DNA from: Liolophura sinensis
Taxonomy: Eukaryota; Mollusca; Polyplacophora; Chitonida; Chitonidae
DNA length: 64,000 nucleotides
Reading direction: 5' to 3'
NCBI RefSeq assembly: GCF_032854445.1
Contig: NC_088295.1
Coordinates: 54,479,249-54,543,248 of the forward strand
The notes under the pieces are model-generated. The model ran no database searches and was not told where the DNA came from. It worked only from the letters and a program-made list of their open reading frames with translations. The translations under genes were made by a program, and so were the position numbers. Below, in pieces: positions 1-64,000 of this stretch (positions are counted from its first letter, which is position 1; each line of letters starts with the position of its first letter).

Positions 1-149
1 GCTAAAACGATCAAAGGTAAAATTTATTGCACTCAATGATCTAGACTTCAGCACACAGTGTCAGTCATGTGTCAGATCAGTAAGGTTAAACTGTTGCTTT
101 TTGTTCTTCTTCCTAAAGAAAACAGTATATGTATTTCTTTGTTCAATAC

Positions 150-903
150 CTCCAAACATGCCATCTGGGTTGCGCAGTTTGATAACCTCCACAGCTGGAG
201 ATTCGCCATCTGGGTCATCCTGACCCCCATACTCCACACTCTCCTGACGAATACTCTTTAACAGGGACACACACCACTGCCGCCAGGACATCCACGTTAA
301 GTATTTGTTCTTCAGCCCAACAGCACTGCTTAAAACACTGGGTAAGCAACATATACATATTATTTTACATCAAGAAAAACATTGTACCTGTCCAGCATAA
401 AAAACATATCACTTCTTAGTCTAGACAACAGTCCTCAAATTGTGTAAATTCATTTATTTTATTTATTTATCTGTCTGTTGCTTACCACAATATTTAGGAA
501 TTTAGATGAAGGCTATCAGTTTTATGACTGAAGAATATTGGACTCTCTACATAAACCACCAACCTTTGGTAACTTACTGCCAAACTTTCCCATGTCACCA
601 CTGGACACCACACAGGTGGAAGACAAGTGTTCTTGCTTACTATTATCAATTATGGCCTCAAATAAGAATTGTGAGAGTGGAAGATGGAATGACATAGCAT
701 ACAAGTGGTGTTAAAATTATAATCTTTGTTGAACATACAGGCAGAGGATTAATTGTGACAAATCAGCTCTTACTTCCTCAAGGCATAGCTCCTCTGAGAT
801 TCTGATGTTTCCATGAACTTGAGGATAAAGTACTGAGCTGGTATTGCTAGAACGAGCAAACTGAACTGGAAGACAGCTACACGATCTAAGGGCATCATGA
901 CAT
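150..903 (-). CDS. Partial unidentified membrane protein gene (two internal exons)
   Basis: Two exons read on the minus strand with matching phases: 903-774 (acceptor TTTTCAG, donor GTAAGAG) and 325-150 (acceptor TTTTAAGCAG, donor GTATTG). The joined frame is open for about 101 residues. It starts near VMMPLDRVAVFQFS, and a hydrophobic stretch through LLVLAIPAQYF looks like one transmembrane helix. A Trp-rich segment (TWMSWRQW) and an acidic segment (YGGQDDPDGE) follow. I do not recognise the family. The 5' exons should lie between 904 and about 2400, and the 3' part may run off the left edge. If the last donor is not used, the frame instead runs on to a stop at 61. The splice phases and the hydrophobic segment are seen directly; that this is a real gene is inferred. 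Confidence 0.5.
500..650 (+). repeat. Dispersed repeat, second family (diverged copy)
   Basis: This stretch (ATCAGTTTTATG, then ATAAACCACCAACCTTTGG, then CAAACTTTCCCATGTC) matches, imperfectly, blocks near 4060-4190, 7590-7800, 44260-44480 and 49400-49470. It is therefore a dispersed element distinct from the tRNA-derived SINE. No terminal repeats or target duplications could be defined, so class and ends are uncertain. Confidence 0.5.
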
Positions 904-2380
904 CTGAAAATGAACAACACACTGAGTAACAGGAGTTATAACAGCCTTTAGGCGTTTTGTTTCTTCAATCATGTTAATAAAGGAGTTCCGTATGGTGTTC
1001 AAATAACATCAACAATCCCCAAAAAATAAATAAAATTCAACTGGTGAAGGAGTTCAAGTCCTAGAATTTTATAGGGCATTGTGGCATCATTCTAATACAG
1101 TGTCTAGCAAGGCCCACAGCTAGTTCTTAAATACAATATGGTATTAACACTATGACGTGAATACTCATTAGAAAATTAACATGTGACGATTTCATATAAT
1201 TTTCTTTTGTTCATTTATATCAATATCATGTAAGACATGCAGTAAATGTAAATGTGTCATATTCATGAAATGACATTGTCGTCGTCATAGCAGGTCCACT
1301 ATGGTAGTACGTATGTCTATTCTAGTAGACAAATATGACTATGATGGGGTAAACTGGGACTATGCTACAGCACCTACGACTCCTTTCGATATGGTAAATA
1401 CTGCCACTTTGCATCTGTTAACATACTTTTTCCTCTCTTCAATTGCGACTTACAGGTAAGGAATAATGACTGTATTGCAATCGGTACCGTGACAGTGACG
1501 ACGATTAATAATGGCCTTATTAACTTTACAGTTATAAACTAAAGTAAAAATAAAATAGCCAAATGAATTTGACGTTGTATGGTTAACATATTTCATTAGG
1601 CTAAAAGTAACAATCAACAATGAAGCAATGCGCATACCTATGCATGTCTATAATGAAATATATTTTCTGACTATAACTTGCAACTGATATTGTGATAAGC
1701 CTGACAGTACTTATGCTGCAGTTCTAGTCAAAAATTCGGATTATATCGCAATCGCTCACCTCACCTGAATATTGATACTTTAACAGAAATGTCAGAACCA
1801 CACTTCAATAGCAGAAGTGAGAGCGAGCGTGTCTGCAGGCATGTTTATACGACTACGAAACTCCAGCAAATCGAAAATCGCCACGCAAACGTAAAAGTGT
1901 GTGACACTGACAGTATATGTGCCTATGGTGGCACAGAGGGAAATTCGTCAACTGCAGCCGTCGTCGTTCAGACGCTTTGGTCGATAGAAATCTCTGGTTG
2001 TCGCATACATCAATCAAAAACCCCAACAATCTTGCCTTTATGTACATAACTTTGTATATACAAGTAAACAATCGTTTTATAACTCTTTTATTGTGTACAA
2101 TGAAACTTGTGTAAACCAATCATGCTCGGTGCCACGAGAAAATGTCGGTTTTGACAAGATGTCATCTTAGGGAAGGCTCCATGTGCAACAACAACAGCCA
2201 CAGTTACCTGACTTGTGCAGGTACTTGGAACGCAAAATCGATTCCAAATGCCTGTGAGTTATGTATATATATATAGCTTGCAATTCAGAAACTACGACGG
2301 AATGCTAGCAAAGTACATGCATGTTCATTGAGGGGGGGAGCACTTTGGTCTTGACACGTCACATTTCAATCTCGCAGACA
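904..2380. other. Intergenic or 5' intron sequence
   Basis: AT-rich sequence with no long open frame. A minus-strand GTGAG-type donor near 1765 could end a 5' exon of the membrane-protein gene. Nothing else is supported. Confidence 0.3.
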
Positions 2381-2384
2381 AACC

Positions 2385-2420
2385 TAAGCCTGTGACGTCA
2401 CCGTTCTGCACACCAATGGA
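2385..2420. promoter_or_regulatory. Candidate divergent promoter core: CRE palindrome and CCAAT box
   Basis: A perfect CRE octamer TGACGTCA lies at 2393-2400 and a CCAAT motif (CACCAATGG) at about 2410-2418. They sit roughly 360 bp upstream of the aminotransferase start codon and on the 5' side of the minus-strand gene at 150-903, so the site may serve both. The motifs are seen; promoter function is inferred. A similar CRE plus CCAAT pair occurs near 29060-29092. Confidence 0.4.
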
Positions 2421-2771
2421 AAATCGGCCCTCGTAATCCTCTTGTAGCGAGTTGAAACTACTGTTGACGCGAGTAAGGCATGTAGGGTTGCAGTGTAGCT
2501 GACTTATTTTTGTAATTTCTGTTGTGAAAATGTAAATTTTTTATCAATATTTAGCTAATACCCCTTTCCTCGTTCCACGGCGATTATTTCTGCGTCTACG
2601 TGATAGTTACAACGTGTTCATTAATGTGATAGAAGACAGAAAATAATGTCTCTTTCAGGGTTATTCCCCTTGACGTGCATAGGAGTAGCAACCGAGTTTC
2701 ATTTTCTGTTACCGTAGGTTAACTGTTAATGTTAAATGTTTGCAGACACCAGTCTCAGTAATTTTGTAAAG

Positions 2772-5700
2772 ATGAGTAAAAGGGATTTTGGGTCATTTCA
2801 CTCTTCAAACGCAGAAGAACTCATCAATGCTTCAGAGGTAGGCGCTATTAAGTTGTGGTGGTATTTTACAGTTGATTGTGTCCCAGCTGTTTATAATTAT
2901 AGTTTACGGTAAATAACCCCAAATTTCGCCCCTAAAAGTGTATTTGAAAAAGGGCAAATTAATATTATATGATATTACCTTTTCAGTTATAGCAAGGGAT
3001 ATTTCCCTACCCATCATGTAATGGACGGGTGAGACATACAAGAAACATTGAATTTGACTACATTTGAAAAGGGGCATTCCTTACATTGCTCAGGAGTGGT
3101 CATAAGACAGAAAATTTTCAATGTGGCTTGCATGTTTAAGCCTCAGATTTGACTACGTTTACAGGGGTATTGTTGAAGTGGTAGAGGCATATCTGAGCTT
3201 AAAATTTCCTTTTCCTAATTAAGCCATTGTACACATTTTACCTGAAAGCTTGCACTACAACTGAATGACAGTCCATGTTAAATAGCCACCCAATCCCCCA
3301 CCACTAACAATGTACCCTTCAAACAGGTAAACCTGCGGATGGTCGTGGATTTTCTCCCGACATAATGCTGACCGCCATTGTATAAGTGAAATATTCTTGA
3401 GTATAGCGTAAAAAAACAATCAAATAAATAAATAAATAAATAACAAACAGGTAAACTTTGTTCTCCCTAATGGCCAACACCCTATGTGTTATTTGTGTTA
3501 TAGTACCCCTAGCATGAGTTAAACATGGAAGGTGAATTGGTATTTGAGTCTTTGGGGTACTGTTTCATGAGTAATATGTAGACATCAGTTTGAAATGCCA
3601 ATGCTCTATATATTACTTGTGATACAGTACCACAATCAAGATTTTAACATTGGAGTTGAGTTGGTGTTTGAGGCTTCAGGGCACTGTTTCACTAGTAATA
3701 TGTAGACAGTTTGGAATGTCAATGTTCTATATCTTACTTGTGTTATAGTACCCCAAACAAAATTTTAACAAAGGAGTTGAATTGCTGTTTGAGGCTTCGG
3801 AGTACTATAAGGCAACTATTATATATACACGAACTGTAGGGTCAAAAATGTTTCTCAACTAGCATTTGGTACAGTCTAGTTATACAAGCAGAGATTCAGC
3901 CTGTGCTGCGACATTTTTGGCAAGACTTTACTAGGGTAAAGCGACGTCAGGCCAGGTTTAGCTAATAGATCAATGTTTAATAGGCTGCTATATCATGATA
4001 TTACCTACATGTAGGGCCTGCCATGTTTGATTTGTTTCTTCACTTGGTCTTTACTTGATGAATTTTTCAGTTAAATGATGGCAGTCAGTTTTATGTGTGG
4101 AGGATATCAGGAATATGGAATAAACCACCTATCTTTGGCAAGTTATTGATGAACTTACCCACATCTTAGTAATGTACAGATATGCACACCACAGGAGCCT
4201 CCGTGGCTCAGGTGGTTAGCGCATTAGCACAGCGCAGTGACCTAGGAGTCTCTCACCAATGCGCTCGCTGTGAGTTCGAGTCCAGTTCATGCTGGCTTCC
4301 TCTCTGGCTGTAAGTGGGAAGGTCTGCTAGCAACCTGCAGATGGTCGTGGGTTTCCCCCGGACTTTGCCCGGTTTCCACCCACCATAATGCTGGCCGCCG
4401 TCGTATAAGTGAAATATTCTTGAGTACGGCCTAAAACACCAATCAAATAAATAAATAAATAAAGATATGCACACCACATTGTTGGGAGAAAAGTGGTCTT
4501 CAGTAAATATTAGACTATGCTAATGGCTGCATGAGTGCGGTTGAGGTTGACCTCACAAGTAGGGATAACAGGCTTTATTTCATAAAATATAATAAATACA
4601 GTTATGTTTTACTGCGTACATATCTGGATCGAATATTGAAAGATATGTAGGCCTTTTCATTCCATATGTGCATGCAGTCTGCACAGAATCTATAAAAGTT
4701 TCACAGTGACATGTTGCTTTGGAATTGCAAATACTAACTGGAAGTTTACATAACAAATATGCTTAATTGGCAGTTTACATAGCAAATATGTAAACTACCA
4801 GTTAGTATCTTCTGCCAGATAAGATGATCCCATAAAAAAATTGGCTTATTGCTACTCTGAAGTTTGTTGTCTTGCCTGATAAAATTTTCCGACTGATTTT
4901 GCTTCAGTATGTATCTTAACTTTCAGCCTTCAATAATATATTGTTTTTCCTTGCTTTAGGTCTGCTATAAACCACCAGATCAACCATTTGACGTGCCTAC
5001 TTTTACAGAGTATCATTCTGAGTCCATCCAGTTCGGAGCAAAGTGTCGCCAGAAACACTTTTACCTGGAGGTGAATATTGTTTCTCCTTGCTTTAGGCCT
5101 GCTATAAACTGCCAGATCAACCATTTGACGTGCCTACTTTTACAGAGTATCATTTTGAGTCCATCCAGTTCGGAGCAAAGTGTCGCCAGAAACACTTTTA
5201 CCTGGAGGTGAATATTGTTTCTCCTTGCTTTAGGTCTGCTATAAACCACCAGATCAACCATTTGACGTGCCTACTTTTACAGAGTATCATTTTGAGTCCA
5301 TCCAGTTCGGAGCAAAGTGTCGCCAGAAACACTTTTACCTGGAGGTGAATATTGTTTCTCCTTGCTTTAGGCCTGCTATAAACCACCAGATTAACCATTT
5401 GACGTGCCTACTTTTATAGCGTGTCATTCTGAGTCCATCCAGTTCGGAGCAAAGTGTCGCCAGAAACACTTTTACCTGGAGGTGAATATTGTTTCTCCTT
5501 GCTTTAGGCCTGCTATAAACCACCAGATCAACCATTTGACGTGCCTACTTTTATAGCGTGTCATTCTGAGTCCATCCAGTTCGGAGCAAAGTGTCGCCAG
5601 AAACACTTTTACCTGGAGGTGAATATAGTTTCTCCTTGCTTTAGGCCTGCTATAAACCACCAGATCAACCATTTGACGTGCCTGCTTTTATAGAGTATCA

Positions 5701-8700
5701 TTCTGAGTCCATCCAGTTCGGAGCAAAGTGTCGCCAGAAACACTTTTACCTGGAGGTGTCGCCAGAGACACTTTTACCTGGAGGTGAATATTGTTTCTCC
5801 TTGCTTTAGGCCTGCTATAAACTGCCAGATCAACCATTTGACATGCCTACTTTTATAGCGTGTCATTCTGAGTCCATCCAGTTCGGACCAAAGTGTTGCC
5901 AGAAACACTTTTACCTGGAGGTTAATATTGTTTCTCCTTGCTTTAGGCCTGCTATAAACCACCCGATCAACCATTTGACGTGCCTACTTTTATAGAGTAT
6001 CATTTTGAGTCCATCCAGTTCAGAGCAAAGTGTCGCCAGAAACACTTTTACCTGGAGGTGAATATTGTTTCTCCTTGCTTTAGGCCTGCTATAAACCACC
6101 AGATCAACCATTTGACGTGCCTACTTTTACAGAGTATCATTCTGAGTCCATCCAGTTCGGAGCAAAGTGTCGCCAGAAACACTTTTACCTGGAGGTGAAT
6201 ATTGTTTCTCCTTGCTTTAGGTCTGCTATAAACTGCCAGATCAACCATTTGACGTGCCTACTTTTATAGCGTGTCATTCTGAGTCCATCCAGTTCGGAGC
6301 AAAGTGTCGCCAGAAACACTTTTACCTGGAGGTGAATATTGTTTCTCCTTGCTTTAGGCCTGCTATAAACCACCAGATCAACCATTTGACGTGCCTACTT
6401 TTACAGAGTATCATTCTGAGTCCATCCAATTCGGAGCAAAGTGTCGCCAGAAACACTTTTACCTGGAGGTGAATATTGTTTCTCCTTGCTTTAGGTCTGC
6501 TATAAACCACCAGATCAACCATTTGACGTGCCTACTTTTATAGCGTGTCATTCTGAGTCCATCCAGTTCGGAGCAAAGTGTCGCCAGAAACACTTTTACC
6601 TGGAGGTGAATATTGTTTCTCCTTGCTTTAGGCCTGCTATAAACCACCCGATCAACCATTTGACGTGCCTACTTTTATAGCGTGTCATTATGAGTCCATC
6701 CAGTTCGGAGCAAAGTGTTGCCAGAAACACTTTTACCTGGAGGTGAATATTGTTTCTCCTTGCTTTAGGTCTGCTATAAACCACCAGATCAACCATTTGA
6801 CATGCCTACTTTTATAGCGTGTCATTATGAGTCCATCCAGTTCGGAGCAAAGTGTTGCCAGAAACACTTTTACCTGGAGGTGAATATTGTTTCTCCTTGC
6901 TTTAGGTCTGCTATAAACCACCAGATCAACCATTTGACGTGCCTACTTTTATAGCGTGTCATTCTGAGTCCATCCAGTTCGGAGCAAAGTGTCGCCAGAA
7001 ACACTTTTACCTGGAGGTGAATATTGTTTCTCCTTGCTTTAGGCCTGCTATAAACCACCAGATCAACCATTTGACGTGCCTACTTTTACAGAGTATCATT
7101 CTGAGTCCATCCAGTTTGGAGCAAAGTGTCGCCAGAGACACTTTTACCTGGAGGTGAATATTGTTTCTCCTTGCTTTAGGCCTGCTATAAACCACCAGAT
7201 CAACCATTTGACGTGCCTACTTTTATAGAGTATCATTCTGAGTCCATCCAGTTCGGAGCAAAGTGTCGCCAGAAACACTTTTACCTGGAGGTGAATATTG
7301 TTTTTCCTTGCTTTAGGCCTGCTATAAACCACCAGATCAACCATTTGACGTGCCTACTTTTACAGAGTATCATTCTGAGTCCATCCAGTTCGGAGCAAAG
7401 TGTCGCCAGAGACACTTTTACCTGGAGGTGAATATTTCATATCTCAGGTTCAGAATCCCTCAGATGATGGCAATCTGCATAAGGCTTCAGGATTCCAATC
7501 AGCAGCTAGTGACACAGTATCATAGTACAGTTTTCCTTTGTAAAGGATGTTGAGTTTTGATTGATTGACTGGTTGATTGACTGGTTGATTGGTTGTTCTT
7601 TGATGCCATTCTCAACAATTTTAGACTTAAATGGTGGTAGTCAATCTTGTAGGTGCAGGGAACCAATGTGCCTAGGGTAAACCTTCAACCTTTGGCATGT
7701 GGCTGGCGAAACTTATCCTCAATGAACAGAAGATTGTGAAAACAGCCCTATGTGGATATTATTGTCACCAACGCCCCTAAAGACAGCAGGTATCCCTGTC
7801 TAAGATTTAACCCACACTTAGTTTGCCTTTTGGTTAAGAGTTGCATAACTTACTCCTTGAGCTGCTCAGTCATACTTCCCATGGATTTTGGGATTTCCAT
7901 TACTGTTACCAATCTCTATACTGCTTGTAATGTGATATTCTCTGAAATTGTGTGAAAGATTTCAAACAATTTTATAATTCGGTGTTAATTCACAAACTTT
8001 ATAAAATATACGGTTACCATAGTGACCAAAAATATTGGTAAAAGTTTTTGTAAGTATCTTGATACTTATTGTTTTAAAAAATGTGATTGTATTGATCAAA
8101 TCTCTTCCTCTTGTATGTTTCTACTTTCAGGATAGCTGTACTTTTATTAATCATGGAGCCATGGGTGCAGTTCTTAAAGAAGCCATGGAAGTAGCCCAGG
8201 TATACATCAGATATTCTCTGGGTGTTTGCGATGGGGAAAAGGGAATATTACTAAAGCAACAGTGCCAAAGTTAGTGTAGGAAGTTGGTGACAAGTTTTTG
8301 CTTTAATGGAGGAAAAAACAAAAACAAATGAACATTATAGTCCATGAGCCAAGGACCAAAATTTCACATATTGCTACCACCCAGGGTGGCCAAATCTCCT
8401 TGCTATTTTTAAGTTGGCATATATCTTTAGTTGTTGTTTTGTTATGATAGCCCTCGCAGATCGGTAGTATTGTAGGGCTTATGCCCCCTTTAATAAACTT
8501 TGTCCAATGAGCTAACTCATACATTGCCAACGGTCATACTATAACAGTGCTATTTGAACTCCCAGTTAACTCTGGAACATAGTGCTTACCTTTTGGAATG
8601 TTTCCTTAACTTATTCAAGCTAATCTCCTCAAACATTAAGGCAGATTTGTTGATGAAAGATGACATTTTAGCCCTCTCGGGGTTGGGAGACGGGTGAGCT

Positions 8701-11700
8701 ACAGGGGGCTAGAAGGACTGAATTAGCAGTTTTCTTTGCAGCCAGAAAGCAACCAGAGAGAAGATATAAAGTTTATGCTTTTTAACATTTTAGGGCATTC
8801 TATCATGGTTGTGTTAACAACTGTTGACTTCAGGTCTGTATATCTGAATAGTAAATTCCAAATGGCACACATTTGGGGTCTACGACCCCAAATGGCACAT
8901 AGTTGGGGTCCATGACCCCAAATGCCAAAGGAAACTGCAAGACTTTTTATTCTTTGTCATTGACCTGTCAAGAAATAGGTTGTAAAAATTTGAAAAATGT
9001 TTGTCTGACATACACTCCATTATAGTGTTTTTTTCTCTGTTTTTTGGTTTAACTTCAAAGTAGACGTTTACACTGCAATGAGTATTTCAGAATAATTTAG
9101 TCCTTAACCTTAGTGTTTGGCGAAAGTTTCAATTACCATTATTCTTAATGGAAAGTCAAAAAGCTGATCAAAGCTTCGCTCTGACATTGTAGTTTTCAGA
9201 CTGGTAGATCTCAGGTAAGGAAATGAACTTTTACTTACCTGAGGTAATGTACCTTAGCTCACTGTAACAATGAGTGTAAATAAAAGAAGTACACAGCTGG
9301 GCATATAAACTGTTATCAACCCAGCTGAAAACCTTGCAAATCTTACATGTAAATGTAGAGGTCATCTGAATATTCAGCTAATAGCTAATACATGAAATAT
9401 AGACAAAACGTGGACTGCTAAATTTTCTTTGTTTCATAAACAATACAAACCACCCTTTTTAACTGGTCTTTTTAACTGAGAGTCCATGATATGCTGACGT
9501 TTCTCTTGCTTTTTGTAAATTTCCGCAACACCTTATAATGTGATCTTAATTTACTTCTACCGACCCTATAAACATGTTAGTTCCAATTACGTTTGGCCAC
9601 TTAAGGTGGTACCATTATCATGTCTGGCCCGTGGACTATTATCAGAAAGACAGTGGAAAACGGAATCTTGAAATAGGTGTTCTTATTTTTCAATATTTAT
9701 TTTGTTACTTAAAAAAAGTTTGATGTTCAGACTGTAAGGTGGGCTTGCTGGACATATTTTGGTGTGTAGTGCTTTATGTGTTTAACCCTGTGAGCCATAT
9801 ATCATCCTGTATCCTAATATTTAGAAGTGGCAGATCTACACAGAGAGCCAACCACTGAGGGTCATTGACAGAGAGCTTATTCCTCAACTGGTGCATTCCG
9901 CCAGGCGTTTGGCAAAATTTGTCAGTAAGTATTTCTCCAGCAAGAATTTAAATTTGTCAGTAAGTATTTCTCCAGCAAGAATTTAAATTTGTCAGTAAGT
10001 ATTTCTCCAGCAAGAATTTAAATTTGTCAGTAAGTATTTCTCCAGCAAGAATTTAAATTTGTCAGTAAGTATTTCTCCAGCAAGAATTTAAATTTGTCAG
10101 TAAGTATTTCTCCAGCAAGAATTTAAATTTGTCAGTAAGTATTTCTCTAGCAAGAATTTAAATTTGTCAGTAAGTATTTCTCTAGCAAGAATTTAAATTT
10201 GTCAGTAAGTATTTCTCCAGCAAGAATTTAAATTTGTCAGTAAGTATTTCTCCAGCAAGAATTTAAATTTGTCAGTAAGTATTTCTCTAGCAAGAATTTA
10301 AATTTGTCAGTAAGTATTTCTCCAGCAAGAATTTAAATTTGTCAGTAAGTATTTCTCCAGCAAGAATTTAAATTTGTCAGTAAGTATTTCTCTAGCAAGA
10401 ATTCAAATTTGTCAGTAAGTATTTCTCTAGTAAGAATTCAAATTTGTCAGTAAGTATTTCTCTAGTAAGAATTCAAATTTGTCAGTAAGTATTTCTCCAG
10501 CAAGAATTTTTTTATGCTACAACGTTTATTTGCCCTCCCATCATCATAGTGTTATGTTTGGATGATCACAATTCATATGTTATGTGTCCACACTCTTCGT
10601 GACATCACCTTGCCCAAACATTTCAACGCAGTGGGTTCAGTCCACATACGTGTAAATTTTTAAGTTTTCTGTATGTCAGGTCTGCACAAAATACGAAAAA
10701 GGATTATTGTGTGTTTTCTTACGATGTGCTGGAGTCCACATAATTCCAGTTGAATGACTTTAGAATTTATGAAATTTGACGAAAAGAATAACTAATATAG
10801 TTTCGAGTGGTTTGCCTTGATATGAAACTGATTTAAATCATGAATGATCTTTTTCGGCCTTTAGTATGTGGTCATTTCTTGTAGTACTGTTTAGAAATGT
10901 ACATTAAACTTGCCACATTTGGTAGTTTTCATGTCAAGAAAACAAAAGCAAATTTTTATCAACAGTAATCAATTATTAATTCAGACAAAAATTTATAGAA
11001 TCATATGTCCCACTTTTTGAAAAAAAAGGCTTACCTACATAACAAAGGTAACTTTGTTGTTATTTTCAGACTGTGACCCAAGTGAGCTTGTGTTAGTGGC
11101 CAATGTGTCCTCAGCTCTCAGTGCTGTGGTGAACAGTCTTCAGTTCCAGCCTGGAGAGAAGATCTTCTGCCTCAGTGTCACTTATGGTAAGGATCTAAGG
11201 TAGCTTAAGTGAAAAGTAAAAGAATTTTGATCATGTGCAACACTAAAATACCATTGTTTTTTTCGTGATAACTATAGATTATGAAAATTAATGGTTCTTA
11301 GTTATCCAGGTACAATGTATGCGTTCGACATAAGGCTCAGTCTTAACTTGATTTATATATTAAAATTAACCAGTGTTGTGTCATTAAACAAAGGCCTTGG
11401 TCACCTTCAACACGTAACATTATCACTTCAGAGAGGCCTCTGTAGCCGAGGTGGTTAGTGCCAGCGTGGTGTAATGACGCTGGAGGCTATCACCGATGAG
11501 GATATTGTGAGTTCAAGCCCGGCTCATGCTGGCTTCCTCTGTGGCTGTACGTGGGAAGGTCTTCAGCAACCTGCGGATGGTGGTCATGAGTTCCCCCATC
11601 ACCCCCACCCCCCTGCCCCCTATCACCCTCTCCCAGGCTCTGTGCGGTTTCCTCCCCACCACAATGCTGGACTCCATCATACAAGTGAAATAAGGCATAA

Positions 11701-14700
11701 AACACCAGTGAAATAAAATATATAAGCAAGTAAGTATCACTGCAGCAAGAAGGGTTCTAAGGTCTTAAACTTGAGTCATTTTGTTGTCTGTTGGTCAGGG
11801 GCATTAAAGAAGCTCCTGAGACACAGGTGTTCAGAGACAGAGGCAGTAATCCAGGAAGAACTTGTACAATTCCCACTTACTGGAAAACAGCAGGTTTGTC
11901 AGATTTTCTTTAGTAGTAAATACATGTAAATGTACAATGAAAAGCCAACAGTAAATCATGCGACTCCTGATGATGAGGAACACCAGGTGTGGGTTCAGTT
12001 CCACCCTTGGACAGACAATCCAGCATTCCATAGTAGGCCCTTTGTGTTGCTCTGAGGCCCTTTGTCCCGCTCTGAGGCTCTTTGTGCTGCTCTGAGGCCC
12101 TTTTTGCTGCCTTTCATTCTTTGAAAGACCTTGTACCTTCCACTTATACTCTGTGCACGTCTATGTCACTGGCACATAGAAATGTTTTTTCTGTAACTTG
12201 CCAGAGGAGCATGTGATGTTGGGTGTTTGAATAAAGGTTGAAAAGTGTGTAGATACCTGTAGATGGCAGTGGAGAGTATGGAAAACTCAATGTCATTTTT
12301 GTGAAAAATGGCGATTTATTTGATAAGGTTTCTATACTTTCTGTTGTATGTTACTGTTGTACATATATATACACATATACCAATGTTGTAAATTTATTTC
12401 ACTGCGACCGAAAGGGAAGCTAATCTGCAGTTGTGAGACTGTTGTCAAATATTTTGTTATAAATACAGGTACTCGACCTTGTGAAGGATAAACTGGAACC
12501 AGGCACGAAACTGGCTGTATTTGACCATATCCCTAGCAATACACCATTTGTTATGCCATTGGAGGAGATCATACCACTGTGTAAGGAAAGGTGAGTCGAG
12601 GCAGAAAATGAGAGACAGATGCTTTGTGCAGTCTGTTGTCTTCCTTCCATTATTGTCTCAAGAGAAAATCATGTTTGTAAACAAACCAGGATTCACAGTA
12701 AATGTTGAATGAATTGCTCATTTTAGGAGTGACTCAAGGGGAATAACTCCCAAAACATTAACACAGAAACTCAAAATTTGATGTGCATTAACAGAGTGTA
12801 GAAAAATTCTACACCATACCATATAATTATAGGGGAGTTCCAGTGCTGATTGATGGAGCCCATGCCCTGGGTTCTCTCCCCTTGAATCTGGCTGCTCTTG
12901 GTGCAGATTACTACACATCTAATGCTCACAAGTGGCTCTGTGCTCCTAAAGGATGTGCCTTCCTCTATGCCCGCAAAGAACTTCAACACGACATCAACCC
13001 ATGTGTCATTTCCCATGGATTTGAAGGTGGATTTCATTCCAAATTTATATGGCAAGGTAAACTGATTTACTTTTTTTGCATACATTTAATTGAAATGTGT
13101 ATTTGCATGAAGCTGATTGTTAAACTGTTTAACAATTGTGATTGTCTCTCCAACTGTCAGACATTGGTTTCTGAGTGCTAACTCCACTATTAAAATGTTA
13201 TCCAGTTTTGATCACCTTTTGTGTGCAACTTTATCTTATGGAACCTCAGATCAGGTTTGAAAAGATTTCCTTGCAATAACTTCACTAAATATTATTGAAT
13301 TGTGATAAAATTTTGTTTGAAGTTTCACTTTGTACAACATCAGATCAAGTTCAAAACCTTGTCGGATCCATTTGTAAGTTTTGCAGATTTTGATTTCCTT
13401 GATTCAGATCTTGAAACATTGTTTGATTTGATCAAATTTTGTCGGCAGATTCATTTCCTGGCCTCTCAGATCAACATAAAAAATCATTGAATTAGCTTGT
13501 TAAATTGTTACAAAACAACTTGTTTGCAGGTCTGAAAGATTACAGTGCCTTCATAGCGCTGAGAACAGTTCTGGATTTCTGGGAAGTGGTTAAACCTGAG
13601 AATATAAGACTATATATCAATTCACTTACTAAAGATGCTGGTAAGTTTATTAATAAGTGGTACTGTAATTCATCCACCTTTTCGCATGTTTGCAACGTGT
13701 TTATTCAAGCATATTCTGAAGGCATTATTCTGTGTTGACAGATAAAATGATATTTTTTGTGAAGCCCTGAAATTTACCAAGTCTTCAACATGAAATTAAA
13801 AGTGTACATAAATTTCACTAAAAGTTGCTCTTTCATGTGTGAAAAGGTTTAGGAATTAGGGTGGTTTGCAATAGTCTGGCCGGCAGTGTTGTAATTATTT
13901 CTACATTGGATTAAGTAGTGCAATGTGTGTTTCACAAAAGTATGATATTTTAAAAAGTAGTGCATGTATTGTATTGAGGCAAGGCAAGGCCAAGGCCAGG
14001 ACCTCAGGGAGGGCACTCGGTGACACTGATTACCCTAAGTTTGTCACGGATAATATTTGTGTTCATTTAGGGTACTTTTCTAATTATGATCAAATTGGCG
14101 TATAAAAACATGACATAGTCCAATATCAATCTTCTATAAATCTTAATAATTTTTTGGACTATAAATCTTGACATAATCCCCATGGTACCTCATGTATCTA
14201 GTGGTTTGGAGTCACCTTCTGACATAATGGCCATGGTACCTCATGTATCTTTTGGTTTGGAGTCACCTCCTGACATAATCCTCATGGTACCTCATGTATC
14301 TAGTGGTTTGGAGTCACCTCCGGATATAATCCTCATGGTACCTCATGTATCTTGTGATCTGGACTCACCTGTTGACATAATCCCCATGGTACCTCATGTA
14401 TCTTGTGATCTGGAGTCACCTCCTGACATAATCGCCATGGTACCTCATGTATCTTGTGGTTTGAAGTCACTTCCTGACATAATCCCCATGGTACCTCATG
14501 TATCTTTTGGTTTGGAGTCACCTCCTGACATTATCCCCATGGTACCTCATGTATCTTGTGATCTGGAGTCACCTCCTGACATAATCCCCATGGAACCTCA
14601 TGTATCTTGTGGTTTGGAGTCACCTCCTGACATAATCCCATGGTACCTCATGTATCTTGTGATCTGAAGTCACCTCCTGACATAATCCCCATGGTACCTC

Positions 14701-16603
14701 ATGTATCTTGTGATCTGGAGTCACCTCCGGACATAATCCCCATGGTACCTCATGTATCTTGTGGTTTGGAGTCACCTGCTGAGTTACTGAGATTCGTTCC
14801 TAGTAACATTTATTGTCGCCAAGAGGTTCTCCTGTATTTATTCACGTGACATTTTTCTTTTTACCATTAATTGCTTTACTTTTGCAGCCACCATGTTGAC
14901 TAAATGCTGGGATACTGCTTTGGCCGCACCAGAGGATATGTTCAGTAAGTGAGCTGATCAGACAGTTAAACTGTAACCATGTGTGAAACCTAATCAGTTA
15001 TCAACAAAAACAAAATCAAACTAAAGATGGTAGCACATTATATTTGTTTGTTCATGTAAGAAATCATAACTTAAATTGAAGTTTTTTTCTGATATATATA
15101 CATATTGTCAATGAGTGAATCATTTATGAAATTAATGTTGTGAGTTAATGTAGTGTTTGAACATCAATGGTTTTGGGCAATATTGTTCTACTTGACAAAC
15201 ATTTATTCAAGAAAAGCATGTTTGTCCAGACATGGTTGTTCAGACCTGTTTGTTCAGACATAGATTTCATAATCCATTAGCATTGTGTGATGTGGCAGTA
15301 TTATTAACACTTATAATAAGCATACAGCCATCATTCAAGTCACAATCATTTTGTACAAGACTGATAATGTCAACGCATCAGAAATATTTATGTGGATACA
15401 TTAATCTGACTGTATTTATGTGGATACATTAATCTGACTGTATTTATGTGAATACATTAATCTGATTGTATTTATGTGGATACATTAATCTGACTGTATT
15501 TATGTGGATACATTAATCTGATTGTATTTATGTGGATACATTAATCTGACTGCATTTATGTGGATACATTAATCTGACTGTGTTTATGTGGATACATTAA
15601 TCTGACTGTGTTTATGTGGATACATTAATCTGACTGTATTTATGTGGATACATTAATCTGACTATGTTAAACACTTTGTACAGGATCCATGTGCCTTGTG
15701 CAACTGCCGGCAGCACTATACCAGACATCATCAACTGTCAACTACAACACAGCAGAGGAAATTCAAAGTATCTTATTCCACAGATATAACATAGAAGTGA
15801 GATTATGCATGAATTTTTTTTTAATTATTATTTTCTTTTAATTTTCTGTTATTGAGGTTTATTGATGTACTCAAGAGTATTTCAATTACCTGTGGTAGGT
15901 CAGGTTAACGAGTGGAGTGCAGAGCCTTTGTTGAGCTAATAACTGATCGTTCCCTAACTTCATAACTCTAACATGCTCATTAAGAAACAAACTTCAAAGG
16001 CAGGCATTTTAAAATGCTTAGTTATGATGTCAGCACTTTAACTGCAAAATGTTATGAAACACCAAAGATATGGCTATAAAATTATTGTCTTGGAATTTGT
16101 GTGATTAATTTTAATTAAACTCTCTAAAGGCTTTATCATATGTAGAAGTTTAGAAGTTTTTCAGCCATAACATGACTAAAAGCGTGGTGTGACTTTTTAT
16201 TCCACTTTCACAGAAAGTGAGTGATATTAATGTGGGTTTGTCTCTCTGTTACTCTTTCATTTCTGTGCAATAACACAACTCCTAATATTGTCAAATTTTG
16301 ATAATGTGGGCTGCTTTACTTTGTAGAATCTATGCTAGTTTTTGGAAAACCACCATAAATTTTGCATATTTAATGCTCTCCTTAGTTCTTAGTGGTTAGA
16401 GTTTTTTATCGGGTATTTGGATTTGCTACTTCCGACATAATTTTATATATTATATCTGTTGTCAGGTTCCCATCAAAGCAGTACAAGGTGAGCTTTATGT
16501 TAGAATATCCGCTCACATTTACAATCAGATGTCAGATTATGAGACGCTCGCTGAGGCCATCACACAACTGGTGAAGGAAAAGTGGACACGAGGCAACACC
16601 TGA
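2772..16603 (+). CDS. PLP-dependent class V aminotransferase-like protein (isopenicillin N epimerase / cysteine desulfurase superfamily)
   Basis: Twelve coding exons join in phase: 2772-2837, 4960-5070 (or any one of 18 tandem copies up to 7427), 8131-8199, 9825-9924, 11070-11186, 11799-11893, 12469-12590, 12833-13056, 13530-13640, 14888-14944, 15684-15796 and 16466-16603. The product is 440 aa, usual for the family. Key motifs are INHGAMG near residue 67, DGAHALGS around 234 (Asp pairing with the pyridine nitrogen) and SNAHKW, where Lys260 should form the PLP Schiff base. Family knowledge gives a fold-type I PLP enzyme acting on amino or thiol-amino substrates. The true substrate cannot be read from sequence, and no mitochondrial targeting sequence is evident. 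The gene is unusual in holding four tandem arrays: a multiplied exon 2, a multiplied exon-4 donor, a 51-bp array in intron 10 of the scheme (before exon 10) and a 28-bp array just before exon 11. Confidence 0.93.
3333..3444 (+). mobile_element. tRNA-derived SINE, 5'-truncated copy
   Basis: The 3' part of the SINE (ACCTGCGGATGGTCGTGG ... AGTGAAATATTCTTGAGTA ... CAATCAAATAAATAAAT) is flanked by a 12-bp target duplication AAACAGGTAAAC at 3321-3332 and 3445-3456. The duplication shows insertion by target-primed retrotransposition. Confidence 0.85.
3480..3815 (+). repeat. Imperfect tandem repeat, about three units of roughly 125 bp
   Basis: Recurring blocks are TGTGTTATAGTACCCC, GGAGTTGAATTG, TTTGAGGCTT and ACTAGTAATATGTAGACA. 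They appear about three times in order, with substantial divergence. It lies in intron 1 of the aminotransferase gene. Confidence 0.6.
4055..4600 (+). repeat. Second-family dispersed repeat, split by a SINE
   Basis: The left part (4055-4193) and right part (about 4479-4560) together match a continuous copy at 44260-44440 (AATGTACAAATATGCACACC, then TTGGTGGAAAGCAAGTGG). The SINE at 4194-4462 interrupts it. The nesting shows that this family is older than the SINE insertion. Confidence 0.7.
4194..4462 (+). mobile_element. tRNA-derived SINE, full-length copy
   Basis: The element starts with GCCTCCGTGGCTCAGGTGG, which contains a pol III A-box (TGGCTCAGGTGG). A B-box (AGTTCGAGTCC) follows, then a unique body and an AATCAAATAAATAAAT tail. 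A 16-bp target duplication AGATATGCACACCACA flanks it at 4178-4193 and 4463-4478. Related copies occur throughout the window on both strands. Confidence 0.92.
4941..7440 (+). repeat. 137-bp tandem array, 18 copies of aminotransferase exon 2
   Basis: Each unit is a 111-nt exon plus a 26-nt spacer that runs from the GT donor to the next CTTTAG acceptor. Exon copies start at 4960, 5097, 5234, 5371, 5508, 5645, 5810, 5947, 6084, 6221, 6358, 6495, 6632, 6769, 6906, 7043, 7180 and 7317. Between copies 6 and 7 there is a 28-bp partial duplication of the exon end. All copies keep the AG and GT borders (copy 7 has GTTAAT). Seventeen are open in the gene frame; copy 4 has CAA changed to TAA near residue 8. 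Residue differences include V/A at 1, P/L at 5, V/M at 12, TEY/IAC/IEY at 16-18 and S/F/Y at 20. Any one copy joins exons 1 and 3 in frame. Confidence 0.97.
7555..7810 (+). repeat. Second-family dispersed repeat copy
   Basis: TTGATTGGTTGTTCTTTGATG, then GGTGGTAGTCAATCTTG, AACCTTTGGCA and TATTGTCACCAACGCC resemble the copy at 44220-44460. The first bases are a short GATTGACTGGTT tandem stretch. Confidence 0.5.
8200..9824 (+). other. Intron 3 of the aminotransferase gene
   Basis: Between the exons ending at 8199 and starting at 9825. The only structure seen is a short 30-bp tandem repeat (CCAAATGGCACA ... GGGGTC) with 2.4 copies at 8858-8930. Confidence 0.5.
9914..10510 (+). repeat. 35-bp tandem array copying the exon-4 5' splice site (17 donors)
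   Basis: Unit: AAATTTGTCA, the last ten bases of exon 4, followed by GTAAGTATTTCTCCAGCAAG and AATTT. The string GTCAGTAAGT occurs at 9921 and then every 35 bp to 10481, seventeen in all. The true donor is the first one, because use of a later one would shift the frame and reach a stop. Units vary at only a few positions (CCAG/CTAG, ATTTA/ATTCA), so the array is young. Confidence 0.97.
11428..11725 (+). mobile_element. tRNA-derived SINE, diverged full-length copy
   Basis: The head GAGGCCTCTGTAGCCGAGG, the B-box region GTGAGTTCAAGCCCGGC, the body GGCTTCCTCTGTGGCTGTA and the tail CATAAAACACCAGTGAAAT match the family. The middle carries an expanded C-rich tract. It lies in intron 5 of the aminotransferase gene. 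Confidence 0.85.
12035..12115 (+). repeat. 20-bp tandem repeat, four copies
   Basis: AGGCCCTTTGTGTTGCTCTG and close variants start at 12035, 12055, 12075 and 12095. Intronic. Confidence 0.85.
14170..14782 (+). repeat. 51-bp tandem array, 12 copies
   Basis: CATGGTACCTCATGTATC recurs at 14181, 14232, 14283, 14334, 14385, 14436, 14487, 14538, 14589, 14639, 14690 and 14741. One unit is a base short. As 51 is divisible by 3, the array gives an incidental 161-aa open frame of 17-residue repeats. It sits in the intron between exons at 13530-13640 and 14888-14944, so it is not expected to be translated. Confidence 0.95.
15387..15664 (+). repeat. 28-bp tandem array, ten copies, abutting exon 11
   Basis: TTTATGTGGATACATTAATC plus CTGACTGTA-type endings recur every 28 bp from 15387 to about 15664. 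The array stops about 20 bp before the acceptor of the exon starting at 15684, so it occupies the branch-point region of that intron. Confidence 0.95.
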
Positions 16604-16900
16604 AGAGTGATGCTGAGTTTCAAGTCGTTACTGTTACAAAAAAATCTTATTGTATTGAATGACTCACATTTCTCACATTTATGGCATTTACATAACAATT
16701 ATTTGGTATTGCACTTAAGAAGAGATTGACTGTACACATAAATTACTCATCGTTGCCTATCCCTGGTAAGAAAGGGAGCTGAGAATTCACCTAATGTTTG
16801 GTATGTCACACCCTATAGAGTTTCCTTTGTGATATTTGATTGAAACTTTGTACAAGTTCAGTAGTGATAAATGAGAGGTGTTGATTTATGAATTTTTAGG
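16604..16900 (+). other. Probable 3' UTR of the aminotransferase gene
   Basis: AT-rich sequence following the TGA at 16601-16603. No canonical AATAAA was located with certainty here. Confidence 0.35.
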
Positions 16901-16901
16901 G

Positions 16902-18295
16902 ATCCCGTTCTCCTGAACGGGATACCTATTGTTATTGTTCTGTTTTTTTCTTATTATTATTATTTTTTTTTTTTTTCACCGACCTTGTTAGCAGCAGAAC
17001 TCAAACACCGTTCAACATAGAGGTCCCAAATTTTGTACACACAGTCTGGCGGAGATTTTCTAGGGGTATATTTTTCATTTTTTTCTTATGTCACGTGGTT
17101 CGGCCGCCATATTGGATTTTGTGTAAAATCTTTAAAAATCTTCTTCTCAAGAACCACTGAACCGATCGATTTCAAATGCAGCTAGAAGGTCAGGAGTTCT
17201 TTAAAGTTTGCGAAAATGGTTCACTTCCGGTCAAAATTCTGGAAGCTCGCCATTGGTCGAATTTGTGACGTCACAAAAAGTTCTCAAAGTTCAATTGTTC
17301 TGAACGTATTCTGATGTATCTTGAGCTGCTGATTCTGAATCTGGTTGTATTTTTTCCATATCTGTGTAACTTTTTGAGATATTAGCAAAAAACTCAAAAA
17401 ACTTACGTAAGTTCAATGACCTGTAACTCGAGAACTATGGCAGCTAGAAATGTGCAACCTGCACCAAATTGTAGCCCAAGACATGCTCTTTCGAGCATTT
17501 GTCAACGAATTTGAGCTACGATCAATAGTTTTTTCGCTACAAGCGTTTAAATCACAACACCATTTTTTGTTTAGAAAAAGATGGGAATCCCATTGCTTTA
17601 ACATGGAGTTAGAAGGGGACTGGACTGGGTTTGTAGTATTTGACCTGATGTTTTCAACTACACTGTCCGTGATCTCACGAAACGGTTGTAGGATGACATT
17701 GATTCCAGTTCCCATCAAACTCCAGTACTCTATTAGCTGGCGTAGAGATCTAACTACAACAGCAAACGACGTAGACCTGTAAAAGTTAGCTTTGTTTTGC
17801 GCAGACCTCGTCCTCTTTACTATACGTTAAACAGGCCAGGGTGATTGACAGATATGGACATGCGCCGTGGTCCAATTGCTGACTTTCTAACGATGGCCGA
17901 GCTATCAGTGGAGCAGTGAGTCTGTGCATGGCAGGTCGTGGATTGAGATGTGAATGTACAAACTTGCTGTTACACTGGTCGTGTTTTTGCGTTATTTCTT
18001 ACAAATAGCGGGCTAAGTCTGCCAAGGAACGACCGTTTTTCACTGGGCATAGCGTAGCATCATTAAGGTCGCCAATCTATTCGAGGGAATGCAAATGACT
18101 GGCCGACTGCCTCAGTGACAAACGGTGTAAGGTCGCATGGAAACATTGAAAGCCGTGTATGTGAAACATGTGTCCTTCGAACACAGAACATGAAGGGGAA
18201 AACGTCATCGATCCGATCCGGGATCCCGGCCTAGGATCTGCTATTCGCAGATCCATTCTAGTTTGTTATTGTTATTGTTTTGTTTTTTTTTAATT
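16902..18295. mobile_element. Hairpin-bounded repeat element of unknown class
   Basis: The left edge has a perfect hairpin ATCCCGTTC-TCCT-GAACGGGAT (16902-16923), followed by TATTGTTATTGTTCTG and a T-rich tract. The right edge has a hairpin GGATCTGC-TATTC-GCAGATCC (18234-18254), followed by TTATTGTTATTGTTTTG and a T tract. The two modules are in the same orientation, like a direct terminal duplication. The interior is less AT-rich than its flanks, with a 12-bp palindrome CCGGGATCCCGG at 18218-18229. No transposase or reverse transcriptase is visible, so this would be a non-autonomous element or an unrelated repeat. Confidence 0.45.
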
Positions 18296-18879
18296 TTTAG
18301 ATCCGAGTCAGTATATTACATGCATTTCTTTGTCATCCTTTGACAGTTGTTTTATTGAAAGTTGGTGCACATCTGTATTATGATAATGTACACACATGAT
18401 GTATACATGTATAAGTTTGAAGAAGACTTTTTTGTCAAGTTATAGTGTCAAAAAGCCCACTGTGTTTTTACCTGAGATTTGTGGTCTGGGAAGTTCTCTG
18501 CCATATAAATTCTATGCATACTTATGATCTACATTTATTTCAGAAAGCATTTTCTACTGTAGAGCATTCAATATTTTTACACATTACCATTATTTCTAGA
18601 CATTTACATGAATTATAAAAAATTTATGTGAAACAAGCAGATGCATGTATATAAGCCATTTTTAGGCTGAAAGTTGCAAGTACAATATTGGTGATTTTCT
18701 ATTTATGCTGAGCATATTGTTATACTTTCACCATAATTTTTATTAAAAAAGGTAATAGATATTGTCACCAATGTTTACTGTCATGGAACTTTTAAATCAT
18801 TTTTTGTCCTGTTCTGCTCTAAATTCTGAGGCTTTATAGTCTGATAATCCTGATGTCTCTTCCAACAAAAGATAGAAGA

Positions 18880-19025
18880 ATTTATTTATTTATTTGATCG
18901 GTGTTTTAAGCCGTACTCAAGAATATTTCACTTATACGACGGCGGCCAGCATTATGGTGGGTGGAAACCAGGTACAGCGCAGGGGAAACCCACGACCATC
19001 TGCAGGTTGCTGACAGACCTTCAGA
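18880..19025 (-). mobile_element. tRNA-derived SINE, 5'-truncated
   Basis: The inverted tail TTTATTTATTTATTTGATCGG and body (GTACTCAAGAATATTTCAC, GACGGCGGCCAGCATTATGG, ACCATCTGCAGGTTGCTG) match the SINE 3' half on the minus strand. Confidence 0.85.
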
Positions 19026-20780
19026 GTTAATGAAAGCAGCAGTCGTAATGGGTAAGGAATGTAATGAATTTTATTAGCTCACCTTACAAAGTAAGGAGAG
19101 GTATTGTGATGGGGATAAGATGCTATTGGTGTCCAGTTTGGGTAAAGTTTTAGGCCAATCAAAGGGTTGCAGTGCCCACCCATAGTACACAGATAGCCAA
19201 TCATTGGTAGCAATTTGCATATAAAAGACCAAGGAAGTCTTTTTACCTCATAGCTCAACATTTTGCTCAGCTATTCACAGGGTTGCAATTGCCTCCCACA
19301 GTACGTGGGTTGCCAAATGCAGTTAGCGCTTTGCATATCTAATACTTCTGTGGTAAATTTGTGCACTAACTCCCCACAGTGTCTGTTACCACCACAATGA
19401 TTTTCAACTCCATAGCATATGAAGTCACTGCTGTGCAATCTTTAACACATACGATAAACAGTCATAGTTTTAACTGTATTATAAGTTTGGTCTTTCTTGT
19501 TGATTAATAGCAAGATCTTAGCACCACATAATTCATTCTACTTTTTGGGGTTTAGAGATCAATATTTGAATGTATCACATGGCTTGAACATTATGTTGTC
19601 AGGCGAGCTACCAGTATTCTCTGAATGCCTTGTTATTTACATAAAGGTGCAATATCAGGATTTATTAATGCATAAAAGTAATATTTCACAATTGGATATC
19701 ACTTTTGTTTCTACAGTTTGATATTACATACCCAGACGCAATGACATCAGACAAGAAACATTTTGTTCAACGACGTTTCAGTTCTAGCTCAGCAGGATGA
19801 TACCAGTTTAGTCAACTTTAACATTCCAACTTTTAACATTCGTGTCATGCAACCAGACTCACTGTCAATCAAGACGTCCTGCACGATGTCATGCTATATA
19901 CATAAAGTCCATGAAGGCCTACAGCTAAGAACATTGTTTAAACTTGTTCAAATACAGAAAATCAAGATAACACAACATAAATGAATACGCGTCTCGTGGG
20001 TTATCATTTTCACATTGCACTCTGAAAATATTTTTGCAATGCAACCTTCATTGGGAAATATCTATATCTTTCCCAGTTCTTTGCAGTTAAGGTGGTGGTT
20101 TTAGCCCTGTAAATGGTCTTTGGAGGCCTAACTCTAAGAGACATTATTTTAGGGTGGACATTTTTGGATTTATCGAATTGCTCAAGAATTTTTTACTTGC
20201 GTAACAGGGGTCAAAGTTTACTATTAATGGAATCCAGAACGCCTAGGAAATAGATAACATCCTTCCATCATCTTTAAAGTTTTGCCAGCAATGCACTAAC
20301 AATAAACCTATTTGAAACCGACATCCCATAAAATGAAAACGAAAATTATACTTCACATGTAAAATATGTGTATTTTATTACATGCCATTCAAATCTTCAC
20401 ACATATTGTACGCATGTACTGGAAATGTCAACAATGTCATACATTGTGTAGTATAGCACTAAAGGGTTTGATTGCCCCTGGCAAGTTGACACCTTGTTAC
20501 GGTTGCAGGTGAAGTCATTAAATGCCACTCTACTAACTGAAATAATACTGTATCACTAAGAGTTATCAACTCATCTTTTCACCAGGTAAACAACAAACCA
20601 CAACTTAACTGCCCTCCACAAAATCATCTGAATATCCCTATCATCTGTATTACATGGAACAATGACATCCTAGATATATTATAAACCAAATAAAGAATTC
20701 AGATTTGGTACAACTTCATGTGATATTAAGGTAATGACCATGAACTTTGAAACAAGCATGCAGCCCTGCAGGTACAGAGC
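19026..20780. other. Intergenic AT-rich DNA
   Basis: Only short open frames with no recognisable domain or splice pattern were found. I see no repeat, RNA gene or promoter that I can support. Confidence 0.4.
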
Positions 20781-20789
20781 TTTGAGCTG

Positions 20790-21700
20790 CCCCACTGATA
20801 CCAGGTGTATATTATAGGAATTCAGAACTAACTAACACCAGGTTCATGCATTTACCGTAGTATATGTAGTTCGAAGCAGTTGTAAACTGCACCTGGTGCA
20901 ATTTCTGTGAAAAGATACAGTGAAGAGATATGTCACCATGGTAAATGCGCTTAACACAGCACTGGGATAGCTGCATAGAACTGACCCCTGAGTTGTGATT
21001 AACACCAGGTGCATAGTTCAGTTATTATACTCTTTTAACACCAGTTATCTCTAACAACAGGTTCATACATATACTGTAGTACATGTAGTTCAGAGTTGTG
21101 ATTAACACCAGGTTCATAGTTCAGTTATTATACTCTTTTAACACCAGTTATCACTAACAACAGGTTCATACATGTACTGTAGTACATGTAGTTCAGAGTT
21201 GTGATTAACAGCAGGTGCATAGTTCAGTTATTATACTCTTTTAACACCAGTTATCACTAACAAACAGGTTCATACATGTACTGTAGTACATGTAGTTCAG
21301 AGTTGTGATTAACAGCAGGTGCATAGTTCAGTTATTATACTCTTTTAACACCAGTTATCACTAACAACAGGTTCATACATGTACTGTAGTACATGTAGTT
21401 CAGAGTTGTGATTAACAGCAGGTGCATAGTTCAGTATTATACTCTTTTAACACCAGTTATCACTAACAACAGGTTCATACATGTACTGTAGTACATGTAG
21501 TTCAGAGTTGTGATTAACACCAGGTGCATAGTTCAGTTATTATACTCTTTTAACACCAGTTATCACTAACAACAGGTTCATACATGTACTGTAGTATACG
21601 TAGTTCAGAGTTGTGATTAACACTACTGTATAGTTTATTAGTAATAACAGTTTCATATAATATGTAGTTCAGAGTTTTGACTAAAAAACAGGTTCATACT
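20790..21700. repeat. 103-bp tandem array with a palindrome in each unit
   Basis: GTAGTTCAGAGTTGTGATTA recurs at about 21085, 21188, 21292, 21395, 21497 and 21600. Degenerate units extend on both sides. Each unit holds TACATGTACT-GT-AGTACATGTA, a near-perfect inverted repeat, and two copies of a TTAACACCAG-type motif. Confidence 0.9.
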
Positions 21701-22379
21701 TGTGTCAGATTCCAAATATACCAACACCTGTTCCATAGTTCAGATTTACATGTATTACACTGGTAACCTGCTATAACGCCGGGTTTGGTACCGACGCCAT
21801 GTTGGCAGTAGGGTGAGTTTGGCGGTACAATGAGGATCTGCAAGTTATACACAATCACTCACTAATACATGCACATCTGATTCCTTAATTATTTTATAAC
21901 ATCTCCTCATGCTTTTTCATGACAAAAGAGATATCAGATATGACCATTGGGACAGAGAGCACAGCCTTGAACGAGGTGTTTGGAGACTATCTACAAATTC
22001 AGAATCTCAAACTGTAAAGCTGGTGAAAATCAGATGCCAGAGGGAACTACAGTTATAGCTGAATATACATTTTTTCAGCTTGGAAATAAAGTCACTTTAA
22101 TCAATTGAATCGATCATTCCATTGCAACAGTCATCTGACTAGCAGTGAGAAGCTTTTATTATCTCTAAATTTAAAGAGTGCTTTCATTACGGGTTGGAAA
22201 ACTTTGTTACAAAGTGCACATCTGTTCAATCAGTTTAAAAACCAAATGCTGCATGAGAGAAAAAATAAATAAATAAAACAGATCGATAACAGAAGTTAAC
22301 AAGTTCTGTATAAATCAAGTGCCATGATTTGTGACACTGGTGGCACATCGTTGGAGGAAGAGCGAGGACAAAACTGATT

Positions 22380-22560
22380 GTTTTAATACATTTTCTCCAG
22401 AAAAAAGCATGGCGGATGGCATCAAGTGAGGGTGGCGATAGTTTATGGAAAAAAAACATTAGGGATTTTTGTACCAGGCCCTTATGCTGGCGATAAGTGA
22501 GAGTGGCGTTATAAAGGGAGGGGGGGGGGGGGGGCGTTATAGCAAGGTTTGATTGTACTA
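22380..22560. repeat. Low-complexity repeat with a 15-G run
   Basis: Related phrases (AGTGAGGGTGGCGATAG and AAGTGAGAGTGGCGTTATA) occur twice, followed by an uninterrupted G run at 22520-22534 and GCGTTATAGCAAGG. A similar phrase (TGCTATAACGCCGGG) appears inverted near 21769. The G run could form a quadruplex and may be unstable in assembly. Confidence 0.5.
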
Positions 22561-22869
22561 ACAAAAAGAGTTATTACTGACATCATTCTGTTCTGTCAAT
22601 ACTAAAAACACTGTATCATGTGGAAATTGTCTCCCTTGGAACTACATTGGATGTAAATCTGGCATCACATGGACAATTTCCACTTTCAAATTGTTCTCTG
22701 GCAAGAATTCAAATCCAGGCTGATAGTCCTTTCATTATTGCAGTGGATGTCCGATATCACATAGTCCCGGCGCATATCCCTATAAACATTCCCCCAGAAG
22801 ACAAGATACACTGTAGATACATACAGCACTCCCTATAAACAAGTCTTTTACACTTATACAGAACTAATG

Positions 22870-25800
22870 CTACCGAAACCAAGGTGGTATGCTGAGTTTG
22901 TCCCATTGCTTAGCCTGTATCGCTTTTTCCTTTTCCCTTTCTTTCTTCAAATCATCACTTTCTTTTTCACTTTTTGTATTTGCCCCACCAAATATGTCCG
23001 GAAATGTAAACTCAACCCCTGGTGCCTGAAAAGAAAAATTTTGGATAGTGTTAGGTTTGGCTTTTGTGAAGTTTGCATATGTTAAGAGACACATTCCAAG
23101 TGGTAAGAGAAAGCAATTAAACAACTTACAACTTCTCAACAACTTTAGTGTTTCAATGATGTCTCTGAAACTAAGGAGTTTAATAAGGTTTTCTAACTGG
23201 CTTGATATAGGTGCAAGATTCAACATTGAAATGCAACTCGACTTAAAGTGGTGTTAGGTTTGCATGAAAAGGAAACGGAGTGACTAGTCTTTTTTTTTTT
23301 CTGTGGGCAGATTTATTCTACACAAAGCTCCTGACTTGAGAAAGATCAAAGGATTTTGGTCACAATGTCTTTTTCTGTCAACACTGGAATGTCATTCATA
23401 AGTGCGAGAGCGTAGTAATATCTGATTCTTTCTGTGATTACAATGGCACAACTAGCTCCGTACAAGGTAGACATGTTGCATCACAAAGAGAACTTTAAGC
23501 ACTTAAAAGGCCCAATACCAACTTTGATCCAAATTTACATGAACACAATACGGGGGCCTCCATGGCTCAGTCGGTTAGGGTGCTAGCGCAGCGTAACGAC
23601 CTAGGAGCCTCTCACCAATGCAGTAGCAGTGAGTTCAAGTCCAGCTCATGCTGGCTTCCTCTCCCACTGTAAGTGGGAAGGTCTTCCAGCAACCTTCGGA
23701 TGGTCGTGGGTTTCAATCAAATAAATAAATAAATAAACATGAACACAATAATAAAACCTAACATCCCACTATCAATAAGGCATTTCTTGGACGTATAAAA
23801 GGCTGAAGAGTCAGATTCTTTTTAAGGACGTAAGTCTAAATAAGCAGATCTATACAGCATTTCTTGGAAGCATAAATGCAGCAAACTCACCAAGAAAACA
23901 TAGGCCATCTTATAATCATCTTCTCGGGCCATGACGTGACCTCTTCCTGGGTGTTTGATGTCTTCTCCTACAACACCAATGAAAAAGCTTCATATTTCAT
24001 ATTTCAGCTTCATATAAAAATGAGATATTTCAAAGAAAGCAAACACACATACACTATAATTATCAGCTCTTTATTTCATGTTAATTAAGAATATTTCATA
24101 GTCTCTGCCTCAGGGGTGTTCAAACTTGTAACTTTCCTTATTCTTGTTCTAGATCACCCCAATGACAGGAGACTCGTTTTTTGTGCTATCAGTGATATAT
24201 CAACATGCAATAACTATACTTCTCTTTTTCTTTGTCCTTACAAACAGGAATCATCCTCAACAATATCAGTGAGAAGAGCAAATTTAAAACACCATGTTTG
24301 GGACACTTTCAGCAAGAAGTGTTTTGAAAGTTTCACTATAATACCATCATAAAAGTATTACATAATGACCTATTTTTTTTGTGTACATTTTGTACATTTC
24401 CAATTTTCATATAATATTTATATAATACATCTTAATGGTATAGTCCAAGTAGCCTCTTATCCACTCTTCAGCTATGTGCCAACCAAGGACATGCAGAAAA
24501 TACATGAAAGTAACAGGAATGCTTTCAAACCCGTCAATTGAGTGAACCTTGGCCTAATATAAGAGTAAAAGTTATTTATGTATTTATTTGATTGGTGTTT
24601 TACGCCTTACTCAAGAATATTTCACTTATACGATGGAGGCCAGCATTATTGTAGGAGGAAGTCGGGCAGAGCCAGTGTGAGCTGGGTAAAAGTTAGAACT
24701 AGTGTGGATAAAGAAACAGAGCAGCAAAATTACATGAAGTAGTGGATGTACTTCCTACAAGCAGACCCAGAAGCCTCTCACCAATGCGGTCGCTGTGAGT
24801 TCAAGACCAGCTCATGCTGGCTTCCTCTCCGGCCGTACGTGGGAAGGTCCGCCAGCAACCTGCGGATAATTGTGGGTTCCCCCCAGGCTGTGCCCGGTCA
24901 CCACCCACCATAATGCTGGCCGCCGTCCTATAAGTGAAATATTCTTGAGTACGGCATACACCAATCAAATAAATCCTACAAGCACTGACCGCTGCCCTGC
25001 AAACAGACATCAAGTCCTTCATCAGACATACCTGGGCGCAGCTCTGTTTTGACATAGATGACCGGAACATGATAAATCTTCTCCAAATAGTTCTTAATAT
25101 CTAGTTTTGTCATCCTGAAATAAAATTGAGTAAGAGATGAAATAAAAATAAATAAATACCATAACTGAATATGTAGGAATGAATACTCTGAGCCATCCAG
25201 ATAGAGTACACTAAACAAAAGCACTGAGACTGTTCCACCGGATATATACTTAGACAATTTCTTACGTTGCGACACTCAGTAAAGGCTTTCACCCTATTCT
25301 CTGTTGAAGACACTTTGGTGAGTGTTGCAACATAAGAAATTCTTTAAATGTACATCCTATTGACCAGTCTTTTGTTTAAAATGACTGAATACTGTATAAA
25401 GTCTGACATTAGCCAGTGGTGATCTTACAAAAATGAACATACATGAGTGTACAACCTGGGTCAGCTTGATACATATAAAGTGGAGGAAACCTCTGAAGTA
25501 TGGCCCAGGGGAAACCTCCATCACACCCTGAACACCTGGAAAACATATGTAACGTGACAAACAAGTCCACTGACAAAGAATGTCAATAGATGGTTTCATG
25601 TCAGTTGAAAACTGGAACACTGACTGATATCAAGTGACTAGGTCAATGTTATTAAAATTTCACTGCACATAAACCAGCAGGCTGATCCAGAAAACAAGGT
25701 CATCCTTAAAAAATTCTTTGCTGGGCATAGCCTTATCTGTGGGTATCAGAACATATAGGATTCTTTAGCAGGAAACAATTTTTTTTGTTTTTTGCTAATG

Positions 25801-26920
25801 AAAATGTTAGAAATTTTAAACAAATAAACCCTGAAAGAAATATGAAGAAACTGAAAACCTCTATCGAAAACCCTCATAAAGCTTTTCTTGGAGAGCTGAT
25901 TGGGTTACGCCCATATACTATGTAATTTCGAATAACGAGATGAATAATTTTGTAATTTTAAGTATTACCACCTTCTGTTTATTACAACAAACATGTAGCA
26001 CTCAATCTAATTCAAGGAGAATTCAATACACCAAGGATTCCAAACCACTTTTAGCAAAAAATACCAAATGTTATCTACAGATATTTATTTATATTTTTAC
26101 TAGCTCCAATCCCTTTTTCCAGCTGTTGTAAATGTGAAACACTCTGGAGTATGGCACTGAAAGTCAATCAAATTAATGCATAAACATAAACAAACACGGC
26201 TTGCCCTTGTTCACCATCATACATAACGTTGCAAAATATTTTCATATGGTTTAGATTTGTACACATGATTTAGGGCAATTGATTTATAACAATGACATAC
26301 TGTGGATGAACAATGAAGCTGAGACGATCAGGAGGAAAGTCTTTCTCTGGTTTCACCATCTTCATCCAGAACTGTGGGAGAAAGATTCTCAATTGTGGGT
26401 TTCCTTTCTGATATAAAGGATAACGTGGGATTTTCTTCTGCCATAATGGTCTACAAATTAAAAGTTCAATTAATTATTTATCTTATATTTGATTGGTGCT
26501 ATTTACGCCATAGTCAAGAATATTTCATTATTACGTCGCCTGGCACACCCGTAGAAACCCGTGACCATCTACAGGTTGCTGCCAGACCTTCCCACATACA
26601 ACCCAGGAGAAAGTCAGGTGAACATGAGCTGGACTTGAGCTACCTCATTAGCAAAAAGGTTCCCAAGTCACACACTGCTCACTCAACCACGTAGGACTAG
26701 AGCTCTTAATTATCAAACACACACATGACGAGCAAATTTACCCAGTAGGTTTTAAATTCTTGAGATTTAGATGCTTTACTTCCCATACAACTTGTAGCCA
26801 ACAAACTACAAGTTTGATATCACATCGTGAACTATTCTCCGATTGAATCTCAAATACTTTATTGTTACTACACAAATCTCACCTAAAAACTACATTACAT
26901 TCACTGCCGTTGACAGCCAT
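22870..26920 (-). CDS. MRPL23: Mitochondrial ribosomal protein L23 (uL23m)
   Basis: Five exons join on the minus strand: 26920-26883, 26450-26301, 25114-25032, 23967-23891 and 23025-22870. They give 167 aa from ATG to TAG. The N-terminus contains YPLYQKGNPQLRIFLPQFW, the family signature YPLY..GxPQLRVF. The middle has MTKLDIKNYLEKIYHVPV, matching the uL23 core that packs at the large-subunit exit tunnel. The C-terminus has FTFPDIF and ends in PPWFR, as in metazoan MRPL23. All junctions agree in phase and have GT-AG borders. The product acts in the mitochondrial large ribosomal subunit; no separate targeting peptide stands out, which is usual for this family. Introns hold SINE copies. A 5' UTR exon probably lies near 28940-29060 (donor GTAAGTAG on the minus strand), with an acceptor TTTCAG about 30 bases before the ATG. 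Confidence 0.94.
23551..23736 (+). mobile_element. tRNA-derived SINE with internal deletion
   Basis: Head GGGGGCCTCCATGGCTCAGT, B-box AGTTCAAGTCC, then a jump from GGTCGTGGGTTTC straight to CAATCAAATAAATAAAT. A 14-bp target duplication ACATGAACACAATA lies at 23537-23550 and 23737-23750. It sits in the last MRPL23 intron, antisense to the gene. Confidence 0.92.
24573..24690 (-). mobile_element. tRNA-derived SINE fragment
   Basis: TATTTATTTGATTGGTGTTTTACGCC and the CAAGAATATTTCACTTATACG block match the SINE 3' end in reverse orientation. Confidence 0.82.
24764..24973 (+). mobile_element. tRNA-derived SINE, 5'-truncated, with target duplication
   Basis: Begins within the element (AGCCTCTCACCAATGCGG) and runs to CACCAATCAAATAAA. 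Flanked by the 11-bp duplication TCCTACAAGCA at 24753-24763 and 24974-24984. It ends about 50 bp from the MRPL23 exon at 25032. Confidence 0.87.
26480..26690 (-). mobile_element. tRNA-derived SINE, heavily diverged
   Basis: TATTTGATTGGTGCTATTTACGCC, AAGAATATTTCATTATTACG, ACCATCTACAGGTTGCTGCC and ACATGAGCTGGACTTGAGC match the family in reverse, with many changes. Confidence 0.75.
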
Positions 26921-27294
26921 TTTAAAAAGTAATGTGACATACATGTGGTTTCTGAAATGTAACTGAGCTCTATGATATTTAAAATTACTGTATGTAAGAA
27001 CAACTTCAATCTTCAAAATTCATCTGAGGACAGAAAAAGGGATTTGTTTTTCCAGCGCAGGAATGTGCAGGGGTGTCACAATATGCTGACTTGGTTGAGA
27101 TCACTTCCACTGAGCTTACTTTCGGAAATCTGCGGCAATTTTTAGGAGGAACAGGGATACACAATGTTACCTCTGTGATACTTCACCAACACAGTATAAA
27201 GAGAGGTGTTGAAATAGCCACCTATTTCATGGCTATCATGGGTGTGGTCTAGCTAGCATGTTATTTTACAATTCTGACCTTCATCGCTACCTCA

Positions 27295-28370
27295 ATGGAT
27301 ATGAGAGGGGTCAGCAACACGTCACTGGTATGATAGGGGTCAGCAACACGTCACTGGTATGAGAGGGGTTAGCAACACTTCACTGGTATGAGAGGGGTCA
27401 GCAAGACATCACTAATATGAGAGGGGTCAGCAAGACATCACAGGTATGAGAGGGGTCAGCAAGACATCACTGGTATGAGAGGGGTCAGCAACACGTCACT
27501 GGTATGAGAGGGGTCAGCAACACTTCACTGGTATGAGAGGGGTCAGCAAGACGTCACTGGTATGAGAGGGGTCAGCAACACATCACTAATATGAGAGGGG
27601 TCAGCAACACATCACTAATATGAGAGGGGTCAGCAACACATCACTGGTATGAGAGGGGTCAGCAACACGTCACTGGTATGAGAGGGGTCAGCAACACATC
27701 ACTGGTATGAGAGGGGTCAGCAACACGTCACTGGTATGAGAGGGGTCAGCAAGATGTCACTAATATGAGAGGGGTCAGCAACACATCACAGGTATGAGAG
27801 GGGTCAGTAACACATCACTGGTATGAGAGGGGTCAGCAACACTTCACTGGTATGAGAGGGGTCAGCAACACGTCACTGGTATGAGAGGGGTCAGCAACAC
27901 ATCACTGGTATGAAAGGGGTCAGCAACACGTCACTGATATGAGAGAGGTCAGCAACACTTCACTGGTATGAGAGGGGTCAGCAACACTTCACTGGTATGA
28001 GAGGGGTCAGCAAGACGTCACTGGTATGAGAGGGGTCAGCAACACATCACTGGTATGAAAGGGGTCAGCAACACGTCACTGATATGTGAGGGTCAGCAAC
28101 ACGTCGCTGGTATGAAAGGGGTCAGCAACACGTCACTGGTATGAGAGGGGTCAGCAACACTTCACTGGTATGAGAGGGGTCAGCAACACCTCACTGGTAT
28201 GAAAGGGGTCAGCAACACATCACTGGTATGAGAGGGGTCAGCAACACTTCACTGGTATGAGAGGGGTCAGCAAGATGTCACTGGTATGAGAGGGGTCAGC
28301 AAGACGTCACTGGTATGAGAGGGGTCAGCAACACATCACTGATATGAGAGGGGTCAGTAACACATCAATT
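27295..28370. repeat. 29-bp minisatellite, about 37 copies
   Basis: The unit is GGTATGAGAGGGGTCAGCAA followed by CACNTCACT. It repeats without unique spacers for about 1.08 kb. Recurring variants are AAGACGTCAC, AATATGAGAG and TATGAAAGG. It lies between the MRPL23 start codon and its likely 5' UTR exon. Confidence 0.97.
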
Positions 28371-28999
28371 TTCTTGATAAATGCTGATTAAATAGTTCTG
28401 CAGGATGACACAAGTGATGAGGCTAATCCTAAACAAGCCTACGTGATGTAAAGCGAAAACTAGGGAGCGACGCATGCGCTGTAAGGAGTATGGTGCCCTA
28501 GACGGATGCACAAGACTTGTTTCGCTTGTTCTTGTCTATGCCATTGCCTTACAATATAATGCCATGTAATTAGAAAGGATTTAATTATAATCTTGTTATG
28601 GTCTGTATAGGCCTATTCCACGTGTTCAGAAAATTATTTTGATGGGTTGGTAGTTGTGCTGTGTAAAATAGGGACACAGATCCAAAACAGACAGAGTCAA
28701 ATACAGACAGGCACATTTTCTGACAAATGCCACAACAGGATACCCTAAATTTAGCATGGACTCCAGTCGCCAATACCCTTACTGCCTAAAATAATAAACA
28801 TCTACATAGAAAGCCGTGGCCCCAAAGAGGGTCTAGTTTTCGTCAGCTGTGGATTTTACTTTTTAAGTTGTTCACACAAGTAAAAAACCTGTGGCAAAGT
28901 CATACATTGCGCGTTGTTTACTGTCGTATATGCTCGCTACTTACATCAGCGACCTGAGGTGTTTTATTTGGCTGCTTCTGGAAAAAGACATATTTGCAC

Positions 29000-29150
29000 T
29001 GACTGATCCGTATCTGTGACGTTAGACTGGCCAACCTGCTAAATGGAGAATGAGACAATTTGATTGGCTTCCCCACAGCAGATGTGACGTCAACAAGGAA
29101 GTGCTCTGTGTTACGAATTGGGTTTTCCTGTTAACGTCTCAGGTATATCC
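29000..29150. promoter_or_regulatory. Candidate bidirectional promoter (MRPL23 / Bcl-2 family gene)
   Basis: An inverted CCAAT box (GATTGGCT at about 29062) and a perfect CRE octamer TGACGTCA (29085-29092) sit between a minus-strand donor at about 28940 and a plus-strand 5' UTR exon whose donor ACCG-GTGAGT is at 29232. The head-to-head layout suggests a shared promoter. Motifs are seen; function is inferred. Confidence 0.45.
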
Positions 29151-29232
29151 TTTAGAATCTGGTTTCACTTTCGCCTGAGGAATTCGAACTTGGCCCTGAA
29201 CTACACAAGGTGTTTATCAACTGCCTTGACCG

Positions 29233-30944
29233 GTGAGTTAGGTTATTTAAGGTTTGAATGGGTGATATTTACGTGATTGCTTAAGCGAATTTCGTGTATT
29301 AGTTCCGTCAAGTTCACCCTACCTCCGCCGATGTTCAGACATGCATGTATAATCTGCCCGGAATGTGACATTGCATAATCACAAGCGATCGATATGACCT
29401 TGTGTTAACCCCCGATTAGACCATATATGTCCATTGGGAACTCAGTCGTATAGAAGGTACTGGCTTCCATTTCTTTCGACCTGTCACCACATGCGTACCT
29501 GGTCAGGCTGGTGAAGTGTTGGGAATTCGGAGAAGCTATTTTTACTTCTTCGTTTTTACCTGGAATGGACTACTTTGTGTTAGTCATCATGGCATAACCT
29601 TTGAATTTGAAAGTCGATTGAGTTAGTGACGACAGCAGCAGGTGGGCAAGTACTACTGTAAGCACAGATGGAGTGTGAGTCACTGTTTACATTTTTTTGC
29701 TCGATTATTGATTACATGTGGTCTAATTTTAGTAATAGCGTTAGTAAACCACCTACGTCGCACTATGACCACAGCAGTATATAGTGTATGACAAAGTGGC
29801 TTTAGTGACAAACACAGAACGTTAATTCAGGAGATTGATCAGTTTATTATGAAGCAGAGATAGGGTAGTTCAGTGAGCTATCCTAAGGTCATTACCACTA
29901 TTATTTGTGGATTTCATGTTTCAAAAGAGTTCGTTCAAAGATGCCAAATAAGGACTGTGATGAACATAGAGTTAACGCTTTCCTTCGACGAAGTAAAACA
30001 GTCGTAGGTATCTTATTTACAACTGAGTTTTAGTTATACTGAAATGTGTCAGATATTGACATGGCAAGTATGTTTTAACCAAGTGTGTCTTGAATGCTTT
30101 AAATGTGTACATGTATGACAAGGTAAATAACACATGTATCTTTTTTATGTATAAATGTACTGCTCTTTTAGTCTCTGTCATGCCTCCACAGCTTCTGTGT
30201 GACATGTGTTGTAAAATTCATCATCAAGTATTTTGTCCTCTATGTATTTAACTATATTTCTTACCAGTGCGGTTGCTGTGAGTTCGAGTCCACAGGATTT
30301 ACACAGGAAATTTGATGTGTTGAAGATGTGTGTGAGGCATCTTAGTGTTACATGTACATGTTAAGACGTACTTTTCCAAATGTCAGTATTGGCCTGTTCA
30401 TTACAGATATGCCACTGTTACACTAAGCAGTTATTTTTACTCAGTGCCAACTATAGATGCAGTGATAAAATAGAGGCTGCTGGATATGTGTGGAAATTTG
30501 TATGTAAATCCAGAGACAAAAAACTAAGGCATCGGGTCTCAAGATTTATTTATTAGTTGCATAGTTACGCCAGTGTAAAATTACTGAACAACATGAATCA
30601 TAAAATTACATCACTCAACTGAAATCTCAATTTTGAATGAAGCCATTGCTGGTTGAGAAGATAAAGTTAAATGCTGTGACTGTTAGTCCCTTGACAGATG
30701 TAGTGACAGCTGCCTGTATGGCTTTAAGTAAATTTTTGTCTCTTTAAATCAAGTGACCAACTTTTTGACACGGTACATTGTACATGTACCTGGCAAACAG
30801 CAGTTCTTTACACTAGGTACTCCAGGTTCATCCTCCTATATCTCTGATCATCATTGTTTCAGTTAAAAACTATTGAATACAGCATTAAAAGTGCAATAAA
30901 TCAGTCGGTTACTAGTAATTTTGAGAATTTTTTTTTCTTTCTAG
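29233..30944 (+). other. Intron 1 of the Bcl-2 family gene
   Basis: From the donor at 29233 to the acceptor TTTCTTTCTAG ending at 30944. AT-rich, with a short SINE-like scrap (TGCGGTTGCTGTGAGTTCGA near 30270). No coding exon was recognised. Confidence 0.5.
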
Positions 30945-30956
30945 GATTATGTGAAG

Positions 30957-33900
30957 ATGTCTGGAAGGCGTGACAGACGGCTGGCCACAATCCCAGGAGT
31001 CAAGGAAGATGCAGCCCAGATTCTGGAGAAGTTTTTACAGCGGAAAATAGCAACCCAAAACAAGGCTGCAGCAGGTGTGACCCCTTATAACTACCAGAGG
31101 GTTGTTAGCTATGAAGTCACAGAAGACCCCCAGAGGCATTACCTGAGAAGTGACAGTTATAAACAAGCATCAGTTGATTCTTTTCTTCATGATGCAGCAG
31201 ATGTGATTTTTGAAGATGCCAGTGAGTTTGAAAAAGAAAATTTTAGAAACAAGACTTCAAGTTTGCCGTCTAGTTACAGAACACGGATAGATAAAGATGT
31301 TGTATTGGACACCAGAACAAATAACGGCTCACATTCCCCTTCAAAGAAATCCGTCCCTATTGATTACTATAAGAAGGGCCAGCTTGGAAAAACTGGCTCC
31401 GTTTCCTCGTCTGATACAGAAGATGAGTCGCTATCTGTGAAAAAGGGACGAAGAAAGAAAAGTCTGTTTACGCGTACTAAGGAGCGATTACGACATGCTT
31501 TCAAAAAGCAGCCTAATGACGTGGATGAAATTTTGAAAGAAAAGGAGAAAAAGTTGAAGAAATATCGCACAAAAGCAAAGAAGAAGGCTAAGGCTAAGGA
31601 CTCAAAAGCTAAATCTGAGAATGGTTCCCGTAAAGCACATGAGGATGTGTTAGCTGAAGTTCGAACACACACTCATACTCACATTCATCAGGAGGTGCTT
31701 CATCCAAATGGCAGCAGTGAACAGCCGATGATCATACGAACTGAGGACACGACAGAGGACATAGAGGTGGAGGATGAGGTTCAGATGAGACACACCAAAA
31801 AGCGTATTAGTGTGAAAGAAAGTGAAAATGGCTTCGGAGGCGTTTTAGGGCGGATCAGACGAAGCTTCAGTCGGAGAAAGTCTACAGGTGCAAAAGATGG
31901 CTTATCTGGTACATACTTTTAATATCTGTTTGAAACAAATACGTTCTATGTTAGTCTGTGGTGGCAAAAATGTCTACTCTAACATACATGTCTCTAATAC
32001 GTGGCTTTATGTGGCAGGGTGAACAGGTTTGTCATTGTGCTGAGAAGAATTGTACTGAAACTATAACCTTCAAGTGGAGTAAGCTTGAAGAGAATCTTAC
32101 TCCTGTGTTTCGTGGAGAGGCTGGTACAGCCTGGATTTGCATGCATGTACACTACATTACCTTGACACACGTTCATGTTTTCTCCAAAATGGCTGGAAAT
32201 GAACGGCTATCACTGTTAGCAGTAACTAAATACAAACCCAAAGCTGGCAAAGCAGCATGTGAAAAAGTGAATATATCTGTGAAAAGGGTAATAAAATGTA
32301 GTAAAAACTCAGGTTTAGTAATATGAAAATTAAACATTTTGTGAAGAGTAGTAATAAGAGTTCGGACACCAAAATAGAGGAATAATTAACACCGGAATTG
32401 TATTAGACATGTAGCAGTCATTGGACCTCCCTCCCTTCTTTTACTCTCCTTCACAAAAGATAGATTAATACATTTGTTTTAGTAAAATTTATATTTTCTC
32501 TGTACTCTTTGCAGCGTCGAAATCTGTGGAACCTGTCATATCTCAATTGAACATGAAGACAGGGCCAAAATCTACGCCATTCCATCGCACAAATTCTGAA
32601 CCAGTATCTGAAGCCCTGGCATGTGGGAGACATGAGTACTCTATGAATCAGAGAAAGACCTTCTCTGGCAGAGAAAAAGCCAAGGTCACCGAGTTCTTCA
32701 GCGAGCTGATAACTCGCCAGACCCGCGTTGATGGTGACGCATCTGACTACGACACTGTGGAAGGTCCAACAGGCAAATCACCTGGAGGTAGTGGAGGGAA
32801 CCCTGGATCATCTCCGTCTTCGCCCCGTGTTTTGCTTGGTTCAGGGTTAGGTGACGGGCGGAGGTCACGGCTTGGCCTGTCTGGGATCACCCGACAAGAT
32901 GCGGTCATGGCCCCCCAGGAATCCTTTGATCTTGACCTTGACCGACACCAAGTTGACCAAGTTGTCTGTACCAGCAAAGGGAAAATCGAGACAAGATCAC
33001 GAGTCATTGTGGATGAAAACTTAAAGCTACCTTCTAATGTTGTCATGGATGGAAAGGATTACACAGGTAAAAATTATAAGGAAATTATCTGTGGGAGGGT
33101 CTCAGAACAGGTGCTCAAGGTTCAATTTTTCAACTGGATCAGCTCTTGTGCAGCTCATACGTGCCAATATATGAACAAAACGTTTTAATTTTCAAACCCT
33201 TTTGAAGTTTGTTTTCAAATTACATCTGATGGTATACTTTCTCGGTTGAATTTTCGGGTACTTGTTATTATTATATAAAACACGTTCAGGTCGAAATGTT
33301 GGTGGAATCTGGCATAGCGGAGACAGAAACCACTTACCAGGTAAAGATACTTAACAAACAGCTCCACTGACATGTTTACCTGATATTGAACCTCGTTAAT
33401 CAAGGATTAATTTCTGATCTCAAATGAAACTGTTTCAATCACTTGAACCAGACACAACCACATTCGCTCTTTGTGCGTTTTATTTTTTAATGCTTATAGT
33501 TGCAAAAATTTTTTTGCTCTGTTTTGTAATGAACAGATCATCCCCCCGGTAAAGACAGTGTTCCTTTCGATGAAAAGTCAGAGGAAGAAAAAGAGCAGAT
33601 GTATGATATCATAGCTCGCAAGCTGGCCGACATTGCTGACGTATACGTGGAATCTGAAGCCGAAACACCTAAAGGTAAGGAATGCTTTATGGCAGATTGC
33701 CAAATATCAATACAGTAAAGTTCAAGCAAAGGGCTTTACAGTCCTGTCAGTACTGATAGATGCTGCTCTCCAGGGTTCACTTTCACAAAAATTGTCAGAA
33801 GTTTATCCCGTATATTCATCAATATTTCAATGAAAAGTAAAACAAGAAAATTTTATCAAATTTTGGGCATTTGAATTAAATACAGTGAAAAGAATTAAAT

Positions 33901-36504
33901 AAACTGATTGATGAATACATTGATGAGTGCTGTATTTCCAACAAAATTTGGCCTGTAAAAACATATGTTGAGAAGAATCACACTTTAAAATGATACTATT
34001 GATGCCAACCTCTAAGTATTTTTGGCAAGAAATTAGTCAAACTTCACAAAGAACTATTAAGTGGCCCTATAAGTAAGATGAATCAGTGCAAATCGAGAAA
34101 AATTTGTTACTTGAAAAAAGCTAAAGTTTGAGTTTAAATGCAGTATACGTGTTTTTGATAAGTTATTCATAACAATCATATTGCAGGTCTGGTTTATGTG
34201 GTGTTTTCCCCTTTTTACAGAAGAACTGACGTCTTTAGAGAAAAAGTTGTTAGACTGTTTGCGCGACAAAGGAGATCAGATCAACACCGATGTAAGTATC
34301 TAATCATCCCATCACTTCTGCTTCGTGACAATGTGTCCAGGGATAACCTACACACTGATCTACAACTACACTAACTCCCTGATTAAAGACAAACAGTCTC
34401 CACAGGTGTACATGAAACACACTTTTTCTTTCTTATAAAGAATCCTGTGTTCATTTTAACCTTATGTGTAGGTTATCTTGGGTAACAAAGCCTTGAAACA
34501 AGCATAACTTTTCAATAGCTTCAAGATTTTGTAAAAAGCAGGCAGACAGACAGACAGACAGACAAACTGATAACCAAGTGCTTATAGAGCTGCCTCTGGC
34601 AGCTATAAAATGAATCGTAAAACACCAATCAAATAAATAAATAAATAAATAAATAATGATGGCTATAATCCAGCAGCTTGCAAAGTCCTTTTTTAATAAA
34701 ATTTGTGATGTAGAATGAACATTGTGGTTACTGCCAAGTTGGGAAAAAATTTGATCATTATAATCTACAGTAAGTATGATGTCATCTTGCTCCCAGACTT
34801 ATGTTATTTCTTTCGGTTGATGATGAAAATTAGAATGTGACTTGTTGGTCAGAGGGACAAGCAAGCAGCAACAGATATAGGCTCAGCTAAAGGGGATGAT
34901 GAAAGCCAATGAGAGCGTGAATTGTGTCATGGAAATGTACCAAAAAATTTAAGTCATGTTAGTTAAAAGTTGGTGGTGAGAGCTTTGTAAAAAAAGAAAA
35001 GAAAAATGAATGTGATTGACTTTCCATAAAGTTGTACTTAAATGTAAGAGACAATCAAACAGTATATTTTCCCTTCAATTTTCTTCCAGATGAACATGTC
35101 CCCAGCTTTACAAATGGTGAAGAATGCCACATACAGTACGTTCCAGAACACTGTGCAGAAAGCCATAGGTCATGAGACGAGTGTCAAACAGATAGCCATG
35201 TTGTTTCACCTCACTAAAGGTGCTGTTCAGATAGCTGGTGCTGGTGGTGCCTTAGCCATGAAGATTAAAGAGAACACGTTGCGCTACTTCGAGGATACAT
35301 TTGCTGCATGGATTGTTGGCCAGGGTGGATGGGTAAGTTATAAAAAGATGGCCTGTCTTTGTTGTTTTTTTTTCCATTGTGCAGTTAGTCCAAGCAGAGA
35401 TTGTTTGGTGGAAGCCTTCTGGTGCAAACACTGCTACTTTCTCAAAAGTTTTTCACATTGTCATGGTTTTACATGTACATCTTCTTGTTGTGTTTCATAA
35501 AAGTGCTTTAGTTGAACAGTGCAGAAATTGCATTTTCTATGCACAAAATTGAACTGTGCTGTTAAATGAGTTTCATTCAAATTTGTCATTTCATTTGTAG
35601 TAAAGATCGAGAAATTTAAATGTCTGGACATGAATTTCAGTTATCTTATGTCATTGAGTTGAAGAGGTCTTCAGTTTGATAGCTTTTAAATTCACAATTT
35701 TTGTACTTAATTCATGGAACAGAGGGATAGGACAAGTACATGTACATTTGAGACAAGTGTCAGTAAAATTGTAACTGCCTTTCATGCCAAGACATCATGC
35801 CAAGTGTCATTTGTGAGTCTGTCTTATGAGGCAGGACTGCAATCATGTGTATGCTACAAGGACACACCTTCTGATTTGACTAAAAAACTGATAAATAAAA
35901 AATGTACTGAATAACTGGTCCATGGCCAAAGTCCATCATGCACACTTTATTCCATTTACATCCCTGCATAACTTCTCCATTTCTTTTAAAACGCCGACTA
36001 AAGTAGGCCTCCTTGGCAGAGGTAATCAATATGAAACACAAAGAAAACGAACTGTGAGGTGTTAATGGTTTGAAAGCTGGCCCAGTTTGTTTATCTGAAC
36101 CCCATTTATAGGTACACTTTGCTGCTGTAATTAATACCACTCTTCCCAGGCTGTGACTACACTAATTCCTCAACCTTTTCGTCAAATTTGACTTCCTATC
36201 TGAACGCTAGGCCTCCTATCCTTCAACATGTACCATTCACATAACGAGAGGTCTGCATGCAAGATGACATGAAATCCTATATGATGGAGGTCACAGCAAT
36301 AACAAAGTAGTGCTGGGGGGTTTTGATGACATTAATATTGACTACATATCTATGAGATAATTTTACATAAACCCTTGATGACTCTGGTGAATGTTTTTAG
36401 AGAGATTTGAGCTGAACATTTATTTTTTTTTTGTTTTTTTTTGTTTACAGGATTCAATGCTGGAAGAATCAGACTCGGAGCTTGATATTGTGGATAAGAA
36501 GTAA
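30957..36504 (+). CDS. BCL2L14-like: Bcl-2 family protein resembling BCL2L14 (Bcl-G), with long N-terminal extension
   Basis: Six coding exons join in phase: 30957 to 31908 (or 31887), 32515-33066, 33537-33674, 34221-34291, 35090-35332 and 36451-36504. They give about 669 (or 662) aa. The first 500 residues are polar and likely disordered, with Lys/Arg-rich blocks (KGRRKKSLFTRTKERLRHAF), a Thr-His run (THTHTHIH) and Ser/Pro/Gly tracts. The last 150 residues look like the Bcl-2 fold: a BH3-like IARKLADIADVYV, a second BH3-like LLDCLRDKGDQIN, a central glycine-rich helix, and a BH2 block WIVGQGGWDSML. The order LLDCLRDKGDQ then the helix to WI.. GGW follows human Bcl-G, where BH3 is followed by BH2. 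No C-terminal membrane anchor is present. The start is the first ATG in the exon, but the frame is open upstream to the acceptor. Pro- or anti-apoptotic role cannot be assigned. Confidence 0.85.
34544..34656 (+). repeat. GACA microsatellite and SINE tail scrap
   Basis: A (GACA)n run at about 34546-34565 is followed by the SINE 3' end (CGTAAAACACCAATCAAATA, then AAATA repeats) at about 34615-34656. The rest of the SINE is absent. Confidence 0.75.
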
Positions 36505-37400
36505 TACATTCCGAAATGTCGAAGTATTTACAGCTCGAGTGCAACGCTCTGGGGAAAAACAAACCACTAAATAACCTTGTTGACATATGTATATGACAAT
36601 ATGTTTGCTTGAAGTTACACTAAGAGCTAAATAAGAAAATGATGAAGGTTGAGAAAAGCCTTTAAAGGCTGAAAAGGAAATCCTATATGCATGTATACAT
36701 CACCACGGATTTGATTGATCCTTCAAAGGAATTACATGGGCAAGTACCAGCTGAAGTGTTCTTCAACTGTAGATCTACCAGTATTGGGATCCAGAAAGGC
36801 TGCAGACAGTTGATGCTGTACTCCCCAAGAATACAGTAAAAGATGCTGATGATGCATTTCCACAACTGGTGTATTTAATGCTATTATTTCAGAGCATGTG
36901 TTGTAACATGGACTACATACTGTATATGTAGTACTATAATCTCTCTGTGGTAATTTGGCAGGAAAGTATAGAAGGAAGCTTTTAGGTGGGATTATATTGA
37001 GTGTTGAACAGGATGTGGCTTTTTCATTCACATTGCATAATTTGGTATTGTTCATTCCACTTATTATTGCCCATTTGAATAAAGTGTTGTTAAGGACACG
37101 GCAATTAATTTGTCCCTTAACCACAGTTGTTAGACCTTAATTCGGCGTCACATTAACAGATTGAGTCGAGTGTTGAAGTTGTAAGTCAGGAGGTTGGTTA
37201 CATAACTGTAATTACAAGTACAAGAAATGACTACCTTACAGGTTTTCAATATCATTGATGAATAAACGGTAGAGTTACAGTACGACTTGTGCCAGAATTC
37301 ATTTATTGAAGTGACATGAATGTTTATTCACATAATTTGTGTCGCAAATGTAGCGAAGAAAAAACGACAGTATAGTATGTCAAAATTGATGAAATAAAAT
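36505..37400 (+). other. 3' UTR and candidate poly(A) signals of the Bcl-2 family gene
   Basis: Non-coding sequence after the TAA at 36502-36504. AATAAA hexamers occur at about 37079 and 37261, and a further AAATAAAATG at about 37391, just before a SINE. Which one is used is unknown. Confidence 0.45.
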
Positions 37401-37477
37401 GGCTTTATTCAAGAGAAAGCATGGTCTTCTGCTTTTAGACAGACAAATCCAGAGAAATTGGTCTAAATTATGCTCAA

Positions 37478-37722
37478 CCAGTGAGTCGGCTGGCGCATTA
37501 GCGCAGCATAATGACTCAGGAGCCTCTCGCCAATGCTCAAGTCCAGCTCATGTTGGCTTCTTCTCCAGACGTATGAGGGAGGGTCTGGCAGCAACCTGCC
37601 GATGGTTGTGGGTTTCCCCCCGGACTTTGCCCCGTTTCCTCCCACCATAATGCTGGCCGCCGTGGTATGAACGAAATATTCCTGAGTATGGCGTAAAACA
37701 ACAATCAAATGAATAAATAAAT
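37478..37722 (+). mobile_element. tRNA-derived SINE copy
   Basis: GAGTCGGCTGGCGCATTAGC, CAGGAGCCTCTCGCCAATGC, GGTTGTGGGTTTCCCCCCGG and the tail CAACAATCAAATGAATAAAT match the family. The head is shortened and the B-box is partly deleted. Confidence 0.87.
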
Positions 37723-37842
37723 ATATTGCTGTCAAACATTTGATCATGATTTTTTTTCATCTCATCAGTCTTCTATAGAGGGGACTTCACTTAATAATTC
37801 ACAGTAGAATTGTCTTATCAGTAATGTGTATGTGAGTTCTGA

Positions 37843-37936
37843 CTGCTACAGTCCCATTTCATGGTATTATTTTATCTGTATTGTGTTCACTGCTACAGTC
37901 CCATTTCATGGTATTATTTTATCTGTATTGTGTTCA
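37843..37936 (+). repeat. 47-bp perfect direct duplication
   Basis: The block from CTGCTACAGTCCCATTTC to TTGTGTTCA occurs at 37843-37889 and again, identical, at 37890-37936. Confidence 0.93.
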
Positions 37937-40840
37937 ATCTGTGATATTTATTTTCATCGTTTATTTGCAATATCTGTAATAAATGGCATAAAATCTTGAT
38001 CATGATGTTTGTGTCTGGCCAAGTTTTTTTTATCAATAAATGGAGCTTGCGCAAATGTGTATTGATTTGATATAACATTTATAATTATCGGCAAATGTTT
38101 TTGTATGCAGAAAATTTGTACCAATTTTGTATTTTGTCATACACGTGTGCATTGTTGTGGCTTATGTGACCAGTTGTATGGAGTGAAATGCGTGAAGTGT
38201 ATTGCCCATGTAAGCTTACCTGAGGTAACAAGGTGTAAGGTACTGTTTGGATTTCATGAGTATCAGCTGTTTGTTAGAGAATGGTTGGATGGATTTCCAC
38301 TTTCCACTTTTTTCATTAATCAACTGCCCAGCAAAGCATTTGGTTAATGAAAATATATTTGTTTAAAAATATTCCAGAAACTTTTACAAATCATCAAAAC
38401 AATCGTTCCCCTCCCCCCACCTTGATTAAATACATTAAGATAATGATACAGGGTATTACTAAGTACACCACATGCAGACCAGTTTATAATGGTGAGCTTA
38501 ATTATTGGAAATCTGCCTTGATTTGAATACCACTTGAAGGCAGTTGGCCTAAATATGTAACAAAGACAGTAGATTTAACCTTTGGTCACAAATCTTCAGT
38601 ATCACTCAGTTTGTATTGATGTTCCCCCTGAGGGCCATTTTTTATACTAATGTTTGAAAAATCAAACATTTTTTATATGCTTTATCAAATGTAACAAATT
38701 ATAAATTTTAATTTATTTTCCGGAATTCATGTTATAGTTAAAATCAGGTTGATGTTCATTCCATTTTATTTTAATTTACTTAAGAATGTAATGTTCGGGT
38801 AGTTTTATTTTCACTTTTTACATTATTTACGTCAGGTAATCAGACACAAAAATATGGCAGTGCTTTACTTTTGTTATATTTGCAGAACTGATTTAGTTTA
38901 TTATTTGAGTTGATAGAAATTCGGCTCAGTTCTGTGCAGCTCTTAGTTTGTATGCCAAAGTTTATAATATTTATGGTAAAAAAATTTGGCGCTCTGATGT
39001 GTATTAAAAGATTGTACATTTGTACATCAGAGTAATTAACCAATGGAATGTAAAGTGGTTGTATTTTTACTCCTTAATAACCCGTCAGTTTATAAAGGCT
39101 GATCTCATATTGGGTTTGACTGAATGGTACATTGTGCAACAGTAAAATTTTGTGTAGCAGAGTTGTTTATGTGATTGTGACAAACAAAAATGCGGTTTAC
39201 AATACCTGTGCCCTAAATCATTGGCATATGCATCAGTTATGTGTCATATATATGTGTCGCCACCATGTTGTACTTCATCCCTGCCGTCAACTGCGATCTC
39301 AGAATTAAAAAATAAACACATTTATAACAGAAATACATAGCTTGCTTTTATTATTGTGGACAGCTTTTGCTATCACCCTTCCATTCTCATGACAATAGAG
39401 TTTTTTTTTTCCCCATTGGCTGGCCAGGATTCAATAACTGACTCTTTGACATTTCACACTCCCATGCTCCTCACATTGCAGGTTTAACAATAAATGAACT
39501 AAATTAGTTAATTTGTAGGCTCTATACCGGTACTGAAACTGCTGCATTTCCTTGTTAATCTTGGCACTAGTTTCCTCCACCATAAAATTGAAAGCCAATC
39601 TTTACGTGAACAATTCTTGAGTATGGCGTTAGAAAAATAATTATGCTGCAAGTGAAATACTTCAGTGGACTCAACTGCACGCCTGCCCTTGCCTTACAAA
39701 TGGCTAGCCCTAGCTTACCCTTTGCCATTTGGTACAGATGAACCAGAGATTATAGACCTCATTCTTTTTGCATATGAAAGAGCAACTTTCAACACAATTT
39801 ATGCACATTTTTAGTTTGATATTGGAGACAAAATTACATTGGTTGGGTTGGCCAGATTCAGGGCTTCACAAAAAGTATAATCAGTCAACACAGCAGCATA
39901 CCTTCAGAATATGCTTGAACAAACACCTTGCCAACATACGAAAAAGATTTAAGAATTGCAGTACTGTGTTAACATAAGTGTGGACATCCGATAGAAGTCT
40001 ACAACTGCATTTACTTTTTTTTTTTTTTGGACTTGGATATATCACTGGGCATTTATTGACAGTTCAGTTGACCACGAATTCACAGGTTAATTATACACAC
40101 GTGAGAGCGGTGTAGTAATTGGGATAAAGAAAGTTGTCTCCCCTTGAAAACCGTTCTCTCCGCTATGTGACAACACCTGGTAACCAAGGACGACGAAACA
40201 AGCTTTTCGACTTGATGTTTGGTATCTGGCATTAAAATGTGCTGACATTTTCTTACCGGGAGAAATTTCAGCGCCTGATGGTGATAGGGCAAATATAAAG
40301 GGATAATTGCTTCTCCGAATACTTGGTAAGGGAAAGTACGACAAAGTGAGTGTGGTTAGAAGAGTTGAGTTTGACTACGCTGTCGTTTGGTTCTTGGCTA
40401 AGTGAAGTATTGGACTGTCCCGTGACTGCTGTCAGACTGAAAAACAATACATAAGAACCCCAAAACCGTGTTGTTGGACGAGTTAAATGTTGATACTGTC
40501 AGATAATTTTTTTTATATGTCGAGACAACTCACTAGGGAATTGTCAACAACAACAACAAAAATTAAGCAGGGTTGACGTTTTAGTCAGATAAGACGACGT
40601 TGAGTTGACAGCACTTGGGGTGTTTAAGTTGTATTGAAGTGACTTACTTTATACTTACTTTATTTATGACTAATTATGGCTAATTATGCTTTGTTGATAT
40701 TAATGATTTATATGTTTTCTTTTCTAAATTTCTTCGAACTGGATTTAAATGCACAAAATTTAAATGTCCAGTAATACGTAGCTCAAGCATGTACATGCAC
40801 ATTATTTACACGACAGTCTATGTGACTGGTTTTAATTCCA
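37937..40840. other. Intergenic DNA and likely 5' region of SAXO4
   Basis: AT-rich, with only short open frames. A diverged SINE tail scrap (TTCTTGAGTATGGCGTTAGA) lies near 39610. A possible SAXO4 5' UTR exon ends near 40326 (ACTTG-GTAAGG), but no promoter motif is convincing. Confidence 0.35.
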
Positions 40841-40851
40841 GATTGGTCATA

Positions 40852-43800
40852 ATGGGACGTTTACAGACTGGACCCAGAACGGCTCACATAGCAGCCAGTC
40901 ATGGCCCCGATACAAACATCATGAAGTTCTATGTCACTCAAAACTCCACAACGTATGGCAAACACTGGGAGAAGTTCAAACCCAAGCAGGGTCGCCACAC
41001 AGGCACCGGTTATCTGTCAAACTTCAGACCCGGGGTTTACTATAGTAAAAGACTGGATGATGTTGATAATCCATTCATGGGGTCAGTATGGACTTTAGTT
41101 ACTTATTGTCAAGGTTGAATCAGTTATGTGCAAAGTGTACCGTATCTGATGTAAAATTTAGCAATGGCTAAGTTACTCATTTTTGCCAGATTCTGAAAGT
41201 TCTGTTGATCTAAGAAAGATGTTTTGAGGTTTATTTGGAAGGTGGGATGATATCCAGTTTGAAAAAATGCTCAACTAATCAATCAATGGGTAGGATTCTT
41301 CTATATAGTACCAAATCACTAAGGAAGTTCATTTTTAGCAGTGCCACTTGTTCCTTTTGACACTTTGTTATTAAATAGGCTTATAAAATATTGTATCTTT
41401 ACTTGACCTTGATGCAGTGTTGTGTAGTCCTCATCAGTCACTGTCTGTCTTGTACATAGAAACAAATGATTGAATTATCACAGTGATTCACTGTCCTACA
41501 GTAACTGTACTAATAAGTCATCTCTAATCAGCTCAGTTAAAGGTGGAACAAGTTTATGGCATCCTTTATTGCTGATTTACAGCTGCAGGCAATGCAACAA
41601 GAAATGAGAATTCATCTAGAATTCCCTGCACATCTTTATCTGTGTTTGATTGAAGTTTTGTTGCCCTTTTTTTCATTTTAGTGAAGTTTGTGCCAAAAAC
41701 TACAACACTATAACAAAGCTACATTACCAGCCCTACAAAGAAAATACAGGGGAAGAGGCTTTGCCTTGTACCACATTCCAAGTGGGGTCAGGATTTGTAC
41801 GAGCAAAGCATTTAACAGTTCCAACAGTGAAGGAGGTACGTGTACAGGAGTGATCTCCCTTGAGTTCTCCTGCAATAAATAATACCAACGCTTAAATGAA
41901 AGGTACAAAATGCGATGTTCATTGAAATTATCAAAATATGTCATTGCTAAAAATCAAAGTTTGCATGAATAATTCCACTCATACCCTTGATCAACACTTA
42001 TATCATTTTTAGATTAGTCCATTGTGTGTCACTTGTGCTGCAATATGTTACAGAGAAATAGTTTTGAAGAAGTAATTTGAAAACTGGTCATTGTTTCTGC
42101 AGAAGTTAATATTTGTGTTTTTTGTAAAACAGTAATTTAACTTTGTTTTGCAGGCTGCTGAACCATTTATTGACACCCGCATTGTGAATGCTCGTACAGA
42201 CATTCTACCCAGACATAAACCTCTGCTGCATAAAATTCAACCAAAAGATCCCGTTGAACTTGAGAATTCAGGATATGTAAGTGTGACTTTTAAACACTTT
42301 GAAAGTTGCAGACTGGTTATACCTTCCTTTTGCCTCTTTCATGTCTTCATTGGAGGTGGTGGTTGGGAAGTAGCAAGAAAGAGTCATTCAATATTTCTGA
42401 GCCTTCCTGATGTATAACAGTTCTGGCACTCATTTTTATCAGTTTTACACAGCGTTATGTTTGTCAAGGTTAACAAAAAATTCTAGTACAGGGTAATGTG
42501 TTTCAGTTTCATTTTGACTTTGTTCAGCTTTCTTATATTAAATGTACATGTATATATATGAAATTGTCATTATTCAGGGGCCTGGCTATATGACAACAGA
42601 GACGCACCAAAGGTTCACAGGAAAGCCTGCTGATGATACACGTATGTTACAAATATTTAGTAACTACTCTGAAGGTACACCTGTGTGAAGAAATATCATT
42701 TCTGTTGTAATGTCAGGTGTGGCCATGCAGCTTGTCTCTTTCTTTGTTAATCATGCAGATTGAAAAGTCTAGAGAAAATCGTAAAACTACACTTGACTGC
42801 AGTGGTAAGAATTATCTTGGTGGAAAAAGAAAAAGGAAAAAAATTACATTTTTAAGGAAATGAACACAAAAATAATGCAAAATCCACCGACATGCTTGAA
42901 GCAGTTGACAGTTGCAAAAGAAAATGCTACAGACTGGTTGTTTAGTTGACCTTCTTGTCTTTATAGGTGATATGAAGCCGAAGTCAGTTGGCCCTATTGA
43001 AGAGAGTGGTTTCACACATGCTAAAAATGTTGAGCCTATAACATTCAACCATGACTCTCCTCACAAAAATGAATATCCAGTAAGTCTATTGTATAATGTG
43101 TACATATTTAATGTGCACTGGTATATCCTCATGTATATACCAAAAAGATATAATTTCTCCCTGTATTCCTATCATGGTTATTCAAATAAATGCCATCAGA
43201 AACAATAATTTCTTGTTTGGATGGTGATAAATTCATAAAACCCAGGTTTCTATTGGCTAAACTGAAGTACCATGCATGACATTGAAAATGTGGAAGACAG
43301 AATTACCTATAGAGGGACTTCTGATCCCAGATTTTTTCAAATGTCTATGACTTAAGAAAATTTCAAACGCACTGAGCTAGAATTAAATGTTTCGCTCTAG
43401 GAATTTTAAAATTTCTACACTGATTCTTTTCTTCAGAACAATGTACCAGCCACAGTCTGAGTTCTTACCTGTTCTGAGTATGGCAGTTTATGCACTTTTT
43501 ATGCTTGATAAATATAAGCTGTTACTATTTTGACACCAGATTTCATGCATATTCTTGTTATTCCACATTGATTAGACCTCCCCAGTTTCCCCACTTTGCA
43601 GGGTCAAATCAACAAATTTTGTTGCACGCCATAATGTTTGCATGCTCTGTTACTTGATGTGTATGTTGAACAATACTAGTGTTCTGAGTCAGTTGACATT
43701 GGTTTTATGTTATGTGAATCTCCTTATATTCAATTGACTTTCCATTTGCTTTCCCTAGGGTTGGATGACCAACAGACCAACAGGTGTCAGTATATTCAAA

Positions 43801-46678
43801 ACACACTTCCTACCTTCTGAGTATCTGCATGTAAGTACCATTTGTTGTAGCGGTGAAGCAATATTATACAAATTATACTGTATGTGGGTACGTTTTGACA
43901 TACACAGTAAAGCTATATGTCTAGATGACATTTATGGTCTTTCGTTTCTCAAATTAAAGGCATTTTTTTCAAGGAACCCTAAATAGATAAATCTTCATGT
44001 TATGTATATTTCTTGCAGGGCAATGAGCCATTACCAAAGCTGAACACTGCATCTGAGAGAGGTTCAGGGTTCACCAGAGAAAAGGTCAAACCCCTCTATG
44101 TTCACCGAGTGCCATTAGAAGTGAGCTATTTTATTGTTTCTTTACTAACTATAGGCCTTTCCAGATAAGCTGGTGTTTTAATTTGTTTCCAGTTTACGTA
44201 CAGTTGTACAGTTTACGTTATTTATTTGATTTGTTGTTTAATGCTGTACTCATCAATTTTTCACTTATATGATGGCAGAAACTGGAGCACCTTGAGTCGA
44301 TAAACCACCGATGTTTGGCAAGTTATTATCAAACTTTCAGAGGTGTAATGTACAAATATGCACACCATATTGGTGGAAAGCAAGTGGCCTTCAACGGATG
44401 TCAGGCTGTGCAAATGGCTACATGAGCTCCTTCATCCACTTATTGTCACCGAGGCCCAACAAACTTTGAAAGTGGGGTAGTCCACAAATTCCGTGTCCAA
44501 GGCTGGGAATAAGCCAATGTCTTGCATGTCCCAGCAACTGAAAAATAAATAAACAGCATCAACCATTCACCCACAATTTAAGGGTTTAATATCACCTTTA
44601 TCATTATTTGCATTTTTTCCTATCAGTATCTCCTGATAGCAGAATTATCCCAACACTACTAGAGGTATATCTACAGTATATCTACTGCCTGACTGAAGCA
44701 TCTTTCACAAGACACAAGGGTCCATTTCACAAAGTGTGCATAGTGTTACAATGGGGTTGGGTATGATGCAGTTTAACATATTAGTACAGGTTACCGACAC
44801 TCTAACACGTTTTGTATTGCATGTGATACATATGTTGACTTATATAGAAAATAGCTTTTCTGTATAAAAGAGGAACAAACTGATATATTTTATTAATTAA
44901 TCAGGCCTATGACCTGGCCAGTGATGTTCCTAATCTAAGGCTGGATCGGACAAGGAAAGTGGATCCCAGTGAATACATAAACATGACCCATCCCAACAAC
45001 CACTCCAGGTAAGCTTTTGAGACGTAGATGATTATACAGATATATTATCAATCAGTTGACATGCAAAATGGGAGGTTTATGGTAAATCAGCAATAATTTC
45101 TTGCCATTTTTCACCAATTAATCACCCTGCTATCATTACTAACTTTGCGAAAATTTCAAGTGATAATCAGTAAATCACACATAACTTCACATGTAGTGAA
45201 AAGATACTTTACCATGGTAAATGTACATGATGTAGTGTTGCCACACCCTTGTAAAAAGGACCCAAGTCTGTTAAATTTCGGCGTTGACCCAGACTGGAAT
45301 CCTGATCAGGGAAGTTTGTAAGTAATTCTTTACCATTGACAGGGAAGAGAGAAATGCAGAGTATTGTCCCTTTGTCTAAAGCCAGTCAATTCACTTGGTG
45401 AATGTGCTATGTGCTCGCCAAATGCCTTCTTCTTTAATTACTACCATGCTATATTCATCATATACACAAAAGTACAAAAAGTGCCTTGGCATAAATGGCA
45501 TAAATCGGCCTCTAGTGATGTACATGTTATCTCCTCCTTCCCTCCCACTACAGCATTATGAAGTGTGATTACCTGGGGAAGCAGTATCCTGACCAGAGCG
45601 AGTCTGACCGCCTGGGCCACACTGGTGTGGGCAACAAGGAGCTGACTGGCTACTCTGAGAACAATGACCGCTTTGTACAGACCTCTGATAATCCACGTCG
45701 CTTCATCACACATTACATGACCAGGTATGCTGCACCCATGTTGTTGGTCTTGTTGGCATAAGGCTAAATGATGATCAAGCCGAAAGGAGGCCATCATTAT
45801 TAACTTGTAGAAATCTTTAAGCAAAGCAACAACTTTACAACTTGGTTATAGATTCATATAATATTTAACATTTACAGCAAGTAAGACATTGGAGGCAATC
45901 GACTTGCAGCTTTAGTTTCTTAAGGTGGCTGTGTTCATTATCCTCCGTACAAGATTATGGTGTACAACACACAATTAACAAAACATAGTTTCTTTCCCAC
46001 TAAAAGCCTTACCTCCATTTACAATTGCATGGACCTCACATTGCATACTAGATGTACACTTTAAGTGAGGGTCTCCTCCTGGGGTATCTATTCTATGTTA
46101 TAACAACAGTTGAATTTGTGCTGTAGGTTCCAGGATGAGACCCCAGTGGGAAAGGCTCGGGAAGGCCACTGTGGTGGAGGGGTCCAGCCTCAGTTGCTAG
46201 ACGGCTTCACAAAGAGTACCTCTGTTCATACATATGGCCCTGATGTAGAGAGCAGTGCTACACTCAGGAGACTTGAGCCCTACGTCGGCAGGTAAGGGCT
46301 TTAATGTCTTGTGTTGCTAATTTCCATCTATCTTCAACCAGCTATATGCGTACAAATGTTTTACACTTTACTACCTTGTTGTTTGATACTTTTTGCATTT
46401 GATTTACCTGAAATTTACACTGCATTCTATACTGATGTCAAACAGTGATCAGACGCAGCATTGCATGATGAAATTCTGAAAATTTTTATCTGCTGGTAAT
46501 TATGACATGCTAGTACATGTATGTAATTATGAGCTTCAATGATTGAATTCTTATTTTTCCTCTCTACATAATATATTTTATTTTTTTTCCTTACAGGAGT
46601 TTGGTGGCTAGAGATCCATTTTTTGATGACCACAAGCATGACAGTAAACTACATAGATCAGTCACCATGATGGCATGA
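40852..46678 (+). CDS. SAXO4: Stabilizer of axonemal microtubules 4 (PPP1R32)
   Basis: Eleven coding exons join in phase: 40852-41081, 41682-41835, 42154-42276, 42578-42641, 42967-43079, 43759-43830, 44019-44120, 44905-45008, 45554-45724, 46127-46291 and 46597-46678. They give 459 aa; human PPP1R32 is about 425. Matching blocks include LKFY/MKFYVTQNSTTYG near the start, HTGTGYLSNFRPGVYY, GPGYMTTETHQRF, ESGFTHAKN, FKTHFLPSEYLHGNEPLP, GSGFTREK, GKQYP, and the end GGGVQPQLLDGF ... RLEPYVGRSLVARDPFF, which aligns with the human C-terminus. Family knowledge gives a ciliary axonemal microtubule-associated protein, also reported to bind protein phosphatase 1; I cannot point to a clear RVxF site. The ATG is the first in an exon with acceptor TTAATTCCAG just upstream, so a 5' UTR exon is expected. 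Confidence 0.94.
44215..44560 (+). repeat. Second-family dispersed repeat, most complete copy
   Basis: Runs from TTATTTGATTTGTTGTTTAATGC through CACTTATATGATGGCAG, AACCACCGATGTTTGGCAAG and AATGTACAAATATGCACACC to TATTGTCACCGAGGCCCAAC. It aligns with the split copy at 4055-4600 and with 500-650, 7555-7810 and 49385-49475. Its first part resembles the reverse SINE tail, so the families may share an end. It lies in SAXO4 intron 7. Confidence 0.65.
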
Positions 46679-47345
46679 GAGATAAACGATAAACAAAACG
46701 ATGATACATAAATGAAATATACAGCGACAAATTTCTCAAAAGTTGTGGAAAAATCTGATTCGCAAGTTTTTGTTGATCCATGCAATTTGAGGGTTAGTGT
46801 AATTCTTCAAACCCTGTGCACAGTCAGATATCACTGAGGAAATTGTTATAGCTATCATGTTCATGATGTTGTGAAAGGATTTGCTTTTTCGTTCACAGAA
46901 CTATTCACGCCGGAATTGTTAATGGCTACTTAATAGTTTGGCTGTACAATTTGCCTGATATTGAATATGTGAAAGCTGTTTTACATGTATATGTAAGCTG
47001 TATTTTATAAAAGCACCTGTGATAAATTTTCAGCTCATTCCAACTGAATTTAGTGATTTACACACCTGTATTTTTAGGATCTAGCTTTTGCATTTTTTGG
47101 TTGATTTTTGCTTATGTTGTTTTACATGGAAATAGGGAACAGAAATATAAGACAGCTGGGTTGGTTTATCTCTATACTTCACACGTGTGTATAAACACAC
47201 AAACAGTTATGTATATTTATGGTAATAAACCAAGGTTTTTGGATATACGGTACTTGTATTGTTACATTGTCACATTCATAGTTAATACAAAATATTATTA
47301 TATAGCTATAAATGCAGTCCAATGAAATCAGCCAGATCATACCAC
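46679..47345 (+). other. 3' UTR of SAXO4
   Basis: Non-coding sequence following the TGA at 46676-46678. An AATAAA hexamer occurs at about 47223 (GGTAATAAACC), a candidate poly(A) signal. Confidence 0.45.
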
Positions 47346-47660
47346 ATGACCGTCATGTACTTGGAGTGATATTGGATCTGTATTTTTTTCATATTCTAAA
47401 GGGAGGTGCGTTTCTCTACATCTTGACGAGAAAATGTGAAGTTTCATATATTTGTTGATTTCCAAATTCTGCAAAATACTAAAGTGAAGATCAAAAGCGA
47501 CTTAGGAATATACAAGGGTTGCATACAGAGTTTATTGCCTGCTGAGAACAGGGAGATCGAAACAACTTCTGCCAGGCCAGCTGAATCTGTATGTGTATCT
47601 TTGATCATTATTTTTGCACGAGGTTTAAGTCCTCTGACAGGTTCAGCTATATAATAAATA

Positions 47661-47780
47661 GGTCATTGTGAAGTGTTTTATACATTATAGAGTGGTATTG
47701 TATTCGTCCATGTTGTGTTGGAAGTCTGAATGGGTTTGTACAATACCACTCCATAATGTGCAAAACACTTTACAATAACG
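47661..47780. repeat. Foldback (inverted repeat), arms about 42 bp
   Basis: The left arm 47661-47702 (core AAGTGTTTTATACATTATAG) and right arm 47739-47780 are reverse complements, with only a few mismatches over about 42 bases. The loop is about 36 nt. It looks like a small foldback or MITE-type element. Confidence 0.8.
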
Positions 47781-47984
47781 TCATATGATCAAATACAATA
47801 AGCACCTAATTTCCTGATGAACGCTATCAATATGATAGAATAGAAGAGTGGTTTTATGTCACATGCCTACCTGTACATGTAGCCATGACTACAACTGTCA
47901 TCACAGTGTAAGCAGTGCTGCTTCAGTGAGCGAATGATGCCTTGTCATCAAATTCTACCCAGACTGATGGACCAGTTCTTCCTT

Positions 47985-48110
47985 TGTTTCATTTATTTAT
48001 GCGACGATGTCAAGTATTATGTTGGGAGGAAATTGGGCAGAGCCATGGGGGAAGCAACGACCATCGGCAGGTTGCTGGCAAACCTTCCCACGTACGACCT
48101 TCTTGGCTTG
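47985..48110 (-). mobile_element. tRNA-derived SINE fragment
   Basis: TTCATTTATTTATGCGACG, GTTGGGAGGAAATTGGGCAG and GACCATCGGCAGGTTGCTGG match the SINE body in reverse. Both ends are eroded. Confidence 0.75.
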
Positions 48111-49384
48111 CCTGCATTCATGTATATGTGCAATGTGTGTATATATGGATATAGGTACATCCATGGAAGGTAAACAGTGGACAGTGCTATACACCTTACC
48201 AGCTACCTGAAAACTTGCCCTTAATGTAGCTCACTAGATTTAACTTGTAACACTCAGATTTTTATGAAGTGATAGCATTTGTTGTGGGAACAAGTAATAT
48301 CAAACAAAAAAACTGGGGCAATCGAAATACTTTTTGTGGAAGGAACAGTAAAAAGGCCATTGCATTTGTCTGTTTACTCCTGCAGGCTATACATGACTTC
48401 TACTGCTGAGTTATAACTCAGATATATGTATAGATTTTGCTACACTTCTAATATAAAAGACTTTTTAAAAATAGTGGGAAAGAATCATATATCGAATAAA
48501 AAGTGGGGGTCACGGAACTAAATTCAGTGTAAAATAACTTTATGTGAGTGCAATGGTATACCTACAGAAGTGGTACATCATTTTAGTGATGAAGAGCATT
48601 CCACTGAAGTGTCAGCAGAGCAACATCAAAGTGAGCAGAGCACACAACAGATGTAACAGAAAGAAGTGGTAGATTTAAACAGTAGCGAGCTACCTTAAAT
48701 TTGAAGACAAATCATTGTTGCTTTTAACCTGTTCTCTTCCAAGAAGAAAAAAAAATCTTGTCACTCATGGAACACTCCACAAGCATGCATGGTCCTTTAC
48801 TTACACGAATAACATTACCGGCTAAGGTTATTTGTAATTACTTCTGATGCAATGACTGGAGTTGTTATTAATATACATAAAGCTAGGACACAACTGTTCC
48901 AGGCTTATCCATTACAGTGCATGCATCTCTCTCTACATTCACTTTACATCACTGCCTGCACTAGCAAATTTTGTACGGATACCTTGAACAAAGCCGAGGT
49001 CACTATGTTCACGGTGACGAGGCAGGAAGTGTTGATAGAAATCACAAAATCTCTAAAGTAATAATACTTAAAACTCATGCACTCGCTTTATCTAAAGTAC
49101 GCACAACATGATTGTATCCAACATCTAAAACAATTTTATTGCTGAATGTTTACTAAATAACTTCGTGCGAAAACACCAGTGGTGAGGCTTAGCATAAAGA
49201 AGCTATTTACGTACATTGCTCAGGCTCCAACAGTCAAGCTCGTCTAGTGGTGGCAGTGAAGTAAAGTGGGCATAGGAAGCGGTGTGAGGAGTATGTGTTC
49301 CACGCGATACAAGATTTGCTTCCCCTCATACAGGGTTATGAAATCCTCATTGGGGATTGCACTGCAAAATAACTGATACTTTTC
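48111..49384. other. Intergenic DNA between SAXO4 and the lipase gene
   Basis: Only short open frames, no recognisable gene. The two flanking genes converge here. Confidence 0.35.
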
Positions 49385-49467
49385 TAAACACCGTGCTCAA
49401 GAGCTTTTCACTTTATATGATGGCAAGCAGGTTTATGGGAATTCCTGGAGAAAACCACTGACCTTTG

Positions 49468-49506
<39 letters not shown>
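49385..49506. repeat. Second-family repeat fragment with (TA)n microsatellite
   Basis: CTTTATATGATGGCAAGCAGG and AAACCACTGACCTTTGTCTG belong to the second dispersed family. They are followed by an uninterrupted TA run at about 49473-49504. Confidence 0.75.
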
Positions 49507-49507
<1 letters not shown>

Positions 49508-51785
49508 GATATATAACTATCTCCTATTTTCTTCCATAATTACTTTCATGATCAAATGGACACTGTTTAACCGGTACTCTAAATCCTCAACTAAGTTCAC
49601 CAGTGAAGTATAACTTTAAATGGAAAAACACACGGTACCATTTTGAAGATTAGAATTCAATGGTCAAGACAGTGGCACTTCGGGGACTGGGAAAAACTTA
49701 TGCATGTACTGTATAAAGCAAAGCTAAATGAAAGCCAAAGTGCTGCTTGAGAAAAACAGTTTATTTAAAAAATATCTATCACAAAATTGGAACAGAATGA
49801 GAGTAGACGGATGATGAACCAAGAAAACGTGAGGTACTGTACATTGTAAAATCAGACTTCAGATATCAATCATGAAGAGGAGACACTACACACTAGTAAC
49901 AACACATCTATTTAAAGACTGATCAGCTATACAACAATTACAGAACACAGCCCTGTCCCAGCACAAAGCCATTATAGGCTGAGTGGACCAGAACTACCAT
50001 CAGTCACACAGGAAAGAATTAACAAGGACTTAAACAAAACAAAAAAAAAGAATATATTTCTTGCTGTTCATGGAAAATGGTGTTTCCATTTGAGCAAATT
50101 CAAATACAGCTTATGAAATAATAATTACTGTTAGCCTGAGTCCACCGGAGAGTTGTATATAGATCGCCATATCTCAGATTTTGGCCAATCATCTTGCCTC
50201 ACTTTCAGTCTTCCAGGTGATTGCTAAATATTTTAGCCCCTTTGATTAACACAGAGCCACAGAGAGCTTAGCCGCATTTGAGATAACCCACTGGCACCAT
50301 GGCTGCTCCCACGACTTTTTTTTTAGAGATACGGTAGAATTTGAACGAGTTTATCTCACTTGTGATATCCAATTATTTGGGACTATCAACAGTATCCTTA
50401 TTTTAGCCACAAATATTTCCGACTCATGGCAGTTGTTACCACTGTTTTCTTTTCATTTGAAGACCTATGTTGCCACAGCAGTCACTATCAACTTACCCTT
50501 TGACTGCTTCGTGGAACTGGGCTCAGTTCATGTGCAGGATATAACAAATGTTTGACACTTAAAATATATATATATATTTTTTTGGCCGTCAGAAAATTTT
50601 CAGTATATATCCAGATTATTCCAGTCTACATTGGGTAAATATACTCAAAAGATATATATGTGATTTTATTCAATGTAATTCATGGGGAGTGTAACAGTGA
50701 ATAATGCAAGAGAAGAGCGAGTTTTCAGTTTAGTATTCAGTACATGTGTGTCAATGAATGGTCTAGAAGATTTACTGAGAATTTGTGTATAAAAAATCTT
50801 AAAACAAAGCTCATCATGCACATTGTAACAATTTGATGCCAAAATTTCATCTGATTATTCAAATCTGGCTTTTTTGATAAGATGAACATATTAAAACAAA
50901 ATATTTTGTTTTCATAACTTTGAGGGAAGGTAATAAAAATCAACAGATCTTCACATATGAAAATAAGATTACAGTTATCTGACCTTCTATAATATAAATG
51001 TTTGAGTATTTCTTACTAAAACAAACTGAACTGTGGACCAGCATAGATTCTGGCTTGATATCAATCCTAAAGATTCAAAATACCATTTTTACTTTAAACT
51101 GCAAGACCAAAGTGACAAATGAGGTCAGCCGCAGTTCCGTGTAAACTCAAAGGCAGAAACTCATACTTAGTTATTGTACACCATTCCTAACATGTTTTCT
51201 TATTTCAATTTTTTTGAGATTCTGAGCTAAATTATAAACTTAAAAAAATGTATATAAGATCAATGTAAGACTGAGATATTATCAGGTCATGGTTATTAGT
51301 CAGCAAATTATACCCTATTTCTGTTACCATTTTTAGTCCATAACAGCATTTTTTTTAAAAAGTGTGGTAGTTTTCTTATTTGATTTTCAAGACAAGGCTA
51401 AAAAATTATTTGCTGTGTTGAAACTATGTTTCAGAACAAAAACTTAGACATGCCTGTAAAGACAGCCCATAACTGTATCAATAACAGAGAACATAACATG
51501 AAATCAAGCTGAAAACTGTGTTGTCACAAAGGAGCACAATCTTTACACACGCGCAAGAACTAACCATAAATCTTACCAAATGTTCACAGAAAAGTTAAAA
51601 AACAAAACAAAACAAAAACATGTAAGAAAAAACTTGTGTGAAAAGAAAGAAACAAATAAATTCACCGGTACCTCAGAAAAGTGCTTCAGAGAAAGTAAAC
51701 CTAGTCACACATGTAAGCCAAAAAACAAAGCGCAATATAAATGTAAATTAACAGAAATATAAAAGGGCATAAAGACATCCTATAA

Positions 51786-51876
51786 CCCTCAAAATTCAGT
51801 AAACAATACCACTCAAAATTCAGTAAACAATACCACTCAAAATTCAGTAAACAATACCACTCAAAATTCAGTAAAT
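51786..51876 (+). repeat. 24-bp tandem repeat, about 3.5 copies
   Basis: AAAATTCAGTAAACAATACC followed by ACTC repeats at about 51790, 51814, 51838 and (partial) 51862. Confidence 0.88.
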
Positions 51877-52204
51877 GCTAACAGCACTTTTAATTCTAAG
51901 GTACAGCTGCCTCAGCCAGCCATGACAGTTCGAATATGGAAGTGATCTAATTGCAGAGATTCTGAAGAAGTTACGGACAAGTATTATCAGGTTTACACTT
52001 GATGATTTGTGTATCTTATAACATCCATTCTTCATTAATATTTAAATAAATTTATTCACTTATAATAAACATTAAAATGGGTGTTTAAAAAGAATGCATA
52101 AATAACGAAGTGATTTTCTGCAAAGATATAGCTTCATGTGTAAGCTGAGGTAACCTCTTCAGACCATATACTATGTGTACATAACACAACAACACTGTAC
52201 TGAA

Positions 52205-52282
52205 AAACTGAAATTCAGCACGAATATATATCTATATATATATATATGTATATATATATATACACACATGTACATGTATATA
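52205..52282. repeat. TA-rich microsatellite
   Basis: Alternating TA and TCTA/TGTA runs, ending in a TACACACATGTACATG stretch. Confidence 0.75.
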
Positions 52283-55268
52283 CTCTACCACATCAATGAG
52301 AACCAACTTATTTAAAAATTCTTAACATCAACACTATTGATAACTGAAAATATTCATAAAATTACAGCATAGTGCATTTTAATATATCTATAACAATTTA
52401 TAAAATAACAGAAGCTTTGCAATGTCAGAAAAATATCTGCTGTGTTGATATTAACTTCTGGAGTTAGTAATGCGATGATGTAAACATAATTCTAAAAAGC
52501 AAAAACGATAGTTATTATCCAAACAATTAACAGCACTCAGACTCTACACTGGAATGTGATTTTAACCGGGTCATAACAGCAATAATAAAGAATAAAATGA
52601 GCTCAAACCATTCATCATTGACAAGAATTATTTCAACAAAATTAAGTATCTTAAGTACTGGTACAGCCTGTAAAAAAATGTCCAAGTATTAGAACGGCAA
52701 ACAACATACAAATTACTCCAAAAATTAATGTCAAAAATAAAATAATTTAACTTTCTCTAAGAACTCCACAATCGACACATAAATTTCATCACAACAGAGC
52801 ACTCAATGAAGTTAAATTGAAGCTTTCTAAATGTATATGTGAATTTTGTAGTTGCTCCGTAAAATTCATGGCACAAATGATTGCCACAGCTATGTGGAGG
52901 AATAAGGCTGAAGTTAAATACAGTACATAATATTGCACTCAAAAAAAGAAAATACAAATATTTGCTTAGAAAGAATTGAACTAAAAAGTCCTTGTCAAAA
53001 TGTAGAACTAGTAACATAAAATTCACGAATAAATCATGAAGATGAAATTAACCAAAATCATCAACGAAGAATATAATTTTTTATGTTATTATAATTTTTA
53101 AAACAAATGGACTTAAGACAAGCGGAAAAAATAATTTTATGAAGTCCGCTCCATAGGATTTGCTGGTAAGTAAGAGACAAGATAGAGGCGGATTTCATAA
53201 AGTATAATTTGTCAAAATTTTCGTTATTATACATAATGTATGGCCCGTAAAAGTTGAAACCATCAGAGCTTTATCTTACCTTTACAACTGATTCATCTTC
53301 TGTGTCACCTAAATCTAGTAAAGAATATTCAACAGTCACCAATCAAGCTGCTTGTTCTGTTCGTCAAATGTTTTTACAGATTTTAGAGGGGGTGAGGGAG
53401 GGGTTGAAAATGATTACCCAATGCTTTCATTAATGCCATGAAAAAAAAAAAAAAAAAAAAAAAAGAATGACTGCTTCAGTACAAATGCCTTAAGACATAT
53501 GGTATCAATAATGGAAAATATACTGATAAATGGATGTTGTAAATGCATGTATTTATATTAAAATGCTGAGCTCATTTGTTCAAAAGTGTATTTAATTTAA
53601 GACTTAATCCCTGTATTAACTTCAGTCCAGACTTAAGTGTCATTTACAGGTACTTTGTGTTAGGATGAGACTGACACACTTTTGAACAATTGACCCAAAA
53701 CGTCTATTTATTAGATTCTCTACAAACATTGGCTTTAAGTTATACTGAGATATCAAAATAATAATGAAATTCAATATGACAGATTTCTATCCAGATATTT
53801 TGTGGTCAGTAAAAACGTTGTTAGATTTTTTCCACTTCAGCAGAATTTCATTCAAGTACAGTATTAACAAAACTTACAAAGAACATCAACGCTAGGGGGG
53901 CGGCTGAAAAACTTTCACAACATTACAAATATACAACTATACTCTGGGCTCCTCATATCATTTTAAAATAATAATAATAAATCTATTTTTCCTCTATCAA
54001 TACCACAGTTCACTGGAATAGTTAACTATCACATATAACAGCAATTACAACAACTAAGAACTGAGAAACACTTGTAACGCTGCCCTAGAAATAAGCACTC
54101 ACGACGTTCAAAACAAATGATCTGAATTTTATACACACCCCTCCATAAAGCTCAATGGAAAAAAAGGAACCCAATTCAGAGGGTTCCCACGTAAAATCCT
54201 TTGGCATTATATGTAAATAACAAACTTATTATAGCCCTGCCTTCTTAAAACATGCTCAATGCGCTAGTAGTCAGCATTTCTAGTCATGTCTTCATCTTTT
54301 TAAGACAAGCTCAACAGTGATGTACTCCTGCGTTTCAATGCGCATAATATCAGTAGTTTACCTCACCCTAGTTAGTACAGCTGGAAATAACCCCAATCAT
54401 TCTTCCGACATATTCTAACATAATGTATTTCTCCTATAAAAAACTTGCCCAAAAATGACATTTTTTATGGGGCAGACCATCGGTCCTCAAACTTATATTA
54501 TTCTGGTAGTAGGATACCATTTTACCTTCTAAACATATCTCAAAGCAGTTTTTAAAGATTAACAGAACTCTCAGGCCAAATGAGTGACTTAGTCATGGGC
54601 GAAACTTTAGGTCAAATATCTGAATCTATCTGTAAAACTCAAAGAGCTACAACAGAACACCACTTATTGCTGTTAGTTTAAGTACTTGTAATGTAAACAG
54701 GACTCCAAACAAACCCTATACCTACTTACAAGAGCAGACATTTACAAATTTTGCATACAAAACCAGTTACATGTAGTACATGTACACACCAAAAACACAA
54801 CACGATAAAGTGATAAATATACATGTATGTACACCAGCGACAAGAGTACACATTTACATGGTGAAATGGTACACCAAATGATAAAAGTTACATTTAGCAA
54901 ATGAGAGCTGCAGGGATCAGCTTCATGAAGTGTCCATAAATCAGTCAATTGTTTTTAATTCTGTATTTTTCTATTTTTTTCTCCAGTCAAACAGAGTGTT
55001 TTCCCAAAAAACTGAAGTCAACCCCACATAGAACTTAAGGCTCAGTGAAGGAGAACCCTTCGCTTGGGATTTAAAAAAAAACAACAAAAACACAAAAAAA
55101 ATTAGGAAGTTTCGTGAAACTGCGCCCTGTTCAACTCTCTTGTGACTTAGACTGACACATCTCTGACATGAGTTTAAGAGCTGAGTTTCAGCATCTTATT
55201 AACTTTGCAGGACCTAAGGACAGGTCAATGTCGGGACGATCTTGTGACACATTATCACTTTTTTTGTG

Positions 55269-58200
55269 TTAAACATCCGTTTGTTGTAGCGGTAAAGGAA
55301 ACTCAAACACTTCATCAGAGTGAGCTGACAGTCGTTTATCATAGTCTTCTTCTGGGGAACTTGTTTGATTTGACGGCACTGGAGTACAATGTGTGGCGCA
55401 AATTCGCGCCCTACGGTTGGGGGAAGTTGGGCACCCATCTACCCCAGAATCTAAAGTTTGTCCTGGGTGTGGCTGTCCCTCACAAGGGCTCAAGCTATGT
55501 CTATCAGGTGGGTGGTAGGCCCCGTGTGGGTAGCCCCTTCCCGCAGGTGAGTAGTAACCAATGTACTGGGCATATTCATGCTGGCTGCACTCTACAGGGG
55601 AATGTCGCTGATAATACCCTAATGACGATGCACGGCCCGAGTCCGGTGACACATCACTGTCTCCGTGAGACGCTTTTTCATCCACTGTTAATGTCAGTTT
55701 GCATTTATCCTGTTCTGGTTCAACTTCCGTTGTGGTCACCTTAGTTGTTTCACAAATATCATCCTGGGATAAACTAGTCTCCAGGAATGGCGTCACTTTT
55801 GGAGGACTGACTTCTTGCCAGCCACGACGGTTTGGTATGTTCTCGCTGACGGGAGCAATTTTTACTTCCCTTTTTTCATGGATGTTTTCCAACGATGCAT
55901 CATGTTGTCTCTCCGCACTGAACCGCACCCCTCTACTTCTCTCTGTCAGGCTGCTTTTCAGTTGCCTCTTTGGAGGGGCGTGGCTGGTAATGGGTTTATT
56001 TGTGTCTTGTGGAGACTGTGCTATGCGGTCCAGACGTGGAAACTCGCTTGCGAGTCTGTACTGGCTATCTCTCAGGCTACACGATCGACTGACAAAGGAC
56101 GCAAGACTGGACGTTTCAGACAAGGCTTCAGGACTAGCCAACGGGGCGGGTTCTCTTTCTACTTCTGTATTCTGGAGAGGATTTGACCAGCCCGTGCCTA
56201 AATCTAGACTGAAATTCGGTCCTGCTCTGATACAACTGGGATCTAGTGGGTGCGCGCCCAATGGTATCTCACACGTGTTGTTGTAGTTCTCGTTCTGCAC
56301 AATCAGGTCATTCCAGGTGACACAGTTATTGGGTGATACCTGTTCTTGATACCCCGGGGAATCTAGACCGAGAGTTGTGTTGTTAAGGGAGTCCTTATCA
56401 AGGTTACTATTGGCAAAACTGGTCTCCAGGAAAAGTTTTTGGTGAGATTCACTGCCTATAGAAGATACCGGACTAGACTGCTCCAGTAACGCCTTCCTCT
56501 CTGCCTCGGACAGAATACGTGTGGGCTTAGCAGGACCCACGTTGATCAGCACCTGAATAAAGACATATCCTATAGTAGAGAACATGTAATTGACTGGCAG
56601 ATTTCCAACGACTCATTTCTTACAGATCAGGATGGAAGGGGAATCACATGTGACTGTAAAGAAAGCCATAATAACTATCCAATGTAAATTTACGTAAGGT
56701 TTCCTGACTAGATCAATACTCCCATCTTTACAAGGCATTTACACATCAGATTCAGTGCACAGACAATGGCCAACTCTTGCACTTCCTCTTAAATGTGGAC
56801 AATTAAGCAAAGAATACAAAAATGCACTAAGTATGGCCTTTGGGAGGTGGTTTTCGAATTTTGACTGTTTTTGTTCCCTTGGCTGGTTTTAATGGACTCC
56901 ATATTTCTTCCCAATCATTAATTCTTTTAGAGTCTTTGGTCTGATTCAATTACATTAGAATGGAAAGAGCTCTGCTATGTTCCAACACATATAAACAGGA
57001 GCCAGTGTCAAGATATCTGGACTAGGTTAGGGCAATCTACCTAAGGTAACAAGCAACTTTAAGACATGGCATCAAGGATTACTTACCTATCTCTCTACAT
57101 GTTAGTTATCAGACTGGCAAAACTTGAAAACTTCCAGATCTCATGATTAGAATTAATCAATGAAGAAATGGCACCAGTTTGGAAATATTTCTATTACTGT
57201 GCAATAGGACTGTCAATTACAGAGATACTAGGATCATCAACCAGACCTCCCTTAATATCTTCTATAAGATAGATTCAACCACAAGACCAATTAGCTGGGC
57301 TAACAATATAAACATGTACTATGTTCAAGGATTAAGCGAAAGAATGTTATCCAATACCTTCTGAAGAGCCTCCAGCACATTGTCTGGCATGTGGTCGTTG
57401 ATCATGGTAGGGGAGATAAGCACTTCGCCAAAGTCGGCATTATCCGCCCAGATTGCCTGGTACACAGGTTCCTCTCCTCCACACAACTTCCTGCAACAAA
57501 ATAACACATTTTGATCATTTTCTTTTATCTTCTATTAATATTTTATGCCAAACTGAAAAAGAAGTTCACTGCAGTGTAATTGCAGTTAGGTTGTTCATAT
57601 GTGAAGCAAACTCTCCTAACTTGCCAGGTATTACACAAATTATCAAATTATTATTACTCTAAACCCATAATAGTTTGTACTAACATTTAATACAAACATC
57701 ACATGTTTTAGCAGCAATGACAGAGATATTTCAAAACAAAAATTTATGATTTTTCACGACCACATCTGACAAAATTCATGACTTAGACATAATCAAAATT
57801 TGTTACTGTACACCAATATAAACAGAAATACACTGACTGCTCATGCCGTGTGTACGTCATGCTAGCACTAATAATGGTGCATATATGTACACTTATGATG
57901 CTTACAGCATAGAAAATTCAAGATTTTCTCAAGATTTTCAAAATCTCATGACTGATATTTATTCATCCCCAGTTTCCTCCCTGTTTCATCTGCCCAGTTT
58001 CCTCCCACCATAATACTGGCTGCCGTCGTAGAAGTAAAATATTCTTGAGTACGGCGTAAAACACCAATCAAATAAATAAATAAATAAATAAGTAAATATT
58101 TATTCATCACCATTCTCGTTTTTTAATGAATGTAGTAACACTGAGTTAATTTATTCTTTTCTCTTTGGTTTGCAGCTTAATCACAAAAAATCACTGACCT

Positions 58201-61200
58201 GTGCTGCAGGTACTTAATATATGGGGAGAGAGACTATTAACAGTAAAGCGCTCTATCTTACCGATCACTCTTCGGGTGGCTTCTAACGACATGTATTATT
58301 TTGCCAGGAGGGAAGAGGGGTTTGTGGGCGGAAAGCCCTATGGCTGAATCGACCGGATGAGCCGTTACATCACGCTCCATCTTCTCCATTTCTATCTTCA
58401 TCTCGTACAGGTCCATGTTCTGACCCACATCATCCCCTTTACAACACACCAGCTTGGACGCGATGATCTTCCACTGTGACAGATGAGATGATGTTAAAGG
58501 AACAGAAAACACTACCGTGAAGTATACATGAAGTAGATGAAAGACCATTACACACTGTCCACAAAAATAGTTCGATATATTTTTTTTACGACTTTTTTTT
58601 TCAACCCAGTAAAATGCATTTGAAACTTTGGATTTTACGATGGAATTTTCTGACCATACTGGGACCAGTGACGTCACATCATGTTTTGTTTTTCTATTTA
58701 AAACACACAAACTGCAAGATTTCACCATTCTAAACGCACATACATATAGATCTATGAATGTCTTTACTAAATGGACCTTGAAAAGAACCCTGAAAGTTGA
58801 CCTAGATACTTCACAATTTCAAGCAAAAATATGGACATGATATCACTGATACCTCTAGGTCACCTCAGATCACTGTAGAATTTGATGTTTTAAATCCATT
58901 TCACATGCTGTGAAAAATGGTAAAAAAAAAAAAAAGACGAAAGTAGATTTTTTTCTAACATTTTTTTACCCTTTCTGTGGATAAATTCAGTTTCACATGC
59001 TTTGTTTTAAGCCATTTTAACAACTTGTAACTGTGTTTATCGGAAAAGCATAAGTTTCTGCACCAAGAGTGAAATTTTGTTATATTTATTTGCATCTTAA
59101 AATGCACATTTCACAGCCAAAATTTAGGTCATTTACTGTGAAGCCTTAAGTGCCAATTTTATCGGTTTTGATACAATCAAATACTGGAAAAAAATCTCAT
59201 GAAGAGAATACTTGGCTGAGATATTTCTATAATAATAAATAATGTAAAAATGAGACACAGTCTTACCTTTGGTTCAGTGCTCTGTTTGATCACATTAATC
59301 AGGTCTGATCTCAGACATTCCATCTGATGTAACCCTATCCTGAAAACCAAGACAAACCACTCATAAATTTAGGTGCTTACGATTCCTGGGTCCCATTTCA
59401 ATACACGACTAGCTCAAACAGTTTGACAGATACATAAAACACTTGCTTTTTATTTCTTAATATGGAGTATATGATATGTCCAAACAAATACAAGAACAAA
59501 AAAGCTTCTCAGCTTGCTACCTGAGGTGTACAAATGGCTTTAAACTACAGTTTTGGAAAGGCCCTAGCGTTCAGTCACAAGACTGGGTCAGATTTTTGCC
59601 ACAAGAGTTCAATTCAAGCTTGGAGATCTTTAGATCACTTACCTTGGAACAACATCTTTACCAACCACAACTGATGTAATAAAATGCTTGGTTTCTTCAA
59701 CACAGCTGGGACTTGAAAATGAGACACGAAAGATTCAAAATAATTAGAATAGTAACATGTGACAAAGTTAAAGAATTACACAAACTATGCATGCTATGTA
59801 TGCAATAAATGAGTTCTGTAGCTTTGTACTTTCTGTCAGTAAGCTTTGGCAATTGGTTTAACTGGACAAAGAATCCAGCAAGCTTGGATACAAAAGGATA
59901 TATTTATTTATTTATTTGTGTATTTATTGGTGTTTTACGATGTACTCAAGAATATTTCACTTATATAACAGCAGCCAGCATTATGCTGGGAGGAAAGCGG
60001 GCAGAGCGGGCAGGGGAAACTCACGACCATCCGCACGTTGCTGGAAGACATTCCCACTTACGGCCGGAGAGGAAGCCAGCATGAGCCGGACTTAAACTCA
60101 CAGCAAACGCATTGGTGAGAGGCTCCTGGGTCATTACGCTATACTAGCGCCCTAAACAACTGAGCCATGGAGGCCTTCCAAAAGGATACTTTTGACTTGA
60201 GATAAAGATCTCAAAGGATTACTACATGTGATCTGATTATACATGTTAATCAGATAATGAAACTACATGAACTGTGACAGGAACAGTGGCATGGACATCT
60301 GGATACTCTAAATGATTCTAGTGACACAGTAAACAATGAGATAGTATAAAGGTACACAGCTCTGGAATATAAACACTCGTTGCATATTTTCAAAATTTCA
60401 CTTTCATTAGACAAAACAGAATCTGAATAATTCACAAGCATGAAAATTAGAAATGATTTTTCTTGGTGTGATAAAAGGTTTACACATGGATTTCACACTG
60501 AATATCTTACCTGAGCAGGCCCCCTGGTGGTGAAAAGGCGTAACAGTGTATCTTGGGATATTCTTGTTTCAGCAGAATAGCGAGGATTGAAGCGGTGCCT
60601 GCTCCCAGTGAATGACCCACCAACACCAGACCGTAGTCAGGTGTGCCTTTACTCTACATAAATACGTAAAACATGACGTGTTACACATGCTTGTTATTCG
60701 AAACCATTATACATTTTTGTAGATATATATACACAAACAACTCACTTCCCATGTATTTATCTACTGTTTTACCATGTTGAAAATTTCACTAATACAGTGC
60801 TTATGAGATATACAGATAGAGGATGCAGTACAACAAGTTACCTGTTTATCAGATAAACAAAGGTATCATACATTTTAATAAACATGTAGACTTACAGGGT
60901 CTCGGGCAAAAGCATCTGGTAAAATGTTTTCCTGTTTCAATTTCTTCTGAATATAGACAGCAGCTTGTACCATTCCCTGTGGAAATTAAAACACAAATAC
61001 AGGCTACAGCTTGTACCATTCCCTGTGGAAATTAAAATACAAATACAGACTACAGCTTGTACCATCCATTGTGGAAATTAAAATACAAATACAGACTACA
61101 GCTTGAACATTTGCTGAGAAAATTACATCATAAATATAGACAGCAGATAGCACCATTCCCTTTGGAAATTAAAACACAAATACAGACTACAGCTTGTACC

Positions 61201-63510
61201 ATTCCCTGTGGAAATTAAAACACAAATACAGACTACAGCTTGTACCATTCCCTGTGGAAATTAAAATACAAATACAGACTACAGCTTGTACCATTTGCTA
61301 AGAAAATTACATCATAAATATAGACAGCAACTTGTGACATTCTCCCTGAAAACACATGGTATGTAAAGATAGATCATAACTTTTACCATTCCCTTAGCAG
61401 AACATAATACTTTTACAATTGTGGTACAAATGTGGTCATATTTGTGATATATTTATTTGAATGGTGTTTTATGATGTACTCAAGAATATTTCACTTATAC
61501 GACGGCGACCAGCATTATGGTGGGAAGAAACCGGGCTTGGAAAGCCACGACCATCCGCAGGTTGCTGTCAGACCTTCCCCACGTACAGCCGGAGAGGAAG
61601 CCAGCATGAAATCTGATCATATGAATATAGCGTTCATATACAGGATGATGTATTACATTATATTTCATACTTTTATTATATGTTGTATCATAAAGTAAAA
61701 TACGTGTAATTAATACTCATGAGATATTATCATCAGGCCCTGTTGCATAATACCACACTTACTTTGATCTAACCACACATACTAAGTGCCTTACTTCAGT
61801 ACCATGCTGGTGCCAACAAATACAACCATGAGCAGAGGGCCGATTGGCTGTGATTTTAGAAATATCTGTGGCTGACAAGGCTAGAAATAATCTACTATTT
61901 TGAAATTCAAATCATTCAGAGACATACTAGCCCTTGCCTTTCCTATGCGCCTAAGCAGCCCAGTTAGTCGTTTGTTCTGTCTGTTGTTTGGTCAGTCAAT
62001 TCTTTGACGTTTTATCTTTTAAACAATGGCCTCCTATCTTATAACATGGGTTATACACTTACTCAGGGGTCTTAGTGCAAGAATACATGAAATCCTGTAG
62101 GAGGGATGTACGAGCTATTGTGAATTTGTGCTTGTTTTTAACACTAAGGTATTCTTACCTGGTGGCCGTACCAGTCCTCTCTAATAGGGTCAATGGGCAG
62201 GGGCTCAGGCTCTGCCTTCAGGTCAGTGATGATGTCCTACACATAACAAACAAACATCACACATCTGGGCACAACATCTAAATAAATATTTTATGGACAT
62301 AGGTCTTCCATTTCTGAAATTTCAAGTCTTTCCCGGACTATTCATTGGTAAACTCCATGTATATTTAAAGATGTTTTCAGCAATAATTTTTTGTAAAATG
62401 CTCCCTTCTAAATCTCATTATTCAACCATGTCTAAGCTGGTCTCACTGTGTCAATTTTAGTGGAAATTTTCCATAGAGTTGTCTCCCATGCTTCTGTTAT
62501 ATGAGCCATGAAAGCCTCGGGCTGTTATGGTTGTTTGATCAAACACGTTCCTCTATAAACAATGGGTAAATAACAATGCTTACAGTTTGCTTCCTTATCC
62601 CCAATCAAATCAAATGATGCAGTGTGGGCTATGAAAGTGACAAAATAGAAGGTTACAGTCAATTAAATTACCTGTGTCAATGGGTGTATGATTTATATAA
62701 GATATACTTACCTGTAATGACAGAGTCCCTCGTATACTTAGAACAACATTTTTGTGCTGGTGATCCAGGGATACAAAGAATGGAGTTTCACCAACCTAAA
62801 GGCAATAGATTAGAAATGTCTATATCTAAATTGGTAAGACAATGTATGTACAAGTCTGTTGTCATGTTTAGGATCTAGCATCCATTTTTATAACATCTTA
62901 ATGTCTGACAGCAACCTGCGGACGGTCATGGGTTTCCTTGGGCTCTGACCGGTTTCCTCCCATCATAATGCTGGCCGCTGTGGTATAAGTGAAATATTCT
63001 TGAGTACTGCGTAAAACACAAATCAAATAAATAAATAAATAAATAAATATAAAATCTTCATCTTTCCCATTATGGACATAATAGTATTTCTCTCTTGTGG
63101 CTGAGAACTTTGAGATCCAGTGAGAAAACACAAATGACAGCAAACAATCACTGGTATTTGAATATGTATTTTCACATGGAGGATCGGAATAAGAAAGAGT
63201 AAATATTATCTCTTGATGACTCATAACACACCTGCCATAAAAAAAAAATAAAAAAAAACATAACAAAAAAAAATAATACTCATATCAACTCATACCGTAA
63301 TTAGTAATAATAAACCTTATAACCAACAATGACCAGAATCGAGGACACTGACAACTTACATCTACGTGGTAGGTTACGTAGACTATATCCTTCTCAGAGA
63401 GGCCACTGATCTTGTTCAGAGCAGCAAAGTTACAATGACAGCAGTTGTCATTCACCAGTATGCTGTGTTTAGGAGTCTTGCGGCCACACAGCGCTAGACA
63501 ACAACAGCAC
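55269..63510 (-). CDS. DAGLA: sn1-specific diacylglycerol lipase, alpha-like (3' ten exons)
   Basis: Ten exons join in phase on the minus strand: 63510-63360, 62795-62712, 62236-62159, 60976-60896, 60653-60511, 59711-59643, 59339-59267, 58473-58262, 57490-57358 and 56552-55269. They give 768 residues, from [11 protein letters not shown] to a stop. The lipase core has [21 protein letters not shown], then [14 protein letters not shown] with the GxSxG nucleophile serine, [19 protein letters not shown] (catalytic Asp) and [14 protein letters not shown] (catalytic His). Family knowledge: a plasma-membrane enzyme hydrolysing diacylglycerol to 2-arachidonoylglycerol. The four transmembrane helices lie beyond the right edge. 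The last exon encodes a 428-residue Ser/Pro-rich tail, which favours the alpha over the short-tailed beta type. The regulatory insert between Asp and His is compact, and the protein ends QTDV. Confidence 0.95.
57968..58095 (+). mobile_element. tRNA-derived SINE, 5'-truncated, with target duplication
   Basis: Contains CAGTTTCCTCCCACCATAAT and GAGTACGGCGTAAAACACC, with the AAATAAATAAAT tail. The 13-bp duplication ATATTTATTCATC flanks it at 57955-57967 and 58096-58108. Located in a lipase intron, antisense to the gene. Confidence 0.9.
59901..60178 (-). mobile_element. tRNA-derived SINE, full-length copy
   Basis: Reads in reverse from TATTTATTTATTTATTTG to CTGAGCCATGGAGGCCTTC. Flanked by the 10-bp duplication CAAAAGGATA at 59891-59900 and 60179-60188. 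In the reverse sense it has A-box TGGCTCAGTTG and the CCAATGCG ... GAGTTTAAGTCCGGC B-box region. It lies in a lipase intron, same strand as the gene. Confidence 0.93.
60961..61400 (-). repeat. 46-bp tandem array copying a lipase 3' splice site
   Basis: In gene orientation the unit is TTTCCACAG followed by GGAATGGTACAAGCTG, i.e. the acceptor and first 16 bases of the exon at 60976-60896, plus AT-rich intron sequence. In plus coordinates the CAGC landmark recurs at 60961, 61007, 61053, 61099, 61141, 61190, 61236, 61282 and 61325. Units at 61099, 61282 and 61325 lack a clean acceptor. The functional exon is the last one met by the spliceosome. Confidence 0.92.
61447..61612 (-). mobile_element. 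tRNA-derived SINE, 5'-truncated
   Basis: TATTTATTTGAATGGTGTTTTATG, GACGGCGACCAGCATTATGG and AGCCGGAGAGGAAGCCAGCATG match the SINE in reverse; the tRNA-like head is missing. Confidence 0.85.
62908..63052 (+). mobile_element. tRNA-derived SINE, 5'-truncated
   Basis: GACAGCAACCTGCGGACGGTC through GGCCGCTGTGGTATAAGTG to an AATCAAATAAATAAAT tail. It lies in the lipase intron between exons 63360 and 62795, antisense to the gene. Confidence 0.87.
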
Positions 63511-64000
63511 CTGTGTTGCCAAAAAAAACAAAACCAGGTTAATGACTAGAATATATGGTGGTGTAAGGTAACATAAGGTGAAAAGTTTGGTTTTTTTTGA
63601 AGTCAGAAATTTAAAACCGAATTTAAAAGTTCTAACCTCTCACAATTACAAGTTTTTTTCTCTCACTTTTTATCTCAGTGACACCACTTGTTTACAAATT
63701 ATCCTATCAATGTATATTTTTGAGTAATTAAATTGGAGCAACAGTCTCTCTTTCAACTTTTTTTCAACCATGTAAATTTTACAGCTCTTTTGGATACCAA
63801 TAATTCCCATAAAAAAAAAAAAAAAAAAAAAAAAAATAAACCATCCGAACACAAACAAAGATATTCAAACCAATTGCACATCTACAATGGTAGTACAGTG
63901 GAAAAAAGGGAGTAGAGTTCAGCCTAGAGGAAACCAAGGTCAATACAGTTCATCCAGCGTGTGTATAGGGTGATATCCTGCTGGAAAGTTTCATCATAAA
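63511..64000 (-). other. Lipase intron at the right edge
   Basis: Upstream of the acceptor ACACAG at 63511. Contains an A homopolymer of about 27 bases at 63811-63836. No further lipase exon was recognised before the window ends. Confidence 0.5.

What the first reader, a model, noticed from the sequence alone, without database searches (positions are those of the whole stretch)
4941..7440. Eighteen tandem copies of one coding exon, nearly all splice-competent
Seen: a 137-bp array in which every unit is a 111-nt exon (37 codons, phase 0 at both ends) with an AG acceptor and GT donor. Seventeen copies are open. The copies differ mostly by amino-acid changes (residues 1, 5, 12, 16-18, 20, 25-26, 29, 31), while only two silent changes were noticed. 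The 26-nt spacer is too short to be spliced, so adjacent copies cannot be joined to each other, and reading through a spacer shifts the frame. Established: this steric arrangement enforces mutually exclusive splicing elsewhere. Inference: the gene could make up to 17 isoforms differing in the segment just before the PLP-fold glycine motif. Non-adjacent copies could also be joined to give variable numbers of 37-aa repeats. The alternative is a neutral coding VNTR with one copy used.
Basis: partly seen in the sequence, partly recalled or inferred. Interest (0 to 1): 0.85.

Follow-up and report, generated by a model that had tools for sequence, protein, structure and literature searches.

The report
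Eighteen-copy exon minisatellite in chiton gene
In a chiton (a marine mollusc), one 37-codon exon of an otherwise intact enzyme gene has been copied 18 times head to tail, most likely as a neutral, unstable repeat that the splicing machinery tolerates rather than a built-in isoform switch, although RNA data could still show that several copies are used.

Summary
The window holds 18 copies of a 137-bp unit (exon copies 4960-7427), each a 111-nt phase-0 exon with AG and GT. 17 are open and copy 4 has a stop. The gene is intact: 12 exons, 440 aa, a class-V aminotransferase / isopenicillin-N-epimerase-like enzyme of the chiton Liolophura sinensis. Exon 2 is genuinely coding; its end matches a conserved family motif. 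The 26-nt spacer is a chimera of the ends of introns 2 and 1, joined at a 5-bp microhomology.

The "mostly amino-acid changes" pattern is what neutral mutation gives: 14 nonsynonymous to 4 silent, null 12.8 ± 1.8, P = 0.35. Changes hit family-conserved residues. No docking/selector pairing was found. A second array in the same gene repeats the exon-4 donor 17 times with every copy intact, yet only the first donor yields a full protein, so intact splice sites are not evidence of use.

Best reading: a "mirage"-type minisatellite (tandem exon-intron boundary repeats, described in amphioxus), here carrying a whole exon and tolerated because almost any single copy gives a readable protein. Regulated mutually exclusive splicing is possible but unsupported. 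No RNA evidence could be examined. Interest is moderate.

The parts
2772..2837 (+). exon 1 (MSKRDFGSFHSSNAEELINASE), phase 0 end
   Evidence: spliced CDS; a homologous exon 1 is found in the C6 duplicate
4960..7427 (+). array of 18 exon-2 copies, 137-bp unit (111-nt exon + 26-nt spacer)
5071..5096 (+). typical 26-nt spacer GTGAATATTGTTTCTCCTTGCTTTAG: 5' end of intron 2 fused to 3' end of intron 1 at microhomology ATATT
   Evidence: comparison of upstream flank, spacer and downstream flank
5371..5481 (+). copy 4, stop at codon 8 (TAA)
5645..5783 (+). copy 6 with a 28-bp tandem duplication of its 3' end, giving two donors
5810..5920 (+). copy 7, A27P and R30C, weaker donor GTTAAT
5947..6057 (+). 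copy 8, G26R at a family-conserved glycine
6632..6879 (+). copies 13 and 14, R30C at a family-conserved arginine
8131..8199 (+). exon 3, conserved NHGAMGA motif
9825..9924 (+). exon 4, ends at the first of 17 tandem donors
9915..10509 (+). second boundary array: 35-bp unit x17, each with the exon-4 donor TTTGTCA|GTAAGT
   Evidence: single unit in the C6 duplicate
11070..16603 (+). exons 5-12 of the same gene, including catalytic-lysine region SNAHKWLCAPKG (exon 8, 12833-13056)
14169..14782 (+). intronic 51-bp x12 minisatellite (intron 9)
15385..15663 (+). intronic 28-bp x10 minisatellite ending about 20 bp before exon 11

Best explanation
This is a minisatellite whose repeat unit happens to contain a complete coding exon. 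Shown: the founder was a 137-bp tandem duplication (exon 2 plus about 26 bp of intron ends) with a 5-bp ATATT microhomology at the junction, and the array now holds 18 copies. Inferred: it grew and is partly homogenised by unequal exchange. Inferred: it persists because the exon has phase 0 at both ends and the spacer is too short to be an intron. The spliceosome must therefore take one copy (or non-neighbouring copies), skip the rest as intron, and still produce a readable enzyme, so unused copies drift neutrally. Copy choice is probably set by position and kinetics (copy 1 has the native upstream branch-point context, copy 18 the native downstream context) rather than by a regulated programme.
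For: Mutation types are 14 N: 4 S against a spectrum-matched null of 12.8 +/- 1.8 (P = 0.35), and one stop is expected by chance. Purifying selection with omega 0.2-0.3 on the copies is rejected (P = 0.0001-0.003). Changes hit G26 and R30, positions conserved in 46/80 and about 52/80 bacterial relatives (with a one-column gap placement). Splice dinucleotides surviving in all copies are expected half the time by chance (P about 0.53). Internal control: the 35-bp x17 array keeps 17 intact exon-4 donors though only the first gives a full ORF, and an old duplicate of the gene on C6 has a single unit of it. The gene is minisatellite-rich: 4 arrays in 13.8 kb against 0.69 expected from 120 kb sampled. 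The same kind of structure, with normal splicing by RT-PCR and length instability, is reported as 'mirages' in amphioxus globin and Adh3 genes (PMC3087553). The rest of the gene is intact.
Against: The N:S test has little power (18 changes) and does not exclude diversifying selection: omega = 3 gives P = 0.16. Twelve copies look fully usable, so use of several copies is physically possible. Exon diversity (4.2%) exceeds spacer diversity (1.4%), though the fractions of variable sites (17/111 and 3/26) are similar. No RNA, population or sister-species data were available here. Exon 2 is missing from the C6 duplicate, so its single-copy ancestor was not seen.
Confidence: 0.72

Rival explanations
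1. A regulated mutually exclusive exon cluster: different copies are chosen in different tissues, giving up to 17 N-terminal isoforms of the enzyme.
For: Phase-0 exons with intact splice sites in all copies. The spacer puts any branch point far below the ~50-nt donor-branch-point steric limit cited in PMC7969005 and PMC5740500. There are 15 distinct peptides.
Against: Neutral N:S ratio. A stop in copy 4 and damaged conserved residues in copies 7, 8, 13 and 14. No docking/selector pairing above shuffled controls. Near-identical copies with the same splice sites leave little for a selector to distinguish. Steric exclusion does not bar i to i+2 joining.
Confidence: 0.1
2. Stochastic use: several copies are spliced in at random (one per transcript, sometimes two or more non-adjacent), giving a noisy mix of nearly equivalent proteins, some with extra 37-aa repeats. 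This does not serve a programme.
For: Acceptors 2-18 (9.2-11.7) and most donors (7.6) score alike. 17 single-copy transcripts, exon-2 skipping and i to i+2 joins are all in frame.
Against: No RNA evidence either way. Copy 1 (native upstream intron) and copy 18 (native downstream intron) have better context than the inner copies. In amphioxus the authentic unit was used (PMC3087553).
Confidence: 0.14
3. Assembly artefact: the copy number was inflated or collapsed.
For: Tandem repeats are hard to assemble; the assembly had 14X coverage (PMC11068029).
Against: HiFi reads of mean length 8.3 kb should span the 2.5-kb array about 9 times on a mean-length estimate. 17 of 18 copies differ in DNA sequence. 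Exact copy number may still vary between haplotypes (heterozygosity 1.24%).
Confidence: 0.03

Closest known systems
'Mirage' minisatellites of amphioxus (Adh3; globins BflGb6 and BflGb9; PMC3087553 and references)
   Same: Minisatellite-like tandem duplications spanning exon-intron boundaries, many units keeping AG/GT, unit size 150-160 bp in BflGb6, concerted evolution of copies, gene otherwise normally organised. The 35-bp array here is exactly this type (repeated 5' splice site).
   Different: Reported cases repeat one boundary. Here the 137-bp unit carries a whole exon with both splice sites and a spacer too short to splice, in a mollusc, with 18 copies. Length polymorphism and RNA were not tested here.
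Internal tandem repeats in human segmental-duplication genes (PMC2812944)
   Same: Minisatellite-sized repeats in or at the edges of coding exons that alter exon-intron structure, kept or spliced out, copy-number variable.
   Different: Those lie within exons or at exon-intron boundaries, where they can create introns. Here whole exon units are repeated with a spacer shorter than any workable intron.
Mutually exclusive exon clusters (Dscam1, Mhc, OGDH, alpha-tropomyosin)
   Same: Tandem homologous exons, equal phase, and (in steric cases) a donor-branch point distance below about 50 nt.
   Different: Those are typically ancient, diverged, conserved and regulated, with introns of normal length. 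Here copies are about 96% alike, neutral in N:S, with a stop and a 26-nt spacer.
Isopenicillin-N-epimerase-like / class-V aminotransferase enzymes (Pfam PF00266; Egt2 and cystine C-S lyase in PDB)
   Same: The host gene's family match, the NHG motif and the SNxHKW lysine region.
   Different: An N-terminal extension of about 24 residues in exon 2 has no counterpart in most bacterial relatives; substrate unknown.

Membership tests
Mirage-type minisatellite | Tandem repeat units spanning exon-intron boundaries | tested here: met
Mirage-type minisatellite | Units with splice signals that do not disturb the reading of the gene | tested here: inconclusive
   The CDS is open with a single copy; actual splicing was not observable.
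Mirage-type minisatellite | Length instability between haplotypes, individuals or somatic cells | not testable with these tools
   Only one haploid assembly held. For array 2 the C6 duplicate has one unit against 17.
Mirage-type minisatellite | Concerted evolution or homogenisation of units | tested here: met
   96% mean identity, shared variants shuffled across copies, no trend with distance
Mutually exclusive exon cluster | Homologous tandem exons of the same phase with splice sites | tested here: met
Mutually exclusive exon cluster | A mechanism forcing inclusion of only one copy | tested here: inconclusive
   The 26-nt spacer bars neighbours only; i to i+2 leaves a 163-nt intron and is in frame. 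No docking/selector pairing.
Mutually exclusive exon cluster | Selective constraint or conserved divergence of the variant exons | tested here: not met
   N:S equals the neutral expectation; stop and damaging changes present. Power is low (18 changes).
Mutually exclusive exon cluster | Junction reads for several copies and none joining copies | not testable with these tools
   No RNA data accessible.
Class-V aminotransferase (PF00266) | Profile match over the curated cut-off and PLP-lysine region | tested here: met
   86.2 bits against cut-off 21.5; SNAHKW aligned to SNCHKW of Egt2

The most novel reading that the evidence does not exclude
A minisatellite acts as a self-renewing isoform generator. 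Unequal exchange keeps producing exon variants, and a sub-minimal spacer plus phase-0 ends make nearly every copy spliceable in frame, so each individual expresses a personal, possibly somatically shifting mixture of enzyme N-termini.
Probability: 0.07. Interest if true: 0.85.

Novelty: new variant of a known kind. Interest (0 to 1): 0.42.

Why it matters
It shows how a gene can carry an 18-fold exon expansion without visible loss of coding capacity: phase-0 ends plus a spacer too short to splice act as a buffer. It extends boundary-spanning minisatellites ('mirages') from amphioxus to a mollusc and to a whole exon. Two such arrays in one gene, one of which can yield the full protein from only one unit, also warn that 'many open, splice-competent copies' is not evidence for isoform diversity. 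Published RNA-seq from five tissues of the same species makes the isoform question directly testable.

Tried and rejected
Excess amino-acid change as a sign of selection: rejected, equals the null. Docking/selector RNA pairing with introns 1 and 2: none above shuffles. A long read-through exon across spacers: stops in all frames. A single-copy exon 2 elsewhere in the genome for polarising: none found; the C6 duplicate lacks exons 2-3, and the C13 paralogues matched only elsewhere in the protein. Higher-order repeat structure: no clear lag pattern despite TRF's 411-bp row. Amphioxus as the source: the GFP family was not found (uninformative), and the mitochondrial gene order is the chiton-like molluscan one. 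Structure prediction was not run, since the question is about splicing. Searches for published exon-bearing minisatellites in molluscs found none; the library is incomplete.

Full report
SOURCE. The window lies in a 609-Mb, 632-contig assembly. Its mitochondrial contig has the chiton-like molluscan gene order (cox1-cox2-D-atp8-atp6 on one strand, MCYWQGE cluster; recognition of the order is from my own knowledge). Size and scaffold number match the published chiton assembly of Liolophura, first named L. japonica and later corrected to L. sinensis (609.5 Mb, 632 scaffolds, PacBio HiFi 14X, mean read 8,347 bp; PMC11068029, PMC12441733).

THE GENE. The array is exon 2 of a complete 12-exon gene (2772-16603) with canonical GT-AG junctions and an uninterrupted 440-residue CDS. 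Pfam gives Aminotran_5 (86.2 bits). The nearest solved structures are the C-S lyase Egt2 and class-V aminotransferase/cysteine desulfurase chains. The nearest bacterial relatives found have 33-40% identity. Exon 2 is genuinely coding: its last 13 residues, FGAKCRQKHFYLE, align with a family motif (F-G-x-x-[LI]-R-x-x-W/F-x-L-D/E), with G in 46 of 80 relatives, R in about 52, W/F in 79 and L in 71. The first 24 or so residues are an extension without counterpart in most relatives. Most of the variable residues lie there.

THE ARRAY. There are 18 units at 137-bp steps, with one 165-bp step caused by a 28-bp duplication behind copy 6. All 18 keep AG and GT, 17 give a full-length open transcript, and copy 4 has TAA at codon 8. 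There are 15 distinct peptides. The spacer reads GTGAATATTGTTTCTCCTTGCTTTAG: its left part is the start of intron 2 (GTGAATATT|TCATATC after copy 18) and its right part the end of intron 1 (ATATT|GTTTTTCCTTGCTTTAG before copy 1), joined at ATATT. This is the footprint of one founder duplication by microhomology. The array sequence occurs nowhere else in the genome.

SELECTION. The mutation types are 14 nonsynonymous (one a stop) and 4 silent. Placing mutations of the same spectrum at random gives 12.8 +/- 1.8 nonsynonymous (P = 0.35 for 14 or more), with 0.69 stops expected. Omega of 0.2-0.3 is rejected (P = 0.0001-0.003), omega 1 fits (P = 0.37), and omega 3 cannot be excluded (P = 0.16). Changes fall on the family-conserved residues G26 (copy 8) and R30 (copies 7, 13, 14). 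Mean diversity is higher in the exon than in the spacer (4.2% against 1.4%), but the fractions of variable sites are similar (17/111, 3/26).

SPLICING. The donor-branch point distance across a 26-nt spacer is far below the ~50-nt steric threshold used in the literature (PMC7969005, PMC5740500), so neighbours cannot be joined at the annotated sites. Copies i and i+2 are separated by a 163-nt potential intron and would join in frame, so strict mutual exclusion does not follow. Each exon also has an inner acceptor-like site whose use would frameshift. Skipping exon 2 altogether is in frame too (403 aa). Pairing of the unit with either flanking intron does not exceed shuffled controls, so a Dscam-type docking mechanism is not supported. 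The splice-site weight matrices used were written from general knowledge of human-like consensus values, not trained on this species.

INTERNAL CONTROL. The same gene has a second splice-site array: 35 bp x17 at 9915-10509, each unit carrying the exon-4 donor TTTGTCA|GTAAGT. All 17 donors are intact, yet only the first gives the full protein; every other one stops at residue 136. Intact splice sites in young tandem copies therefore do not show use. A degraded, intron-containing duplicate of the gene on contig C6 (L131) has exon 4 with one 35-bp unit only, so that array grew in the active gene after the duplication or shrank in the copy. Exons 2-3 were not found in the duplicate. The gene has 4 arrays in 13.8 kb against 0.69 expected from a 120-kb sample (a small sample).

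INTERPRETATION. The parsimonious reading is a minisatellite whose unit includes an exon, tolerated because phase and spacer length make almost every outcome readable. The closest described class is the amphioxus 'mirages': boundary-spanning minisatellites with AG/GT in many units, concerted evolution, length instability and apparently normal splicing (PMC3087553). Exon-altering internal tandem repeats are also known in human duplicated genes (PMC2812944). The whole-exon unit, the number of copies, the sub-minimal spacer and the occurrence in a mollusc make this a variant of that kind. Which copy is spliced is not known. I expect copy 1 or copy 18, which have native flanking intron on one side, but this is inference.

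Noticed in passing
window 9915-10509: 35-bp x17 array repeating the exon-4 splice donor; only the first donor gives a full reading frame.
   Followed up: yes
L131 (G000:C6:39852400-39862300), minus strand: Degraded unprocessed duplicate of the gene: exon 1, exon 4 with a single 35-bp unit, exons 5-8; exons 2 and 3 not found; stop in the exon-8 remnant.
   Followed up: partly
window 14140-14664: Intronic 51-bp x12 minisatellite is open for 175 codons in one frame (unit a multiple of 3): another example of an open frame without evidence of coding.
   Followed up: partly
window 20990-21623, 27292-28367, 60950-61295: Further minisatellites (103 bp x6, 29 bp x37, 46 bp x7.5); the window has 7 arrays in 64 kb (9.4%) against about 1.8% of 120 kb sampled elsewhere.
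   Followed up: partly
L028 and L029 (G000:C13 about 13.37-13.39 Mb): Two tandem paralogues of the enzyme (34-43% identity in pieces), very alike to each other.
   Followed up: no
G000:C99: Contig with at least seven tandem copies of the mitochondrial COX1 region at about 15.5-kb spacing, probably an assembly product of circular mtDNA.
   Followed up: no
window 4191-4464 and many other places: Dispersed SINE-like element (GCCTCCGTGGCTCAGGTGGTTAGCGC ... AATAAATAAATA), several copies in the window on both strands.
   Followed up: no
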